From: Candidatus Anaeroferrophillus wilburensis
GTDB lineage: Bacteria > Desulfobacterota > Anaeroferrophillalia > Anaeroferrophillales > Anaeroferrophillaceae
Direction: 5' to 3'
Length of the DNA: 64,000 bases
NCBI GenBank assembly: GCA_016934315.1
Contig: JAFGSY010000006.1
Span: 1-64,000 of the forward strand
Each line of letters starts with the position of its first letter. The first letter of the stretch is position 1. Below the pieces are notes generated by a model. That model made no database searches. It worked only from the letters and a program-made list of their open reading frames with translations, and was not told where the DNA came from. A program made the translations under genes and the position numbers. This document shows, piece after piece, positions 1-64,000 of the stretch.

Positions 1-1479
1 AGCCTCGTAAGCTATCGTTATCTGTTGAAAACAGTCGTCGCCGTGGTCATCGTGCTGGCCGCGACGATCTCCTACTTCAGCATGAGGTACGGTACGGTCA
101 TCGACTACAACATGATCGGCAACATCCTCGAAACCGACATCAGGGAGGCCGGTGAACTTCTCAGCCTCCCCCTTGTCCTTCATTACCTGCTTTTTGCCGG
201 ACTTCCCCTGCTCCTCCTGCAGCAGGTTTCCATCAGGTGGCGCACCCCACTGAAGCAATGCGCCATCAATATGGCCGCCGTCACCGTCGCCCTTGCCATT
301 GCCGGGATAACGATCTACGGCAACTACAGCAGCCTTGTCCTTATCGGACGCCAGCACAAGTATCTGCGGATGGTCATCAACCCCACCTATGGCCTCTATT
401 CGGCGAAAAAATACTACCAGATACAACACAAGGTGGGGCAAACGGTCACCCCGATTGCTGAAGATGCGGTCCTTGAGAAGCACGGCATCAGCGGAAAGAG
501 GAAATTGCTGGGTATCGTTGTGGTCGGTGAGTCGGCCAGGGCAAAGGAATTCTCCCTCAACGGCTACCAGCGTGACACCAACCCCTGTCTTGCCCGGGAA
601 CAGGCGGTGAGCTTCACCAAGGCCTACGCCAGCGGCACCTCAACCGCGGAAGCCCTGCCCTGCATGTTTTCCCACCTCAAAAGGGAGGAGTATTCGGCCA
701 AAAAAGCGGCCGGTTATGAGAATATTCTTGATATCCTCCAGCGCCTGGGGGTTGCCGTACTCTGGCGGGATAACAATTCCAGCTCTAAAGGGGTAGCCAA
801 ACGAATCCCCTATGAAAAGATCCTGCCATCGTTGATTCCGGCCGGCGAACAACCCGACCTGGTCCGTGACGGGGAATGTTTCGACATGGCCCTGCTTCTC
901 AACCTGCAGCAGGAGATCGACCAGAATCCAAATGACAACATCCTGATTGTCCTGCACCAGAAAGGCAGTCACGGGCCGGCCTACTGGAAGCGCCATCCGG
1001 ACAGTTTTTGCCGCTTCACCTCCGAATACCGGGGTAATGCCCCCCAGAACAGTCTGACGGCCGAACTGATCAACGCCTATGACAACACCATTCTCTACAC
1101 CGACTACTTCCTCGGGCAGACCATCGCCCTGCTGAAAAAGAATGCCGCTGATTACGACACCTTCCTGCTCTATATGTCCGATCATGGCGAGTCACTGGGG
1201 GAAAAGGGGATCTACCTCCACAGTCTTCCCTATTTTATGGCTCCCGAGGAGCAGAAGCACATTGGCGCCGTCGTCTGGCTGTCGGAAAGCTGCGCCCGTA
1301 ACCGGGGGGTCGCCAACCTGAAAACCCTCCTGGCACGGCGAGAACAGCCCATCTCCCATGACCATATCTTCCATTCCCTCCTGGGCATCTACCATGTCAG
1401 GAGTACCATCTACAAACCACAGTTGGATATCTTCCATATCGACCAGAGTGATGTACCGTGGAGGGGTGGTTTGGGATGA
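1..1479 (+). CDS. eptA: Lipid A phosphoethanolamine transferase (EptA family), 5' end cut by window edge
   Basis: The frame is open from base 1, so the true start lies outside the window; 492 residues are visible. The N-terminal part is hydrophobic (remaining membrane helices), followed by a periplasmic sulfatase-fold catalytic domain. Visible motifs are GESAR near residue 176 (metal ligand Glu), the GTSTAEALPCMFS segment near residue 212 carrying the catalytic threonine, and SDHGESLGE near residue 394 (Asp/His metal ligands). Family members move phosphoethanolamine from phosphatidylethanolamine to lipid A or LPS core at the inner membrane, altering surface charge. Roughly the first 50-60 residues are missing compared with full-length EptA (about 545 aa). 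It is alone on its strand and ends before a strong hairpin. Confidence 0.88.
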   Translation, partial: SLVSYRYLLKTVVAVVIVLAATISYFSMRYGTVIDYNMIGNILETDIREAGELLSLPLVLHYLLFAGLPLLLLQQVSIRWRTPLKQCAINMAAVTVALAIAGITIYGNYSSLVLIGRQHKYLRMVINPTYGLYSAKKYYQIQHKVGQTVTPIAEDAVLEKHGISGKRKLLGIVVVGESARAKEFSLNGYQRDTNPCLAREQAVSFTKAYASGTSTAEALPCMFSHLKREEYSAKKAAGYENILDILQRLGVAVLWRDNNSSSKGVAKRIPYEKILPSLIPAGEQPDLVRDGECFDMALLLNLQQEIDQNPNDNILIVLHQKGSHGPAYWKRHPDSFCRFTSEYRGNAPQNSLTAELINAYDNTILYTDYFLGQTIALLKKNAADYDTFLLYMSDHGESLGEKGIYLHSLPYFMAPEEQKHIGAVVWLSESCARNRGVANLKTLLARREQPISHDHIFHSLLGIYHVRSTIYKPQLDIFHIDQSDVPWRGGLG

Positions 1480-1522
1480 ACTGGTTTTTTGATCTGGCTG
1501 GGGCTGGAAAGATTCAAAAGAA

Positions 1523-1554
1523 AAGGCGCCGTGCATAGAACTGCACGGCGCCTT
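1523..1554. terminator. Bidirectional terminator hairpin between eptA and the cbcL-like gene
   Basis: A perfect 13-bp inverted repeat (1523-1535 with 1542-1554, arms rich in GGCGCC) closes a 6-nt loop. It sits between two convergent genes (eptA on plus, cytochrome on minus), the usual place for a shared terminator. Confidence 0.75.
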
Positions 1555-1586
1555 CGTTGTTGAGCGGGGAAAAGAACGTTGGTAGG

Positions 1587-3461
1587 CTAGCCTAAAAGTC
1601 CCCAGCCTAAGAGCAGCAGGCAGATTAAACCCGCAGCCAAACCGGCAAAGCCGAGGAGCTGACCAATGGCTTCCCGCAGCACACCGGGATATTTGGTGAC
1701 CAGCTGATCCAGCTTACCCTGGGCCTTGAGCCGTTCATACTGTTCCGGTCGTTCTTCCTCCATCTCATAGCCTCGCAGCACACCATTAAAAATCACCATA
1801 TCCATGGGGAATTTTTCCGGACGGATATGGGTGTTGAAAAAGTGCACCGTGAAGATGAATCCGGAAGCCAGCAATGCTTCGTCGGAATGGACAACGATGG
1901 CGACGTTGAACATCCAGCCGGGCAGGAAGGCGGAGAAGAATTCCGGTATCCACAGCATCAGGCCGGTAAAGCCGATGGCGAACATCCCCCAGAAGACGGC
2001 GATGAAGTCAAATTTTTCCCAGTAGGTCCAGCGGTCGAAACGTGGCAGCCCACCCATCCCGAAGAACCATTTGAACATGCCGGTGATGTCGTCAAGATCT
2101 TTTTTGCGCGGACAAAGGGAGTCAGGTCCAAACAGTTTTTGCAGGAAGGTTTCACCGGTCTGTTTGATGAACAGGTAGTAGATCACCCAAAGCAGCGTGG
2201 TGCCGAAGTAGGAGAAGGTCACCACCGCGGCCCAGCGGTGAATAAGGCCAGCCATCTGCGGGCCGCCCATCAGATCGGCAAGGCTCTGGGCCCAGGGGGC
2301 ATGGTTGAACTTCAAGGGCAGGCCGCTGAGTACCAGGGCAATGAAGCTGACCATCATGGCAAAATGGAGCAGGATTTCAAGGAAACTGAACCGTTTGTAG
2401 AATACCTTCGGGTTGTGGGCATGGGGAACAAAGATACCCTGCTTGCGCAGCTCGTTCTTTTCAATATAGCTGCGAATCAGCCACAGAACGGTATGGAACC
2501 AGAAGAAGGCAAAGGTGGAAACCAGCAGGCCGGTCATGGCGACAAAGGTCCAGTAAAGGAGCGGGTAGTTCTCTTTATCGTGGTAATCAGCGTGCGGCAT
2601 GTACTTGGCAAAATTGGCATTGGCTTTCGGGTGACAGGCGCCGCAGGTTTCAACCAGGCCCTCGGGCGAAACGGATGATTCCGGGTTATCAGTGGGCAGC
2701 TGTTTATGAGCCGTATGGCAGTCGGCACAGCCGGCAACATAGGCTGCTCCACCGAGATGCTCGACCTTGCCATGGTAATCATGTTCGTAGGTTTTGAAAG
2801 CCAGGGTATAGACATTATTGCGTTTCATCATTTCACTGTCGGCATGACACTTTTGACAGGATTTGGTATGGAATTCGCGGGCTTCCCGGGCGGTGTCCGA
2901 GTGGATGTCCGTGACATGCTGCTCCTTGATGTCATGGAGTCCATGGCAGTCGGAACAGGAAGGCGAATCCGGGTTGCCAGCCAGCAGCCCTTTACCATGA
3001 ACGCTTTCCAGGTAGTCGCCGCTATCATGACAGCCACTACACATCTGGATAACTTTGGTTTTATCTCCCCTGAATGACTGGGATTCATGGATGTTGGAGT
3101 GGCAGTCGGTGCAGGTGACATCATTATCCGCATGAACGGAAAGGGTGTGCGCCTTGGCTTCGGCCTTATGGCAGAAGCCGCAGTTAACCGGCTGCATGGG
3201 AACTTCGCAGTCGGCATGTTTTTCCAGGTCGTAGATGTCACGGTGACAGCTGGTACAGGCATTGGTCCCATGAGAAGAAGCAGCAAATGTCGAGTTGCTG
3301 ATCTCATCGTGGCATTCCAGGCATTGACCGACTGAAATACATTCCAGGCAGATCTCTTGGGCCGCCTCTTTTGCCCACGAGTGCATGGGGGAGCCGAAGG
3401 CACAGAGGAGAACCAGAACCAGTGCCAAGAACCCACAATAGTTGGTCGCAAATTTCTTCAT
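1587..3461 (-). CDS. cbcL: CbcL-like nine-haem cytochrome c / membrane cytochrome b fusion
   Basis: 624 aa. A signal peptide (about residues 1-30) is followed by nine CxxCH haem c motifs between residues 47 and 277. From about residue 300 there is a membrane domain with several helices and histidines typical of di-haem b-type (HydB/NarI-like) subunits. This nine-haem c plus b-type architecture is that of Geobacter CbcL, an inner-membrane quinol oxidase needed for respiration of low-potential extracellular acceptors. Start: ATG with GGAGCGGGG upstream. It is transcribed alone, downstream of the atp genes but separated from them by a terminator. The assignment is by architecture; I could not align it. 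The alternative is a Cbc-type quinone:cytochrome protein with another partner. Confidence 0.75.
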   Translation of the reverse strand: MKKFATNYCGFLALVLVLLCAFGSPMHSWAKEAAQEICLECISVGQCLECHDEISNSTFAASSHGTNACTSCHRDIYDLEKHADCEVPMQPVNCGFCHKAEAKAHTLSVHADNDVTCTDCHSNIHESQSFRGDKTKVIQMCSGCHDSGDYLESVHGKGLLAGNPDSPSCSDCHGLHDIKEQHVTDIHSDTAREAREFHTKSCQKCHADSEMMKRNNVYTLAFKTYEHDYHGKVEHLGGAAYVAGCADCHTAHKQLPTDNPESSVSPEGLVETCGACHPKANANFAKYMPHADYHDKENYPLLYWTFVAMTGLLVSTFAFFWFHTVLWLIRSYIEKNELRKQGIFVPHAHNPKVFYKRFSFLEILLHFAMMVSFIALVLSGLPLKFNHAPWAQSLADLMGGPQMAGLIHRWAAVVTFSYFGTTLLWVIYYLFIKQTGETFLQKLFGPDSLCPRKKDLDDITGMFKWFFGMGGLPRFDRWTYWEKFDFIAVFWGMFAIGFTGLMLWIPEFFSAFLPGWMFNVAIVVHSDEALLASGFIFTVHFFNTHIRPEKFPMDMVIFNGVLRGYEMEEERPEQYERLKAQGKLDQLVTKYPGVLREAIGQLLGFAGLAAGLICLLLLGWGLLG

Positions 3462-3579
3462 AATAATCTTACCCCGCTCCTTTTTATGTCCATAATGACT
3501 TGCTGGGTGTTATTTTCTTATATGTGTAATAACATATATGCAATTCAATATTTTGTATACATGGGTGCTGTAAAATAAA

Positions 3580-3606
3580 GCAGGCATCTAAAAATTCGAT
3601 GCCTGC
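3580..3606 (-). terminator. Terminator of the atpZ-I-B-E operon
   Basis: A 9-bp perfect stem (3580-3588 with 3598-3606) with a 9-nt loop. Read on the minus strand it is followed by a T-rich run (TTTATTTTA), as expected for an intrinsic terminator after atpE. Confidence 0.7.
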
Positions 3607-3653
3607 GACTGAACTATACTTGACCGAAAGGGGTTTGCAAAAAAGCAAACAAA

Positions 3654-3977
3654 TTAGATCTTCAGAACCAGCATCAAAGCAATAACCAAAGCATAAATAA
3701 CCAGGGATTCGATCATCGCCAGACCGATAATCATCGGTGTGGTGATTTTGCCAGCAGCGCTGGGATTCCGGCCGATACTGTCAAGTGCGGATTTGATTGC
3801 CATTGACTGACCGAATGCGCCACAGGATGCAGCAACGGCGATGGCGATAGCCGCGGCATAAGCAAATGCCTGGCCGCCCATACCACCGGTAGCTCCTTCA
3901 GCAGCCATGGCGGCGGTTGCCAGTCCCAAGACTGCCAACGTGGTCAACAGTTGAGTCATTTTTTTCATCAGATTCAC
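3654..3977 (-). CDS. atpE: ATP synthase F0 subunit c
   Basis: 107 aa, longer than the usual 75-90 because of an N-terminal hydrophobic extension (residues 1-26, ending AMAAEG) that looks like a cleavable signal. The two-helix hairpin follows, with the polar loop GRNP at 69-72 and the ion-carrying Glu90 in helix 2. The membrane c-ring carries H+ or Na+ during ATP synthesis. Gln57, Glu90, Ser91 and Tyr95 fall exactly at the spacing of the Na+ ligands Gln32, Glu65, Ser66 and Tyr70 of the Ilyobacter tartaricus ring, but Leu92 replaces the threonine found there, so coupling ion is open. It is the last gene of atpZ-I-B-E, with a good Shine-Dalgarno (GAAGGAGG). Confidence 0.93.
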
Positions 3978-4012
3978 CTCCTTCCAAAATGGTTTATGGT
4001 ACTTTTCCTATC

Positions 4013-4720
4013 TTAGTGATCGTGGGAAATTGCCCCACTGAAATAGGCCATGGACAACAGGATAAAAACAAAGGTCTGCACAAAGGCAACGAAGAGCCCC
4101 AGAAAGGCAATGGGAATGGGAACCAGAAGAGGTGCCAGCATGATGAAAATCGCTGCCACCAGATGGTCGCCCATGATGTTGCCAAAGAGCCTCAAGGAGA
4201 GAGACATGGGCCGGGCGAGATGACCGATGATCTCGATGGGAATCATCAGCGGCGATAGCCAGAGAAATGGTCCGGTAAACTGACGTAAGTATTTCGCCCC
4301 ATGTTCCTTCCAACCAAAATAATGGGTAAGGCCAAAGACCGTAAGGGCGCAGGCGGCAGTGGTGTTGAGGTTGTCAGTGGGCGGGTTCATTCCAGGTACC
4401 AGGCCGGCCAGGTTGCTGAACAGAATGAAAAAAACCGAGGCGCCGATAATAAAAAGAAAATCACGGGCAACCTCGGCTCCCAGGGTGTCACTGATGAGCT
4501 TGAGAATAACTTCTACTATGGATTCAAGCAGATTCTGCAGGCTGAATTTGCCATCAGGAATCAGATGGTCTTCCGGGGTTCCTTTACGCAGTTTGGCCGT
4601 GCCGACCAGGACCAGAGCAACAATGATCAAGGCAATGAGAATCGCATTAGCGACATAAGCCGGCAGGTGGTTTAGGCCGGGAATAAGATCGGCAAACGTG
4701 ATAATGGGATCATGATGCAT
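4013..4720 (-). CDS. atpB: ATP synthase F0 subunit a
   Basis: 235 aa, full length for the family, with five to six predicted membrane helices. The conserved helix segment SLSLRLFGNIMGDH (residues 173-186) contains the essential Arg177 that contacts the c-ring glutamate during ion translocation. It is the stator channel subunit of F0 in the inner membrane. It sits 35 bp upstream of atpE and 50 bp downstream of atpI. No F1 genes (atpA, D, G) are in the window, as in other lineages where F0 and F1 operons are separate. Confidence 0.95.
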   Translation of the reverse strand: MHHDPIITFADLIPGLNHLPAYVANAILIALIIVALVLVGTAKLRKGTPEDHLIPDGKFSLQNLLESIVEVILKLISDTLGAEVARDFLFIIGASVFFILFSNLAGLVPGMNPPTDNLNTTAACALTVFGLTHYFGWKEHGAKYLRQFTGPFLWLSPLMIPIEIIGHLARPMSLSLRLFGNIMGDHLVAAIFIMLAPLLVPIPIAFLGLFVAFVQTFVFILLSMAYFSGAISHDH

Positions 4721-4770
4721 TGAAGAAAACCTCCCTGAGTTTTTACATTCTTAATGAGGATGGCTGGTAA

Positions 4771-5199
4771 TTAGCTTTTAGGTTTCAGGGTGCCAAACAT
4801 GCCGGTGAACACTGCATCCGACAGGATTGCCACAAACATTGCCGAAAAGCCGATCAAGAAACCCACCGGCTGACATATTTTCGGTACCAGCAGGACCAGA
4901 GTGATGATGACTGAAAACATGGTGAGCGCTGATATCTTTAAAACAAGACGGGGCGATATGGTAATCTCCTCCGGTCCTTCAGTAGGGCTGGTGAAAGCCC
5001 CGTGCATGGTTTTTGCCAAAAAATGAAAATAGAGGAAGGCCAGCACTCCGCCCGCCAAGGCATCCAGGCCACGGAACAAAGGTTGTTTCATCATAAAAGC
5101 AGTAACCGCTATCAGTATTCCGAAGGCAACAATCAGCTTTTCTATCCGCTTCAGCCGTTTCAGTTCTAAATCCTGGTCGGCACTCTGCTTTCCTGCCAT
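4771..5199 (-). CDS. atpI: ATP synthase subunit I-like membrane protein
   Basis: 142 aa with about four hydrophobic helices after a charged N-terminus. I chose the ATG at 5199 because an AGGAG lies 8 nt upstream; an upstream in-frame start at 5238 would overlap atpZ deeply and lacks that signal. AtpI proteins help assemble the c-ring and lie at the head of F0 operons. Position between atpZ and atpB supports the call; sequence conservation in this family is low, so the name depends largely on context. Confidence 0.75.
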   Translation of the reverse strand: MAGKQSADQDLELKRLKRIEKLIVAFGILIAVTAFMMKQPLFRGLDALAGGVLAFLYFHFLAKTMHGAFTSPTEGPEEITISPRLVLKISALTMFSVIITLVLLVPKICQPVGFLIGFSAMFVAILSDAVFTGMFGTLKPKS

Positions 5200-5203
5200 C
5201 TGC

Positions 5204-5455
5204 TTACTCCTGATTGTTCTGCTTTTCCTCTTTTTCAATCTCTTTCAAGGCATAAAAAAGACGCTTGAAGCCGGAGACAACCCCACACAGCATCATGAAG
5301 ATCGTCAGCCAAGGACTGGTGTCAAGCCATTTGTCAAGATAGTAGCCGATAGCCACACCGATGGCCACCGAAATCCCCAGCTCCAAGCCCACCGTGCCGT
5401 AGCGGCTTACTTGATTAAAAACCTGCTTGTATTTTGGTGCTTTGTCAACTGGCAC
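5204..5455 (-). CDS. atpZ: AtpZ/AtpI-type F0 assembly protein
   Basis: 83 aa, starting with GTG. Two membrane helices are visible. The first helix has the small-residue pattern GLELGISVAIGVAIGYYLD and is followed by a short loop rich in Trp and Thr, typical of the F0F1-ATPase gene 1 (AtpZ) family, which is implicated in Mg2+/Ca2+ transport or c-ring assembly with AtpI. It is the first gene of the F0 operon; its end lies 4 bp before the chosen atpI start. Start choice is less certain than the identity. Confidence 0.75.
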   Translation of the reverse strand: MPVDKAPKYKQVFNQVSRYGTVGLELGISVAIGVAIGYYLDKWLDTSPWLTIFMMLCGVVSGFKRLFYALKEIEKEEKQNNQE

Positions 5456-5566
5456 GAGAGTTGATGTCCCTTAGTCGGGCAACACCTTCTGGCGCCTTGC
5501 CCCGGTCGCTCATTTACTGTTGCATGGTTTGGAAAAGAACATCTGCGGTGCTCAAAGCACGCATCC

Positions 5567-5594
5567 CTTATCACAAGCTTCCCGGCAAAGTCAA
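5567..5594 (-). promoter_or_regulatory. Candidate sigma-70 promoter for atpZ-I-B-E
   Basis: On the minus strand TTGACT (5594-5589) is separated by 16 nt from GATAAG (5572-5567), about 110 bp upstream of atpZ. The -35 is good and the -10 is weak. The site touches the 3' side of hemL's flank, and read-through from hemL is an alternative. Confidence 0.35.
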
Positions 5595-5605
5595 GATGAA
5601 AGTAA

Positions 5606-6901
5606 TCATGAGGCCGACAACTCGGTAAGTGTTGCATCCAGGGCTGTCAGCGTCTGTTCCAGATCGTCATTGGTATGGGCGGCTGAAAGGAAACCGGCCT
5701 CAAACTGGGAAGGTGCCAGGTAGATGCCTCGCTCCAGCATGCCGGCAAAATAGCGGGCAAAGAGAGCGGTATCCGACTCTTGGGCCTGCTGGTAATTATA
5801 GACTTCAGTGTCCGTGAAATAGGTGCAGAACATGGAGCCGACCCGGGTGCAGTAATGGGGAACCTGGTGGCTTTTTAACAGCTTAGCTGTTTCCCGGGCT
5901 AAAAAGGCGGCCTTTTCTTCCAGTGCCGGATAGGGGTTTTCCTCTTTGAGAACCTGCAGCGTTGCCCGTCCGGCTGCCATGGCCAGAGGGTTGCCTGAAA
6001 GCGTTCCAGCCTGGTAGACGCTGCCCAGCGGGGCCAGTTGAGACATGATCTCCCGGCGGCCGCCAAAAGCACCCACCGGCAGGCCGCCGCCAATGATCTT
6101 GCCAAGGCAGGTCAGGTCAGGATTGATATTGTAAAGCGTCTGGGCACCGCCGTAGGCAACCCGGAAGCCGGTCATCACTTCATCAAAAATCAACACGATT
6201 CCCTGCTTGGTGCATCGTTCCCGTAATCCTTCGAGGAAGCCAGGAACGGGGGGGATGGTACCCATGTTGCCGGCTATCGGTTCAACAATAATGGCGGCGA
6301 TATCACTGCCAAACTGGTCGATGAGGAGGTCAACGGAAGCCAGGTCGTTGTAGGTTGCCGAAAGGGTCAGGCTGGTGAATTCTGCCGGCACTCCGGAACT
6401 GTCCGGAACACCAAGGGTAGTCGCCCCCGAACCGGCTTTGACCAGCAGGGCATCAACGTGGCCGTGGTAGCAGCCGGCAAACTTGATAACCTTCTTGCGG
6501 CCGGTTGCCCCACGGGCCAGGCGGATGGCACTCATGGTGGCTTCAGTGCCTGAATTTACCATGCGGACCATTCCCATTGACGGCAGAGCCTCGAGCAGTA
6601 GTTCGGCCATCTCAATTTCCAGGGTTGTCGGGGCACCGAAACTGGACCCGCGGGAAGCCTGTTCTTTGATGGCATGGGTGACTGCCGGATGGTTGTGGCC
6701 GATAATCAAAGGGCCCCACGAGCCGACATAATCGATATACTGGTTGCCATCAGCATCAAAAATATGCCCGCCACGGCCGCGGACAATAAACCTGGGTGGC
6801 AGGCCGACAGCGCGAAATGCCCGTACGGGACTGTTGACTCCTCCGGGAATTACCTTTTGAGCCCGGGCAAAAAGTTTTTCCGACATGGTTGATTTCATCA
6901 T
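5606..6901 (-). CDS. hemL: Glutamate-1-semialdehyde 2,1-aminomutase
   Basis: 431 aa, the family's normal length. It isomerises glutamate-1-semialdehyde to 5-aminolevulinate, the haem/corrin precursor, in the cytoplasm using pyridoxal phosphate. The PLP lysine is Lys268 in the segment [17 protein letters not shown], and the class III aminotransferase motifs ([10 protein letters not shown] at the N-terminus, [21 protein letters not shown]) are all present. It lies upstream of the F0 genes on the same strand with a gap of about 150 bp. A haem precursor gene among haem-rich cytochrome genes is fitting, though hemL is usually housekeeping. Start ATG 6901, or the second ATG a few codons in. Confidence 0.96.
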
Positions 6902-7177
6902 GAGAGTTCTCCTAGCCTGGTGGGCAAATAGTCCATTGTAACAACGATGGGCTTACCTTATCTGCCGGCCGAAGTCAAGGGGTGATAGCCACTGATATTC
7001 ACTTGCGCCATAAATCCTTCCTGTGCTAGTATCCCCAAAGGTTTTGGTGGGGAATGCACGCTATAATTTCCCGGCGTTGCCATGCTTTCAGTACCCACCA
7101 AAAAAGGGTTGTCAAACGGTTCTTAAAGGGTGGTTGGCGGCGCTGCCGGCCACTGACATAATATATGGAAAGGGTAG

Positions 7178-8611
7178 ATGGTGAGAAATTTACAGGTACT
7201 TGGTGTCATGCTCCTGCTGCTGGTTTTTCTCGTGGGGCCTGCGGCAGCCAGCAGCGCGGGGAAATCGCTTCATATTTTCTATTCGGGCGACGAGCGCGGT
7301 GCCGTCACCCCGTGCGGTTGACAGAAAAATCCGCGTGGCGGTCTGGCCAAGCGAGCAACATACCTAGATGAAGTGAGACAGGAAGCGGGTCCCCTGCTGG
7401 TGGTCAATGCCGGCAACCTGCTGTTCCGGCGGGAAGAGGTGAAACCTGAAAAAATGGTGGAAGCGCAGCTGACTGCCGACCTGATAGTGGCCTCGTACAA
7501 TACCATGGGGTGTGATGCCTTTAATGTTGGCGCCTATGATCTCTCCCTGGGGATTGATTATCTGATGCAAAAAAAGGCCAAGGCCCAATTTCCCTTCCTG
7601 TCGGCAAACCTTTGTGATCGGCACGGCAAGCTGCTGTTTCAGCCTTCGTTGATGAAAACGGTGCAGGGAGTCAAGGTGGCCATCTTTGGCTTGCTGTCCG
7701 ATGATGTGAAGCTTGATAAAGTTGCCGGCGGCAACAAAATTATGGTCAAAGATCCCTATGCTGTGGCAACCGAGCTCGTCCCTGCATTGAAAAAGGCCGG
7801 CGCGGATTATGTAATTCTGTTGACCGATATGGTGGGTCGTGATTGCCGGCGGCTGGCCCAGCAGGATCTGCCCATCAACCTCATTGTCGGCAGCAGCAGG
7901 AAGAATCAAATTTCCCTGCCAATTAACATCAATCAGACCTATATTACTCATCTGGACCGGGGAGGAAAGAGTGTCGGCTTGTTGGAAGTCAAGTTCCTTG
8001 ATGCGCAGGGGCTGATGGCGTTGCCGGTGGCTGAGCGGATGAAAGGCAGTGAAGTTGGTCGCTGCTTCTACCTCAATAAGTTTTTCCAGTTGCGGCTTTC
8101 AATTCCCGATCACCCTGTTATTGCTCCGAAAGTCGTAGCTCTGGCTGAAAAGATCAAACGTCTGCAACAGGTGAAGGCAACCCAGTCGATGACCATTCCC
8201 GGCAAGAAGTCCATGGGGGTTGATGGCGGCAACCAGTATGTTGGGGTCGAGGTCTGTGCAAAATGCCATCAGGATCGCTATGCATTGTGGCAGGCAAGTG
8301 AACATTCTCGGGCATACCAAGCCCTGGTCAAGAAAAATCAGCAATTTGATGCTGACTGTATTGCCTGTCATTCTCTGGCTTATGAACGGGAGGGCGGTTT
8401 TACGGATATGAAGCATATTGGTTTTTATACCAATGTTCAGTGTGAGTCATGCCACGGTCCGGGGCATCTGCATGTATCATCCGATGGCGACCCGAAAAAA
8501 ATCGTCAAGGAGAGAAACGAGGCAATTTGCCTCCAATGCCATATCTCGGAAAAAAGCCCCGATTTTGATTTTGAAACCTATCAGATAAAGGTGTGCGGTG
8601 GGGCGAAGTAA
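7178..8611 (+). CDS. Selenoprotein: UshA-like metallophosphoesterase-fold domain fused to tetrahaem cytochrome c554-like domain
   Basis: 477 aa if the in-frame TGA at 7319-7321 is read as selenocysteine (Sec48). A signal peptide (residues 1-28) leads into LHIFYSGDERG and then TPCG-U-QKNPRGGLAKR. A UshA/5'-nucleotidase-like domain runs to about residue 340, then a C-terminal domain with four CxxCH motifs (CAKCH, CIACH, CESCH, CLQCH; about residues 360-455) like cytochrome c554. The metallophosphatase signature TNDxHG is degraded (SGDERG; a later AGD reads AGN), so a redox role is more likely than phosphoester hydrolysis. The same frame and codon pattern continue across the TGA, and a SECIS-like hairpin follows. 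Start: ATG 7178 or the adjacent GTG 7181 (better spaced from GGAAAGGG). A TATAAT lies at 7062-7067. A paralogue is at 36278-37609. Confidence 0.85.
7332..7353 (+). promoter_or_regulatory. Bacterial SECIS-like hairpin of the first UshA-like selenoprotein
   Basis: CGC (7332-7334) pairs with GCG (7351-7353). After one G.A mismatch, TGGC (7336-7339) pairs with GCCA (7346-7349), leaving the apical loop GGUCUG (7340-7345). The loop begins 18 nt after the UGA, within the range known for bacterial SECIS, and contains GGUCU as in the E. coli fdhF element bound by SelB. Confidence 0.75.
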
Positions 8612-8646
8612 CCCACCTGCCTGCGGATGGTACCCATAATCTATGG

Positions 8647-8683
8647 AAAAACGGGAGCAGCCTTTGCAGCTGCTCCCGTTTTT
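8647..8683 (+). terminator. Intrinsic terminator after the UshA-like selenoprotein
   Basis: An 11-bp perfect stem (8651-8661 with 8669-8679), extended by A/T pairs on both sides, with a 7-nt loop and a run of T to 8685. It lies 35 nt after the stop codon and could also serve transcripts from the minus strand, since A's precede the stem. Confidence 0.85.
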
Positions 8684-8848
8684 TTGTGGCCGTCGGAGAT
8701 GGTACTAGCAATTGCGGGGGAGGGGGGGCAGGTAGCAGCCGGTGTCCCCCTTTACGGTCCTCAACTAAGTGCCATGCTCTTGTGGTCCCTGGGGCCTATG
8801 GGCAGTGAACTTTGCCTGTCTGTCGTCCATGGTGGGAGTGGCCACAAA
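8683..8848. other. Candidate structured RNA or long-range hairpin, function unknown
   Basis: No credible gene. Bases 8683-8691 (TTTGTGGCC) pair perfectly with 8840-8848, extended by two G-U pairs. Inside, ATGG (8699-8702) pairs with CCAT (8827-8830), and GGGGGA (8716-8721) pairs with TCCCCC (about 8745-8750). The resulting about 166-nt closed structure resembles a free-standing small RNA in size. I found no core motifs of RNase P RNA, SRP RNA or tmRNA, and cannot confirm 6S RNA. Orientation is undecided: on the minus strand the RNA would run straight into the terminator at 8683-8647. Confidence 0.35.
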
Positions 8849-9091
8849 TACCCAAACAAGTAGTATGTCGGCAGTCTTTGGCCGCTTCTGACTACATGAT
8901 ATCTCTGGGTGATCGTGGTTCCGGGGCACGCATGCTCAGCTGGCTTTTTCACCGAGAAGACCTTGCGTAAATCAGCGATCGGTAGGTAGGAAGGTGATTG
9001 GTGTGCCGCCCGCGGGCGGCAGGCCGGTGGACAGCAAGGATTGTTGATGCACCAGGGGAGTGTGAAACAAAAAGGGTGTGGTGAATGAACC
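8849..9091. other. Non-coding stretch with a 16-bp perfect palindrome
   Basis: About 240 bp without a supported gene; short open frames here have neither good start signals nor recognisable products. A perfect 16-bp palindrome (GCCGCCCGCGGGCGGC) lies at 9005-9020. Nothing else is recognisable. Confidence 0.5.
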
Positions 9092-9123
9092 ATAAAGGGG
9101 CGGCTTTTCAGCCGCCCCTTTAT
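9092..9123. terminator. Bidirectional terminator, 14-bp stem
   Basis: A 14-bp perfect stem (9092-9105 with 9110-9123), GC-rich core and A/T flanks, with a 4-nt loop TTTC. It lies 27 bp beyond the stop codon of the minus-strand multihaem cytochrome and would end that transcript; symmetry of the A/T flanks lets it act in both directions. Confidence 0.85.
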
Positions 9124-9150
9124 GATTGCTTTTGCCAGCCGGTGAAGGAT

Positions 9151-11373
9151 CTACTTATACTCTCCTTCGCTGAGCGTCTTAATGGTTGAATAGTGCAGCA
9201 GTTTTCCTTTAGCCTTCTCCAGCAGACTGCGGACTTTGCCGGCCAGATCCTTGGAGAACTCAAGGTTGTGAATCGGGTTGCCTTCCGCCAACTGCTTCAG
9301 GTTCTTCTCGGCGTTATTGAGCAGGTCCTGAGCGTCGTAGGTGTACTGGCCGTTTCTGATGGCGTTGAGGACCATCCGTTGGAGATTCTGCAGGTCCTGG
9401 GCAAGTTTTTCTATGTCCATGGCTTCCACCTGGGCCTGCCAGTCATCAACCATTGGTCCGTAACTGTGGTCATGACATTCGATGCAGGTGGCCTTGATGC
9501 CTTCAAGCGAGCTTTCCTCGCCGGCGGCAATCTGGACATGGCATTCCTGGCAGGTTACCCCTTCGGCCATGGAATTGGCTGCACCGCGAACGTCACAGCT
9601 GATCTCATCGCAGGCATTCTGGCCCTTGTAGAGGTTGAAAGCTGCTACGTGGCAATCTTCACACTGGACGGAGCCCATGCCGGAGCCGTGGTGGCAGCTG
9701 CTGCAGTTCTGCAAGAACGTCTTTCCGTGCTGTTCCCGGGCGCTGTGACATTCTTCACAACTGAGCCCTTCATCAATAACATGGGTATCGTGGGGGAACT
9801 GGACGTTGCCGAACGGTACCGGTTTAGTCTCAATACACTCGACACAGCTGTGGCAGAGGTCGGTGCAGCCGGTTGGTGAGAGCACCTCCTTGGCAACATA
9901 TTTCGGTATCACCAGGGCAAGCGCCTTCTCCACGTTTTCCCGGCAGCTGGCAAGAATTTTCAAGGCGTAGTCGATGTTGTGCAGACCATGACCATTTTTG
10001 GTGAACTGCAGGTTATTGTGGGCCTGTTCCAACAGCAGGGAGGCGTCACCATAGCGGTCTGCTTTCTTGTAAGCAGCAATCTTGTTGCGGGCTTTCAGCA
10101 GCGTCTCTTCTGTGCTTTCCAGTTCCTTGTTCAGCAGTTTCTTCCAATGTTTGGCCATGTCGTCATAGCCGGGGCCGTGGCAGTCTGAACAGGATGTAAT
10201 CAGTTCATCGTAGCCCTGCCGTTTTACGCCCTTAACCTGGCCGCTAGTTGTCTCGGTGAGGGCAACATGGCAGCTGGCACAATCCAGGTGAGCCAGATAC
10301 ATGGCGCTTGGCATATCGGTGATTCCTTCGGCCCCCTTACCCATGAACATCTGCCGTTTTACACTGTGCTCGCCGAAGGTATGGCACTTGATGCAGTTGC
10401 TGTCATAGTGATAGCCGCTGAGGACCGTTTTTTCCACCTGTTTTTTGCTTGGCACCGGGCTGTCCGAGGGCCGGGGAATGAAGTGATTGATGTCCGCATG
10501 GCAACGGAAACATTCCACCTTATGAAGGTTTACATGATTCAGGTGGATGTGTTCGCTGGTATGCTGACTTTCAAGAATTTCCGGTTCGGCATGGCACTGG
10601 ACACAGATGTTGTCCTTAGTGTGTCCTTCTCCGAAAACCACGTCAAAATGGCACTGCTGGCAGGTAACCCCCCGATCGACATAATCCTTGTGGATGAAAG
10701 GCAGGTTTTCATTGGCATCAATAAAGATCTTGGCTTTGGTCTGCTGGTGGCACAGGGTGCAGTCGGCCATTTCAGGATGCTGGTCTTTCTTGTAGAAATG
10801 GCAGGTGAAGCAGGTGGTTTCCGTTACCGTCAGATGTGCCCCCTGGACGATCTGCGAGTGGCAGCTGGTGCATTTCAGCTTTTTCCCCCGGCGGAGTTCG
10901 CTCAGATGGGTGTCGTGACTGAAGTTTACCCCTTTGAAAACCACTTCACTTTTACTCAGGTCAGTCTTTGAATGGCAGCCTTCCCGCAGGCAGCTGGCAT
11001 CGCTGACCTGGGTATGGGGACGGGGCGGAGCAGTGCCGGTGATTTTCAAAACCACATGCGTCTGGGCTTTCCATTTGCCTTTCAGTTCCCCCATCAGGCC
11101 CGGTTCAAAGTGGCATTCAAGACAGCTCACTTCCCGGTGGGAGGACTGTTTCCAGGACTCAATGTAGGTGCCCATATTGTGGCACATGGCGCAAAATTGA
11201 TAATTCGCCGTCAGGTGCAGCAGGGTTGCCATCAGGGCAATCAGGCCGATAAACGAAACAACAAGGAAAATAATAATCCCTTTCTTGTGCTGCCTGGTTC
11301 CCCGGATTGCTTCGCCAATGAAATCCTTAAGGAAGGCGGTTAGCAACTCCCACATGCGTTTGAGATGGGTCAT
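9151..11373 (-). CDS. NapC/NirT-family membrane-anchored cytochrome c with about 18 haems
   Basis: 740 aa. A charged N-terminus and a single membrane helix (about 32-52) lead into a NapC-like start (CAMCH at 61-65, then CLECH). Sixteen CxxCH motifs are visible, plus CLREGCH (Cx4CH) and CTDLCH (Cx3CH), giving about 18 haem sites. A further Cx4C (CDEISCDV) has lost the histidine. Two stretches rich in charged helix-forming residues (about 430-490 and 650-730) separate or follow the haem clusters. NapC-family proteins take electrons from quinol at the periplasmic face. This one is much larger than NapC (4 haems) or ImcH (7), so it may combine quinol oxidation with a periplasmic electron wire. 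Transcribed alone; partner unknown. Confidence 0.8.
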   Translation of the reverse strand: MTHLKRMWELLTAFLKDFIGEAIRGTRQHKKGIIIFLVVSFIGLIALMATLLHLTANYQFCAMCHNMGTYIESWKQSSHREVSCLECHFEPGLMGELKGKWKAQTHVVLKITGTAPPRPHTQVSDASCLREGCHSKTDLSKSEVVFKGVNFSHDTHLSELRRGKKLKCTSCHSQIVQGAHLTVTETTCFTCHFYKKDQHPEMADCTLCHQQTKAKIFIDANENLPFIHKDYVDRGVTCQQCHFDVVFGEGHTKDNICVQCHAEPEILESQHTSEHIHLNHVNLHKVECFRCHADINHFIPRPSDSPVPSKKQVEKTVLSGYHYDSNCIKCHTFGEHSVKRQMFMGKGAEGITDMPSAMYLAHLDCASCHVALTETTSGQVKGVKRQGYDELITSCSDCHGPGYDDMAKHWKKLLNKELESTEETLLKARNKIAAYKKADRYGDASLLLEQAHNNLQFTKNGHGLHNIDYALKILASCRENVEKALALVIPKYVAKEVLSPTGCTDLCHSCVECIETKPVPFGNVQFPHDTHVIDEGLSCEECHSAREQHGKTFLQNCSSCHHGSGMGSVQCEDCHVAAFNLYKGQNACDEISCDVRGAANSMAEGVTCQECHVQIAAGEESSLEGIKATCIECHDHSYGPMVDDWQAQVEAMDIEKLAQDLQNLQRMVLNAIRNGQYTYDAQDLLNNAEKNLKQLAEGNPIHNLEFSKDLAGKVRSLLEKAKGKLLHYSTIKTLSEGEYK

Positions 11374-12198
11374 GGTTTTACTCCTTCTTACCTAAAATTT
11401 AATAATGCATGCTGTTTCATCTATTACTGAATAGAAAATTGCCTATATGGATAGTAGCATGAAAAGCCCGGTCAAACTTGGCAGATAGCATAGAATCGGA
11501 AGGGGTTGCAAGAAAAAAATATCAAACATTCCAACAGGTTAATACTATATATTGTATTCATAATAAAATCTATTTTATTGTTTGATGGTGCTGCTGTTGT
11601 TGGTTCGTCTGCCGGGATACAGAACTGGGCTTGCCTGGTGTAAAACGTCCGGTATGCCGACCACTCAGGTGATGAGCCGGGTCGAAGAATCATTTGTAAA
11701 AAAGGAGCTTTTTCGATGTCGATGATGTGCTCCGTGGGGCAAGGTCTGGTAGCTGTAATCTTGCTAAAAGTATCATTATGGCTCTGTCCCTAAAGGTATC
11801 TTATGCATTGCTTTTTGCCTAATGACTGCGTTGGGCTCACAGGTTACTCCTCATAATAGTCAATGTATTCCTGAGGTTAAAATATTCTCCTGCCTTATTC
11901 TTAAACAAAAATTCTCATTTTTCAAGACATAACCAAAGGTAGCCAGCTGACAGTTTTGGGTAATCAGCCTGTCCGAGTAAAACTATTTTTTGCTTTTATA
12001 GAGCTTTCATTGATTGATGTGGCCGTCAGCACCTTCGGTTTATAATCGTTGTGGGGGCATGCAACACGTGAGCAGGGATGATAATGGCAGTGGTCGTTTC
12101 CCATAAACGAATCTAAATGAATACGGATTATTGAAAATATAGGTTTTATTTTGTGTCGTGTCGACAGTATATTTTTTTGTTTCCCGCCTTTTTTTCCC
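11374..12198. other. AT-rich intergenic region between the 18-haem cytochrome and the nuo operon
   Basis: About 830 bp, more AT-rich than its surroundings, with no gene I can support. A weak minus-strand promoter candidate for the cytochrome (TTGACC 11475-11470, 16 nt, TATCCA 11453-11448) is present. A 25-codon frame beginning ATG at about 11715 has a fair Shine-Dalgarno (AAAGGAG) and encodes a hydrophobic peptide, but nothing supports it as a gene. No tRNA or riboswitch core was recognised. Confidence 0.5.
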
Positions 12199-12227
12199 TT
12201 GACAAGGGGGTTACCCTCAGATATAAA
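12199..12227 (+). promoter_or_regulatory. Sigma-70 promoter of the nuo operon
   Basis: TTGACA (12199-12204), exactly 17 nt, then TATAAA (12222-12227): nearly consensus. Transcription would start near 12234, giving a leader of about 100 nt before nuoA. The spacer holds a small dyad GGGT-T-ACCC (12208-12216) that could be an operator. Confidence 0.75.
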
Positions 12228-12331
12228 TCCCTCGTTTAATAAAAGCTTCACAAGAATATTATCACCGTTTAAGAATTATGTTTTACCTCATATTTATAGA
12301 AGCTAACTATTAACTGCGCGAGGGGCAAACA

Positions 12332-12688
12332 ATGTTGGTTAATTATGTTCCCGTTCTGGTGATGATGCTGGTGGGTATCGGTTTCGGCGTCTTTGCGGTC
12401 GCGGTATCCAGTATCCTGGGTCCGCGCCGCCGGTTCAAGGTCAAGCGCGAAACTTTTGAGTGTGGTATGCGTACCGAGGGCAATACCTTTGTCCGCACCC
12501 CGATCAAGTACTACGTCGTTGCCCTGCTCTTTCTGGTGTTTGATCTGGAATGTGTTTTCATGTATCCCTGGGCAGTGCATTATCGTAAACTCGGCCTCTT
12601 CGGTTTTGTCGAGATGCTGGTTTTTATGGTGATTCTTTTTATCTGTTATATCTATGTCTGGAAAAAGGGAGCGTTGGAATGGGAGTAG
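12332..12688 (+). CDS. nuoA: Complex I subunit NuoA
   Basis: 118 aa with three membrane helices. The loop after helix 1 has the family's conserved FECG and the second helix the FLVFDLE motif with its conserved acidic residues, which line the junction between the quinone site and the proton channels. First gene of the 13-gene nuo operon; GAGGGG lies 6 nt upstream of the ATG. Its end overlaps the nuoB start by 10 bp, indicating translational coupling. Confidence 0.95.
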
Positions 12689-13176
12689 AGAGCGGCATAA
12701 AAGGGGATGGCTTCCTGCTGACCAACCTGAACGCGTTGGTCAACTGGGGGCGGAGTAATTCCGTCTGGCCATGCACCTTCGGCCTGGCCTGATGTGCCAT
12801 CGAAATGATGGCTACCAGTTTGGCAAGCTACGATATTGCAAGGTTTGGTTCCGAAGTCTTCCGTCCTTCGCCCAGGCAGTCTGATCTTCTGATTGTGGCC
12901 GGGACGCTGACCAAGAAGATGTCGGTGATGGTGAAACGAATTTATGCCCAGATGGCGGAACCCAAGTGGGTGATAGCCATGGGGGCCTGCGCTTCCTGCG
13001 GCGGTATATTTAAGAGCTATGCCGTAGTTCAGGGGGTTGATCAGATTGTTCCGGTTGATGTGTATGTCCCTGGATGTCCGCCGCGGCCGGAAGCCCTGCT
13101 GGCCAGTTTGATGAAGCTGCAGCAGAAGATCAGGACAGAGCATTTCGATGACATCCGTCCTAATGTTGTTGAATAA
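12679..13176 (+). CDS. nuoB: Complex I subunit NuoB with selenocysteine at a cluster N2 ligand position
   Basis: 165 aa if the TGA at 12790-12792 is read as Sec38. NuoB holds the terminal [4Fe-4S] cluster N2 that reduces quinone. The ligand residues are Sec38, Cys39, Cys104 and Cys133. Their spacing (1, 65, 29) is identical to E. coli NuoB Cys63, Cys64, Cys129 and Cys158, so the UGA replaces the first cysteine of the adjacent pair (GLA-U-CAIEMM). Frame and family similarity continue across the TGA (WP-TFGLA before, CAIEMMATS after), ruling out a frameshift. A start at the next ATG (12805) would delete the cluster pair and half the quinone site. ATG 12679 overlaps nuoA. A SECIS-like hairpin follows. 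Confidence 0.88.
12809..12830 (+). promoter_or_regulatory. Candidate SECIS hairpin of nuoB
   Basis: TGGCT (12809-12813) pairs with AGCTA (12826-12830, one G-U). After a small internal loop CCA (12815-12817) pairs with TGG (12821-12823), leaving loop GUU (12818-12820) 25 nt after the UGA. A stronger 6-bp stem (12796-12801 with 12807-12812, loop GAAAU) also exists, but its loop starts only 9 nt after the UGA, shorter than usual. Which one SelB reads cannot be decided by eye. Confidence 0.5.
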
Positions 13177-13205
13177 GAGTCTTTTTTGACGGGGTGGTGC
13201 TGTAC

Positions 13206-13709
13206 ATGGAAAACGCTAAAATACTGGAACTCATCAAGGCAAAGTTTCCGGAAGCGGTCATCGACGATCAGGATTGTCGTGGTGACCTGCAGGTAACCGT
13301 CGCTAAGGATGCCTTCATGGAGATGATGACGTTTCTTCATGATGATCCGCAGCTCTCCTTTGATCTGTTGATCGATGTGCTGTCCATTGATAACTCGGAA
13401 AGGCGGCGTCAACCACGCTTTGAGGTTGTGTATGTCCTGTTGTCAACGGCTAGTTTCGCCCGGCTGCTGGTGAAGGTGCCGGTGCCTGAAGGCGAGGAGA
13501 TGCCCTCGGTCATCGGGATCTGGCAGGCGGCGGACTTCCCCGAACGGGAAGTGTTCGATATGATGGGCATCCGTTTTGCCGGCCATCCTGATTTGCGAAG
13601 AATTCTCACCTGGGATGATTTTGATGGAAATCCCCTGCTCAAAGATTTTCCCCTGCTGGGGAAAGATTTCGATGAGGTCTGGGATCCTGATACGATTGAA
13701 GTACGGTAA
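13206..13709 (+). CDS. nuoC: Complex I subunit NuoC
   Basis: 167 aa, the 30-kDa subunit on the peripheral arm next to NuoB and NuoD. The C-terminal family signature is clear: FPEREVFDMMGIRFAGHPDLRRIL. It is separate from nuoD here (fused in E. coli). I prefer ATG 13206 over an in-frame GTG at 13194 because GGGGTGG is then well spaced. 29 bp after nuoB. Confidence 0.93.
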   Translation: MENAKILELIKAKFPEAVIDDQDCRGDLQVTVAKDAFMEMMTFLHDDPQLSFDLLIDVLSIDNSERRRQPRFEVVYVLLSTASFARLLVKVPVPEGEEMPSVIGIWQAADFPEREVFDMMGIRFAGHPDLRRILTWDDFDGNPLLKDFPLLGKDFDEVWDPDTIEVR

Positions 13710-13730
13710 CATATTACTTGGGGAAAAAAG

Positions 13731-14903
13731 ATGGCTGAAGGCAAATTGATGACCCTCAACATGGGGCCGCACCATCCGTCGACGCACGGTGTACTCCGGG
13801 TCGTGCTGGAACTGGATGGTGAGATTATTGTCAAGGCAACGCCGCATATCGGTCAGCTGCACCGCGGGATTGAGAAAATTGCTGAAAATATGAATTATCA
13901 GCAGATTATCACCCTTACCGACCGCCTTGACTACACGGCTGCCTCCCTGAACAACTTCGGATATTGTATGGCGGCTGAAAAGCTGATGGGGATTGATGTT
14001 CCCAAACGGGCCGAATACATCCGGGTGATTATGGGTGAATTGTCCAGAATTGCCGCCCACCAGCTATGGATCGGTACCCATGCGCTTGACATCGGGGCTA
14101 TGACCCTGGTTTTTTATGCGTTTCGTGATCGGGAAATGATCTATGAAATTATCGAAGAGGCATCCGGCTATCGTTTGACGCCCACCTATCTGCGGGTCGG
14201 TGGTCTGGCGAATGATATAACGCCTGCTTTCATTAAGAAAGTTCGTGAATTCATCAAGTGGTTCCCCACCGCCCTCGAAGGTTACCATACCCTCCTGACT
14301 GACAATATCATCTGGCGCAAGCGGACCATGAATATCGGTGTCGTATCGGCCGCCGATGCGGCCAATTTCGGTTTTACCGGTCCCAGCCTGCGGGGTTCCG
14401 GGATTCCTTACGATGTGCGCAAGGCCATTCCCTACAGCAGTTATGAGGATTTCGATTTTCAAGTTCCGGTAGGTGACAAGGGTGATGTGTTTGACCGTTA
14501 TCTGGTGCGCATGGAGGAGATGGCCCAGTCGTTGCGGATTGTGGAGCAGGCGCTGGAAAACCTGCCGGAAGGTCCGGTGAAGGTGGACAATCCCTGGGTT
14601 TCCAACCCGCCTCTGGACATGGTTCAGGAGGATATCAGCGCCCTTATCCGTCGGTTTAAGATTCAGTGTGAGGGACCACATGCGCCGGTGGGTGAAGTCT
14701 ACCAGTCGGTTGAAGGGTCCAAAGGTGAGCTGGGCTACTATGTTGTTGGGGATGGCAGCGAGAATCCCTACCGGATGAAGATTCGATCCCCGGCCTTCAT
14801 CCTTATTGGTGCTTTGTCAAGGATGCTTCCCGGACATTTCTTTACCGATGCGGTTGCTATTATCGGCAGCATCGATATCGTTCTGGGAGAGGTTGACCGC
14901 TAA
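13731..14903 (+). CDS. nuoD: Complex I subunit NuoD
   Basis: 390 aa, the 49-kDa subunit forming the quinone pocket with NuoB. N-terminal GPHHPSTHGVLRVVLELDGE and PHIGQLHRGIEK are typical and include the quinone-site histidine. The CxxC pairs that bind nickel in related hydrogenases are absent, so this is a quinone-reactive complex I and not a group 4 hydrogenase. Good ribosome site (GGGGAAAAAAG). 21 bp after nuoC. Confidence 0.96.
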   Translation: MAEGKLMTLNMGPHHPSTHGVLRVVLELDGEIIVKATPHIGQLHRGIEKIAENMNYQQIITLTDRLDYTAASLNNFGYCMAAEKLMGIDVPKRAEYIRVIMGELSRIAAHQLWIGTHALDIGAMTLVFYAFRDREMIYEIIEEASGYRLTPTYLRVGGLANDITPAFIKKVREFIKWFPTALEGYHTLLTDNIIWRKRTMNIGVVSAADAANFGFTGPSLRGSGIPYDVRKAIPYSSYEDFDFQVPVGDKGDVFDRYLVRMEEMAQSLRIVEQALENLPEGPVKVDNPWVSNPPLDMVQEDISALIRRFKIQCEGPHAPVGEVYQSVEGSKGELGYYVVGDGSENPYRMKIRSPAFILIGALSRMLPGHFFTDAVAIIGSIDIVLGEVDR

Positions 14904-14948
14904 AAACAGCGTGCGGGTTGATACAAGATTGGAAATGGGAGTGGGCTG

Positions 14949-16910
14949 ATGGCAGAGATACTTTTCAGCTCCTGGGGTGGCGATGTAGTTGACAATCGCG
15001 GCAAGGAGCCTCAGGAATATGAAACGGTCAAGAATGTTTCATTGCCGGAATATTTTCAGCAGGATGAAGAGATCAATGCCTTGATGGGCTGGTATGGCAT
15101 TGTCCTGCGGTCTTCCGAGGTCAACATCGTCGATCTCTGCCGCTCCTATATGGAGGCGGTTCAGGAAAAATCCTGCGGCAAGTGTTTTTTGTGCCGGATC
15201 GGTACCAAGGTGATCGCCGATACCCTGGGTAGGCTGTGCAACGGCAAGGGCCGTCAGGCTGACCTGGAGATCATGGCCCGGTTGGCGGAATCGATCAGTG
15301 AGTCGTCAAAATGCAATATCGGCCAGTCCGGTCCCGTTCCTTTGCGCCATGCGCTGGAATATTTTGCCGATGAATTTGCCCAGGCCGCCCAGGGTAAAAG
15401 TGTGAGCCCGGGGGTCTATCGTTCGAAATTAACGGCGCCGTGCATGGATGCCTGTCCTATTCATCTGGATATCCCCACCTACGTCGAATGCATCAGGGAA
15501 GGAAAGTTCCAGGAGTCGCTGGAGGTGATTCGTGAGCGGCTGCCGCTTCCCGGCGTGGTTGGCCGGGTGTGCGTTCGACCCTGTGAGGATCACTGTCGGC
15601 GCGCCAATCTGGATGAACCTGTCTCCATTAAGTTTCTCAAACGTTTTGTTGCTGACCATGAGCTGGGAAAGGGTAAGGAGCCTGGCTATCTGGTGGAACC
15701 CGCAGCCAAAACCGGAACGGTGGCCATTGTCGGCGCCGGCCCGGCGGGCGTTACCTGTGCCTATCATCTGGCCCGCAAAGGGCACCAGGTGACCATCTAT
15801 GAAAAACTGGGTGAGCCCGGCGGCATGTCGGCCGTAGGAATTCCGGATTATCGGCTGCCGCGTCATATTCTTCGCGGTGAGGTGGAACAGGTCCAGAAGA
15901 TGGGGGTGACCATCAACTACAATACCGAAGTCGGCAAGGATGTGAAGCTTTCGCAGCTGGAAGCCGACTACGATGTGGTGTTTATCGGTCACGGGGCCCA
16001 TCTGAGTGCCTCCATGCGGGTGGATGGTGAAGATGCCGGCTATAAAGGCTTCATCACCGGTGTCCAATACCTGCTGGATATTAACAGTGGTATTGATCCT
16101 TATCCAGAAGGCAACAAAGTGGTGGTGGTTGGCGGCGGCAACGTGGCCATCGACTGCGTCCGCTGCTCCTTCAGGATGAATAAAAAGGATGTCAATCTGG
16201 TCTATCGGCGCACCGAGAAGGAGATGCCTGCCGATGACGTGGAAATCCATGATGCCCACGAGGAGGAAGTTACCTTCCATTACTTGACGCATCCGGTGAA
16301 GGTGCTGGCCGAAAACGGCAAGGTGGTGGGCCTTGAGTGCATCAAGATGCAGCTGGGTGAGCCGGATGAAAGCGGCCGGCAGCGGCCCGAACCGGTTGAA
16401 GGGTCTGAGTTTATTCTCGATTGCGACATTGTGGTGCCGGCCATCGGCCAGACCATCGACCTGTCCATGCTGGAAGGGGTTGACAAGGTAAAGACCACTC
16501 GCTGGCATACCCTGGTGGTCAACGAGGATACCAAGCAGACCGACAATCCGAAAATCTTTTCCGCCGGTGACTGTGAAACTGGTCCGGGAGCCCTGATTAC
16601 CGCCTGCGCCGGCGGCCGTACGGCAGCCATCAACATTGATAAGTATATTAATGGTGAGCCGCTGGTAACCACGGAAGATGATTACTTCGACAAACTCTTT
16701 GATGCCGTCAAGGTTTATGACAAAGGGGAAGATGTGGGGTTTCTTGGCGGTCGGCAGCGTTACCAGCTCGGGATGCTGCCTCCTGAGACCCGCAAATGGA
16801 CCTTTGACGAGGTGGAACAGGGCTTTTCTCCCCAGGAGGCCATGGCCGAGGCAGACCGCTGTCTTCGCTGCTATCGGGTAGCCACTATTGCGACGGCGAA
16901 GAAAGCGTAG
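14949..16910 (+). CDS. NuoF C-terminal Fe-S domain fused to GltD-like NAD(P)H oxidoreductase
   Basis: 653 aa. Residues 60-145 match the C-terminal 4Fe-4S domain of NuoF: Cys76, Cys79, Cys82 and Cys122 (CxxCxxC...C, cluster N3). The FMN/NADH-binding domain of NuoF is absent. From about 160 the protein becomes a glutamate-synthase small-subunit-like (GltD/NfnB) flavoprotein: N-terminal cysteines 165, 169, 208, 212 and 216 for Fe-S, the FAD motif GAGPAG at 262-267, and the second nucleotide motif GGGNVAID near 394 followed by Arg-rich residues ending YRR, which in relatives binds NADPH. A C-terminal CLRC is near 635. It occupies the nuoE-nuoF position, suggesting it replaces the NADH dehydrogenase module. 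No glutamate synthase large subunit is nearby. GGAG is 7 nt before the ATG. Confidence 0.88.
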   Translation: MAEILFSSWGGDVVDNRGKEPQEYETVKNVSLPEYFQQDEEINALMGWYGIVLRSSEVNIVDLCRSYMEAVQEKSCGKCFLCRIGTKVIADTLGRLCNGKGRQADLEIMARLAESISESSKCNIGQSGPVPLRHALEYFADEFAQAAQGKSVSPGVYRSKLTAPCMDACPIHLDIPTYVECIREGKFQESLEVIRERLPLPGVVGRVCVRPCEDHCRRANLDEPVSIKFLKRFVADHELGKGKEPGYLVEPAAKTGTVAIVGAGPAGVTCAYHLARKGHQVTIYEKLGEPGGMSAVGIPDYRLPRHILRGEVEQVQKMGVTINYNTEVGKDVKLSQLEADYDVVFIGHGAHLSASMRVDGEDAGYKGFITGVQYLLDINSGIDPYPEGNKVVVVGGGNVAIDCVRCSFRMNKKDVNLVYRRTEKEMPADDVEIHDAHEEEVTFHYLTHPVKVLAENGKVVGLECIKMQLGEPDESGRQRPEPVEGSEFILDCDIVVPAIGQTIDLSMLEGVDKVKTTRWHTLVVNEDTKQTDNPKIFSAGDCETGPGALITACAGGRTAAINIDKYINGEPLVTTEDDYFDKLFDAVKVYDKGEDVGFLGGRQRYQLGMLPPETRKWTFDEVEQGFSPQEAMAEADRCLRCYRVATIATAKKA

Positions 16911-16970
16911 AGAGTTCACCTTAAGCAATACCTCAATAATATAGTTTGCTAACTTAACGAGTGCAGGAAT

Positions 16971-19649
16971 ATGAGCATGGTCACGTTAACGATTGACGGC
17001 AAGGAAGTAAAGGTCCCGAAAGGGACGACGATTCTTGCAGCAGCAAGGACCGCCGGCATTCGCATTCCGACGCTTTGCTACCATGGACGGCTGGAACCCA
17101 TCGGGTCGTGCCGGATGTGTGTGGTGGAGATTGACGGTTATGCCCATCCGATGGCGGCCTGTACCACTCCGGTGGGGGAGGGTGTCGCGGTAACCACCAA
17201 CTCTGATCGGTTGCACCGGATCCGTCAGGACTCCCTGAAGCTGATACTGGTGAATCATCCTCTTGATTGTCCCATTTGTGACAAGGGTGGCGAGTGCCTG
17301 CTGCAGGACCTGGTCTATGAGTATGGTATTGATCAGGTTGAATATCAGGCTCCCAAGCCGGTTCGTGATGCGGTTTATGCAACGCCGTTGATCCGTTACT
17401 GGCCTGACCGCTGTATTATGTGCTTGCGCTGTGTCACGGCTTGCCGGGAAATTAAGGGTATTGGTGCCATCGAGATCAAGGGTGAGGGGTATGGCACCCA
17501 GGTGGCGGTGATTGATGCTGATAAATGTCAGTCCTGTGGTGAGTGTCTGAGCGTCTGTCCTACCGGGGCGTTGACCGAGAACCTCAGCCGTTATAAAGGA
17601 CGGACCTGGCTTACCCAGCGGGTTCCCACCACCTGTACTTACTGCGGTTGCGGCTGCCAGTTGGAACTGAATGTGCAGAACAACCGGATCATCGGGGTGA
17701 CCACCCAGGAGGGCAAAGGTGTTAACCTCGGCAGCCTTTGTGTCAAGGGGCGCTTCGGTTACGAGTTTGTTGGCAGTGAGGAACGGCTGACAACGCCGCT
17801 GATTAAAAAGGATGGTGAGTTTCACCAGGCCAGCTGGGAGGATGCCCTGACCCTGGTGGCCGAGAAGTTCAAAGCCATCAGGGAAGAAGCCGGTCCGGAT
17901 GCCATCGGTGGTCTCTCCTCGGCCCGCTGTACCAACGAGGAAAACTACCTTTTCCAGAAATTCATGCGCGCGGTCATCGGCACCAACAGTGTCGACCACT
18001 GCGCCCGACTCTGACACAGCTCCACGGTGGCCGGACTGGCCGCCACGTTTGGCAGCGGAGCAATGACCAACCCGATCAAGGATGTCCTCAAAGCCGAGAC
18101 CATCCTGGTGACCGGAACCAATACCACTGAAAATCATCCCATATTTGCCAATTACATCAAGGAAGCCGTCCTAAAGCGGGGGGCGAAGCTGTTGGTGATT
18201 GACCCGCGGCGCATCGGGCTGGTGGACTTTGCCGACCTCTGGCTGCAGCCCAAACCCGGTACCGATGTGGCCTGGATCAATGGCATGATGCACATCATTG
18301 TTAAAGAGAATCTGCAGGCCCAGCAGCATATCCAGGAATGTACCACCGGTTATGAGGCTTTTGTCAAGGGTCTGGAAAAGTATACGCCCGAGTATGTTGC
18401 CGGGATTACCGGGATTGCTGTTGATGATCTCTATGCCGCGGCCCGTATGTACGGTCAGGCAAAACCGGCTTCGATTCTCTATGCCATGGGCATTACCCAG
18501 CACACCAGTGGCACCGACAACGTCAAATGCCTGGGGAATCTGGCTATGCTCTGTGGCAACGTCGGGGTGGTCGGCGGCGGTGTTAACCCGCTCCGGGGCC
18601 AGAATAACGTTCAGGGAGCCTGTGACATGGGGGCGCTGCCCAATGTCTTTACCGGCTATCAGAAGGTGGCAGACGACGAGGTCCGGCAGAAATTTGCCAA
18701 AGTCTGGGGGCTGGAGGAGCTTTCCGCAGTTCCCGGTCTGACGGTCACCAAGATGTTTCCAGCCGCCGAGGAGGGGGTCCTCAAAGGTCTGTATATCATG
18801 GGTGAAAATCCCCTGGTCAGTGATCCTGATCTCCATCATATCGAGGAGGCGGTAAAAAAACTTGATTTTCTCGTGGTCCAGGATATCTTCCTGACCGAAA
18901 CAGCCCAGCTGGCAGACGTGGTTTTGCCGGGGGTTTCCTTTGCCGAGAAAGATGGCACCTTCAGTAATTCCGAACGTAAGGTGCAACGGGTCAGGAAAGC
19001 GATTGAGCCGGTGGGCGAGGCTCGTGAGGACAGTTGGATTCTCTGTCAGTTGGCCACCAAAATGGGTTATTCCATGGAATACGCCGATGCCCGGCAGATC
19101 ATGGAGGAGATTCGCAGCGTAACTCCGAGCTATGGCGGCATCAGCTATGAAAGGCTGGAGAAGAAAGCCCTGGCTTGGCCCTGCCCGGCTGAAGATCATC
19201 CCGGGACTCCGGTTCTGCATGTGGATAAATATGCCTGTGGTCTGGGAGTCTTTTTTGCCATCGATTATCGGCCACCGGCGGAAAACCCCGATGCTGAATA
19301 TCCCTTTATTCTCAGTACCGGCCGGGTGCTGCAGCATTTCCATACCGGCACCATGACCCGCAAGGGCAAGGGTCTGAGTCAGCTCTATCCCGAGTTGCTG
19401 GCCGAGGTCAACCCCGATGATGCCGAAAAGCTGGGGGTTGAGGATGGCGATTTCATCACTATTGCTTCGCGGCGCGGGACCATCAAGGTGAAAAGCTGGT
19501 TGACGGATCGTGTGGCTGCCGGGGTGGTGTTTGTGCCGTTCCATTTCAGTGAATCGGCGGTCAACCAGTTAACCAACGCGGCTCTATGTCCCGACGCCGG
19601 GATTCCCGAATACAAAGTTTGCGCCGTCAAGGTGGAAAAGGCATCGTAA
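16971..19649 (+). CDS. fdhA: Selenocysteine formate dehydrogenase alpha chain with NuoG-type N-terminus (nuoG position)
   Basis: 892 aa with the TGA at 18012-18014 read as Sec348. N-terminal [2Fe-2S] ligands are Cys36, 47, 50 and 64; then His96/Cys100/103/109 (N5-type); two [4Fe-4S] ferredoxin motifs (Cys148-158, Cys186-196); the molybdopterin domain begins with CTYCGCGC (222-229) and Cys257. The active-site segment HCARL-U-HSSTVAGLA corresponds to the Sec140 region of E. coli FdhF, so formate oxidation is strongly implied; an ordinary NuoG lacks this. The protein therefore combines the NuoG role with a catalytic Mo/W site. ATG 16977 is an alternative start with better spacing from AGGA. 60 bp after the NuoF-GltD gene, 12 bp before nuoH. 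Confidence 0.93.
18026..18044 (+). promoter_or_regulatory. SECIS hairpin of the formate dehydrogenase gene
   Basis: A 7-bp stem (18026-18032 with 18038-18044, including one G-U) closes the loop GGACU (18033-18037). The loop starts 18 nt after the UGA, the same distance as in both UshA-like genes, with G in the first loop position as SECIS elements require. Confidence 0.75.
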
Positions 19650-19661
19650 AGGAGGCTTTTC

Positions 19662-20648
19662 ATGATTGAATTTACTGTCATCCTGCTCATCAAGACCCTG
19701 GTGGTATTCGGGGTGAGTATGCTGATCGTCGCCTATTCCACCTGGATTGAGCGCAAGGTCCTCGGTCTGGTGCAGCTCCGCCACGGGCCCATGCGGGTGG
19801 GGTTCCACGGACTGTTGCAGCCGCTGGCCGACGGCGTCAAGGGGTTCATGAAGGAAGAGGTGATTCCCGATAATGCCGATAAGCCAGTATTTATCATTGC
19901 GCCGATCATCAGTATTGCCGCAGCCCTCTCACTGCTGGTCATCATTCCCTTTGGTGATACGGTGACCATCATGGGCCGAAAAATAACCCTGTATCTGACG
20001 GACCTTGATATCGGTATTCTGTATGTCCTGGGGATTTCCACCATCGGTTCCTACGGTGCCATGCTTGGCGGCTGGTCGTCCGGCAACAAGTACGGCATGA
20101 TGGGTGCCCTGCGGGCCGGTGCCCAGATGATCAGCTATGAATTGTCTCTGGCCCTGGCGGTGATCAGCGTAGTTATGGTGACCGGCACCTTGAGCCTGGT
20201 GGGGATCGTCGAGAGCCAGGCAGGCTTATGGAACATTGTCAAACAGCCGTTTGCGTTTTTCCTCTTTATTATCTGTGGTCTGGCGGAAATTAACCGGACT
20301 CCTTTTGATATGCCGGAAGCGGAGGCTGAACTGGCCTGCGGTTTCAACATCGAGTACAGCAGCATGAAGTTCGCCCTCTTCTTCATGGCTGAATACTGCC
20401 ACATGTTCGTCTTCGGCACCCTGGTGACCACCCTTTTTCTGGGCGGCTGGCATGGTCCGCTGCTGCCGGGTCCGGTATGGTTCTTCATCAAAACGTTTCT
20501 GGTGGTCTTTTTCTGCGTTTGGGAACGTTCAACCTTCCCCCGTTATCGCTACGACCAGATCATGGAACTGGGCTGGAAAGTGCTATTGCCCTTCGGTCTG
20601 CTGAATATCGTGTTGACCGGCTTGTGGATGGTGATTTTCAACATTTAG
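19662..20648 (+). CDS. nuoH: Complex I subunit NuoH
   Basis: 328 aa, the membrane subunit linking the quinone pocket to the antiporter-like subunits; about eight helices. Family segments STWIERKVLGLVQLRHGP and RTPFDMPEAEAEL (acidic quinone-path residues) and WERSTFPRYRYDQ are intact. Strong ribosome site AAAGGAGG. 12 bp after the formate dehydrogenase gene. Confidence 0.96.
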   Translation: MIEFTVILLIKTLVVFGVSMLIVAYSTWIERKVLGLVQLRHGPMRVGFHGLLQPLADGVKGFMKEEVIPDNADKPVFIIAPIISIAAALSLLVIIPFGDTVTIMGRKITLYLTDLDIGILYVLGISTIGSYGAMLGGWSSGNKYGMMGALRAGAQMISYELSLALAVISVVMVTGTLSLVGIVESQAGLWNIVKQPFAFFLFIICGLAEINRTPFDMPEAEAELACGFNIEYSSMKFALFFMAEYCHMFVFGTLVTTLFLGGWHGPLLPGPVWFFIKTFLVVFFCVWERSTFPRYRYDQIMELGWKVLLPFGLLNIVLTGLWMVIFNI

Positions 20649-20689
20649 AACAGAAGAGTTTCCACTACTGCTTGAAAAGGTTGTGAGCG

Positions 20690-21169
20690 ATGGAAAAAAA
20701 AGACTATGTACTTAATATCAGTGATCGGCGGACGGAAAAGGGAAAATATCTGACGCCGCTCTTCAAGGGCCTGGCGTATACCCTGAAAAACTACTTTTCC
20801 AAGGCCGTTACCATTCAGTATCCCACTGAGCGTCGCCAGATTGCCGACCGCTGGCGGGGTCTGCACCGACTGAAGGTTGATGATCAGGGCAAGCTTAAAT
20901 GCGTTGCCTGCGGCCTCTGTGCCAAAATCTGTCCTCCCCAGGCAATCACTATTGTTCCTTATGAGGAGGAGGGGGAAACCAGATACCCCAAAGAGTTCAT
21001 GATTGATGAAATTCGCTGCATCTTCTGTGGCTACTGCCAGGAGGCATGTCCGAAAGATGCCATCGAACTGACTAAAGTGTATGATTTTGTCGACTACCAC
21101 CGGGAAGATTTTAAGTTTGATATTGAAAAACTGAAAAATCCTGAACGGTTTGCATTCACCGGGAAATAA
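20690..21169 (+). CDS. nuoI: Complex I subunit NuoI (two [4Fe-4S] ferredoxin)
   Basis: 159 aa. Two complete cluster motifs, CVACGLCAKICPP and CIFCGYCQEACPK, bind N6a and N6b, which pass electrons from the NuoG-like subunit to NuoB. N-terminal residues include the amphipathic segment that rests on the membrane. 41 bp after nuoH. Confidence 0.95.
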   Translation: MEKKDYVLNISDRRTEKGKYLTPLFKGLAYTLKNYFSKAVTIQYPTERRQIADRWRGLHRLKVDDQGKLKCVACGLCAKICPPQAITIVPYEEEGETRYPKEFMIDEIRCIFCGYCQEACPKDAIELTKVYDFVDYHREDFKFDIEKLKNPERFAFTGK

Positions 21170-21195
21170 TTTACGACCGAGAGCGGGGTTTATCC

Positions 21196-21705
21196 ATGGA
21201 ACTGATCATTCTCCTTATTTGCGGCGGCCTGACGATCGTCACCTCACTATTGGTGATTTTTTCCTCCAACACGGTCCATAGTGCCTTATGGATGGTCGCC
21301 TCCTTTTTCACGATGGCCATACTGTACCTCCTGCTGCGGGCTGAATTCATTGCCATACTGCAGATTATTGTTTATGCCGGTGCGATCATGATGTTTATCC
21401 TCTTCGCCATTATGATGCTTAATCTCCGTCAGGAGGAGGGTGACCGGGTGCCGGTGCGGAAAACCAAGGTGGTTGGCGTGATCTTTCTGCTGGTGCTCTT
21501 TCTTGAGATGATGGTGGTGGCTGTTGGCCGTGGTGTACTGGCCATGAAGGGGCCGGTAACTGATCAGCTGGTAGAAAAGTTCGGCCATGTTGCGGTGTTG
21601 TCAAATTTTCTTTTTTCCGACTATATCCTGCCCTTTGAAGTGGCCTCCCTGTTGCTGACCGCCGGTGTGGTGGGGGCCGTTGTCCTAGCGAAACAGAAGA
21701 AGTAA
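21196..21705 (+). CDS. nuoJ: Complex I subunit NuoJ
   Basis: 169 aa with five membrane helices. The conserved helix 3 segment with a pi-bulge region, QIIVYAGAIMMFILFAIMML, is present and includes the functionally important Tyr and Gly residues. It acts in coupling between the quinone site and proton channels. 26 bp after nuoI. Confidence 0.94.
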   Translation: MELIILLICGGLTIVTSLLVIFSSNTVHSALWMVASFFTMAILYLLLRAEFIAILQIIVYAGAIMMFILFAIMMLNLRQEEGDRVPVRKTKVVGVIFLLVLFLEMMVVAVGRGVLAMKGPVTDQLVEKFGHVAVLSNFLFSDYILPFEVASLLLTAGVVGAVVLAKQKK

Positions 21706-21724
21706 TTGGAGAGAGGTAGAGACG

Positions 21725-22030
21725 ATGGTGGCATATCATAACTTATATTTGGCCCTGGCCGTAGTCCTTTTTATCATTGGCGCTATCGGGGCGATCACCC
21801 GGCGGAATGCAATCATTATCTTCATGTGCATTGAGATCATGCTTGGGGGAGTAAATCTGGCATTCATAACCTTCAGCCGTGCCAACCAGTCGGTCGAGGG
21901 AATCTTTATGGTGTTGTTTGTCATGGCGGTGGCTGCCGCCGAGGCGGCGGTGGGGTTGGCAATCTTTGTCCTCATGTATCGCCGGAGCGGCTCCATTAAT
22001 GTTGAGTCGTGCAACCTGATGAAATGGTAA
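21725..22030 (+). CDS. nuoK: Complex I subunit NuoK
   Basis: 101 aa with three helices, homologous to MrpC. The conserved membrane glutamates are present (CIEIMLGGVN in helix 2 and VAAAEAAVGLAIF in helix 3); these form part of a proton path. Good ribosome site (GGAGAGAGG). 19 bp after nuoJ. Confidence 0.95.
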   Translation: MVAYHNLYLALAVVLFIIGAIGAITRRNAIIIFMCIEIMLGGVNLAFITFSRANQSVEGIFMVLFVMAVAAAEAAVGLAIFVLMYRRSGSINVESCNLMKW

Positions 22031-22088
22031 GCAGATAGTTGAGCTTGGGATCATAAGCTAGATCAGCGTAGAGAAACAGGAGAGGGAC

Positions 22089-24221
22089 ATGTTCGACAAA
22101 GTGTGGTTGATTCCCATTTTCCCCATCATTGGTGTGCTTATCAATGGTTTGCTGGGGCGACGCATAGAAGCAATTAACAAGAGCATTGTACACTGGGTGG
22201 CCTGTTGCGCTGTGGCGCTCTCCTTTCTCGTTACCTGTACGATTTTCTTCCAGATGCTCAATTTGCCGCCTGACCAGCGGCTCTACGAGTTCACCTGGTT
22301 CAGCTGGATCGGGGGCGGGGTCATGCAGACCTACATTGCCTATCAGGTCGATCCGCTGTCTATGATGATGTGTATGTTTGTCACTGGGGTCGGTTTTCTC
22401 ATCCATATTTACTCCATCGGCTATATGGCCCATGACGAGGGCCGCTACTACCGCTTTTTCACGTATCTGAACCTGTTCATGTTCTCGATGATCAATCTGA
22501 TCCTGGCCAACAACTACCTGCTCATGTTTCTCGGATGGGAGGGGGTTGGTCTGTGTTCCTATCTGCTGATCGGCTTCTGGTTTTCCGTCGAAGCCAATGC
22601 CATTGCCGGCAAAAAGGCGTTCATTACCAACCGGGTGGGTGACTTTGCCTTTGTCATCGGCCTGCTGCTGCTCTTTACCAGCCTGGGGGAGCAGGGGGTC
22701 TGGAGCCTTCGCTTCTCGGAGGTCTTTCCCCATGTCCACCAGCTGCCGCCGCAGATAGCCACTGCTGTCTGCCTGCTCTTTTTTGTCGGCTGTACGGCCA
22801 AATCAGCCCAGATTCCGCTCTATGTCTGGCTGCCTGATGCCATGGCCGGCCCGACTCCCGTCAGTGCCCTGATCCATGCGGCTACCATGGTTACCTCCGG
22901 GATCTATCTGATTGCCCGTTCCAACATTCTCTACTCCCTGTCGCCTTTTGCCATGGGGGTGGTGGCCATCTTTGGGGCGATGACCGCCCTGTTTGCCGCT
23001 TCCATCGGTTTGGTGCAGAATGATATCAAGAAGGTGTTGGCCTATTCCACCGTCAGCCAGCTGGGCTACATGTTCCTTGGCCTGGGAGTGGGTGCTTTTG
23101 CCGCCGGCATGTTCCATGTATTGACCCACGCTTTTTTCAAAGCACTCCTCTTCCTTGGTTCGGGGGCGGTGATCCACAGCATGCACGAAGCCCTGCACCA
23201 TGCCCACCTGCATGACGATGCTCAGGATATGCGCAACATGGGTGGCCTGAAAAGCAAAATGCCGATTACGTATGCCACCTTCCTCATTGGTACTCTGGCC
23301 ATTGCTGGGATTCCCGGTCTTTCAGGCTTTTTCAGCAAGGATGAAATTCTCTGGCAAGCATACAGCAGTCCCCAGGGGCACATACTCCTTTGGCTGATTG
23401 GCGCCATCGCCGCCGGTATGACGGCTTTCTACATGTTTCGCCTGGTGTTCATGACCTTCTTCAATGAATGCCGGACCAATGAGAAGGCCCGTGACCATCT
23501 TCATGAATCGCCGAAGCCGATGACGGTTCCTCTGATGGTTCTGGCTTTTCTCTCGGTGGTCGGCGGCTACCTGGGTGTTCCGCACGCCCTGGGTGGCAGC
23601 AACCGGATTCACAGCTTTCTTGATCCGGTGATGGGGACCGGTCCCGGCAAACTCCTCCAGAAAGCCGGCAGTGTTGTCGCCCATGGCGCCGATCATGCCG
23701 CAGCTGCCGCCCATGGTGCCATGGAGCATGCCAAAGAGGCTGTTGGTCATGCAGCCGCAGCGGCCCATGGCGCTGCTGGCCATGCCGCTGAAGCCGTCCA
23801 CGGAGCAGGTGGGGGACACCATTCCCTGGTGGCTGAATACCTGTTGATGGGTATCTCAGTGGCCATCGCCTTGACCGGGATTTTTCTGGCTTACACCATG
23901 TACATCAAAAGGCGGGAAATGCCGGAAAAGCTGGCAAAGCAATTTCCCTTTCTATACCGTCTGCTGCTCAATAAGTGGTATGTGGATGAACTGTATGAAC
24001 TGATAGCGATCAAGCCCATTCATGGTTTCAGTCAACTGCTCTGGAAAGGGGTTGATGTGGCTGTGGTTGACGGGATTGTCAACGGTGTGGCCATGATCGT
24101 CGGCTGGTTCAGCGGGGTCGTCCGTTACCTGCAGTCTGGCTATGTCCAGAGTTATGCGGTTTCCATCGTACTCGGGACGGTGGTTATCATCGTCTATTAT
24201 TTCATTCGCGCCATATCGTAA
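22089..24221 (+). CDS. nuoL: Complex I antiporter-like subunit NuoL, with an Ala/His-rich insertion
   Basis: 710 aa against about 610-650 in typical NuoL. Around fifteen membrane helices, the broken-helix lysine/glutamate residues of the proton channel (GWEGVGLCSYLLIG and the WLPDAMAGPTPVSALIHAATM region), and a C-terminal amphipathic lateral segment with a last helix are present. The extra length comes from residues about 525-577, a low-complexity run of Ala, His, Gly and Glu with repeats of AHGA and GHAAEAV. This lies before the helix that precedes the lateral helix. Ribosome site AGGAGAGGG. Confidence 0.95.
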   Translation: MFDKVWLIPIFPIIGVLINGLLGRRIEAINKSIVHWVACCAVALSFLVTCTIFFQMLNLPPDQRLYEFTWFSWIGGGVMQTYIAYQVDPLSMMMCMFVTGVGFLIHIYSIGYMAHDEGRYYRFFTYLNLFMFSMINLILANNYLLMFLGWEGVGLCSYLLIGFWFSVEANAIAGKKAFITNRVGDFAFVIGLLLLFTSLGEQGVWSLRFSEVFPHVHQLPPQIATAVCLLFFVGCTAKSAQIPLYVWLPDAMAGPTPVSALIHAATMVTSGIYLIARSNILYSLSPFAMGVVAIFGAMTALFAASIGLVQNDIKKVLAYSTVSQLGYMFLGLGVGAFAAGMFHVLTHAFFKALLFLGSGAVIHSMHEALHHAHLHDDAQDMRNMGGLKSKMPITYATFLIGTLAIAGIPGLSGFFSKDEILWQAYSSPQGHILLWLIGAIAAGMTAFYMFRLVFMTFFNECRTNEKARDHLHESPKPMTVPLMVLAFLSVVGGYLGVPHALGGSNRIHSFLDPVMGTGPGKLLQKAGSVVAHGADHAAAAAHGAMEHAKEAVGHAAAAAHGAAGHAAEAVHGAGGGHHSLVAEYLLMGISVAIALTGIFLAYTMYIKRREMPEKLAKQFPFLYRLLLNKWYVDELYELIAIKPIHGFSQLLWKGVDVAVVDGIVNGVAMIVGWFSGVVRYLQSGYVQSYAVSIVLGTVVIIVYYFIRAIS

Positions 24222-24298
24222 TTACTGCATGCATGCTGGCAGCGTAGGCAGCATAGACGTCAAAACAAAGTTCCTTTCAGGTGTAAGGAGATAGGTAG

Positions 24299-25885
24299 AT
24301 GAATCAGTTGGGTTTTCCGATTCTCAGTCTGGTGATGTTCTTCCCCGTGTTTGGCGCTCTCATTCTCATGATGATTGATAAAGAGAGCAAGGATGTACTT
24401 CGGGGGACGGCGGTTGCTTTTACGGTTATCGAGTTTTTCATCTCGCTGCCGTTGGTCGTCTATTTTAACGATGCTACGCACCAGATGCAGTTTGTTGAGC
24501 TGATCCCCTGGATCAAGAGTTTCGGTATCAATTATCATTTGGGCATTGACGGCATCAGTTTGTGGATCGTCATGCTGACGACCTTTCTGACCCCCATCTG
24601 CGTTCTCTGCTCCTGGACCTACATCCAGAAGCATGTAAAAGAATATATGGTCTGCCTGCTGATTCTCGAAACGGCCATGCTGGGCGCCCTGCTGGCCCTC
24701 GACTTGATTCTTTTCTATGTTTTCTGGGAACTGATGCTGATCCCCATGTACATGCTCATCGGTGTCTGGGGTGGTGTTCAGCGGATCTATGCCGCGGTCA
24801 AGTTCTTTATTTTTACTGCTGCCGGCAGTGTTTTCATGCTCCTGGCGATTCTGTTCCTCTACTACTACAATCATAAAGTTACCGGCATCTACACCTTCAA
24901 CATTCTTGAACTTTACAACCTCGATGTGCCGGTATCGGTGCAGTTCTGGCTCTGCCTGGCCTTCTTTGTTTCCTTTGCGATCAAGGTTCCCATGTTTCCG
25001 CTGCATACCTGGCTGCCGGATGCCCATGTCCAGGCTCCCACGGCTGGCAGTGTTATCCTGGCCGGCGTACTGCTGAAGATGGGAACCTATGGGTTTCTGC
25101 GTTTTGCCATGCCGCTCTTTCCCTATGCAACCCATCAGTTTATCCCGGTGTTCGGCACTCTGGCGGTGATCGGGATAGTTTATGGGGCGCTGGTGGCCAT
25201 GGTCCAGCCGGACATGAAAAAACTGGTGGCCTATTCCAGCGTCAGCCATCTTGGTTATGTGATGATTGGTCTCTTTGCCCTCAACATGCAGGGTATTGAA
25301 GGGGCTATCTACCAGATGCTCAACCACGGGATCAGCACCGGGGCACTGTTCCTCATCGTCGGCATGCTCTACGAGCGGCGCCACACCCGGATGATCAAGG
25401 ACTTTGGCGGTGTTGCCAAGGTGATGCCGGTGTTTGCCACCTTCTTCATGATTGCCACCCTTTCCTCGGTTGCCGTACCCGGAACCAACGGGTTTGTCGG
25501 TGAGATTATGATTCTGGTGGGTGCCTTCCGCAGTTTCCCGGTCTTTGCCATCATTGCCGCTTCAGGGGCTATTTTGGGGGCTGTCTATATGCTGTGGATG
25601 TATCAGAGGGTAATGTTCTGCCCCCTTGATAACCCGGAAAACCAGAAGCTCAAGGATCTCAATGTGCGGGAGATTGTGACCCTGCTGCCGCTGGCGGTGC
25701 TGGTATTCGTCATGGGATTTTTTCCCGGTCTGTTTTTGCGGAAAATGGACGCCTCGGTGTCCTATTTCCTTAACGATTTCAACACCCGCTATGAACATTA
25801 TGTCCAGCAGTATGAGGGCAACCTGGGTAGTAAGGTAGCCGCGGTGATGTCTGCGGAAGCCGCAGGCGGTTCAGTGGTGGAATAG
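24299..25885 (+). CDS. nuoM: Complex I antiporter-like subunit NuoM
   Basis: 528 aa with about fourteen helices. Proton-channel motifs are intact: FYVFWELMLIPMYMLIGVWGG with the key glutamate, and the FAIKVPMFPLHTWLPDAHVQAP segment with its lysine. Strong ribosome site (AAGGAGATAG). 77 bp after nuoL. Confidence 0.96.
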   Translation: MNQLGFPILSLVMFFPVFGALILMMIDKESKDVLRGTAVAFTVIEFFISLPLVVYFNDATHQMQFVELIPWIKSFGINYHLGIDGISLWIVMLTTFLTPICVLCSWTYIQKHVKEYMVCLLILETAMLGALLALDLILFYVFWELMLIPMYMLIGVWGGVQRIYAAVKFFIFTAAGSVFMLLAILFLYYYNHKVTGIYTFNILELYNLDVPVSVQFWLCLAFFVSFAIKVPMFPLHTWLPDAHVQAPTAGSVILAGVLLKMGTYGFLRFAMPLFPYATHQFIPVFGTLAVIGIVYGALVAMVQPDMKKLVAYSSVSHLGYVMIGLFALNMQGIEGAIYQMLNHGISTGALFLIVGMLYERRHTRMIKDFGGVAKVMPVFATFFMIATLSSVAVPGTNGFVGEIMILVGAFRSFPVFAIIAASGAILGAVYMLWMYQRVMFCPLDNPENQKLKDLNVREIVTLLPLAVLVFVMGFFPGLFLRKMDASVSYFLNDFNTRYEHYVQQYEGNLGSKVAAVMSAEAAGGSVVE

Positions 25886-25945
25886 AGCGTCGCAGCTGAG
25901 AGAAGAAATTATTCCTTTTTTTGTGGATTTGTGTGGAGGAACGAG

Positions 25946-27421
25946 ATGGAGATGCTGGAATTTGTAGTCCCGGCGCTGAATGTAAAGGCAATCCTGCCTC
26001 AGGCTATCCTGGCGTTGACAGCGTTGACGGTCCTGTTGGTTGATGTTTTTAGCTCACAGGGCAAGAAGTCCTCGTCCCTTGGCTACCTGGTGGTCATTGG
26101 TGTGGTTGCGGCGATGATCAGCACGCTGATGATCAATGGCGCCCGCGAATCAGCCTACAGCGGCATGGTGATGGTTGACGGCTTCTCATCGTTTATTACC
26201 CTGATTGTCTGCGTTGTTACCCTGCTGACCGTGTTGTCAACGATCAATTATCAGCAGTTCTTCGAGGAGTTGAACTGCGGTGAATACTACTGCCTGCTGC
26301 TTTTTGCCGCCGTGGGCATGTCCTTTATGGGGTCGGCCAGCAATCTGCTGATGCTCTTTCTGGCGCTGGAGACCATGTCCATCTCCATCTATGTGCTGGC
26401 TGGTTTTAAATGGCATGACCGGAAATCTATTGAGTCGGCGCTGAAATATTTTCTCCTGGGTGCCTTTGCCTCCGGCTTTCTTCTCTTCGGTTTCGCCCTG
26501 ATTTTCGGGACCACCGGTACCATGGACCTGGTGAAGATCAGCGCTTTCCTCACCGCCCATCCTGAGATGATTCATTCCCGGATGTTGATGGGCGGCGTTG
26601 CCCTGGTGACTGTCGGGTTCGGCTTCAAAGTGGCCATGTTTCCCTTCCACATGTGGACCCCGGATGTCTATGAAGGTGCGCCGACTTCGGTGACCGGCTT
26701 CATGGCTACCGGTGTTAAGGCGGCGGCCTTTGCCGCATTGGTGCGGGTCTTTTTTGTCGCTCTTGGCCATGTGCAGGCCGATTGGACCGGAATCATGTGG
26801 CTGCTGGCCTTTCTGACCATGACTATCGGCAACGTGGTTGCCCTTTCCCAGACCAACATCAAGCGGATGCTGGCCTACTCAAGTATCGCCCACGCCGGCT
26901 ATCTGCTGGTGGGATTTGTGGCTGGCAGCAAGCAGGGTCAGGCTGGAATTCTCTTTTATCTGATGAGCTATGCCTTTACCAACCTTGGCGCTTTTGGGGT
27001 CATTGCCCTCCTGGGTAAAAAGGGTGGTGAATATACCGAACTGCAGGACTTTGCCGGTCTTGGCTTTAAATATCCGCTGATGGGCTTGGCAATGGGGATT
27101 TTCATGTTTTCCATGGCCGGCATCCCACCGATGGCTGGATTTATGGGCAAGTTCTATCTGTTCAGTTCGGCAATGAAAGCCGGTTTTGTCTGGCTGGCCA
27201 TTTTCGGGGTGATCAACAGTGTTATCTCTCTCTATTACTACCTGCGGGTAGTGGTGGTCATGTATTTTCAGGAGGCTGAACAGAGTATCAGTATGCCGAA
27301 GCCGTCACCGGCAGTGGTGGTGGGTCTGGTCTTGGCCGCCATCGGCGTCATGCAGATGGGGATTTTTCCTTCCTATATCTGGGATATGGCCCAGCAATCG
27401 GTGCAGAGCATGCTCATGTAG
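25946..27421 (+). CDS. nuoN: Complex I antiporter-like subunit NuoN
   Basis: 491 aa with about fourteen helices; last gene of the operon. Motifs LFLALETMSISIYVLAG (channel glutamate) and KVAMFPFHMWTPDVYEGAP (channel lysine and quinone-subunit-type loop) are present. I chose ATG 25946 because GGAGG (25933-25937) is well spaced; an in-frame GTG at 25931 overlaps that site. A terminator follows. Confidence 0.95.
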   Translation: MEMLEFVVPALNVKAILPQAILALTALTVLLVDVFSSQGKKSSSLGYLVVIGVVAAMISTLMINGARESAYSGMVMVDGFSSFITLIVCVVTLLTVLSTINYQQFFEELNCGEYYCLLLFAAVGMSFMGSASNLLMLFLALETMSISIYVLAGFKWHDRKSIESALKYFLLGAFASGFLLFGFALIFGTTGTMDLVKISAFLTAHPEMIHSRMLMGGVALVTVGFGFKVAMFPFHMWTPDVYEGAPTSVTGFMATGVKAAAFAALVRVFFVALGHVQADWTGIMWLLAFLTMTIGNVVALSQTNIKRMLAYSSIAHAGYLLVGFVAGSKQGQAGILFYLMSYAFTNLGAFGVIALLGKKGGEYTELQDFAGLGFKYPLMGLAMGIFMFSMAGIPPMAGFMGKFYLFSSAMKAGFVWLAIFGVINSVISLYYYLRVVVVMYFQEAEQSISMPKPSPAVVVGLVLAAIGVMQMGIFPSYIWDMAQQSVQSMLM

Positions 27422-27451
27422 GTTTTCCATCCCGAGCTATCTATCTTACAG

Positions 27452-27480
27452 GGGCGGCTTATAAGCCGCCCGTTGTTTTT
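27452..27480 (+). terminator. Terminator of the nuo operon
   Basis: A perfect 20-bp palindrome at 27452-27471 (arms GGGCGGCTTA / TAAGCCGCCC) followed by GTTGTTTTTTG. It lies 30 bp after nuoN. Confidence 0.8.
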
Positions 27481-27510
27481 TGTATGGGGGCAACATCAAT
27501 ATGCAAGTGG

Positions 27511-27539
27511 TTGACGCCTGGAACGTTCTTCGCTATAGT
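27511..27539 (+). promoter_or_regulatory. Sigma-70 promoter of gatC-mtnA
   Basis: TTGACG (27511-27516), 17 nt, TATAGT (27534-27539), only one mismatch in each hexamer; transcription would start about 28 nt before gatC. Confidence 0.75.
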
Positions 27540-27573
27540 GCTGCTATCTTAATCTTTTGTTGAGGATGAACAC

Positions 27574-27870
27574 ATGACCCATAAGAAAATTACCAGTGAT
27601 GAAGTAGGCCATGTCGCCCGCCTGGCCCGTCTGGCAATGTCTGAAACGGAGTTGGCGACGTATGGTAGTCAGCTTGATGGCATCCTGGGCTATGTGGCCA
27701 AGCTGAACGAGATAGATACGTCGGGCGTGCAGCCGACAGCCCATGTCATCTCCCTGGCAACCCCCTACCGGGAGGATGAACCGGGAGTTTCCTTCACCCA
27801 TGAGGAAATCCTTGCCAACGCTCCGGTGCGGCAGGAGTTTTATTTCCAGGTACCGCAGGTGATTGAATAA
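27574..27870 (+). CDS. gatC: Aspartyl/glutamyl-tRNA amidotransferase subunit C
   Basis: 98 aa, full length. GatC stabilises the GatCAB enzyme that amidates Glu-tRNA(Gln) and Asp-tRNA(Asn). The family pattern [18 protein letters not shown] at the N-terminus and the PYREDEP / [17 protein letters not shown] segments near the C-terminus are clear. Unusually gatA is not next; the stop codon overlaps the mtnA start by one base. gatA and gatB must be elsewhere. Confidence 0.94.
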
Positions 27871-28913
27871 TGGCTTTTGCGACCATATCCTGGCAGCCTG
27901 AAGGGGTGGTTATGATCGACCAGACCCGGCTGCCTTCAGAAGAGGTCTATGTTACCTGCGGCAGCTATCAGGAGGTGGCAGCGGCCATTAAAACCATGAT
28001 CATCCGCGGGGCGCCAGCAATCGGGGTAGCGGCTGCTATGGGAGTGGCGTTGGGGATTAAGCGGCATGCTGAAGCCGGGGGCCAGCTGAGTGAGGAATTT
28101 TTTCAGCAGGTGACCGGCACCTTGGCCGCCACCAGGCCGACAGCGGTTAATCTGTTCTGGGCTCTGGGTAAAATGCGTCTGGTGTGGGAGAAAGCTGCTG
28201 CCTCTGCGGTGGAGCCGGCGGAGATGGTTGTCAGGCTGGTTGATGAAGCCTGCCGGCTGTACCGGGAAGATATTGTCATCAACCAGCGTCTGGGAAGTGT
28301 CGGAGCCGAAATCGTTCCTCCCAGGGCGCGCGTTTTGACCCACTGCAATGCCGGCGCGCTGGCCTGCGCCGGCTATGGTACGGCCCTGGGGGTCATTCGG
28401 GCGGCCCATGCCGCCGGCAAGATAGAAAACGTGTTGGCGGATGAAACCAGACCGCTGCTCCAAGGGGCTCGACTGACGGCCTGGGAACTGCAGCGTGACG
28501 GTATTCCGGTGACCGTGATCAGTGATAATATGGCCGCCGCCTGTATGGCTCAGGGAATGGTTGATCTGGTGGTGGTGGGTGCCGACCGGATTGCCGCCAA
28601 CGGCGACACGGCCAATAAGATAGGAACCTACGGGGTGGCCCTCCTGGCCCGGGCTCACCAGATTCCCTTCTATATTGCCGCACCCTGTTCGACCATCGAT
28701 TGTTCTCTTGCCAGCGGGAATGAGATTCCCATTGAGGAGCGGGCGCCGGAGGAGATTGGTGTCATTGGCACCCGTCAGATGATTCCGGCCGGGGTGCCGG
28801 TTTACAACCCGGCCTTTGATGTGACACCAGCAGCCTTGATTGCTGGCATTATTACCGAAAAAGGGATTTTCCCGCCGTCAGAGCTGACGGCGGTACTGCA
28901 AGGAAAGGAGTGA
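27870..28913 (+). CDS. mtnA: S-methyl-5-thioribose-1-phosphate isomerase
   Basis: 347 aa, normal length. It converts 5-methylthioribose-1-phosphate to the ribulose form in methionine salvage. Visible signatures are [28 protein letters not shown] (active-site cysteine) and [17 protein letters not shown] (catalytic aspartate). The related eIF2B-type ribose-1,5-bisphosphate isomerases differ in these segments. Coupled to gatC (overlap 1 bp). In anaerobes it may act in the oxygen-independent methylthioribose route; no partner genes are nearby. Confidence 0.93.
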
Positions 28914-28923
28914 CACCGCCAGA

Positions 28924-30534
28924 TTACTGCATTTCCTGGCCGGGGATAATCTTGACCCTGGCTTTCTGCTGCTCGCTGCCAAACACTTCCGCCTGGTTGC
29001 TGTTCAAGTAGATGAGGATCCGTTCGCCGGTTACCCGGTTGTTCCCCTGCCACATTACCGCATTTCCTTCCAGCATGACTGTCCGCCTGGCCTGTTCCAG
29101 GGTAGCCTGTTCACAGGTGGCAAATTTGTCCGCCTGGCTGAGTTTAACATTGCCGGTGGCTACGGCTCTCAGAAGTTCTCTGGTTTCCAGATCAAAATAG
29201 TTGGTAACCTGATCGGCGTAGAGCACCATATCCCGCTGCTTGGCAATGACTTTGCCGCCGAAGGTGATGGTTCCCTGCTGCCGATTTGCTTCCGTCCAAT
29301 CAGAAATAATTTCCAGCGGTTCGCGCAGGTTGCGGACCTCAGCCTGTTGCTGGGTTTGACCCGTAGTCTGGCGGCCGCCATCAGCGGTTGGTGCAGCTTG
29401 ACGAGCAGTGTTCTGGCGCTGCCCAGCAGTTGTCGGCTGCTCAGTGGTTGTCTGCCATCCCACTGATTGCGGTTGGGGTGGTGACGCCGCTGTCCGGTCC
29501 CGGCCGGCGTTCCAATCGGGGATTGTTTTTTGGCTCGCTGCCCCGACGGCAGTGGCATCGTGCATCTGTCGTTCCCGGAACAGAGATTCAAAGGTTACGA
29601 CAGCGGGTGGTGGCCCCGATTCCTTGTCCCTGGGGCTGAGGAAGAGGCCTGCCAGCCTCGGGGAATAGCCAGCCGGCGTAAAGGTGGTGGTCAGGTAGCG
29701 GTCTTTGGCATCATCCTGTTTGTCGAGGAAGTAATCGCGTACCAGAAAACTTAGTTTGACTCCGGGTCCCTCCTCCTCGCTCATCAGCATCCGGGCTTCC
29801 GGTGCATAGGAGCTTCTGGGGTAGCCGCTGGTGAGGGTTAGGAAGGCTTTCTGGGCATCCTCCTTTTTTCCCTGGTTGAGCTGGGCAAGGCCGAGGTAGT
29901 AAAGGGCTTTATCATCGATAAAGCCGGGGTAGGTGGCCAGCAAGTAATTGAAGCGACCGGCGGCCGGCCCGTAACGCTGCTGTTTGAAATAAAACAGACC
30001 GACGTAGAATTCCCGTTTGGCAAAGCGCCGTTTGCAGTCATTGATTCGTTGAATGATCTTTGCCGTGTAGGGTGGTGAAGCGGGAAATTTCTTCAAGGCT
30101 TCCTGGAAGGTTGCCAGTGCTTCCCGCAGGGGGGCCAGGTCCCGGTCAATGGTTTTCAGGCGGACGTAGTGGGTCATTCCCAGCTGGTAGTAGGCGTAGG
30201 CAGCCTGGGGATGATCGGCGTTGAACTTGAGAAAATCATTGTAGTTGGTACCGGCTTCGTCCAACTCATTCTTGCGGTAGTGGCTGTCACCGACCCGGAG
30301 CAGGGCCAGCCGGGCATATTCTGATTCCGGGTATTCGTTCTGGACCTGCTGGTAGATCTCAATGGCCCGGGCGAACCGCTGCCGCTCATAAAAGCGTTCC
30401 CCCTGCTGGTAGATGGAGCGGGCGTCGCCGGTCACCGTTCCATGCCGGGCGCAGCCGCCCGTTGCCAGGAGCAGGAATCCAAGGGCAAGAACAATGAAGC
30501 ACGTTGCGAGGAGAGATGATTGGTACCGCTTCAT
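28924..30534 (-). CDS. BamD-LptA fusion lipoprotein
   Basis: 536 aa. A lipoprotein signal (LLLATGG|C, Cys28) is followed by a TPR-rich BamD/YfiO domain (about residues 30-285), as in the outer-membrane beta-barrel assembly lipoprotein. A Gln/Thr/Pro-rich linker (about 325-425) leads to a C-terminal OstA/LptA-like domain (about 428-536; EPLEIISDWTEANRQQGTI, then DMVLYADQVTNYF), the periplasmic LPS bridge fold. The protein would thus tie an LptA segment to the outer membrane. I set the start at ATG 30534, where the lipoprotein signal begins; an upstream ATG adds 24 non-signal residues. Convergent with mtnA (10 bp gap). Confidence 0.8.
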   Translation of the reverse strand: MKRYQSSLLATCFIVLALGFLLLATGGCARHGTVTGDARSIYQQGERFYERQRFARAIEIYQQVQNEYPESEYARLALLRVGDSHYRKNELDEAGTNYNDFLKFNADHPQAAYAYYQLGMTHYVRLKTIDRDLAPLREALATFQEALKKFPASPPYTAKIIQRINDCKRRFAKREFYVGLFYFKQQRYGPAAGRFNYLLATYPGFIDDKALYYLGLAQLNQGKKEDAQKAFLTLTSGYPRSSYAPEARMLMSEEEGPGVKLSFLVRDYFLDKQDDAKDRYLTTTFTPAGYSPRLAGLFLSPRDKESGPPPAVVTFESLFRERQMHDATAVGAASQKTIPDWNAGRDRTAASPPQPQSVGWQTTTEQPTTAGQRQNTARQAAPTADGGRQTTGQTQQQAEVRNLREPLEIISDWTEANRQQGTITFGGKVIAKQRDMVLYADQVTNYFDLETRELLRAVATGNVKLSQADKFATCEQATLEQARRTVMLEGNAVMWQGNNRVTGERILIYLNSNQAEVFGSEQQKARVKIIPGQEMQ

Positions 30535-30746
30535 GGCAAAGTCATAATTCCTTGTAAAATCGGGTGCAGTCGGGTAAAAGGGACAGTCAGCTATGTTTCC
30601 AGCCACGGGCAGCTGTTTTTCCCTGAATGTGGCCGGTTGCTGCGGCTGTCGAGCGATTGCCGTAGCAAAAAAACAGGCGAAGATATGACCTGTTTGAACG
30701 CTTTATCCGCAAGGATGGACCTTAGTATACCTGTCAGTTGAAGTCA

Positions 30747-32024
30747 ATGGAAAAGCGCGCTGCCATAACCCTGCTATATGCCGATTCGGAAGGGACAATT
30801 TTTGACCATCCGGAGCTGGAAATGCTGGCTGCCAGCGGCACCAAACTGGTATTTCCGCCAGCGGCGGAACTCATCCCTCTGCCTGCCGGCAGCCGGTTGT
30901 TCTACCTTCCCCAGTGTCCGCCCATGGGTTGGGATGCCGAGTCGGGTGAAGCGGTCTGTCTGGATGTCTTGGAAGACGGCGAACCCTGCTGCGGCGTCGC
31001 CGCTTTTTTGCCTCCGGCCTATACCCGCCTGCTGCTGCCGGCGGTTTCCTATGAACAGAAGAACTACCAGCTGCCTTTGTGGGCTTACACGGCGGTGGGC
31101 TGGTCGGAGGAACTGGGGCAGCATGTGGTTGCCGCCCGCCGGGTGGATGACAACCTCCAGTGGGAGCCGGATCGCTTTGATGATCGGGAGGTGGTTGCCG
31201 GCGTTGACCGGCAGCTGGCCCGTCTGTCCGGTAACCGGCTGGTCCGTCACCTGAGTCGCTGTGCCATCGATTACCATTGTTTTGCCGCCAAGAATTTTTT
31301 TCTCGGCCGCTGGGAATGTCCACTGCCCGTTTCCCCCACCTGCAATGCCCGCTGTCTGGGCTGCCTGTCGTGGCAGAGCGACAGCGGCTTTGAGGCCTCC
31401 CAGGAGCGGATTGCTTTTGTGCCGACCGCCAAAGAGCTGGTGGAGGTGGCTCTTGCCCACCTGGAGGTGGCGGAAAATCCGGTTTTGAGCTTCGGTCAGG
31501 GGTGTGAAGGGGATCCCATCCTCCAGGCGGAGACTATCTGCACCTTTGCCCGCCGGCTGCGGATGGCCACCGACCGGGGCACCCTTAATGTCAATACCAA
31601 CGCCAGCCTGCCGAAGCAGGTGGCGGCCATGGCCGCCGCCGGCATGGACAGCATCCGGGTGAGCATTAATTCTCCCCGGCCGGAAACCTACCTGCCTTAC
31701 TACCGGCCCCGGGGCTATACGTTTGATGATGTCCTGACCTCGCTGCAGGAGGCCAAGGATGGCGGCATGCAGCTGGCCATCAACCTGCTGGTGATGCCGG
31801 GGGTGACCGATGATCCGGCCGAGGTGGAGGCGCTCCTTGAGCTGGTGCAGTCCTACCGGGTGGACCAGGTGCAGATGCGCAATCTCAACATCGATCCCCA
31901 GCTCTATCTGGAGACCTTGAATCGGGAGTGGGGCGAGGCCATGGGGATCGGGGCATTGATCGATCTCCTCAAGCGGGAATGCCCGGGGCTGGCGATCGGG
32001 TACTTTAATCGGTACCTGGGCTGA
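30747..32024 (+). CDS. Radical SAM protein of unknown substrate
   Basis: 425 aa. The [4Fe-4S]/SAM motif is CNARCLGC (Cx3Cx2C) near residue 196, preceded by about 190 residues of an N-terminal domain without a motif I know. The core barrel contains GQGCEGDP (the GGEP-like position) and NVNTNAS and SVSIN-like strands (SIRVSINS). There is no C-terminal extra cluster. Neither neighbour indicates a substrate; it is not next to a recognisable precursor peptide. I prefer ATG 30747 to TTG 30738. Function unknown. Confidence 0.8.
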   Translation: MEKRAAITLLYADSEGTIFDHPELEMLAASGTKLVFPPAAELIPLPAGSRLFYLPQCPPMGWDAESGEAVCLDVLEDGEPCCGVAAFLPPAYTRLLLPAVSYEQKNYQLPLWAYTAVGWSEELGQHVVAARRVDDNLQWEPDRFDDREVVAGVDRQLARLSGNRLVRHLSRCAIDYHCFAAKNFFLGRWECPLPVSPTCNARCLGCLSWQSDSGFEASQERIAFVPTAKELVEVALAHLEVAENPVLSFGQGCEGDPILQAETICTFARRLRMATDRGTLNVNTNASLPKQVAAMAAAGMDSIRVSINSPRPETYLPYYRPRGYTFDDVLTSLQEAKDGGMQLAINLLVMPGVTDDPAEVEALLELVQSYRVDQVQMRNLNIDPQLYLETLNREWGEAMGIGALIDLLKRECPGLAIGYFNRYLG

Positions 32025-32030
32025 GGAATG

Positions 32031-32100
32031 CACCACAGAGGCACAGAGGACACGGAGCATACATTGGCCACAGACGACCACAGACAAAATGACCACAGAC
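32031..32100 (+). repeat. Interspersed repeat (27-bp unit) followed by three CCACAGAC units
   Basis: 32031-32057 has the CACCACAGAG-GCACAGAGG pattern; CCACAGAC recurs at 32068, 32078 and 32093. A copy matching 21 of 27 positions lies inverted at 34346-34372. The two copies bracket the CPBP and PEP-CTERM genes. Confidence 0.7.
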
Positions 32101-32164
32101 GAATGATGCTCGGTTGTTTTTATGGTGTCGGTGTGCGTCTGTGTGTGTCAGTGGCACTTGGGTT

Positions 32165-32827
32165 ATGAGTCGGCAAGTGCAAAGAGCCTGGATTCCATAT
32201 GTCGTTCCTTTTGCGGTCTTTCTGCTGTTTACCGAAGCCGCCCATCTGCTGCCGGACTACCAACATCTGTTCTATATTGTAAAAACGGTTGTCGTTGCCG
32301 GCTTGCTCCTTTCATGGCGGCGGGTTTTTGCCCGAGAAGTTTTTGCACCTATGCCGGCCAGGGAGTGGCTGTTGGCGGTAGGTGCCGGCATCCTGGTTCT
32401 TGTCATCTGGGTGGCACCGGAAAAAATCCTGCCGAAACTGGGCGCCTGCAATGGCTTTGATCCCCACTCGTTCGACTGGTCGCCGACCGGCACGGTGCTG
32501 CTCATTACCGTCCGTCTGATCGGCGCGGCGCTGGTGGTGCCGGTGATGGAGGAGCTGTTCTGGCGCTCTTTTCTCCAGCGTTTTCTCATCAGGCACGATT
32601 TCACGGAACTTCCTTTAGGTACCTTCAGCTGGTTTTCCTTCCTTACCGTCGCGGCCCTCTTTGCCCTGGAACATCACCGGATTCTTCCAGGCCTGGCTGC
32701 CGGCATCATCTACGGTGCCCTGCTGATCCGCCAGCAGAAACTGAGCGGCTGCATCATCGCCCACGGGGTTACCAAACTGGGGCTGGGCCTCCACGTCCTG
32801 TTCACCGGCAGCTGGCACTTCTGGTAG
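32165..32827 (+). CDS. CPBP-family intramembrane protease, PEP-CTERM-associated type
   Basis: 220 aa, about seven hydrophobic segments. The CPBP (CAAX protease/bacteriocin-processing) motifs are present: EELFWRSFL (EExxxR) near residue 140, FALEHHR (FxxxH) and a final HGVTKL. The N-terminal W-PYVVPFAVFLL and overall length fit the CAAX-protease-related subgroup that accompanies PEP-CTERM/exosortase systems, and a PEP-CTERM protein gene lies about 660 bp downstream. No exosortase is in the window. Start ATG 32165 rather than the upstream TTG, which lies in repeat DNA. Ribosome site weak. Confidence 0.75.
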   Translation: MSRQVQRAWIPYVVPFAVFLLFTEAAHLLPDYQHLFYIVKTVVVAGLLLSWRRVFAREVFAPMPAREWLLAVGAGILVLVIWVAPEKILPKLGACNGFDPHSFDWSPTGTVLLITVRLIGAALVVPVMEELFWRSFLQRFLIRHDFTELPLGTFSWFSFLTVAALFALEHHRILPGLAAGIIYGALLIRQQKLSGCIIAHGVTKLGLGLHVLFTGSWHFW

Positions 32828-33312
32828 AAATATTCCCCTTCAGTTCTCCGCTTCTTTGGGTCATTGCCAGTAAAATGGCCAGCGGCCCGCCATCTTTTTT
32901 GGCGGGTGAAAAAATTTTCCTACCCCAGCCAACCTTTCCAAACCATTACCTCTGTTTCTTCTGATCTGTAATCACCTGTTCATATATGGTTTATCTCTTT
33001 GCTTCGTGTGTTTGTCAGAAGGTGATGGCAGGTTGAGTTGCCCCGACACCGGCAAATGGTGGCCATGGGTGCAGAGTCTGCCCCTGATTATCAATAACTG
33101 CGCTTGCTAACGTATTGATATCATTGCGACGCGAAAAATCGTTATAGGAAAAGGAAAAAAGATAGTTAGAATGTGTAAAAAATTACCATTTTTTACTGGT
33201 TATAGAGCCAAGTCTTTATCATTTCTGTTGCTCCTTTTAATGTAAACATTATTTTCCATTAATTTAAGGGTGTTAGATGACAGATGAAAATACTATTGAC
33301 CGTCATGGAATA
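32828..33312. other. AT-rich intergenic stretch with a small hairpin
   Basis: About 490 bp without a supported gene. A 7-bp stem (32886-32892 with 32900-32906, CCCGCCA / TGGCGGG, T-rich loop) lies 60 bp after the CPBP gene and may end its transcript. The remainder is AT-rich and unremarkable apart from the sigma-54 site that follows. Confidence 0.5.
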
Positions 33313-33328
33313 TGGCATGCTTTATGCT
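33313..33328 (+). promoter_or_regulatory. Sigma-54 (-24/-12) promoter of the PEP-CTERM gene
   Basis: TGGCATG-CTTT-ATGCT keeps the invariant GG and GC at the required spacing of 10 nt and differs from the consensus at one or two positions. It lies about 165 bp before the gene, leaving a long leader. PEP-CTERM genes are often RpoN-dependent in exosortase-bearing bacteria, which supports the reading. Confidence 0.6.
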
Positions 33329-33491
33329 GTTATCTAATAAACGAAAAAAGATTGGGCAGAAACCGTGAATATCTTAAAGGTAAAGGGAGGGAAAGAGAGC
33401 ATAGTAAGGTAGCTGGTTTTCAGCAACAAGATTATTTTTGATCATGAACTATATAAAGGGCAATTTTAAAAGCGAAGAAAAGGGGAAGAGT

Positions 33492-34274
33492 ATGAAAAAA
33501 TGTGCAGTAATGATGGTAACAGCAATGATAGCAGTCATGCTCATTGCCGGTGGGGCCTGGGCGTTGCCAATAGATGTTTCAGGTTTAAACCTGACGGAAT
33601 TGCAGAGCGTCTTTACTGGTATAGGTTCAGATATTGTGGCATCTGGGGTTGGCAATGATGAAACTCAGAGTGAAGTGTTTCAGTTTCAAAGCTCTGGAGC
33701 AACAGCAACCTATGTTGCAAGTGTATCATGGTATGAAGGCTACTCACTGGAGTTTGGGATTTATGATGTGTTGAATCCTGATAGTAAGCTGACGCTTTTC
33801 AATACGGGGAGCAGTTGGCCGTCTCCTGCTGATGATACCCAAATTTATTTTCAACTTATCTCTGGTGTGGCGACAGCCTATACAATGGATGGTGGTTATA
33901 ACGAAATCGATTCTGCTACTTTCTTGTCTGCTAATTTAGGTTTTTATGTCCAAAGCTTTGATTATAATGTAGGGACTTATTATTCCCAGTCTGATTTGAA
34001 TGCGAATGGTGATGACCGTTTTCTGACCTATATGGGGCAGGGAGATTATGTGGATATTGATGGGAATCCTGATACATTTGCACAAAATGATTTTGCCCAC
34101 TGGTATATTGCTGCAGAAAGCGGCCAATATGCTACTTCTGATCTCGATTTTTCTGATTTTGTCGTTCAGGTTGAATCGTTGCAGCCTGCTCCTGTTCCCG
34201 AACCCGGCACCATGATGCTCATGGGTGTTGGCCTGCTGGGTCTGGTGGCTGTGACTCGCCGGAAAATGAAATAA
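33492..34274 (+). CDS. PEP-CTERM sorting-signal protein
   Basis: 260 aa. Signal peptide (MKKCAVMMV..., cut after about residue 24), then an acidic, Ser/Tyr/Asp-rich secreted domain with no known fold, and a C-terminal signal: VPEPGTM, a hydrophobic helix (MLMGVGLLGLVAV) and TRRKMK. This tripartite tail directs exosortase processing and surface or EPS attachment. Start ATG 33492 with AGGGGAAGAG; an upstream in-frame TTG would bury the signal peptide. The gene is much more AT-rich than its neighbours, has a sigma-54 promoter and lies between inverted repeats, hinting at acquisition as a unit. Confidence 0.88.
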   Translation: MKKCAVMMVTAMIAVMLIAGGAWALPIDVSGLNLTELQSVFTGIGSDIVASGVGNDETQSEVFQFQSSGATATYVASVSWYEGYSLEFGIYDVLNPDSKLTLFNTGSSWPSPADDTQIYFQLISGVATAYTMDGGYNEIDSATFLSANLGFYVQSFDYNVGTYYSQSDLNANGDDRFLTYMGQGDYVDIDGNPDTFAQNDFAHWYIAAESGQYATSDLDFSDFVVQVESLQPAPVPEPGTMMLMGVGLLGLVAVTRRKMK

Positions 34275-34300
34275 CTGCCAGCAGCAGTTTATGGTTGATA

Positions 34301-34330
34301 AAAAAAGCCGCTCGAATGAGCGGCTTTTTT
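34301..34330 (+). terminator. Terminator of the PEP-CTERM gene
   Basis: A 7-bp stem (34307-34313 with 34318-34324), flanked by six A's and seven T's, loop GAAT. It lies about 30 nt after the stop codon; A/T flanks allow use from both strands, including for mnmG. Confidence 0.85.
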
Positions 34331-34345
34331 TATGGATGGTTTTTT

Positions 34346-34372
34346 CTCGGTGCTCTCTGGGTCTCGGTGGTG
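34346..34372 (-). repeat. Second copy of the 27-bp interspersed repeat, inverted
   Basis: Its reverse complement matches 32031-32057 at 21 of 27 positions (CACCACCGAGACCCAGAG...). It lies directly after the mnmG stop codon. Confidence 0.65.
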
Positions 34373-34376
34373 AACG

Positions 34377-36254
34377 CTATCTTTGCTGGTGTTTTTTTAG
34401 ATAGATCATCAGCACCGATAATGCCGCCGGGGTGATGCCCGGCAGGCGGGAGGCCTGGCCGAGGGAGGCGGGACGGACCTCTTCCAGCTTCTGGATCAGT
34501 TCGTTGGTCAGCCCGGCAACGGTGCGGTAGTCAAAATCAGGGGGGATCTTCTTTTTCTCCAGGGATTTGAATTTCTCCACTTCGCCCTGCTGGCGGTCGA
34601 TATAGCCCTGGTACTTGATCTGAATTTCCACCTGGCGGGCGGCTTCAGCGCCCAGCTCTTCGCAGAGTTTCCTGGTTGCCGGGGAGCTTTCTGTCAGCAG
34701 GAGCAGGGAGATTTCCGGCCGTTTGAGCAGTTCATCAGCGGGCATCGTTTCTTTGAGGGGTGCGGTGCCGCCGGTGGCGGCCAACTGGTCGTTGATCTGC
34801 TCCGGGGTAATCCTGATGGCGTGCAGCCTTTTCTTCCCCTCAGTTGTTCTGCGGCTTTTCTCAACCGCCATCTCCCGCTGTTCATCACTGACCAGCCCCA
34901 GTTGGTGGGCCTTTTCAGTGAGCCGCAGGTCGGCGTTGTCTTCGCGCAGCAGCAGACGGTATTCGGCCCGCGAGGTGAACATCCGGTAGGGCTCGTTGGT
35001 GCCTTTGGTGATCAGGTCGTCAACCATCACCGCCAGGTAGGCTTCGGAGCGGTCGAGAACAAAAGGCGGCAGCTGTTTGATCTGGCAGGCGGCATTGATG
35101 CCGGCCCAGATGCCCTGGCCGGCGGCCTCTTCGTAGCCGGAGGTGCCGTTGATCTGGCCGGCCATGAACAGTCCCTTGATCTGTTTGGTTTCCAGGCTAG
35201 TGGTCAGCTGGGTGGGATGGACAATATCGTATTCAATGGCGTAGGCCGGCCGGATGACCACCGCCTCCTCGAGGCCGGGGACAGTCTTGAACAGCTGGTG
35301 CTGGATGGCTACCGGCAGGCAGTTCCCCAGTCCCTTGACATAGATCTCCTCGGTTTCCCAGCCTTCCGGCTCCAAGGTCACCTGGTGGCTGTCATGGTGA
35401 GGGAACTTCATGATCTTGTCCTCCAGCGACGGGCAGTAGCGGGCACTGATGCCGTCAATGGTGCCGTTGTAGAGGGGCGAGAGGTGGATATGATCGCTCA
35501 GAATCCGGTGGGTTTCACTGGTGGTTCTGGTGATGAAACAGGGCAGTTGTTCCTGATTGAAGGTCCGGGTATGGACGGAAAACGGCCGGGGATCGGAATC
35601 GCCGTCCTGGCGTTCCAGCCGGTCAAAGTCGATTGAGCGTTTCAACATCCGTGGCGGGGTGCCGGTTTTCATTCTTCCCATGCTGAAGCCCAGCTCTTCA
35701 AGGTGCCGGGGCAGGGCCAGGGAGGCGAACTCACCGGTGCGCCCGGCCTGCTGCTGAAAAGTGCCGATGTGAATCAGGCCGTTGAGGAAGGTGCCGGTGG
35801 TGATGATTGCCGCCCGACAGTGGTAGGAATAGCCGGTTTCATCCACCACACCGATCACCGTGCCATTTTCCACCAGCAGGCGGTTGACCATTGCCTGACG
35901 GATTTCAATGCCGGGCTGCTGTTCCAGCAGGTGCTTCATGGTCCGGTGGTAGAGCAGTTTGTCACACTGGATCCTGGTTCCCTGGACTGCCGGGCCCTTG
36001 GAGGTATTGAGGGTGCGAAACTGGATGCCGCACCGGTCGCTCACCAGCCCCATGGCGCCCCCCAGGGCATCAATCTCCTTCACCAGATGACCTTTGGCCA
36101 GGCCGCCGATGGCCGGATTGCACGACATCTGGGCGATGGTATCGGCATTGATGGTGAAAACCAGGACCGATACCCCCATCCGGGCGGCCGCCAGAGCTGC
36201 TTCACTGCCGGCGTGGCCGGCGCCGATAACAATCAGGTCGTGCGATGAGGTCAT
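34377..36254 (-). CDS. mnmG: tRNA uridine-5-carboxymethylaminomethyl modification enzyme MnmG
   Basis: 625 aa, matching E. coli MnmG (629). With MnmE it installs cm(nm)5 on U34 of certain tRNAs, using FAD, GTP and a folate donor. Signatures are the FAD motif VIGAGHAGSEAA at the N-terminus, SCNPAIGG, NTSKGPAVQGTR and the insert TSRAEYRL. Start: ATG 36254; a TTG at 36281 is in frame but overlaps the upstream gene's stop. It lies 23 bp downstream of the second Sec gene and is probably cotranscribed. mnmE and rsmG are not in the window. Confidence 0.94.
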   Translation of the reverse strand: MTSSHDLIVIGAGHAGSEAALAAARMGVSVLVFTINADTIAQMSCNPAIGGLAKGHLVKEIDALGGAMGLVSDRCGIQFRTLNTSKGPAVQGTRIQCDKLLYHRTMKHLLEQQPGIEIRQAMVNRLLVENGTVIGVVDETGYSYHCRAAIITTGTFLNGLIHIGTFQQQAGRTGEFASLALPRHLEELGFSMGRMKTGTPPRMLKRSIDFDRLERQDGDSDPRPFSVHTRTFNQEQLPCFITRTTSETHRILSDHIHLSPLYNGTIDGISARYCPSLEDKIMKFPHHDSHQVTLEPEGWETEEIYVKGLGNCLPVAIQHQLFKTVPGLEEAVVIRPAYAIEYDIVHPTQLTTSLETKQIKGLFMAGQINGTSGYEEAAGQGIWAGINAACQIKQLPPFVLDRSEAYLAVMVDDLITKGTNEPYRMFTSRAEYRLLLREDNADLRLTEKAHQLGLVSDEQREMAVEKSRRTTEGKKRLHAIRITPEQINDQLAATGGTAPLKETMPADELLKRPEISLLLLTESSPATRKLCEELGAEAARQVEIQIKYQGYIDRQQGEVEKFKSLEKKKIPPDFDYRTVAGLTNELIQKLEEVRPASLGQASRLPGITPAALSVLMIYLKKHQQR

Positions 36255-36277
36255 TGATGTACCGTTTGATCTTTTCC

Positions 36278-37609
36278 TCAATGGGCGATCAGTTTCACAT
36301 CATCGATAAAGGAAAAATCGGGATCGGTCTGGGAGGTGTGGCAGACAACGCAGGTATCCTCGTCGATGGGTGTCCCGTAGGACAGGTCCGGCTTGGTGAC
36401 GTGCAGATGGCCCGAACCGTGGCACTGTTCACACTGGATATTGAACAGGTGCGGGGTTTTCTTCGGGGTGAGAAAGCCGATGCCGCCCTGGGGGTTGTTT
36501 TTGCCGGTGACATGGCAGGGGAGACAGTCGGGGCAGTAGTCCTTGCATTTTTTCTCCAGGCTGGCATATGCTTTCGCGTGGCGGCTCAGCTGCCAGGAAC
36601 CGACAATGGCCTGATGGCAGGGTGCGCAGGCCTGGACCCCCATATAGGTGGAGTCCTGCTGATCCGGTTGGGTTTCCTCCGCTTTTTGTTCCAGTTCAAT
36701 ATAGTGGCGGCGCAGCCACTCTTCATAGTCGCTCACTTGCCGGTCAACCGCCGGATCCGGGACAATATCTTTTTTACTGACCGGGAAGATGCCATGGGCG
36801 GCCGGCTGTCGGCTCGTCATATCCCAGTCCAGGTAGGAGATGGTTTTGCCCTGGTTGTTGTTTTTCACCAGATAGGTCTCGCCGACCTTTTCCGGTTCGG
36901 TGATCACCCCCCGCTGAGTTGCCAGGATGGCCAGATCGAAGCCGGGAATCTCGGCGAGCAGTTCGCGGGCTTTTCGATCGGAAAAATGGAGGACAATGAT
37001 GGCCAGATCATGGGGTTCGGTGGTGAGGATCTTTTGCAGCACCGGCAGCGGATTGAGAACCGTCAGCCCATGGATGGCCTTCTGCTCAAGTCGTTGATCG
37101 ATCGCTGATGCCACCAGAATCTTCTTCCCCCCTTTTTCCAAGACGACATGAGAAACAAGTCCGGGGAACAGCCCGGCAGGCAGATTGCTGCAGACCAGCG
37201 GCATCGCCTTGGCGGCGGAGGTTATGCCGGTAATGATCTCCCGGCCATAGATCAGCTCCTGGCCACCGGGAGTGAGGAGATCGGCGCCCATCTGTTCATA
37301 GACGCCGGTGATCAGAGAGGTCTGCCGGCGGTCAACCTGGAAATCCTTCTTGATGGTCGGTTTGGTCAACTCACCGGTATTGATCAGCAGCAACCGGTCG
37401 GCAGGGGTGGTTTGTCGCAGGGTGTTGATGATCGTTTGCTGCCGGGCAAGACCGCCGGCCTGATTTCGGTGTCAGCCGCAGGGTTTGACATAGCCATTGA
37501 GAGAACCAATGTAGATAATGCGCAGCGGTGCCGGTGGCTGCGCTGCTGCCGGTAGCAGAACGCCGCAGCTGAGAATCAGGAGTGTCGCTAGGATAAGTAT
37601 AACGCGCAT
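36278..37609 (-). CDS. Selenoprotein: second UshA-like/tetrahaem cytochrome c554-like protein
   Basis: 443 aa with the TGA at 37474-37472 read as Sec46. Signal peptide (residues 1-22), then LRIIYIGSLNGYV and KPCG-U-HRNQAGGLARQ, the same motif as Sec48 of the protein at 7178-8611. The UshA-like domain continues to about residue 330 and four CxxCH motifs follow (CAPCH, CLPCH, CEQCH, CVVCH). The metallophosphatase signature is lost further here (no Asp-x-His). A start inside the later ATGs would delete both signal peptide and motif, leaving exported haem motifs without a signal, so read-through is the better model. Divergent from uvrA; upstream of mnmG. Confidence 0.85.
37441..37459 (-). promoter_or_regulatory. 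SECIS-like hairpin of the second UshA-like selenoprotein
   Basis: On the minus strand GCC-GGC (37459-37454) pairs with GCC-(bulged C)-GGC (37447-37441), closing loop GGUCUU (37453-37448). The loop starts 18 nt after the UGA and shares GGUCU with the first paralogue and E. coli fdhF. Confidence 0.75.
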
Positions 37610-37730
37610 GTTCTTTGTTGTGCCGCCGCAGCTGTTTGCTGTCTTTGACTCTTTTTCTGAAAAGAGGTACTATTTGAAAATAGTTTGCCATTTTAACGTA
37701 TTCCTCCGCTAAATAGCAAGGAGGTTTTCT

Positions 37731-40541
37731 TTGAGGTTAGGCATGGATTGGATTGTTGTCAAAGGGGCCCGGGAGCATAATCTGAAGAATATTGATGTGG
37801 AGATTCCCCGCAATAAGCTGGTGGTGGTCACCGGCCTGAGCGGTTCCGGCAAATCATCACTGGCCTTTGATACGGTGTATGCTGAAGGGCAGCGCCGCTA
37901 TGTTGAATCATTGTCAGCTTATGCCCGGCAGTTTCTGCAATTGATGGATAAGCCCGATGTGGATGAAATCACCGGTCTTTCGCCGGCGATTGCCATCGAA
38001 CAGAAACGAGTGTCCCATAACCCCCGGTCAACGGTGGGTACGGTGACCGAGATTTATGACTATCTGCGGCTGTTATTTGCCCGGGTGGGAACGCCGTCAT
38101 GTTACCAATGCGGCCGGGAGATCGCGCCTCAAACCGTTAGTCAGATAGTTGATACGGTGGCCGGCCTGCCGGCCGGCAGCCGCATCCTGATTTTGGCACC
38201 CCTGGTGCGTGGACGCAAAGGGGAGTATCGTAAACTGTTCGCCGATTTGGTCCGCCAGGGTTTCCTCCGGGTTGAAGTGGATGGTTGCATGTATGCTCTG
38301 GAGGAGGTGCCGGAACTGGATCGTTACCAGAACCATGATATTGATCTGGTGGTTGATCGGCTGATTATTGGTGGAGATCTGCAGCGTCGGCTCACCGATT
38401 CGGTTGAACTGGCTCTGGCCAAAACCGATGGTGTGGTGGCTGTTCAGGTGATGGAGGGCCAGCGGCAGCTGTTTTCCACCCGGCTGGCCTGTGTCCACTG
38501 TGGCATCAGTTTTGCCGAAATTTCTCCCCGTCTTTTTTCCTTCAACAACCCCCACGGTGCCTGCCCCCGTTGTGCCGGGTTGGGGAATGAGGTTTTTTTT
38601 GATCCCCACCTGGTGGTGCCCAATCCTTCCCTGTCCCTGCGGGAGGGGGCGGTGGCCCCCTGGCACCGCTCCCAACCTTTTTATCAGGAGCATGTGCTGT
38701 TGCCGCTCGCCCGCCACTATGGTTTTGATCTCTATCAGCCGTTTCAGGATTTGTCCCGTGAGGTCCAGGATATCATCCTCTACGGCAGCGGTGATGAGAA
38801 AATTCCCGGTCTGCTGGCCGAGGGGCGCCGTGGCCGCATCCCGGCCCGCATCTTTGAGGGCGTTATCCCGGCACTGGAGCGCAAACACCGGTTGCAGGAG
38901 GGTGCTGATGATGAGCTGCGCAAATATCTCTCGCCGGCAGCCTGTCCCGACTGCGGCGGCAGCCGCCTGAAAAAGGAAAGCCTCCATGTCACGATTGGCG
39001 GCCAAAACATCTATCAACTGGCCTCCCTGTCGTTGCCGGAGACATTGGCTTTTATCCGGCAGATAACGTTGCCGCCGGCCCGCCAGGCCATAGCCAGCCG
39101 AGTGCTCCAGGAGGTGGAGCAGCGTCTCTCGTTTCTCCTCGATGTGGGACTTGACTATCTGACCCTGGCGCGGGAATCGGCCACCCTCTCGGGCGGTGAA
39201 TCCCAGCGCATCCGCCTGGCAACCCAGATCGGTTCGGGGCTTACCGGTGTGCTCTATGTTCTTGATGAGCCCAGCATCGGCCTGCATCAGCGGGATAATG
39301 AAAAGTTGCTGGCGTCGCTTTTCCGGCTCCGTGATCTTGGCAATACCCTGCTGGTGGTGGAGCATGACCAGGATACCATCATGCGTGCCGACCATGTTAT
39401 CGACATGGGCCCCGGGGCCGGTCGGCTGGGAGGTGAGGTGGTGGCCCAGGGGACGTCGGCGGCTATTGCTGCCGGAGATTCCCTCACCGGTCAATACCTG
39501 GCCGGCAGGCTGTCCATCGAGGTTCCCGCCCACCGGCGGACGGATCCCGGCCGGGTGCTGTCCATCAAAGGGGCGTCAATTCATAATCTGAAACGGCTTG
39601 CGGTCGATTTCCCCCTTGGCAAGTTCATCTGCGTCACCGGGGTATCCGGCTCGGGCAAGAGCAGCCTGGTGAATGATACCCTCTTTCCCGTGCTTCATAA
39701 TCATCTCCATGGTTCCTATAAATCAGCCGGCCCGATTGAGGAGATTGATGGTCTGCAGTATCTTGACAAAGTCATCAATATCGACCAGAGTCCCATCGGT
39801 CGGACGCCCCGTTCCAATCCGGCCACCTATACCGGTGTCTTTACCGCCATTCGAGAACTCTTTGCCGCCCTTCCTGAAGCCAGGGTGCGGGGCTACCGTC
39901 CCGGCCGCTTCAGTTTCAATATCAAGGGTGGCCGCTGCGAAGCCTGCCGGGGGGAGGGAATGATGCGGGTGGAGATGCATTTTCTGCCCGATGTTTTCGT
40001 TACCTGTGACACCTGCGGTGGCAGCCGTTTTAACCGGGATACCCTTGAAGTGCACTACAAGGGCAAGCAGATTGCTGAAGTGTTGGCCATGACCGTCAAT
40101 CAGGCGGCGGAGTTTTTTGCCGCTATTCCAAAAATTGTCACCAAACTGCAGACCCTCCAGGATGTGGGGCTGGGCTATATTGCCTTGGGACAGGCGGCGG
40201 TAACCCTGTCGGGCGGTGAAGCTCAGCGAGTCAAACTTTCCCGGGAACTGGGCAAACGGGCCACCGGCAGGACCTTCTATCTATTGGATGAACCGACCAC
40301 CGGTCTGCATTTTCATGACGTCCGTCAGCTGCTTCAGGTTCTCCAGCGGTTGGTTGACGAGGGGAACACGGTACTGGTGGTCGAACATAATCTGGAAGTC
40401 ATCAAGGTTGCTGATTACCTGGTTGATCTGGGACCTGAGGGTGGGGCACGAGGTGGTGAACTGATCGCCTGCGGGACGCCGGAAGAGGTGGCGGCAGTCA
40501 GCCGATCGGCGACCGGTTTCTATCTGCGGGCTGTGCTGTGA
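37731..40541 (+). CDS. uvrA: Excinuclease ABC subunit A
   Basis: 936 aa, full length. DNA-damage-recognition ATPase of nucleotide excision repair. Two ABC modules are visible: Walker [10 protein letters not shown] at the N-terminus and GVSGSGKSS in the second half, each with an LSGGE signature; zinc-binding CxxC pairs include CVHC...CPRC and CEAC...CDTC. An AAGGAGG (37718-37724) lies 6 nt before TTG 37731, so I chose TTG. ATG 37743 ([11 protein letters not shown]) would match the usual family start but has poorer spacing. Single gene with its own ribosome site. Confidence 0.96.
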
Positions 40542-40580
40542 GCAGGTCGTGAAGAGGGTGACGTGCCGCAGGAGGAAAAA

Positions 40581-40609
40581 CACCCTCCAGAAGAAAACTC
40601 TGGAGGGTG
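40581..40609 (-). terminator. Terminator of rex (possibly shared with uvrA)
   Basis: An 11-bp perfect stem (40581-40591 with 40599-40609), 7-nt loop, between convergent uvrA and rex. On the minus strand it is followed by GTTTTT, so it serves rex best. Confidence 0.75.
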
Positions 40610-40625
40610 CCTGGACGGGGTTCGA

Positions 40626-41297
40626 CTATCTGTTCTTTTTTATCTGCCGCCGTCGTCGGGGGTGTTTACTGGACAGGAGATAGGCTAAATTGTCCAGTTC
40701 GCTGAGGATGGAGACATTGCGCATGGTGACATGTTCAGGAACTTTAACTTTAAAGGGCGCAAAGTTGAGAATGCCGGTCACGCCGCCCTTGACCAGCAGG
40801 TCGGCGGTTCCCTGGGCATACTGAGCGGGAACGGTTACGATGCCGATCATTGCTTTTTCACGGCTGGTGGTTTCCGCCAGTTCGTCCACGGACTGGATGA
40901 TAACCCCTTCAGTGACTTCGGTGCCGATCTTGCGGGGGTCGCTGTCAAATGCGGCCACCATGCGGAAACCATGGATGCGGAAAAAGGTGAAGTTCAACAG
41001 GGCCTGGCCCAGATGGCCAACCCCCACCAGGACCGTCGGCCAGATGATGTCCAGGCCGAGAATGATCTTGATTTGTTCAGCCAGCTCTTTTGTATCGTAG
41101 CCGACGCCGCGGACGCCGAATTCGCCAAAATAGGAGAGATCTTTTCTGATCTGTGCAGGGCTTATCTGGCAAGAATCTCCCAGCAATTCCGAAGAAACGA
41201 CCTGAAACCCTTCATCGTCAAGCCTTTCCAGGCAGTTGATGTAGGTGGAAAGACGCTTGATGGTTGCTTCCGGTATTTTTACCTCTTTCTGCTTCAT
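40626..41297 (-). CDS. rex: Redox-sensing transcriptional repressor Rex
   Basis: 223 aa. N-terminal winged helix (LPEATIKRLSTYINCL-like start, then SSELLGDSCQISPAQIRKDLSYFG, the signature of Rex) followed by a Rossmann domain with GVGHLGQAL that senses NADH/NAD+. Rex releases DNA at high NADH and controls fermentation and respiration genes. Start ATG 41297 with GGAG 5 nt upstream; GTG 41303 is an alternative. A Rex box lies in its own promoter. The C-terminus is strongly basic (KHPRRRRQIKKNR), longer than usual. Confidence 0.93.
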   Translation of the reverse strand: MKQKEVKIPEATIKRLSTYINCLERLDDEGFQVVSSELLGDSCQISPAQIRKDLSYFGEFGVRGVGYDTKELAEQIKIILGLDIIWPTVLVGVGHLGQALLNFTFFRIHGFRMVAAFDSDPRKIGTEVTEGVIIQSVDELAETTSREKAMIGIVTVPAQYAQGTADLLVKGGVTGILNFAPFKVKVPEHVTMRNVSILSELDNLAYLLSSKHPRRRRQIKKNR

Positions 41298-41390
41298 AAT
41301 CACTCCACTGCTTTTCCCTGATTCCAGACCCCCTGTGTGTTGGTGGAAATTTCAGGATAGAATAGCTGGTAATCGCCATCAATAAGACAA

Positions 41391-41420
41391 AAAATATCGT
41401 GATAGTTATCACATTAACAA
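41391..41420 (-). promoter_or_regulatory. rex promoter with embedded Rex operator
   Basis: Minus strand TTGTTA (41420-41415), 18 nt, TATTTT (41396-41391). The spacer contains a perfect dyad GTGATAGTTATCAC apart from its centre (41399-41412), matching the known Rex site core GTGA-N6-TCAC. Repression by occlusion of polymerase and hence autoregulation follows. Confidence 0.7.
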
Positions 41421-41489
41421 GAATAAACTCAAGAAAAAAAAGGAATAGCAGCTATTTTTTTAGTGGTTTCGAGGTGAGGGTGCAAACCG

Positions 41490-41518
41490 TTGACAAGCGA
41501 GGTCTTTTCCTTTAGAAA
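41490..41518 (+). promoter_or_regulatory. Sigma-70 promoter of the proB operon
   Basis: TTGACA (41490-41495), 17 nt, TAGAAA (41513-41518), about 40 nt before proB. It diverges from the rex promoter about 70 bp away. Confidence 0.6.
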
Positions 41519-41560
41519 CGAAAGAAAAGAAGTGTTCGATCGGGAGGTAACGTAAGGGTT

Positions 41561-42730
41561 ATGCAGGAACAGCAGGAGTCGGTGGCAGGTCGGCTTGGGG
41601 GCCGCCAATCATACCTGGAAACACCCCATCTGGTGGTGGTCAAGTTGGGCAGTGCCGTGCTGACGGATGCTCAGGGGCGATTGGATGGAGAATTTTTCAG
41701 CCGCTTTGCCACGGAAATTTCCCTGTTGATCGGGAGTGGCTACCGTTTTGTCATTGTTACCTCCGGGGCGGTTGCAGCCGGCCGCGAAGTGTTGGGTTAC
41801 CGGCAGGCGCCGGCGACGATTCCGGAGAAGCAGGCGTGCGCCGCGGTCGGTCAGGTCCGCCTCATGTGGCAGTATGAACAGGCTTTTGCCGCCCACCGGC
41901 AGATTGTTGGCCAGGTGCTGTTGACTGGCGATGATATCTACAACCGGCGGCGCTATCTGAATGCCAGACATACCATCACCACCCTGCTGCAGAAAGGGGT
42001 TATTCCGATTGTCAACGAAAATGACACGGTGGTGGTGCGGGAGATAAAGTTTGGTGATAATGATAACCTGGCGGCCCTGCTCACCTCGCTGGCTGAAGTT
42101 GATCTGCTGATCATGTTGACCGATATTGATGGTTTCTATGCCGAGGACCCCAAAGTAAATCCCGGCGCCGACCTTATCTCGATGGTTTCTGAAGTTGATA
42201 GTGATATTGAATCACTGGCCAGCCTGACCAAAAGTTCACTCGGCAGCGGCGGGATGGTGGGTAAACTGCAGGGAGTCAAAAAAGCGGCCGCCTACGGCAT
42301 CCCCAGCGTCATTGCCAATGGTAAGCGGGCCGGTGTTGTGACCAGGATTCTGGCCGGTGATCAAGAGGGAACGTTGTTTCTCCCCCGGCAGAACCGCCTT
42401 ACCTGTCGTAAGCATTGGCTTGCCTATGCGGTCCAGCCCCGCGGGGTGCTGACGCTTGATCCGGGGGCGGTGCGGGCGCTGGTCAACGGTGGTAAGAGCC
42501 TCTTGTCTTCGGGCATTATCGGGGTGGAGGGCAGCTTTGGGGTTGGCGAGCCGGTATCCTGCTGTGACGAAGGTGGCCGGGAAATTGCCAGGGGTCTGGT
42601 CAATTATGCCGCTGAAGAGATCTCTAAGCTGCGGGGAAGCCATTCCCGGGATATTGAAGCAGTGTTGGGGTACTGTTCCGTTGATGAAATAATTCATCGG
42701 GATAATCTGGTGGTGCTCGCTGAACAGTGA
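41561..42730 (+). CDS. proB: Glutamate 5-kinase
   Basis: 389 aa: amino-acid kinase domain (VVKLGSAVLTD near residue 26, TSGAVAAG, NENDTV, FGDNDNLAA) plus a C-terminal PUA domain (from about 285). First step of proline synthesis. A non-conserved N-terminal extension of about 20 residues precedes the kinase start. First gene of a long operon; usually preceded by obg in related genomes, which is absent here. GGGAGGTAA precedes the ATG. Confidence 0.95.
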   Translation: MQEQQESVAGRLGGRQSYLETPHLVVVKLGSAVLTDAQGRLDGEFFSRFATEISLLIGSGYRFVIVTSGAVAAGREVLGYRQAPATIPEKQACAAVGQVRLMWQYEQAFAAHRQIVGQVLLTGDDIYNRRRYLNARHTITTLLQKGVIPIVNENDTVVVREIKFGDNDNLAALLTSLAEVDLLIMLTDIDGFYAEDPKVNPGADLISMVSEVDSDIESLASLTKSSLGSGGMVGKLQGVKKAAAYGIPSVIANGKRAGVVTRILAGDQEGTLFLPRQNRLTCRKHWLAYAVQPRGVLTLDPGAVRALVNGGKSLLSSGIIGVEGSFGVGEPVSCCDEGGREIARGLVNYAAEEISKLRGSHSRDIEAVLGYCSVDEIIHRDNLVVLAEQ

Positions 42731-42829
42731 CCGTGAGTGCCGTGTATGCCGAAACAATCGTAGTGCTGGATCAATTGCGGATATCGTGTTTCGATGGTCT
42801 GCTGGACGAATGCAAAGGGGATAGATAGC

Positions 42830-44086
42830 ATGTCAATGGTGCAGGAAATTACGGCCATGGCCCGCCAGGTCAAGGATGCTTCCAGAGTGCTGGCGACCAT
42901 GGGAACCACAGAGAAAGATCATGCCCTGAGATTGATGGCCGCCGGGCTTCGGGAGCGGCGGGCTTTTTTGCAGGAGCAGAACCGCCTGGATCTGACGGCC
43001 GCACGGCAGCAGGGTCTGTCACCGGCGATGATTGACCGGCTGACGTTGAGTGACGGGGTGATCGAAGCGATGGCTGTCGGTCTCGAGGAGGTTGCCGCTT
43101 TTGCCGATCCGGTGGGTGAAGTGACCCGGATGTGGAAACGGCCCAACGGTCTGCTGGTGGGTAAAATGAGGATTCCTTTGGGGGTTATCGGGATGATTTA
43201 TGAGTCCCGACCCAATGTTACTGCCGATGCTGCCGGTCTCTGTTTGAAAGCCGGCAACGGGGTTATCCTGCGGGGCGGATCGGAGGCGATCCATTCCAAT
43301 CTGGCCATTCTCAAGGTTCTCCATGACGCGCTGGCAGCTACGTCGATTCCCCGGGAGGTCATCCAGGTTATTCCGCTGACCGACCGGCAGGCGATTACCG
43401 AGATGCTCAAACTGGAAGACTGTATTGATCTGGTCATTCCCCGTGGCGGTGAAGGCCTCATCCGTTTTGTGGTGGAGCATTCCCGAATTCCGGTGATTAA
43501 ACACTATAAAGGGGTTTGTCATGTTTTTGTTGATCAGGATGCTGACTTGGTGATGGCCAGGGAGATTGTCATTAATGCCAAAACCCACCGTCCTGGAGTC
43601 TGTAATGCCCTTGAAACCCTGCTAGTTCACCGGGACATTGCGCCGGCTTTTCTGCCCCTGATTGTTGACGCTTTGCGCCGGGCCCACGTGGAGGTCCGCG
43701 GCTGTGAGCAGGCCAGGGTTCTGGTTCCCGATCTGGTGGCAGCGACGGAAGAGGACTGGCATGCGGAGTATCTCTCCCTGATTCTGGCGGTGCGGGTGGT
43801 TGATGACTTGGACCGGGCTGTGGAACATATCAACCGTTACGGCTCAGACCATACCGAGACCATAGTGACCAGCAGCTACGAACGTTCCCAGGAATTTCTC
43901 CAGCGGGTCAATTCTTCGGTGGTCATGGTGAATGCCTCAACCCGTTTCAGTGACGGCGGCCAGATGGGGCTGGGGGCCGAGATCGGTATCAGTACCACCA
44001 AATTGCACGCTTACGGACCCATGGGGCTGGAAGGGTTAACAACGACCAAGTATATCATCTATGGCAATGGACAGATCAGACAGTAA
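42830..44086 (+). CDS. proA: Gamma-glutamyl phosphate reductase
   Basis: 418 aa, full length. NADPH-dependent second step of proline synthesis, producing glutamate-5-semialdehyde. The catalytic cysteine lies in RPGVCNALETLL, and the segments IYESRPNVTADAAGLCLK and GLGAEIGISTTKLHAYGPMG are typical. Start ATG 42830 with AAAGGGGA upstream; an earlier in-frame ATG at 42794 has no such site. Ends inside nadD. Confidence 0.96.
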   Translation: MSMVQEITAMARQVKDASRVLATMGTTEKDHALRLMAAGLRERRAFLQEQNRLDLTAARQQGLSPAMIDRLTLSDGVIEAMAVGLEEVAAFADPVGEVTRMWKRPNGLLVGKMRIPLGVIGMIYESRPNVTADAAGLCLKAGNGVILRGGSEAIHSNLAILKVLHDALAATSIPREVIQVIPLTDRQAITEMLKLEDCIDLVIPRGGEGLIRFVVEHSRIPVIKHYKGVCHVFVDQDADLVMAREIVINAKTHRPGVCNALETLLVHRDIAPAFLPLIVDALRRAHVEVRGCEQARVLVPDLVAATEEDWHAEYLSLILAVRVVDDLDRAVEHINRYGSDHTETIVTSSYERSQEFLQRVNSSVVMVNASTRFSDGGQMGLGAEIGISTTKLHAYGPMGLEGLTTTKYIIYGNGQIRQ

Positions 44087-44735
44087 ACGGGTGGGTGTTT
44101 TTGGCGGTACCTTTGACCCAATTCACTATGGTCATCTGCGGCCAGCTCTCGAGGTTTTTCAGGCCTGCAGCCTTGATGAGCTCTATTTTATGCCGGCGGC
44201 CGTCCCCCCTCATAAGCAACAGCGGCCTGTTTCTCCGGCAGCCATGAGACTGGCCATGATCGACCTGGCGGTCAGCGGTACGCCGGGCTTTTACAGCTCT
44301 TCCTATGAATTGGACAAAGGGGGTACCTCCTATTCCATCGACACCCTGAGTGCATTTCAGAATGTCATCGGTGGCCGCCTTTTTTTTATTGTCGGTCGGG
44401 ATGCTTTTGCTGATATTGCCACCTGGAAATCCTATGGGAACCTTTTTGGCGTGGCCAATTTCATCGTCATGTCCCGGGCCGGAATTGAGTCGAAAGGGGT
44501 AGATGCTGGAAATCTCGAGGTTTTTCCCGTTGCTATCAGGGGTGATTTTTGTTATGAGGGGGAAGGAGCCTATCGGCACCGCTCCGGCAACCTGGTTTTG
44601 TTCCAGTCGGTTACCCGGTTTGATATCTCTTCGAGCATGATCAGAGGAGAAAGATTGGCGGGGCGTTCCATCGCCTATCTGGTGCCGGCGGCGGTCGAGC
44701 ATTATATTCGTGAGCACGATTTGTATCTGAGCTGA
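44061..44735 (+). CDS. nadD: Nicotinate-nucleotide adenylyltransferase
   Basis: 224 aa. Transfers AMP to nicotinate mononucleotide in NAD synthesis. The nucleotidyltransferase motif is GGTFDPIHYGHLRPA near the N-terminus and the C-terminal motif is ISSSMIRG. The start (ATG 44061 or 44067) lies within proA's last codons, so translation is coupled. Confidence 0.93.
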   Translation: MAMDRSDSKRVGVFGGTFDPIHYGHLRPALEVFQACSLDELYFMPAAVPPHKQQRPVSPAAMRLAMIDLAVSGTPGFYSSSYELDKGGTSYSIDTLSAFQNVIGGRLFFIVGRDAFADIATWKSYGNLFGVANFIVMSRAGIESKGVDAGNLEVFPVAIRGDFCYEGEGAYRHRSGNLVLFQSVTRFDISSSMIRGERLAGRSIAYLVPAAVEHYIREHDLYLS

Positions 44736-44810
44736 ATAGCGTACTCACTGCTGGTTTGTTGATCTGTTGTTCGGCCGGGTGACCGGCCGCTTATCCCGCC
44801 ATCCGGGCTG

Positions 44811-45197
44811 TTGCCCCATGGTTGTTGCGAGGTTATCATCGAAACATCTAATCTGTTGGCAAAAGTAGCCGTGGTTTTTCGGGCCGTTGAAGATAAAAAA
44901 GGCGAACGGCCGGTAGTTCTCGATCTACGGGGCATCTCTTCCGTTACTGATATTCTGGTGGTGTGCAGCGGTCATTCCGACCGGCACGTGCAGGCGGTGG
45001 CTGAGAATATTTACGTGACGATGAAGCATGAGGGGATTATGCCTCTGGGAGTAGAAGGGATGCATGAGGGGCGCTGGGCGCTTCTGGATTACGACGACAT
45101 TATCGTCCATGTCTTTCATGAGCCGGTCCGGGAGTTCTATGATCTGGAAGGGGTCTGGCGTGATGCCCCCCGCTTGGATCTTGCCGGGAGTTCTTAA
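44811..45197 (+). CDS. rsfS: Ribosomal silencing factor RsfS
   Basis: About 115-128 aa. Binds L14 and blocks subunit joining in starvation. The core VVLDLRGISSVTDILVVCSGHSDRHVQAV and EGMHEGRWALLDYDDIIVHVF are diagnostic. No ATG lies in a sensible place: the only common in-frame starts are TTG 44811 and a late TTG within the conserved region. An ATC after GCGAGG (about 44838) would fit the family start, so the start is unresolved. Follows nadD, its normal neighbour. Confidence 0.88.
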   Translation: MPHGCCEVIIETSNLLAKVAVVFRAVEDKKGERPVVLDLRGISSVTDILVVCSGHSDRHVQAVAENIYVTMKHEGIMPLGVEGMHEGRWALLDYDDIIVHVFHEPVREFYDLEGVWRDAPRLDLAGSS

Positions 45198-45199
45198 GG

Positions 45200-45673
45200 G
45201 TGCAGCTGAAGTTCCTGTTTGTCGGCAAAACCAAGCAGTTCCGCTGGCAGCAGGAAATCGATGATTATCTGGGCCGGCTTGGACGTTATGCTCCGGTCCA
45301 GTTGCAGGAGCTGAAGGAAGGTCATCTGGGGAGCAAGGAAGAGCCGAGACTCTTCTGTCAGCGTCAGGCGCCGAAGCTGGTGCAGGCCTTGAACCGGGAT
45401 AACTTTTTCCGGGTGGTGCTGGCCGAACAGGGGAAGACCAGTACCACCAGCCAGCTGGCGGCCCAGTTGGAGCGATGGTTGCTGAGCGGCCGGCGGGGGA
45501 TTGTTTTTCTGGTTGGTGGTCCTTTCGGCATGGCGCCGGCAGTCAAAGATGAGGCGGATTATCTGCTCTCCCTTTCCCCACTCACCTTTACCCACGACAT
45601 GGCCCGGTTGATCCTGCTGGAGCAGCTCTATCGGGCGATGACGATTATCAAGGGGGAACCGTACCATTATTAA
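45200..45673 (+). CDS. rlmH: 23S rRNA pseudouridine-1915 N3-methyltransferase
   Basis: 157 aa, SPOUT fold; methylates pseudouridine 1915 in 23S rRNA. Family features are the N-terminal LKFLFVGKTK, the SAM-knot segment VFLVGGPFGM, and the C-terminal HDMARLILLEQLYRAMTI and EPYHY. GTG start, 2 bp after rsfS, the usual partnership. Confidence 0.95.
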   Translation: MQLKFLFVGKTKQFRWQQEIDDYLGRLGRYAPVQLQELKEGHLGSKEEPRLFCQRQAPKLVQALNRDNFFRVVLAEQGKTSTTSQLAAQLERWLLSGRRGIVFLVGGPFGMAPAVKDEADYLLSLSPLTFTHDMARLILLEQLYRAMTIIKGEPYHY

Positions 45674-45857
45674 TGGCGGTGGAAGGTGGATTGTGCAAAG
45701 CCGGCGGTCCCATGGTTGTCCGTTGTTGTAGGTGAAATTTGTCTGGTGCCGCTGGTTTTTAAACGTGGCAGACATCATCCTTTAACCCTTGACCTGCAGC
45801 CTAATACGTTAAAGCCGACCACCATTCCCCATAACCCTTGAGCTTGTAGATGATTCG

Positions 45858-47210
45858 ATGACCTACCGTTTGCTGCTCTTCCTGGGCCTTACCTTTCTGC
45901 TGCTGTTTTCCTATCTGCTGTATCTTAATCCCCAACCTTTGACCTTTACTCTGGGCAGCGGTCTGAAGACCGAGGGAACGCTGCCACTTTTTATTCTGAT
46001 CTCTTTTGCGGCGGGCGGTTTGGGGATGATCTTCCTACTGGCGCTGAAAGCTGCGGTCCAGTATATCGGCAATTTTCGCCAGCTGAAACGGCGGCATCGG
46101 GGCATGCGGGCTGAAAACCTCCAGCGCCAGGGGGTGGAAAAGTGGTTCATGGCCGATTACCGCAAAGGGGCGAAACTGTTGCAGAAAGCGGCCAGTCGTG
46201 AAGCCGGTCTAAGTGCTTGTCAGGATCTTGCCCGTCTGCAGCTCGATGCCGGCAAGCCCCAGGAGGCACTGGCAGCGGTTGAGCAGGGATTAAAGCGGGA
46301 GCCTGAAAACCCCCAATTGCACTGGCTGAAGGTTGAAGTCCTTGAGCGCCTGGGTGACGATCTTCGGCTGCTCAATCAGCTGGTATATCTGAAAAACCGT
46401 TATCCCCACAATCGTTATGTCCTGACGATGTTGGCGGAAAAGATGATGGCCCAGTCCTACTGGCAGGAGGCGATGGCCGCCTGGCAGGAGCTGATAAAAC
46501 TGGCGGCTGTCAAAAAGGATAAGGTGCGGCAGGCTGAAGTCAGCGGCCTGATTCGCAACTGCCGCTATGAACTGGCGGTCCAGCGCGGCCTGGCTGGAGA
46601 TCAAGAGGCTGCCCGTCAGCTGCTTAAAGAGCTGCTGGATGATGATCCTGCCTATGTTCCTGCCTATATCCTGCAGGCATCCCTGGCCGAGGCTGAGACA
46701 ACAAATGCCAAGCGGATCAGTGAGGCGATTGCGATCCTGAAGCAGGGCTATCGCCGCCAGCCAAACGCCTGGTACCTCCTTAAAGGGGAGCGGCTGCTGT
46801 CAGCAGGCGATGGTGGCCATGATCAGGTGGAAAAATATTATCGTAAAGCGATCTCCCGTGCCGAAGACTACTGGCCGGCGCGGCTGTTGCTGGCCTTTTT
46901 CCTCCTCGACCATCAGGCACTGGAGCAGGCCGACAGCCTGCTGGCCGGCCTGCAGCGGCAGTTGGCCGACAGCCCCCTGGTGGAACTTCTTGCCGGTGAA
47001 CTGAGTTACCGGCAATCACGGCAGCTTAACGAAGCTGCCGATCATTTCAAGAGAGCTCTGGGCTTGGGGGATAAATTGCCCTTGACGTTCTCCTGTTCCA
47101 ACTGCCAGCGCTATGATAACCATTGGCTTCCCCGCTGCCCCCGGTGCGGCGCCTACAATACCTATGATCTTTCGCCGGAGGTTATTGCGGTGAAGGGGGG
47201 GTGTTCATGA
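45858..47210 (+). CDS. LapA-LapB fusion protein (LPS assembly/LpxC regulation)
   Basis: 450 aa. Two N-terminal membrane helices flank [12 protein letters not shown] and a TLPLF motif (residues about 25-50), the pattern of LapA (DUF1049). A TPR array (about 90-400) and a C-terminal rubredoxin-like zinc ribbon (CSNC...CPRCG) follow, as in LapB/YciM, which controls LpxC turnover by FtsH. E. coli uses two adjacent genes; here one polypeptide carries both. The stop codon overlaps gpmI (ATGA). 184 bp separate it from rlmH. Confidence 0.8.
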
Positions 47211-48751
47211 AGATTTCACCGGCATGCGTGGTGTTGATCATTGCTGATGGCTGGGGGCTCTCACCGCTGCAGGAGGGCAATGCCATTGCCCTGGCCAAAA
47301 CCCCGGTTGTCGATCGGCTGCTGCGGGAGTATCCCCAGACAGCGCTGACCGCTTCCGGCCTGGCGGTCGGCCTGCCGGCCGGGCAGATGGGCAATTCGGA
47401 GGTTGGTCATCTGAATATTGGTGCTGGCCGGGTTGTTTATCAGGAGCTGACCAGAATTTCCAAAGCAATAGCCGATGGCGACTTCGAGCGCAACCAGGTG
47501 CTCCTGCAGGCGATGGGGGCGGTGAAGAAAGCCGGCGGCACCCTGCACCTGATGGGGCTCTTGTCCGATGGCGGAGTTCACAGTCACCTGGATCATCTGC
47601 AAGCCCTGGTGTCGATGGCCGCTGCTCAAGGGACCACGATTGCCGTGCATGCGTTCCTGGATGGTCGTGATACGCCGCCGACCAGCGGCAAAGACTATCT
47701 TGAGAAGTTGCAGACCTATCTTGCAAAAGGGGGCAATGGTAGCATTGCCACCGTCATGGGCCGGTTTTATGCCATGGACCGGGATCAGCGCTGGGACAGG
47801 GTTGCCCAGGCATATGATGCCCTGGTCTGCGGCCAGGGCCGTCGTGCCGATGATGCCCTGTCTGCCATTGAATCGGCTTACGGGTCCGGGGAGGTGGATG
47901 AATTTGTTCTGCCCACGGTTATTGTTGATCACCAGGGGCAGCCTACGGTGATCAACGATGGTGACGGTATCATTTTCTTTAATTTCCGGGCTGATCGGGC
48001 CCGGGAAATTACCCGGGCTTTGACATCGCCGTCCTTCAGCGAGTTTGCCCGCCGCCGGGTTCCCAAACTGGGCAGCTATGTCTGTTTTACCGAATACGAT
48101 GCTTCTTTTGATCTGCCGGTGGCCTTTCCGCCGGAGTCATTGACCAATGTTTTGGGAGAAGTAATAGCAGCTGCCGGTCTACGGCAGCTGCATATTGCCG
48201 AAACGGAAAAATATGCCCATGTCACCTTCTTTTTCAATGGTGGTCGGGAAGAACCGTTCCCCGGTGAAGATCGCTGTCTCATTCCCTCACCACGCGACGT
48301 CAGAACCTATGATGAAAAACCGGCAATGAGTGCCTTTGAGGTGGCGGCCGAAACCCTCAAACGGCTTGAGAGCGGTCGCTATCAGCTGATTGTCCTTAAC
48401 TTTGCCAATTGCGATATGGTCGGTCATACGGGCGGCATCAAAGCCGCGGTACTGGCCTGTGAAGCGGTTGATACCTGTATCGGTAAGGTGGTCGACAAGG
48501 TGCTGGAGATGGATGGGGTGGCACTGCTTACCGCTGATCATGGCAATGCGGAACAGATGGTTGACGGTACCGGCCGGCCACAGACCGCCCATTCTACCAA
48601 TCCGGTTCCCTGTGTCCTGGTGGGCCGCCAGTCTTCCGACCTCTCTTTACGGACTGACGGCGTGTTGGCAGATATCGCACCAACCATCCTTGATCTCCTG
48701 GGCATAGAATGCCCTGACGAAATGACCGGGAGATCTCTGTTGGCCTGCTGA
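47207..48751 (+). CDS. gpmI: 2,3-bisphosphoglycerate-independent phosphoglycerate mutase
   Basis: 514 aa. Interconverts 3- and 2-phosphoglycerate using two Mn ions. IIADGWGLS (metal Asp) and [15 protein letters not shown] with nucleophile Ser64 are present, as are [12 protein letters not shown] and AHSTNPVP near the C-terminus. ATG 47207 overlaps the previous stop. Confidence 0.96.
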
Positions 48752-48794
48752 CCGTGAAGATATTCTTCCGCTTTGCGGTACTTCCCTGCTTTCC

Positions 48795-49592
48795 ATGAAA
48801 TCGTCCTTTGGCGCCTTGCTGCTGCCCCGGCGCTGTCTGCTATGCCGTTGTTACACTACTCACCCTTTTTTTGCTGAGCGTCATTCTTCTGCCTATGCTC
48901 CCTTTGTTTGCCAGGCGTGCGCCACAGGTTTTGAGCCGTTTGTCAGGCCGGTGTGTTCCTTGTGTGGGCACCCCTTCCCCGGCGGGCATGCTGCTGACCA
49001 TCACTGTCTGCCGTTGGCCGGTGACCGGGGCTTGAAAGGAGGCCTGATCCGCTCAGGATACCGCTATGCCGGCGGCATGGTCGAGATCATTCACCAGTGG
49101 AAGTACGGCAAGCGTTCACTGGTTGTGCCGCTGGTGGAAAAGCTGGTTGATCTGGCGCTTGAACGATGGGCTGTTGATTTTCAGGATGTGGCGGTGGTCG
49201 GGGCCATTCCGCTGGCCCCCCCTTCGTTCCGTTCTCGGGGATTCAATCAGGCACTGATCATTGCCTCCCGCTGTGCTTCCCGGCTTGACAAACCCCTGCA
49301 AAGGCGCCTATTGGTAAAAGCCAGAGAAACAAAGAAACAGGCCTCCCTGGGCAGGGAACAGCGGCGGCAGAATCTGGCCGGGGTGTTTCACGTTGGCAGC
49401 CCTGATGGGGTGGCGGCGAAAACAGTGATGCTCTGCGATGATGTCATGACCTCCGGTGCAACCCTGTCGGCTGCTTCCGAGGCCCTGCTGCTGGCTGGCG
49501 CTGCGGCGGTAAAGTGTTTTACTCTCTGCCGGGTAGAGCGTGGCCGCGATCAGTCTAAAATAGCAGACCACGGAGTTCCGCAACCGCGTTAA
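48795..49592 (+). CDS. comF: ComF-family phosphoribosyltransferase-like protein
   Basis: 265 aa. An N-terminal zinc region with cysteine pairs (CLLC at 14-17, CQAC at 39-42, CSLC at 54-57) leads into a phosphoribosyltransferase domain with the PRPP motif VMLCDDVMTSGATLS. In competent bacteria ComF helps DNA uptake; in others its substrate is unknown and it may act in nucleotide salvage or natural competence. 43 bp after gpmI. Confidence 0.88.
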   Translation: MKSSFGALLLPRRCLLCRCYTTHPFFAERHSSAYAPFVCQACATGFEPFVRPVCSLCGHPFPGGHAADHHCLPLAGDRGLKGGLIRSGYRYAGGMVEIIHQWKYGKRSLVVPLVEKLVDLALERWAVDFQDVAVVGAIPLAPPSFRSRGFNQALIIASRCASRLDKPLQRRLLVKARETKKQASLGREQRRQNLAGVFHVGSPDGVAAKTVMLCDDVMTSGATLSAASEALLLAGAAAVKCFTLCRVERGRDQSKIADHGVPQPR

Positions 49593-49601
49593 CAGGCCCG
49601 C

Positions 49602-52600
49602 ATGAAAGAAACGGTAAAAAAACTTGCTGTGCGCAGTGGTGCGATTTCTCTCCTGCTGCTGTTTCTGGTAGTTATATCCCTGCCCAACTTAGTGGATTTG
49701 GAGAACTATCGTTCCCTGGTGGTGGCCGCCATCCAGAGCCGGGTGCCCGGCACGGTGACCGTTCACCGTCTTCGGCTTTCCATCTCCCGAGAAATCGGCG
49801 TGAAAATGGTCGGCTTTTCTATCGCCGATGGTGATCACCAGGAGATCAGTGCCGCCGCGGTAAAGATCGGCTTTCGCATCTGGCCGCTGCTCCACCGGCA
49901 GCTGCAGATCTCGTCAGTGCGTTTGTACCGGCCCACCATCCGCCTGCGGGCGGACCAGGAGCTGCCGTTCGGCAGCGGGCTGTTCCGTTCTGGAGTTCCC
50001 CTACTGCCGTCCGAATCCTCCTGTACCACCATTGCCCCTGTGAACGCCCCGCTGCTGGTTTGGTGCAACAGGGTGGAAAATATCCTGCTGCAGATCAAAG
50101 ATGGTACTGTGATCTTTGAAGACCAGAAGTTTTGTGCGGTTCCGGTTGTCACCCGGCTGGAAGATCTGCAGCTTTCCCTGTGTTTTCCTGGAGGAAAAGA
50201 GCCGGCTCCTTTTACCCTGTCGACCGCGGCCAAAAGCCGGCGCCATGCAGGAACACTCACGCTTGAAGGGACACTGGGCGGCGTCGGATGGCCCCTTGAC
50301 TGGGGCAGGATGATGCTTGTTTGCCGGGTGCGGGGAGCAGGCCTGGATGCCGATCAGTACTGGCCCTATTATCAACGTTGGGTGCCCATGCGGCATATCG
50401 GTGCCCTGGTTTCTGTCGATGGCAGCTATGATGGCGACTTGCTCGGCCATTTCTCCTCCCGGGGGACCGTTTCGTTGGCTGATGTTGACCTTGATTATCA
50501 GCAGGTTTTTGCCGAACAGCTGCCCATCAAAAGGCTGGCGGTTTCTTATCAGTTTAGCCTTGGTGAAAACTATAATTCGATTGCTATCCCTGAGGTCAAG
50601 GTTGTTTCCCCTGATTTTACCATCTGGGGCAGCTGTTTTCTGGATGATATTCGCTCCGGCAGGAAGGGGCGGATCAGGGCCCGGGCCAACAGCAATGCCA
50701 TCAATCTTGCCAGGTTGTACCGCTATCTGCCCAGCCGCATCATGTCGGACCGGTTCAGGGATTTCTGGTCTGAAGCGGCTCCCGGTGGGCAGGTTATGTT
50801 GCAGAACGGCTATCTTGCCGGCAGCTACGATGAGATTGCCGGCATCGGCCGACAGCCTATCGAAGCGCACCTGGTCGGTGGTTCCCTGCAGTTTGCAGGA
50901 GTGTCGTTGCAATTTCCCGGCCTGCCTGAGCGTTGGCAGAATGTTGCCGGGACCCTGGAGCTTGCCGGGGAAGGACTCAGTTTTCGTGATCTTGACGCTG
51001 AGCTGCCGCCGGTCCTGCGGCAGCGTCTGAATGGCCGGCTTAAAAACTGTTTCCGGGCGCCAGAGGTGAAGATGACTGGCAAGGTTTCTTTGGCTCTAAC
51101 CAAACGGCTGCCGTTGGCGAATGATCTCAGGATTGCCGGTGCTGCGCTACTGAGCCGGCGAATGCCGGCTGTCGGTCGCTTTCTGGCCGAGTGCAGCCAG
51201 TTCAACGGCCGGTTGACCGGCAGTTTTGAAGTGGAAGGTGGGGGGGCTGGCCACCAACTGGTCTGGGGGCTTACCTGTGCCGGTGAACAGGTGGTGGTCG
51301 GCCATCCATTGCTGGGCCGGCCATTGACGATTAATTCGGGCCAGCTGTCTGCTTCTCCGCGGCAACTGAAATGCATGGATGTCCTTTGTGATGTGGGCAG
51401 CTCGACGGTCCGCCTGGCTGGCCAGCTTGACGATTATGGTGATCGCCAGCGGCGGCACGGTGCCTTTTCCGTTCACGCCGATGCCCTGCAGCCGGAGGAT
51501 TTTTCCATCATTCCCCATTGTCAGGTCACCTGGGGCGGCGAAGTGGGGAAACGTGAACCTTCCCGTCTGGCGCTGTGGCTCAGTATGGCCTCCGGTGATC
51601 TCTCAACCCTGACGGTCGACGGCATGGTTGATCTGCGACATCTCAAGGTGGCGACGTCCTATCTGCCCCACGAGGTGGAGGACTTTTCGCTGCTGGCTGA
51701 AAGCCGCGGTCAAGAGGTGGCCATCCGGCACTGCCGCTGTCGGACCGGGGAGTCTGATGTTAAGGTGGCCGGCACCGTCGCCTACCGGGGCAACCGTTTC
51801 AGGGTTTCACTGGCTGGTAATGCTGAAACCCTCTTCCTGGATGACTTCCATCGGGTGCTTCCGGCACAGGACTACCATAAGGCTGGTGAATTACCTGCCA
51901 CCGGGCCGGCAGGTCCGGTGATCGGCGAAAGGGGATTGACCGATTATCGGCAGCTATGGCAGAGATGGCGGTCTAGATTTGCCGAACTTGCCATCGACGG
52001 TGTTGTCACAAGGCTGAAGCTGAAGCAGGCGGAACTGTTTCCCGGTGAACCGGTCCTATCGTCTGCCGATTCCGGGGTGCTCAGTGATCTTGTCCTGCGT
52101 TTTCGCCTGGCAGATGATCAGCTTGAGCTTGATCGCCTTTCATTTGTCAAAGGGAGGTCTGATCTGCAGGTGAGCGGTCAGCTGCTGGTGGATCAACAGG
52201 GTAACCTGCATGGATCCCTTGACCATCAGTCACGACAGCTGGTATTGGCTGATTTTACCGCCAACCGCCAATCACCCCCGGCCGCTGCGGCAACGGCGGC
52301 GGATTCCAGTGGCCAGAAGCAGGATGGCGGCGGGCGCCGGCAGCCGCTGCAGCAATGGCGGCATTTCTGGCGGGGCCATGAAATTTCCTTTACCAGCCGG
52401 ATAGAGTTGCTCACCGGTCGTGCCATTGAATTGATGGATATGGCCTGTCAGGTTGAGGTGACCGGCGACCGGCTGCTCCTTACCTCGTTCAACAGCGCCG
52501 TCTGGCAGGGTAACGTGAAGGCAGCCGGCAGCTGGGATCTTGCCGGTGATCGTGTTTCCCTGACGCTGCACCTGGATCAGGTTGATCTGGCCAAGCTCAA

Positions 52601-53288
52601 TGAATCACTGACCTTATATCCTGAAAAAGACCTGCCCCTTGAGGGCGCAGGTGCTTTGAATATGGAACTGCAATGGCAGGGGATGGGGGACGACCAGTGG
52701 CGCCATAGCCTTGATGGAGAGGCGGATTTTTCCTTTGCCGCCGGCCGGTTGAAACGGTTCAAGATGCTGGCCAATATTGCCTCTCTGCTCAATGTCTCGC
52801 AGTTGTTAACCCTGAAACTCCCTGACTTGAGTGAAGGTGTTCCCTATGATACCCTGACCGGCAGGATTCTCTTTGCTGATGGTGTGATGCATACGGATGA
52901 CCTCCTGCTCAAAGGTCCGGCGGCCAACATCTCAGCGGCGGGGACCATTTCCCTGCCGGCAAAGATGGTGGATATGGAGATTGGGGTGCAACCCTTGCAG
53001 ACGATTGATAAAGCTATTGCCGCCGTTCCCGTGGTGGGGTATATCATTACCGGTGAAGGCAAAACCCTGATCGTCATGCCCTTTGCCGTCAGCGGTCCTT
53101 TCGGCCAGACCAGGGTCAGTGCCATTCCGGTGCAGGGACTGGTGGGCAGGACCGGGGGCATTTTAAAACGCCTGATTACCACCCCGGTACGGGTTTTGAG
53201 CTGGCCGGGGAAAGTGATCTCCCCGGCGGGCGAGGAACGGCCTGCAGAACAAGGGTCCTCCAAAAAGACAGAGGATAAACAACCATGA
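49602..53288 (+). CDS. AsmA-family inner-membrane anchored periplasmic protein
   Basis: 1228 aa. A single N-terminal membrane helix (about 12-30) is followed by the AsmA start (LPNLVDLENYRSLVVAAIQS, then VTVHRLRLSI) and a very long beta-rich region expected to form a groove for lipids between the membranes. The C-terminal AsmA_2 region (about 970-1180) includes SLNVSQLLTLKLPDLSEGVPYD-like sequence ending in a proline/lysine-rich tail. AsmA-type proteins (TamB, YhdP and others) move phospholipids to the outer membrane. Starts 9 bp after comF; overlaps the next gene by 4 bp. Confidence 0.85.
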   Translation: MKETVKKLAVRSGAISLLLLFLVVISLPNLVDLENYRSLVVAAIQSRVPGTVTVHRLRLSISREIGVKMVGFSIADGDHQEISAAAVKIGFRIWPLLHRQLQISSVRLYRPTIRLRADQELPFGSGLFRSGVPLLPSESSCTTIAPVNAPLLVWCNRVENILLQIKDGTVIFEDQKFCAVPVVTRLEDLQLSLCFPGGKEPAPFTLSTAAKSRRHAGTLTLEGTLGGVGWPLDWGRMMLVCRVRGAGLDADQYWPYYQRWVPMRHIGALVSVDGSYDGDLLGHFSSRGTVSLADVDLDYQQVFAEQLPIKRLAVSYQFSLGENYNSIAIPEVKVVSPDFTIWGSCFLDDIRSGRKGRIRARANSNAINLARLYRYLPSRIMSDRFRDFWSEAAPGGQVMLQNGYLAGSYDEIAGIGRQPIEAHLVGGSLQFAGVSLQFPGLPERWQNVAGTLELAGEGLSFRDLDAELPPVLRQRLNGRLKNCFRAPEVKMTGKVSLALTKRLPLANDLRIAGAALLSRRMPAVGRFLAECSQFNGRLTGSFEVEGGGAGHQLVWGLTCAGEQVVVGHPLLGRPLTINSGQLSASPRQLKCMDVLCDVGSSTVRLAGQLDDYGDRQRRHGAFSVHADALQPEDFSIIPHCQVTWGGEVGKREPSRLALWLSMASGDLSTLTVDGMVDLRHLKVATSYLPHEVEDFSLLAESRGQEVAIRHCRCRTGESDVKVAGTVAYRGNRFRVSLAGNAETLFLDDFHRVLPAQDYHKAGELPATGPAGPVIGERGLTDYRQLWQRWRSRFAELAIDGVVTRLKLKQAELFPGEPVLSSADSGVLSDLVLRFRLADDQLELDRLSFVKGRSDLQVSGQLLVDQQGNLHGSLDHQSRQLVLADFTANRQSPPAAAATAADSSGQKQDGGGRRQPLQQWRHFWRGHEISFTSRIELLTGRAIELMDMACQVEVTGDRLLLTSFNSAVWQGNVKAAGSWDLAGDRVSLTLHLDQVDLAKLNESLTLYPEKDLPLEGAGALNMELQWQGMGDDQWRHSLDGEADFSFAAGRLKRFKMLANIASLLNVSQLLTLKLPDLSEGVPYDTLTGRILFADGVMHTDDLLLKGPAANISAAGTISLPAKMVDMEIGVQPLQTIDKAIAAVPVVGYIITGEGKTLIVMPFAVSGPFGQTRVSAIPVQGLVGRTGGILKRLITTPVRVLSWPGKVISPAGEERPAEQGSSKKTEDKQP

Positions 53289-53527
53289 TCCGATTACTCT
53301 TTATTGGTTTATTGTGCTATTTTTTTTATCGGCTGTTAGCGGGGATGCTGTCCGGTCCCCGGAAGGATCGGTCGACACCGAAGGAAACGGCAACGGAAGG
53401 GAAAATGGTCAAGTGTGATGCTTGCGGACTCTATGTTCCTGAACAGGATGCCGTTGTGCGTCACGCGCTGGGAAAGACGACCAGTTTTTGCAGCGAGGCG
53501 TGTGCCCGGAAAAAAAAGCAGAGCTGA
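53285..53527 (+). CDS. Small membrane protein with zinc-ribbon (PP0621-like)
   Basis: 80 aa. An N-terminal hydrophobic helix (about 2-20) and a C-terminal pair of CxxC-type ligands, CDACGLYVPEQDAV...FCSEACARK, resembling TRASH-type zinc fingers of the PP0621 family. Function unknown. The start overlaps the AsmA stop (ATGA), so it is translated with it. Confidence 0.75.
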   Translation: MIRLLFIGLLCYFFYRLLAGMLSGPRKDRSTPKETATEGKMVKCDACGLYVPEQDAVVRHALGKTTSFCSEACARKKKQS

Positions 53528-53597
53528 TGAGGAAGGACAGCGCAGAATCGTCCGTTTTCTCCATCAGCTCTGAGCCGAGTCGCTGCTTCCGGCTTGC

Positions 53598-54395
53598 CTA
53601 TGCCGGTGAAGGTTCGGTAAGTGTCAGATGCCGGCAGAGGTTGTCGTAAATGCCCTGAACGGCGGCCACCACCTCAGGATTGACATCATAGGGTGCCTGG
53701 TCCCGGCGGTCAGCTTCAACGATTGCCGGATTATAGTCCATGCCGCCCAGAATAATCATGTCATCGAGGTTGTCCGCGATAAACTGCCGGTCTTCAGGGG
53801 TGTGGATTTTGTTGCCGACCACATAGACCTGCTGAATACCCAGATCGGCAGCCAGTTTTTTCACCTGACGGGCGGTCTGGAGGCTGCGGGTTCCCGGTTC
53901 GACAACGACAATGAAGGCGTCAATACCCCGGGTTGAGCCGCGGCCCAGATGCTCCAGGCCGGCTTCCATATCGAGAATGATGCTCTCGTCCCGCTGCAGA
54001 AAGATATGGCGGAGGAGATATTTTAACAGAACTCCTTCAGGGCAATAGCAGCCGCCGCCGCCTTCGGGAATGGTGCCCAGGATCAGCAGCTTGATGTTTT
54101 CTTTCACCAGACTGAATTTTTCCGGGATATCATCTACCTTGGGGTTCAGCTTGAAGATGCCGCCGAAAGTTCCTTTTTTTGCCCCGGTGCGGGACTCGAT
54201 CTCTTCGGTCATCTGGGCCAGCGGTGTTACGCTGCTTGCTTCCTGCATAGTAAAACCGATGGCCGAAGCCAGGTTGGCATCGGGATCGGCATCAATGGCC
54301 AGAACTTTTCTTCCTTGGGCGGCCATTAGCCGGGCCAGGGTCCCGGCGAGGGTGGTTTTACCAACTCCTCCTTTGCCGGATATGGCGATTTTCAT
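53598..54395 (-). CDS. cooC: CooC-type nickel-insertion ATPase
   Basis: 265 aa. Deviant Walker A GKGGVGKTT (7-15), then IDADPDANLASAIG and a CxC (Cys116/Cys118 in GGCYCPEG) that in CooC1 binds nickel at the dimer interface. CooC inserts Ni into carbon-monoxide dehydrogenase. Start ATG 54395 with AAGGAG upstream; the frame is open 30 codons further but without signals. No CODH is in the window, so it serves a distant cluster. Confidence 0.9.
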   Translation of the reverse strand: MKIAISGKGGVGKTTLAGTLARLMAAQGRKVLAIDADPDANLASAIGFTMQEASSVTPLAQMTEEIESRTGAKKGTFGGIFKLNPKVDDIPEKFSLVKENIKLLILGTIPEGGGGCYCPEGVLLKYLLRHIFLQRDESIILDMEAGLEHLGRGSTRGIDAFIVVVEPGTRSLQTARQVKKLAADLGIQQVYVVGNKIHTPEDRQFIADNLDDMIILGGMDYNPAIVEADRRDQAPYDVNPEVVAAVQGIYDNLCRHLTLTEPSPA

Positions 54396-54516
54396 GGAAA
54401 CTCCTTGTGGAAAACGGTGAAGGTTATGCGCGATGACAAACAATTTACGTGCAACTACCTTAAACATGATTAGTAAAAAAATCAAGTGGTGCTAACGATA
54501 TTGTTGTTGGGCGACC

Positions 54517-55221
54517 ATGGGAAACACTAAGATGCCAGACGGCAGTTATCGGCAATGGACGGCCGGCCATCGCCGGCGGCTGAAAAAGCGTTTTGTCCAG
54601 CATGGCCTCCATGGCTTTGCCGATTATGAGGTGATTGAGCTGCTCTTGACCTACGCCTTGCCCCGTCGGGATGTCAAACCGCTGGCAAAAGAGCTGCTGC
54701 AGCGTTTCGGTTCCCTGAAGGGGGTTCTTGATGCCCCGGCGGAGAAGCTGATGGCAGTGGTTGGTATCAGCGATCATACCGCCGTGTTAATCACCTTGAG
54801 CCGGGCGCTGCTCTCCCGCTATCTTCTGCAGGAGGTGAAAAAGGGCGAGGCCATAACATCGCCGCTCCAGGCCGGGGAATTGTGCCGCAGTTATCTGGAA
54901 GGCCAGCCGGACGAGTATTTTTTTGCGGTTTTTCTTGATAATCAGCACCATGTGCTGGAGGCGGAGATTATCCACCATGGTACGGTTTCCATGAGCGCAG
55001 TGTATCCCCGCTCGGTGATGGAAAGGGCACTCTATCACAAAGCAGCGGCAGTTATCGTCGCCCATAACCATCCGGGGGGCAGCACTACTCCTTCTGCCGA
55101 TGATCTGGCGGTGACCCGTGAGTTGCAGCAGGCGGCCAGGGTCCTCGGTCTGCGACTGCTTGATCATCTGATTGTCGCCGGATCAACGGTGATCAGTCTG
55201 CAGGAGCTGGGACATGTGTGA
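54517..55221 (+). CDS. radC: RadC-family JAMM protein
   Basis: 234 aa. N-terminal helix-hairpin-helix region (HRRRLKKRFVQHG, DYEVIELLLTYALPRRDVKPLAKEL) and a C-terminal MPN/JAMM domain with the metal motif HNHPGGSTTPSADD. Despite the historical name, a role in repair is unproven; activity as a metal-dependent hydrolase is predicted. Start ATG 54517 or 54532. Confidence 0.92.
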   Translation: MGNTKMPDGSYRQWTAGHRRRLKKRFVQHGLHGFADYEVIELLLTYALPRRDVKPLAKELLQRFGSLKGVLDAPAEKLMAVVGISDHTAVLITLSRALLSRYLLQEVKKGEAITSPLQAGELCRSYLEGQPDEYFFAVFLDNQHHVLEAEIIHHGTVSMSAVYPRSVMERALYHKAAAVIVAHNHPGGSTTPSADDLAVTRELQQAARVLGLRLLDHLIVAGSTVISLQELGHV

Positions 55222-55371
55222 GCTGAAGCGGTTGTCTCTGGCGATAGTTTTGAGCTATGAGTGCTCACCATGGCATGTTCCCTGCTCAACCTTGGGTATG
55301 GTGATGGCAATCATGCAAGGTGGGTGCTTTCCGGCATCTGTCGGCTATCAACGTAAAGAATTGCATACTCG

Positions 55372-56547
55372 ATGAATCTTATTCGACGTTATATCTGCCT
55401 GGAGATCCTGGTGCCTTTCTTTCTGGCCCTGGCAGTGCTGGTTTTTGTGCTGCTGCTGGGGAATCTCTACAAGATGGCTGAAATGGTTGTCGCTGAAGGG
55501 GTCCGACTGGTGGATGTTGCCGGTCTGATCCTGGCTATGATTCCCTACCTGCTAACCATGGCAATCCCCATGTCTTTTTTTTTCGCCCTCATGGTGGGGT
55601 TGGGCCGGATGGGGTCCGACGGCGAGATGACTGCCCTGAAAGCATTGGGCATCAGTCCCTTTCATCTCTTGCCGCCGGTTCTCACCCTGGCCGTCCTGTC
55701 CACCTGCTGCGTCCTGGTCCTGGAGGTCTGGCTGGCACCCCTGGGGATGAAGCAGATGCAGACCATTGCCCTTGATATCCTGAAAAACAAAACCGTCCTG
55801 GCGCTGCGCCCCCGGGCCTTAAGTATGGAACTGCAGGGACTGGCCATCTATGTCAATGATGTTGACCGGGAAAGCGGCACGATGAGCAGGGTTGTCATTT
55901 TTGATCAGCGCAATACCGGCCAGGAGTATACGGTGACGGCCCGGGATGGAATGGTGATTCCTGATCAAGAGACCGGCAATCTTGTCTTTCTCCTTCGCCA
56001 GGGAACCATCCATGGTCTGGGTAAAGATGGCAGCAGTTACCAGTTGACTGATTTCAAGGAATATACGCTTAATCTGGAGATGGATGCCTTGCTGGGAAAA
56101 GGCGGCGTAGCCAGGCGGCAGCGGAACAACTCCCTGACTGTTCCTGAACTCCGTCGGCGGATTGCGCGATTGGAAAAGGGGGGCAAGGATGCCGGTGGCG
56201 TCCGAAACCATCTCCATAAGCGTTTTGCCCAGCCGTTTTCCTGCATCGTGTTTGCCTTGCTGGGTATCCCTTTGGCCCTGGAGCCGGTACGCACTTCCGG
56301 CCGTTTCCGCGGTTTCGTTTTCGCTCTCATTCTCCTGCTGGCCTACTATGTTCTTTTCTCGTTCGGCCAGGCGATTGGTGAACGGGGCGGCCCGTTGCAG
56401 CTGCCGGCCCTGTGGTTTGCCAATGTCGTGTTTGCCGTGCTTGGTGGATTTCTCTTCTGGAAGAAACAGCAGGAGCGTGAGCTGCCTCTGGTGCAGGCAG
56501 CCAACAACCTCTATCGCCGGCTGGTGCTCATCTGGAAGGCTGAATAA
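55372..56547 (+). CDS. lptF: LPS export permease LptF
   Basis: 391 aa. Six helices, three at each end, around a periplasmic beta-jellyroll domain (about 130-260). The N-terminal RYICLEILVPFFLALAVLVFVLLL and helix-3 segments with MGSDGEMTALKALGIS are YjgP/YjgQ family. With LptG and LptB it extracts LPS and passes it to LptC/LptA. Only one gene of the F/G pair is here; lptG is normally next, but a minus-strand sirtuin follows, so LptF versus LptG is inferred from similarity of the N-terminus. Confidence 0.82.
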   Translation: MNLIRRYICLEILVPFFLALAVLVFVLLLGNLYKMAEMVVAEGVRLVDVAGLILAMIPYLLTMAIPMSFFFALMVGLGRMGSDGEMTALKALGISPFHLLPPVLTLAVLSTCCVLVLEVWLAPLGMKQMQTIALDILKNKTVLALRPRALSMELQGLAIYVNDVDRESGTMSRVVIFDQRNTGQEYTVTARDGMVIPDQETGNLVFLLRQGTIHGLGKDGSSYQLTDFKEYTLNLEMDALLGKGGVARRQRNNSLTVPELRRRIARLEKGGKDAGGVRNHLHKRFAQPFSCIVFALLGIPLALEPVRTSGRFRGFVFALILLLAYYVLFSFGQAIGERGGPLQLPALWFANVVFAVLGGFLFWKKQQERELPLVQAANNLYRRLVLIWKAE

Positions 56548-56577
56548 CGCCCCTGTGACCCCTTTCTCACCGGCCAC

Positions 56578-57288
56578 TCATCCGGCTATCCGGCTGTCCA
56601 TGAGCTGGGGAAAAAGTTCTGCCAGGGCAATGGCGGCTTTTTGCCGTCTGCTTTCCCGGTAGTGTTGCGACAGCGGTGTGGCTTCCGGATTGATTTCAAT
56701 CGTTCGGGCACCGCGCTCCATGGCAATCAGCGGCAGTCGGGCGGCTGGATAGACGACCGCTGACGTGCCGATGCTAAGGAACAGATCACAATCCCCAAGG
56801 GCCGCTACAGCTTCATTGATGGTTTCCTCCCGCAAGGGGTCGCCGAACCAGACGATATCCGGGCGCCAGTAGGTGCCTGCGGAGGTATGGCGGTTGCCCA
56901 GGGGGAGCTCGAAATTCTCCACCACCTCATCGGTGGCTTCACAGCGCAACCGCCAGATGCTGCCATGGAGTTCAATAACCCTTGTTGAGCCGGCCCGTTG
57001 GTGAAGCCCGTCGATATTCTGGGTGATGACGGTTACACGGGGGTAAAAAGTTTCCGCGGCGGCGATGATCCGGTGTCCCCGGTTCGGCTGGCAGCCGGCA
57101 ATCTTCTCCCGCCGCTGGTCGTGAAAATCCCAGACCTTTTCCGGATTCTGTTCAAAAGCCTCCTGACAGGCGTATTCCTGATAGCGATACTGGGCCCAGA
57201 CGCCCCCTGCGCCCCGGTAGGTGGGGATGCCGCTTTCCACCGACATCCCGGCACCGGTGAAAAAAACCAGGTGTTGATAGGGTTCCAT
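56578..57288 (-). CDS. Sirtuin (NAD-dependent deacylase) lacking the zinc cysteines
   Basis: 236 aa. NAD-binding motifs FTGAGMSVESGIPTYRG and TQNIDGLHQRAG, the catalytic His in ELHGS, and RPDIVWFGD are present. Of the usual four zinc cysteines only one remains in the module between ELHGS and RPDIVWFG. The deacylase-type YxxR signature reads FHDQRR (His for Tyr), so chain-length preference may differ from CobB. Convergent with lptF (30 bp gap). I omit cobB as a symbol for this reason. Confidence 0.85.
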   Translation of the reverse strand: MEPYQHLVFFTGAGMSVESGIPTYRGAGGVWAQYRYQEYACQEAFEQNPEKVWDFHDQRREKIAGCQPNRGHRIIAAAETFYPRVTVITQNIDGLHQRAGSTRVIELHGSIWRLRCEATDEVVENFELPLGNRHTSAGTYWRPDIVWFGDPLREETINEAVAALGDCDLFLSIGTSAVVYPAARLPLIAMERGARTIEINPEATPLSQHYRESRRQKAAIALAELFPQLMDSRIAG

Positions 57289-57313
57289 GTTTTTATTGTC
57301 CCCCAGTGACCAG

Positions 57314-60271
57314 TTATGCGATTTTCACTTCTTCTTTTGGCAGCAGCGGCTGCCGGCTGATCTTGAGACCTTCCTTGGCTGCCTGGTCAAAGGCGGCGGC
57401 GCTGCCCAAGACGGTCACCGCTTTGCGGGGCTCATCAAGCAGCTGCCGGGCTTTTGCTGCCAGCGACGCCGGCGTTCCCGCCAGCACCGACTCCCTGACC
57501 TGCTGCCGGAATGCCGTCGTCCGACCGCTGAACAACGCTATTGTTTCGCCGAAACCTTTGGCATGGGGACTTTTGGGTGCATCAATCCGGCCGATTGTGC
57601 CGATGATGCTCTGGTTAACCTCGACTACCGGAGTGCCCGCCGCCAGGGTTGCCAGACTGTCGCTAAAGGTGCTGAGGGTTCGGCTGAGATTGGGGTCACG
57701 ATAAGAGGCGCAGGAAAACAGTGGATGGGAGCCAGAGGCCATAGCCATGCCTCCGTAAGCCCCCCCTTCGACGCGGATTTTATCCCACAGCAGGCCGGTG
57801 GACAGGTTGCGCGAAAGCAGATGAAACTGTCCCAGGTCTTCTGCTGAACGCCCGCTTACCTTCCAGGATTGGGCCACATAGTTGACCGAGGAGCTGATTT
57901 CAATGCCTTGAATGGCGGCCTGGTTTCCAGACGAAAGGGTGTGCGCCGCCGGGTTGGTGTCGGTTCCTGGCAGGGCCTGGAGCAGAGCTTCCAGTTGAGT
58001 GGTGCAGAAATCAGGATGTTCATAGGTGGTTGAAAGGATACACCCGCGGCGGTTGATCACCTGCTGGTGCAGCTTGTTCATCACGCTGCCGATTGCCTCC
58101 AGCTCCGCAGACTGCAGGAGCTGGTCGAGAAAGCGCAGTTGGGCAATGCCGTTGAGCTGCTCTTCGATGGCTAACGAGGTGCTCAGCCGGGCGGCGGCAT
58201 GGGAGATGGCATACTGGTGACCGCTGCGGGGGATGGCCGCCTGCAGATCGTTGCGCATCTCCAACAGGATGTCCTTGATCAGTTTCGGGTTGTCCAGCTG
58301 TGGTTCAAGGAACAGATCCTGGAAAATAGCCAGCAGTTCCCCAAATCGTTCAGGTAGGGACTTGCCATGGAAGAATGCCTTGAAAATCAGCTCATCGGGA
58401 TTTTCCCTGTCGGTGAGGCAGATATCGGAACAGCTGATGCCACCGGTGTTCAGGGAAATTCTGGTGGACATCTCCTCATAACTGTAGCCGGCCGCACCGC
58501 AGCGGCTGATCAGTTCGGTATAGAGAGGCAGGTACGGCAGCAGTGCTGCGGGCAGGCCAGCCAGATCGAATCCCATGTCAAGGTAGATGATGCCGGCGGT
58601 GAACAGCGGGTGGCGATACCAGCGGGCTCCGGCCAGCGGGACGGTTTCGGTGGGAACCAACTGGTTTTTTGTTGGCAAATCGACTTTGTCAAGTTTTGGC
58701 AGGGTTGCCAGCTCATCGGCGGTCGGCGGGGTCATCTGCCGAGCCAGGAGCTTGCCGGTCAGTTCATGATAGTGCTGTTTTTCATCCTCACCGAAGTCCT
58801 TGCTCAGCTCAGCCGCCTGCCTGGCGGTCTGGCCTCCCAACTGCTCACCCATGGCGGCTGAAGCGGTAACCACTGAAATCAAGTGATGGGGATTTTCCAG
58901 GAACATGGTCCGCAACTGGTTGGTAAAAAAATCGGTGCCCTTGGCCTTTTCCGCTTTGATCCGCTGCAGTGGTTCGGCAAAGCGCAGATGAGCCAGCGGG
59001 TCACCGCCATAGATCCATGAACGGTAGCAGCGGTCGGCCAGCATCAGGTTGTAGGGGTAATGGCCGCTGTCGGTAATTTCCCGCAGGCGGAATTCAATCC
59101 GCCGGATAGCGCCTTCCAGAAGGTCGGCGTTCATGCCTGAAGCAATCTCCCGTTCCAGGGTGGTGGTTACCAGCCTGCGGATGGCGGTTACTTGTTCGGG
59201 TTTGGTTTTTCTCAATCCGACGGCAAAAAACGTCTGGGCCAATTCCCCTTCAAAGCCGGTCATGTCGTCAAGATCCTCTCCGAGACCAGAGTCGATGAGA
59301 GCTCGACGCAGTGGTGAACTCTGGGTGCCCACCAGGTAACGGGAGAGAATGTGGCCAAGCAGGCCGGCGAAAGGATTGGTGGCCGGTTCCAGCAGCCAGG
59401 CAAGAATGACGCTTGCCGTGCCATCATCCTCTTTGCTTGCTGGGGCTTCAATGGTGATTTCCCTTGGCTGCTGCCAGCGGGGCTGGGGCTTGATGTCGGC
59501 GTCCACTTCCCGGCGTCTGAAATCGACCAGGTACTGCTGCTGTAGAAAAGCCAGGGTTTTTTCCGTCGGCAGATTGCCGTAGAGAAAGATGAAGGCGTTT
59601 GAAGGATGATAGTACTGCTGGTGGAAAGCGACAAACTGCTCATAGGTCAGGTCGGTAATATGTTCCGGTTCGCCGCCGCTTTCATAGTAGTAGGTGGTAT
59701 CGGGAAACAGTTCGCCCATGGTTTTCCGGGTGACGTGGCTGTGAAAGTCGGAAAAGACCCCCTTCATCTCATTGTAGACAATGCCCTTGATGCTCACCGG
59801 GTCGGCGGCATCGGGCAGATCAAAATGCCAGCCTTCCTGGTAGAAGGTCTCCCTGGTCAGCAGGGGATGAAAGACAGCGTCGCAGTAGACGTCCACCAAG
59901 TTGTAGAAGTCGGCTTCAACCTGGCTGGAAACCGGGTAGAGGGTCTTGTCAGGGTAGGTCATGGCGTTGAGAAAGGTCTGCAGCGAGCCCTTGAGCAGTT
60001 CCTTAAACGGGTCTTTCAGCGGAAACTTGCGGGAGCCGGAGAGTACCGAATGCTCAAGAATATGGGGAACGCCGGTATTATCATAGACCGGGGTGCGAAA
60101 GCCGATGCAGAACAGGTTGTTGGGGTCGTCGTTGATCAGGTGCACCAAACGGGCTCCGGTTTCCTGGTGGGTCAGCACCGCTGCCTGACAGCGCAGTTCT
60201 TCAATGGACTCGAGCCGTTCGACGGTGAAACCGTGCAGTGACTGGCCGGGGGTTACTAGCGAAGTGGTCAT
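57314..60271 (-). CDS. M16C (PreP/pitrilysin-type) metallopeptidase
   Basis: 985 aa, full length for PreP-type proteins. The inverted zinc motif HILEH lies at 70-74 with a downstream glutamate region (NEMKGVFSD), followed by the two-half clam-shell domain organisation. It degrades peptides up to about 70 residues; cellular location is unclear as there is no signal peptide. AAAGGAA upstream of ATG 60271. 25 bp from the sirtuin, probably the same transcript. Confidence 0.92.
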   Translation of the reverse strand: MTTSLVTPGQSLHGFTVERLESIEELRCQAAVLTHQETGARLVHLINDDPNNLFCIGFRTPVYDNTGVPHILEHSVLSGSRKFPLKDPFKELLKGSLQTFLNAMTYPDKTLYPVSSQVEADFYNLVDVYCDAVFHPLLTRETFYQEGWHFDLPDAADPVSIKGIVYNEMKGVFSDFHSHVTRKTMGELFPDTTYYYESGGEPEHITDLTYEQFVAFHQQYYHPSNAFIFLYGNLPTEKTLAFLQQQYLVDFRRREVDADIKPQPRWQQPREITIEAPASKEDDGTASVILAWLLEPATNPFAGLLGHILSRYLVGTQSSPLRRALIDSGLGEDLDDMTGFEGELAQTFFAVGLRKTKPEQVTAIRRLVTTTLEREIASGMNADLLEGAIRRIEFRLREITDSGHYPYNLMLADRCYRSWIYGGDPLAHLRFAEPLQRIKAEKAKGTDFFTNQLRTMFLENPHHLISVVTASAAMGEQLGGQTARQAAELSKDFGEDEKQHYHELTGKLLARQMTPPTADELATLPKLDKVDLPTKNQLVPTETVPLAGARWYRHPLFTAGIIYLDMGFDLAGLPAALLPYLPLYTELISRCGAAGYSYEEMSTRISLNTGGISCSDICLTDRENPDELIFKAFFHGKSLPERFGELLAIFQDLFLEPQLDNPKLIKDILLEMRNDLQAAIPRSGHQYAISHAAARLSTSLAIEEQLNGIAQLRFLDQLLQSAELEAIGSVMNKLHQQVINRRGCILSTTYEHPDFCTTQLEALLQALPGTDTNPAAHTLSSGNQAAIQGIEISSSVNYVAQSWKVSGRSAEDLGQFHLLSRNLSTGLLWDKIRVEGGAYGGMAMASGSHPLFSCASYRDPNLSRTLSTFSDSLATLAAGTPVVEVNQSIIGTIGRIDAPKSPHAKGFGETIALFSGRTTAFRQQVRESVLAGTPASLAAKARQLLDEPRKAVTVLGSAAAFDQAAKEGLKISRQPLLPKEEVKIA

Positions 60272-60316
60272 ACAATCAATTCCTTTCAGCTTTCATGGTC
60301 GGATGAAAAGTCAAAG

Positions 60317-60958
60317 TTAGACATAACGTAGCACGGTCCAGATATGGCTGAGGCTGCCGCCCATGACAAACAGGTGCCAGATCTCGTGAAAACCAAATTT
60401 TTCCGGCAGCGGGTTTGGCCATTTCAGGGCATAGAAGAGCGCGCCGACGGTATAAAAAAGCCCGCCAATGAACAGCCAGGTAAGCGTGCCCGGCAGGGCT
60501 GCCTTTGACAGGGGATAGATCATGACCAGCGACAGCCAGCCCATGATAATATAGAAGGCTACCCGCAGGAGCCGAGGCGCGGATTTCCAGACAAACCTGG
60601 TGATAATTCCTGCTGCGGCCAGACCCCAGATGATGCCAAACATGCTCCATCCCCAGGGGCCACGCATGGTTACCAGGCAGAAAGGCGTGTAGGTGCCGGC
60701 AATCAGAATGAAAATCATCGTATGGTCAATCTGCCGAAGAAGATTGATTCCTTTTTCTTTCAATGGTAAGAGGTGGTAGAGGGTGCTGGCGGCATACAGC
60801 AGAATGAGACTGCTGCCAAAAATTGAATCGGAGACTACATGCCAGACGGTTTTGTGCCTGACGTCAATGGTTACCATAAGTGCCAATGCTCCGATTGATA
60901 TGAGCAGGCCCACCGCGTGGGTCAAACCGCTGGCCGGTTCACGAAGCTTGCAGCGCAT
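60317..60958 (-). CDS. Haemolysin III / YqfA family membrane protein
   Basis: 213 aa with seven helices. The family pattern is clear: EPASGLTHAVGLLISIGALAL at the start, STLYHLLPLKEKGINLLRQIDH in the middle and HEIWHLFVMGGSLSHIW at the end. Related to PAQR receptors and probably a membrane-lipid or channel function; haemolytic activity is unlikely. Start ATG 60958 (AGGGAG upstream); the longer frame runs antisense through the next gene and is not coding. Confidence 0.88.
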   Translation of the reverse strand: MRCKLREPASGLTHAVGLLISIGALALMVTIDVRHKTVWHVVSDSIFGSSLILLYAASTLYHLLPLKEKGINLLRQIDHTMIFILIAGTYTPFCLVTMRGPWGWSMFGIIWGLAAAGIITRFVWKSAPRLLRVAFYIIMGWLSLVMIYPLSKAALPGTLTWLFIGGLFYTVGALFYALKWPNPLPEKFGFHEIWHLFVMGGSLSHIWTVLRYV

Positions 60959-61111
60959 GACTTTTCTCCCTGCTTCAACCCCGGGCCGGGATCGATGCGA
61001 TAGTTCTGTATACTTTACCAATGTATAACGTTGTCGCCAACAGTGCAAGGGCAAAGCGCCGGCTGATGGTTGCCGGTCAGCGGGTTTATTGGCAAAAAAG
61101 AGGACGCGAAG

Positions 61112-61933
61112 ATGAACATTACCCAGTTCTATGACCAACAAAAACAATGTCGTTTGGGGCTGGTTGAACAGAACCTGCTGCACCCCCTTGATTTTAGCGG
61201 CGACATGGTGGATTTTATCCACAGCGGTCAGCCGCCGGTGATCGGGGGTGTCGCTGTCAGCCTTGATGCCGCTACCCTGGCACCGGTGGTCAGCCGGCCG
61301 ACAAAAATTATCGCCATCGGTCTGAACTACCGGGATCATGCCAGCGAAGGGAAGGCAGAACTGCCGGAAACTCCCCTGGTTTTCACCAAGTTTCCCAACA
61401 GTCTCAATGCCCATGGCGGCCTGATCCGCTGGGATGCCGGTATTACCGCGAAGGTTGATTTTGAGGCCGAACTGGCGGTAATCATCGGCAGGCAGGTCTC
61501 CTGCTGCCTTGAATCTGAGGCGTATCAGGCGGTTTTTGGCTATACCTGCGCCAACGATATCAGTGCCAGGGATTTGCAGTTCGGTGACGGTCAATGGGTG
61601 CGGGGCAAGTCACTGGATACCTTCTGCCCCCTGGGACCCTGGATTGTCACCAGCGATGAGATTCCCGATCCTCACCATCTGGAGATCAGCTGCCGGGTGA
61701 ACGGTGAACTGATGCAGCGCAGCAATACCGACCGGATGATTTTTTCTGTTCCCTTTCTGATCAGTTTTCTCTCCCGCCATTTCACCCTTTTCCCCGGCGA
61801 TGTCATTCTCACCGGCACACCATCCGGGGTTGGCGTCTTTCGCGAGCCGGCCATCTATCTCCATGACGGTGATGAGGTGGTGGTAGAGATCGAACGTATC
61901 GGCCGGCTGGCGAACCGCTGCCAGGTGTCGTAG
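61112..61933 (+). CDS. Fumarylacetoacetate hydrolase (FAH) family protein
   Basis: 273 aa. C-terminal FAH domain: IGLNYRDHASEG, DFEAELAVIIG (metal ligand glutamates), YTCANDISARDLQ, GPWIVTSDEI and LTGTPSGVGV are all diagnostic. Members cleave acylpyruvates or decarboxylate oxaloacetate; substrate is not evident. Start ATG 61112 (AAGAGGA upstream). Divergent from the haemolysin III gene. Nearby DUF169 and crotonase genes hint at an aromatic or ring-cleavage pathway. Confidence 0.9.
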   Translation: MNITQFYDQQKQCRLGLVEQNLLHPLDFSGDMVDFIHSGQPPVIGGVAVSLDAATLAPVVSRPTKIIAIGLNYRDHASEGKAELPETPLVFTKFPNSLNAHGGLIRWDAGITAKVDFEAELAVIIGRQVSCCLESEAYQAVFGYTCANDISARDLQFGDGQWVRGKSLDTFCPLGPWIVTSDEIPDPHHLEISCRVNGELMQRSNTDRMIFSVPFLISFLSRHFTLFPGDVILTGTPSGVGVFREPAIYLHDGDEVVVEIERIGRLANRCQVS

Positions 61934-61941
61934 GTCCGGCT

Positions 61942-62964
61942 GTGAGTGGGACATGCGGGGAAAAGCCTGCGGCAACGCAGAATCTGATGCGTTTTGTGCC
62001 GCCTGTGCGCCGGCTGGTCCAGGGTGCTTTCGCTCTTTTTTGCCTGGTTGTCGGATATCGATTCTATCATTTTTTTCTCTGGGCAACCGGGGATGGGGCT
62101 TTTGTTTCCCGGCCGGCGTCGGTGGAAGCATTTCTCCCGGTGGGTGCTCTGGTCAGTTTTAAAAAGCTGCTGCTCACCGGCCACTATGACCGGCTCCATC
62201 CAGCCGGCCTGACGATCTTTATGGCCGCCCTTGCCATTGCCTTGCTGTTCCGCAAGGGATTTTGCGGCTGGATCTGCCCCATCGGTTTTTTGTTTGATCT
62301 CCAGGAAGCCGTGGTTGCCCGTTTTCGCCGACCGCTGCGATTGCCAGGTTGGCTTGACTATCCTCTGCGCTCGTTGAAATATCTGCTGCTGGGTGCTTTT
62401 CTCTATCTGATTGGCTGGCAGATGGATCTTCAAGCCATCGACGGTTTTATGCGTTCGCCCTATAATGTTATGGTTGATGCCAGGATGCTGGGTTTTTTCC
62501 TCCATCCCTCCGCCATGGCGATTGGCTTCTTTATCTTTTTGTTTGCTGCCGCCATGGTGCTGCGCAATTTCTGGTGCCGCTTTCTGTGTCCCTACGGCGG
62601 TTTGCTCGGTCTTATGGCGTCGTTCAGCCCGTTGCAGGTTAAACGGGATGGGAGCAGCTGCATCGACTGCAGGCGCTGTGAAAAGGTCTGCCCGGGGGCG
62701 ATCCGGATAACAGCGAAAGAGGTGGTGCGCAGCCCTGAATGCGTCGGCTGTCTGGAGTGCGTTGTGGTCTGCCCGGTTCAGGACTGTCTGACTTTGTCTC
62801 TGGCCGGCCGTAAAAAAATGCCTTTGTTCCTGTTGCCGGTAGGGGTTGTTGCCTTGCTCCTGACCTTTTATCTGGTGGCTAAACTTTCCGGCCACTGGGA
62901 ATCAGCAATTCCGGTCGAGCTGTTCAAAAAAATGTATGGACTCAGCCTGCGGACGGGGCATTAG
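61942..62964 (+). CDS. Membrane polyferredoxin (NapH/CcoG-like)
   Basis: About 325-340 aa. Four or five helices with paired CGWICPIG and CRFLCPYGG motifs characteristic of NapH/RdxA/CcoG, followed by two ferredoxin clusters (CIDCRRCEKVCP, CVGCLECVVVCP) and a final helix. Such proteins relay electrons at the cytoplasmic face between quinol or ferredoxin and periplasmic enzymes. Start is uncertain: GTG 61942 or ATG 61987. 9 bp after the FAH gene, so likely cotranscribed. Confidence 0.85.
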   Translation: MSGTCGEKPAATQNLMRFVPPVRRLVQGAFALFCLVVGYRFYHFFLWATGDGAFVSRPASVEAFLPVGALVSFKKLLLTGHYDRLHPAGLTIFMAALAIALLFRKGFCGWICPIGFLFDLQEAVVARFRRPLRLPGWLDYPLRSLKYLLLGAFLYLIGWQMDLQAIDGFMRSPYNVMVDARMLGFFLHPSAMAIGFFIFLFAAAMVLRNFWCRFLCPYGGLLGLMASFSPLQVKRDGSSCIDCRRCEKVCPGAIRITAKEVVRSPECVGCLECVVVCPVQDCLTLSLAGRKKMPLFLLPVGVVALLLTFYLVAKLSGHWESAIPVELFKKMYGLSLRTGH

Positions 62965-63043
62965 AACGGTTATCCTCCTTGACACGTGGTATCTGAAAAG
63001 GTATGCATGAAAAACCACCTTACTGTCATGGGAGGAACATGCT

Positions 63044-63820
63044 ATGGACTGGAAAGCACTGCACGACCAGCTTGATCGGCTGATCCGGCCCGCCAGCCGG
63101 CCGCTGGGGATTACCATCCTTGCCCCGGGGGAACCACCGCCCAAAGAGGCGCTGCGGCCGCAGAAGTTCGGCATCCGGATCTCACTGTGCCAGTGGACCA
63201 CCGTTGCCCGCCGCTGGGGGCGTCCTGTCGCCGCCCTGGCGGCCGAGATCAACTGTACACCCTGCCTCGCCGCCCTTGGCCTCAAACAACTAAAAAAGCT
63301 TGATGATCTGGTGGACTATTTCATGGATATGGGCTACTTCGCCGATCGCCAGCTGGCTATGGCAGCGGCGGCGGAGATGGAGCTGATCCCTGCCGGCGAC
63401 GTTGGCGGCCTGCTGATGTTTCCCCTGGATCAGGCGGTGGCCGACCCCGATGTGGTGGCCATCTATGCCTCGCCGGCCCAGGTGGCCCGGCTGGTGGCCG
63501 GCTATGTCTACCATGCCGGGACATTGGTGCGCTCAGCCTCCACCGGCTTCGGCCTGTCCTGCCTGTCGCTCATCAAACCCCACTGGACCGGCAAGGCAAC
63601 CATTGTCCATCCGGGGCGGGGGGAGCGGGTTCTCGCCGGTACCGACGAAGGGGAGCTGGTTTTTTGCTGTCCGGCGAAGGAACTGGAGCAGTTGGTTGAC
63701 GGTCTCCAGCAGACCCACAAGCATGGCAGCCGCTACCCGATCCAGAGCTATATGCTCTATGAACCGCCGCTGCTGCCGTCGATGAAAACCCTGGACGACA
63801 AATTGGGGATCAGTGAATGA
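63044..63820 (+). CDS. DUF169 (ArCR-type) protein
   Basis: 258 aa. N-terminal LHDQLDRLIRPASRPLGI start and the cysteine-containing INCTPCLAALG and SCLSLIKPHW segments are typical of DUF169, found in strict anaerobes, often next to aromatic or CoA-thioester degradation genes. Function unknown; the conserved cysteines suggest a metal or redox site. A crotonase begins 78 bp downstream. Confidence 0.8.
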   Translation: MDWKALHDQLDRLIRPASRPLGITILAPGEPPPKEALRPQKFGIRISLCQWTTVARRWGRPVAALAAEINCTPCLAALGLKQLKKLDDLVDYFMDMGYFADRQLAMAAAAEMELIPAGDVGGLLMFPLDQAVADPDVVAIYASPAQVARLVAGYVYHAGTLVRSASTGFGLSCLSLIKPHWTGKATIVHPGRGERVLAGTDEGELVFCCPAKELEQLVDGLQQTHKHGSRYPIQSYMLYEPPLLPSMKTLDDKLGISE

Positions 63821-63898
63821 ACCCGTAAGCAGCCTTTTTTACTCATGGCTGGCCTTGAGATATTTTTTTGGATGATAACCATTTGAGAGGAGATTACC

Positions 63899-64000
63899 AT
63901 GGCTTATGAAACCCTATTGACCGAAATCGGCGATGATTTTGTCGCCATTATCACCCTTAACCGGGCGGAGCAGCTCAATACCTTTACCCCAACCCTGGCC
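63899..64000 (+). CDS. Enoyl-CoA hydratase/isomerase (crotonase) family, cut by window end
   Basis: 34 residues only. Start ATG 63899 with GAGAGGAG upstream. The sequence MAYETLLTEIGDDFVAIITL followed by NRAEQLNTFTP is the crotonase N-terminus. Follows the DUF169 gene; substrate cannot be told. Confidence 0.8.
   Translation, partial: MAYETLLTEIGDDFVAIITLNRAEQLNTFTPTLA

Follow-up and report, generated by a model that had tools for sequence, protein, structure and literature searches.

A predicted exported UshA-like selenoprotein with a C-terminal tetrahaem domain, and its possible redox role

Gene layout and the in-frame UGA

The window analysed here, a stretch of 64,000 nucleotides, holds at 7178..8611 (+) a gene that forms one frame of 477 amino acids when TGA is read as selenocysteine (Sec), with a single U at codon 48. 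A signal peptide can be made out by eye at 7178..7252 (+)—MVRNL, a hydrophobic core and the end PAAAS, with an approximate cleavage site, and an N-terminal helix at residues 3-18 of the structural model—and is followed by a region with the fold of the UshA/5′-nucleotidase N-domain (7265..8092, +), which contains a P-C-G-U redox motif (7310..7321, +; Sec codon UGA 7319-7321) in the context TPCGUQKNPRGGLAKR. The C-terminal part is a cytochrome c554-like tetrahaem domain (8228..8578, +), whose four CXXCH motifs lie at 8255-8269, 8357-8371, 8441-8455 and 8528-8542 (+; residues 360, 394, 422 and 451). It is the only domain that Pfam recognizes in the protein (PF13435, 52.7 bits against a gathering threshold of 20.8, with all four CXXCH), and it matches PDB entry 1bvb. 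The NCBIfam equivalog model NF041198 (UshA_like_PCGU) scores 390.5 bits (cut-off 275) in two stretches spanning the model's UshA and cytochrome parts, the second being 8036-8575 (model positions about 339-519, the cytochrome region). Residues C46, G47, U/C48, GGL54-56, H376 and H432 and the four CXXCH motifs are invariant in 41 aligned homologues, which bears out the four haems proposed in the sequence-only reading, an earlier model-made note on this DNA. From its sequence, the product is predicted to be an exported-type selenoprotein with a UshA-like fold and four c-type haem motifs. Ordinary annotation misses this, as had been anticipated: translation with table 11 gives a sole ORF of 412 amino acids from GTG 7373, without the signal peptide or the CGU motif. 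Such gene calling truncates members of the family, and here removes both the signal peptide and the presumed active site.

The genome (2.70 Mb, 98% complete) encodes a full set of Sec machinery, with matches to selA (602 bits), selB (398 bits), selD (362 bits) and tRNA-Sec (70.5 bits; gathering threshold 47), and its selD itself holds an internal UGA. A control for Sec decoding is the window's third Sec gene: the formate dehydrogenase alpha gene (16971-19649, +) carries a UGA at 18012-18014 and matches TIGR01591 at 870 bits when read through. That UGA falls in the usual HCARLUHS site and splits the gene, so that callers would give two ORFs; the gene sits downstream of a complex-I-like gene set. 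Among the distinct family sequences collected, 104 have Sec and 13 have Cys near the codon-48 position, and in 40 related genomes nearly all matches to the UshA part span one TGA. The sequence-only reading had named a lack of Cys at the aligned position as grounds for giving up the Sec assignment. Cys forms were found, the nearest of them with the same architecture and haems and all above the NF041198 cut-off (LCGC in L137/L138 and L148, PCGC in L140); L137 scores 392 bits. One further sequence, L136, located at a contig start, scores 445 bits and has four haems, but carries PSGR, with neither Cys nor Sec.

Downstream of the UGA lies a putative SECIS-type hairpin (7332..7353, +), with the stem CGC-UGGC / GCCA-GCG and the loop GGUCUG (7340-7345). 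Bacterial SECIS models call for a loop that opens with two Gs and lies 16-37 nt after the UGA (PMC13188914); here the loop begins 18 nt after it, and GGUCU starts at an offset of 21 nt from the first UGA base, the same as in MG1655 fdhF as read from the genome record. Taken as a single sequence, the hairpin is no more stable than shuffled versions (z -0.28), and an Rfam scan of the SECIS region returned no useful family. Because the hairpin is unremarkable alone, the SECIS case rests on comparison; and because its loop also overlaps the conserved GGLA residues, synonymous codon choice is the appropriate test. GGTCT occupies the Gly-Leu codons in 88 of the 104 homologues with Sec and in 3 of the 13 with Cys (Fisher p 1e-5, kinship uncorrected), with GGC-GGT-CTN-GCC almost uniform among Sec members and mixed codons among Cys members. 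Third bases in the stem also covary: at pair 17-30, which joins the third base before GG to the first base of the next Arg/Lys codon and alternates between T-A and G-C, 69 of 97 sequences form standard pairs versus 43.8 expected, reaching the permutation floor (kinship uncorrected), and pairs 14-33 and 15-32 likewise lie beyond 5000 permutations (kinship uncorrected). Judged by these alignments, synonymous positions are constrained in Sec members and not in Cys members, and the fdhF-like loop proposed in the sequence-only reading is upheld by its offset and by this contrast.

The Sec machinery, the roughly 100 homologues that keep the UGA, the exchange with Cys (CGC), the GGUCU offset and the synonymous constraint together lead us to assign UGA 7319-7321 as a selenocysteine codon, in agreement with the sequence-only reading. 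Decoding as Trp or another residue was set aside, given that UGA terminates many ORFs here and that Sec machinery is present. That the UGA is instead a true stop, or that the gene has decayed and is translated from GTG 7373, would fit both the exact ORF called under table 11 and the indifferent stability of the single hairpin, but we regard it as very improbable: haem attachment requires the signal peptide, which translation from 7373 would leave out, and this alternative is also opposed by the conservation of an in-frame UGA in about 100 diverse homologues flanked by PCG and GGLA, by the synonymous constraint and by the complete Sec machinery.

Fold, family and paralogues

An AlphaFold2 model built with the 41 aligned homologues has a mean pLDDT of 86 and a pTM of 0.82; confidence is low in the linker at 338-351. 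Its best Foldseek matches in the PDB are UshA and other 5′-nucleotidases, UshA 1oie ranking first (E 5e-22). The protein has the N-domain fold of the UshA metallophosphatases and lacks their ligand set (D, H, D, N, H, H, H): the E. coli UshA ligands D41, H43, D84, N116, H117, H217 and H252 correspond here to D, R, N, A, Y, D and S, so that one of seven is kept. This is not peculiar to the window protein, since each of 119 family members has at most four of the seven ligands; N116 survives in a single member and H117 in three. All seven are present in two genuine nucleotidase homologues from the same collection. The alignment indicates that the dinuclear metal site has been lost across the whole family, which extends the earlier remark that the metal residues are degraded. 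The sole invariant reactive residues of the UshA-like domain are C46 and U48 of the C-G-U/C motif; in sequence and alignment the C-G-U loop comes immediately after the strand-loop with D-x-H that belonged to the lost metal site, which would place the redox motif on the rim of what was the active site. With the metal site gone family-wide, "nucleotidase" was dropped as a lead and attention turned to the C-G-U motif.

The sequence-only reading had implied that the gene was new and misnamed after 5′-nucleotidase; neither part is borne out. It is now filed as a "UshA-like (seleno)protein" under NF041198, which covers the UshA and cytochrome parts, has the same C-G-U motif and shows no essential difference from the window protein. 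A 2008 report on ocean metagenomes described the family as COG0737 UshA-like proteins with a CxU motif, comprising 76 Sec and 92 Cys sequences (Zhang & Gladyshev, PMC2398784), and it appears in later lists (PMC9312934, PMC13188914). In these 18 years it has stayed on such lists with no function assigned, and the literature searched yielded no published one. A related family, NF049981 (UshA-like (seleno)protein family 2), has its motif given as CxxU (PMC13188914) and matches the window protein weakly, at 40 bits (cut-off 140). The calcineurin-like phosphoesterases UshA, CpdB and NadN and the thiosulfohydrolase SoxB are alike in fold (for UshA 1oie, a whole-chain TM of about 0.5) and give sequence matches, but the window protein differs from them in lacking the two-metal ligands and in having CGU and haems. 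It scores 39.8 bits against the SoxB thiosulfohydrolase model TIGR04486, below the cut-off of 550; for the Cys member L137, SoxB is the top known relative outside the family (8e-25). The haem part resembles cytochrome c554, but is a fused C-terminal domain where c554 is a free protein. The multihaem c-type cytochrome (seleno)protein ExtKL (NF040886) shares the theme of selenoprotein and multiple haems, but matches weakly and in the haem part only (20 bits against a cut-off of 250), with no match to the UshA domain.

Two paralogues were found in the same genome. Paralogue B, a UshA-like selenoprotein gene with four haems (36278..37609, −; Sec codon 37472-37474), scores 210 bits and sits between uvrA-like and mnmG/gidA-like genes. 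Paralogue C, also with CGU and four haems, lies on contig C21 near 66.6-68.0 kb (locus L007, about 6567-8012, −), scores 261 bits and has GGGCU, not GGUCU, in its putative SECIS loop. Both fall below the NF041198 cut-off of 275, so that two of the three types would escape both the curated model and ordinary gene calling. In a tree of 60 rows they belong to a supported clade of 26 (100/99), while the window protein falls in a different clade; the 26, all with Sec and all with four haems, run through the order Tharpellales, so that the triplication is old. Contigs of Candidatus Tharpella aukensis (L062) and Ca. Tharpella sp. (L067) show full DNA identity to loci of two genomes that share their order with the window's genome, which places the latter in a Tharpellales family other than that of Tharpella.

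Other variants were seen among the collected loci. A haemless PCAU UshA-like selenoprotein lies directly upstream of a tetrahaem PCGU form in a tandem that continues into a 16-haem cytochrome on the same strand (L032, L076, L077). At L142 and L145, one haemless UshA-like variant has the motif CxxU (PCPVU) and another, encoded nearby, has CxxC (PCGTC, PCSTC), by their motifs a natural Sec/Cys pair. On contig C4 of the window's genome (L008, near 49140-49499 in the contig), a stand-alone frame of 142 amino acids matches only the cytochrome part of NF041198 and is possibly a free tetrahaem electron carrier.

The window gene is, on sequence grounds, a well-supported addition to a known, uncharacterized selenoprotein family. 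To that family we add the family-wide loss of the metal site, a codon test comparing Sec with Cys members, a paralogue clade that scores under the cut-off, and two partner contexts, described below; none of these was found in the papers searched, and they may be reported elsewhere.

Gene neighbourhoods

Convergent with the selenoprotein gene, 540 bp away and sharing no operon with it, is a gene for a 740-amino-acid cytochrome with a NapC/NrfH-like N-terminus and 16 CXXCH motifs (9151..11373, −). At about 20 loci a homologue of this 16-haem cytochrome is encoded close to the selenoprotein gene, in three arrangements: convergent in Tharpellales, divergent in Deferrisomatales and relatives (L065, L069-L071, L073, L074, L091), and on the same strand downstream of the selenoprotein gene at the three tandem loci. 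Because proximity has been kept through rearrangement, the comparison argues for a functional link between the two proteins. A further recurrent neighbour in relatives is represented here by a gene for a 624-amino-acid multihaem cytochrome c with a cytochrome b-type membrane part and 9 CXXCH motifs (1587..3461, −).

The second context is found in Marinimicrobia, where the family member is haemless and lies directly downstream of rhodanese and MauE, either separate or fused. This arrangement recurs in 20 loci, nearly all titled Marinimicrobia, and at several of them the upstream gene overlaps the selenoprotein start by 4 nt (L078, L080, L082-L084, L088, L100), several being rhodanese-MauE fusions of 360 amino acids. 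MauE was sought in the window's genome and not found, and rhodanese matches there are weak and on other contigs. In another Marinimicrobia group (L113, L123, L126, L129-L131), the selenoprotein gene lies directly after or near an FMN_dh-type gene of the type-2 isopentenyl-diphosphate isomerase kind, as judged from Pfam only. Outside Marinimicrobia and the Tharpellales/Deferrisomatales-type lineages, the gene stands among unrelated housekeeping genes. No redox or sulfur family recurs among 74 neighbours from diverse phyla; a family-wide sulfur operon was accordingly rejected, and a sulfur reading can be pushed only so far. Elsewhere in the window, a gene for a 653-amino-acid protein (14949-16910, +), by eye a NuoE/F-like start joined to a GltD-like FAD oxidoreductase, lies between nuoA-D-like genes, which it follows closely, and the formate dehydrogenase gene.

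Possible functions

The reading we favour, tentatively, is that the protein is a periplasmic selenol/thiol oxidoreductase whose haems would connect it to a quinol route of the NapC/NrfH type for the exchange of electrons. C46 and U48 would alternate between the selenol/thiol state and a selenenylsulfide, and the protein's own four haems, together with the neighbour-encoded 16-haem cytochrome, would carry electrons between these two residues and the membrane quinol pool. In the haemless Marinimicrobia form, the co-translated rhodanese and MauE, a DsbD-like redox membrane protein, may take the place of the haems. The substrate could be a periplasmic disulfide or sulfane-sulfur species, with reduction as the normal direction, a guess hinted at by the SoxB resemblance of L137 and by the rhodanese partner. 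Several observations speak against the mechanism: the solitary gene in most lineages, the missing MauE, the 16-haem gene outside any operon, and the PSGR form in L136. The periplasmic redox enzyme of the sequence-only reading stands as far as export, haems and the missing metallophosphatase site go; "reductase" further supposes a direction and a substrate.

The same parts may serve other ends. A general periplasmic repair or detoxification enzyme of haem-rich anaerobes, acting on peroxide, selenenyl or disulfide damage outside energy metabolism, would account for a mostly solitary gene among housekeeping genes and for three paralogues in one genome, and Sec is typical of such enzymes (PMC2398784); we consider this somewhat unlikely, as the fused tetrahaem domain and the large quinol-linked cytochromes nearby suggest respiratory electron flow. 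Electrons could also run in the opposite direction, from a periplasmic enzyme that oxidizes a thiol or a reduced compound of sulfur or selenium, with SoxB-like binding and CGU chemistry, into the multihaem network and on to an external or unknown acceptor. SoxB is the best non-family match of L137, and the haem domain resembles cytochrome c554, which carries electrons away from an oxidase; the apparent lack of a recognized terminal reductase in Tharpellota (PMC9213671) would also suit such a role. But the NrfH/NapC-type N-terminus of the neighbour, usually quinol-oxidizing, points to electrons moving outward to a reductase, and no Sox partners were seen beside the gene, so that we judge an oxidase unlikely. 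A dead phosphoesterase kept for binding, for example as a nucleotide or metal scavenger whose C-G-U holds a soft metal and does no redox work, is consistent with the lost metal ligands and with the reasonable chemistry of soft-metal binding by Cys and Sec; four invariant fused haems are nevertheless ill-suited to a mere binder, and the haemless forms are paired with a redox MauE/rhodanese protein, which makes this improbable.

Returning to the selenol/thiol oxidoreductase, the rhodanese/MauE and 16-haem NrfH-like partners offer concrete hypotheses for its electron route. In Tharpellota, an octahaem HAO-type protein has been proposed where a recognized terminal reductase is wanting (PMC9213671), and PF13447 matches are present in the window's genome. 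A more speculative extension, to which we give little weight, is that the UshA-like CGU/tetrahaem proteins and their 16-haem NrfH-like feeder could form an undescribed terminal or near-terminal respiratory reductase of Tharpellota acting on sulfane sulfur or disulfide, the three paralogues perhaps serving different acceptors. As no terminal reductase is recognized in this group, the triplicated Sec/tetrahaem protein merits assaying there as a candidate.
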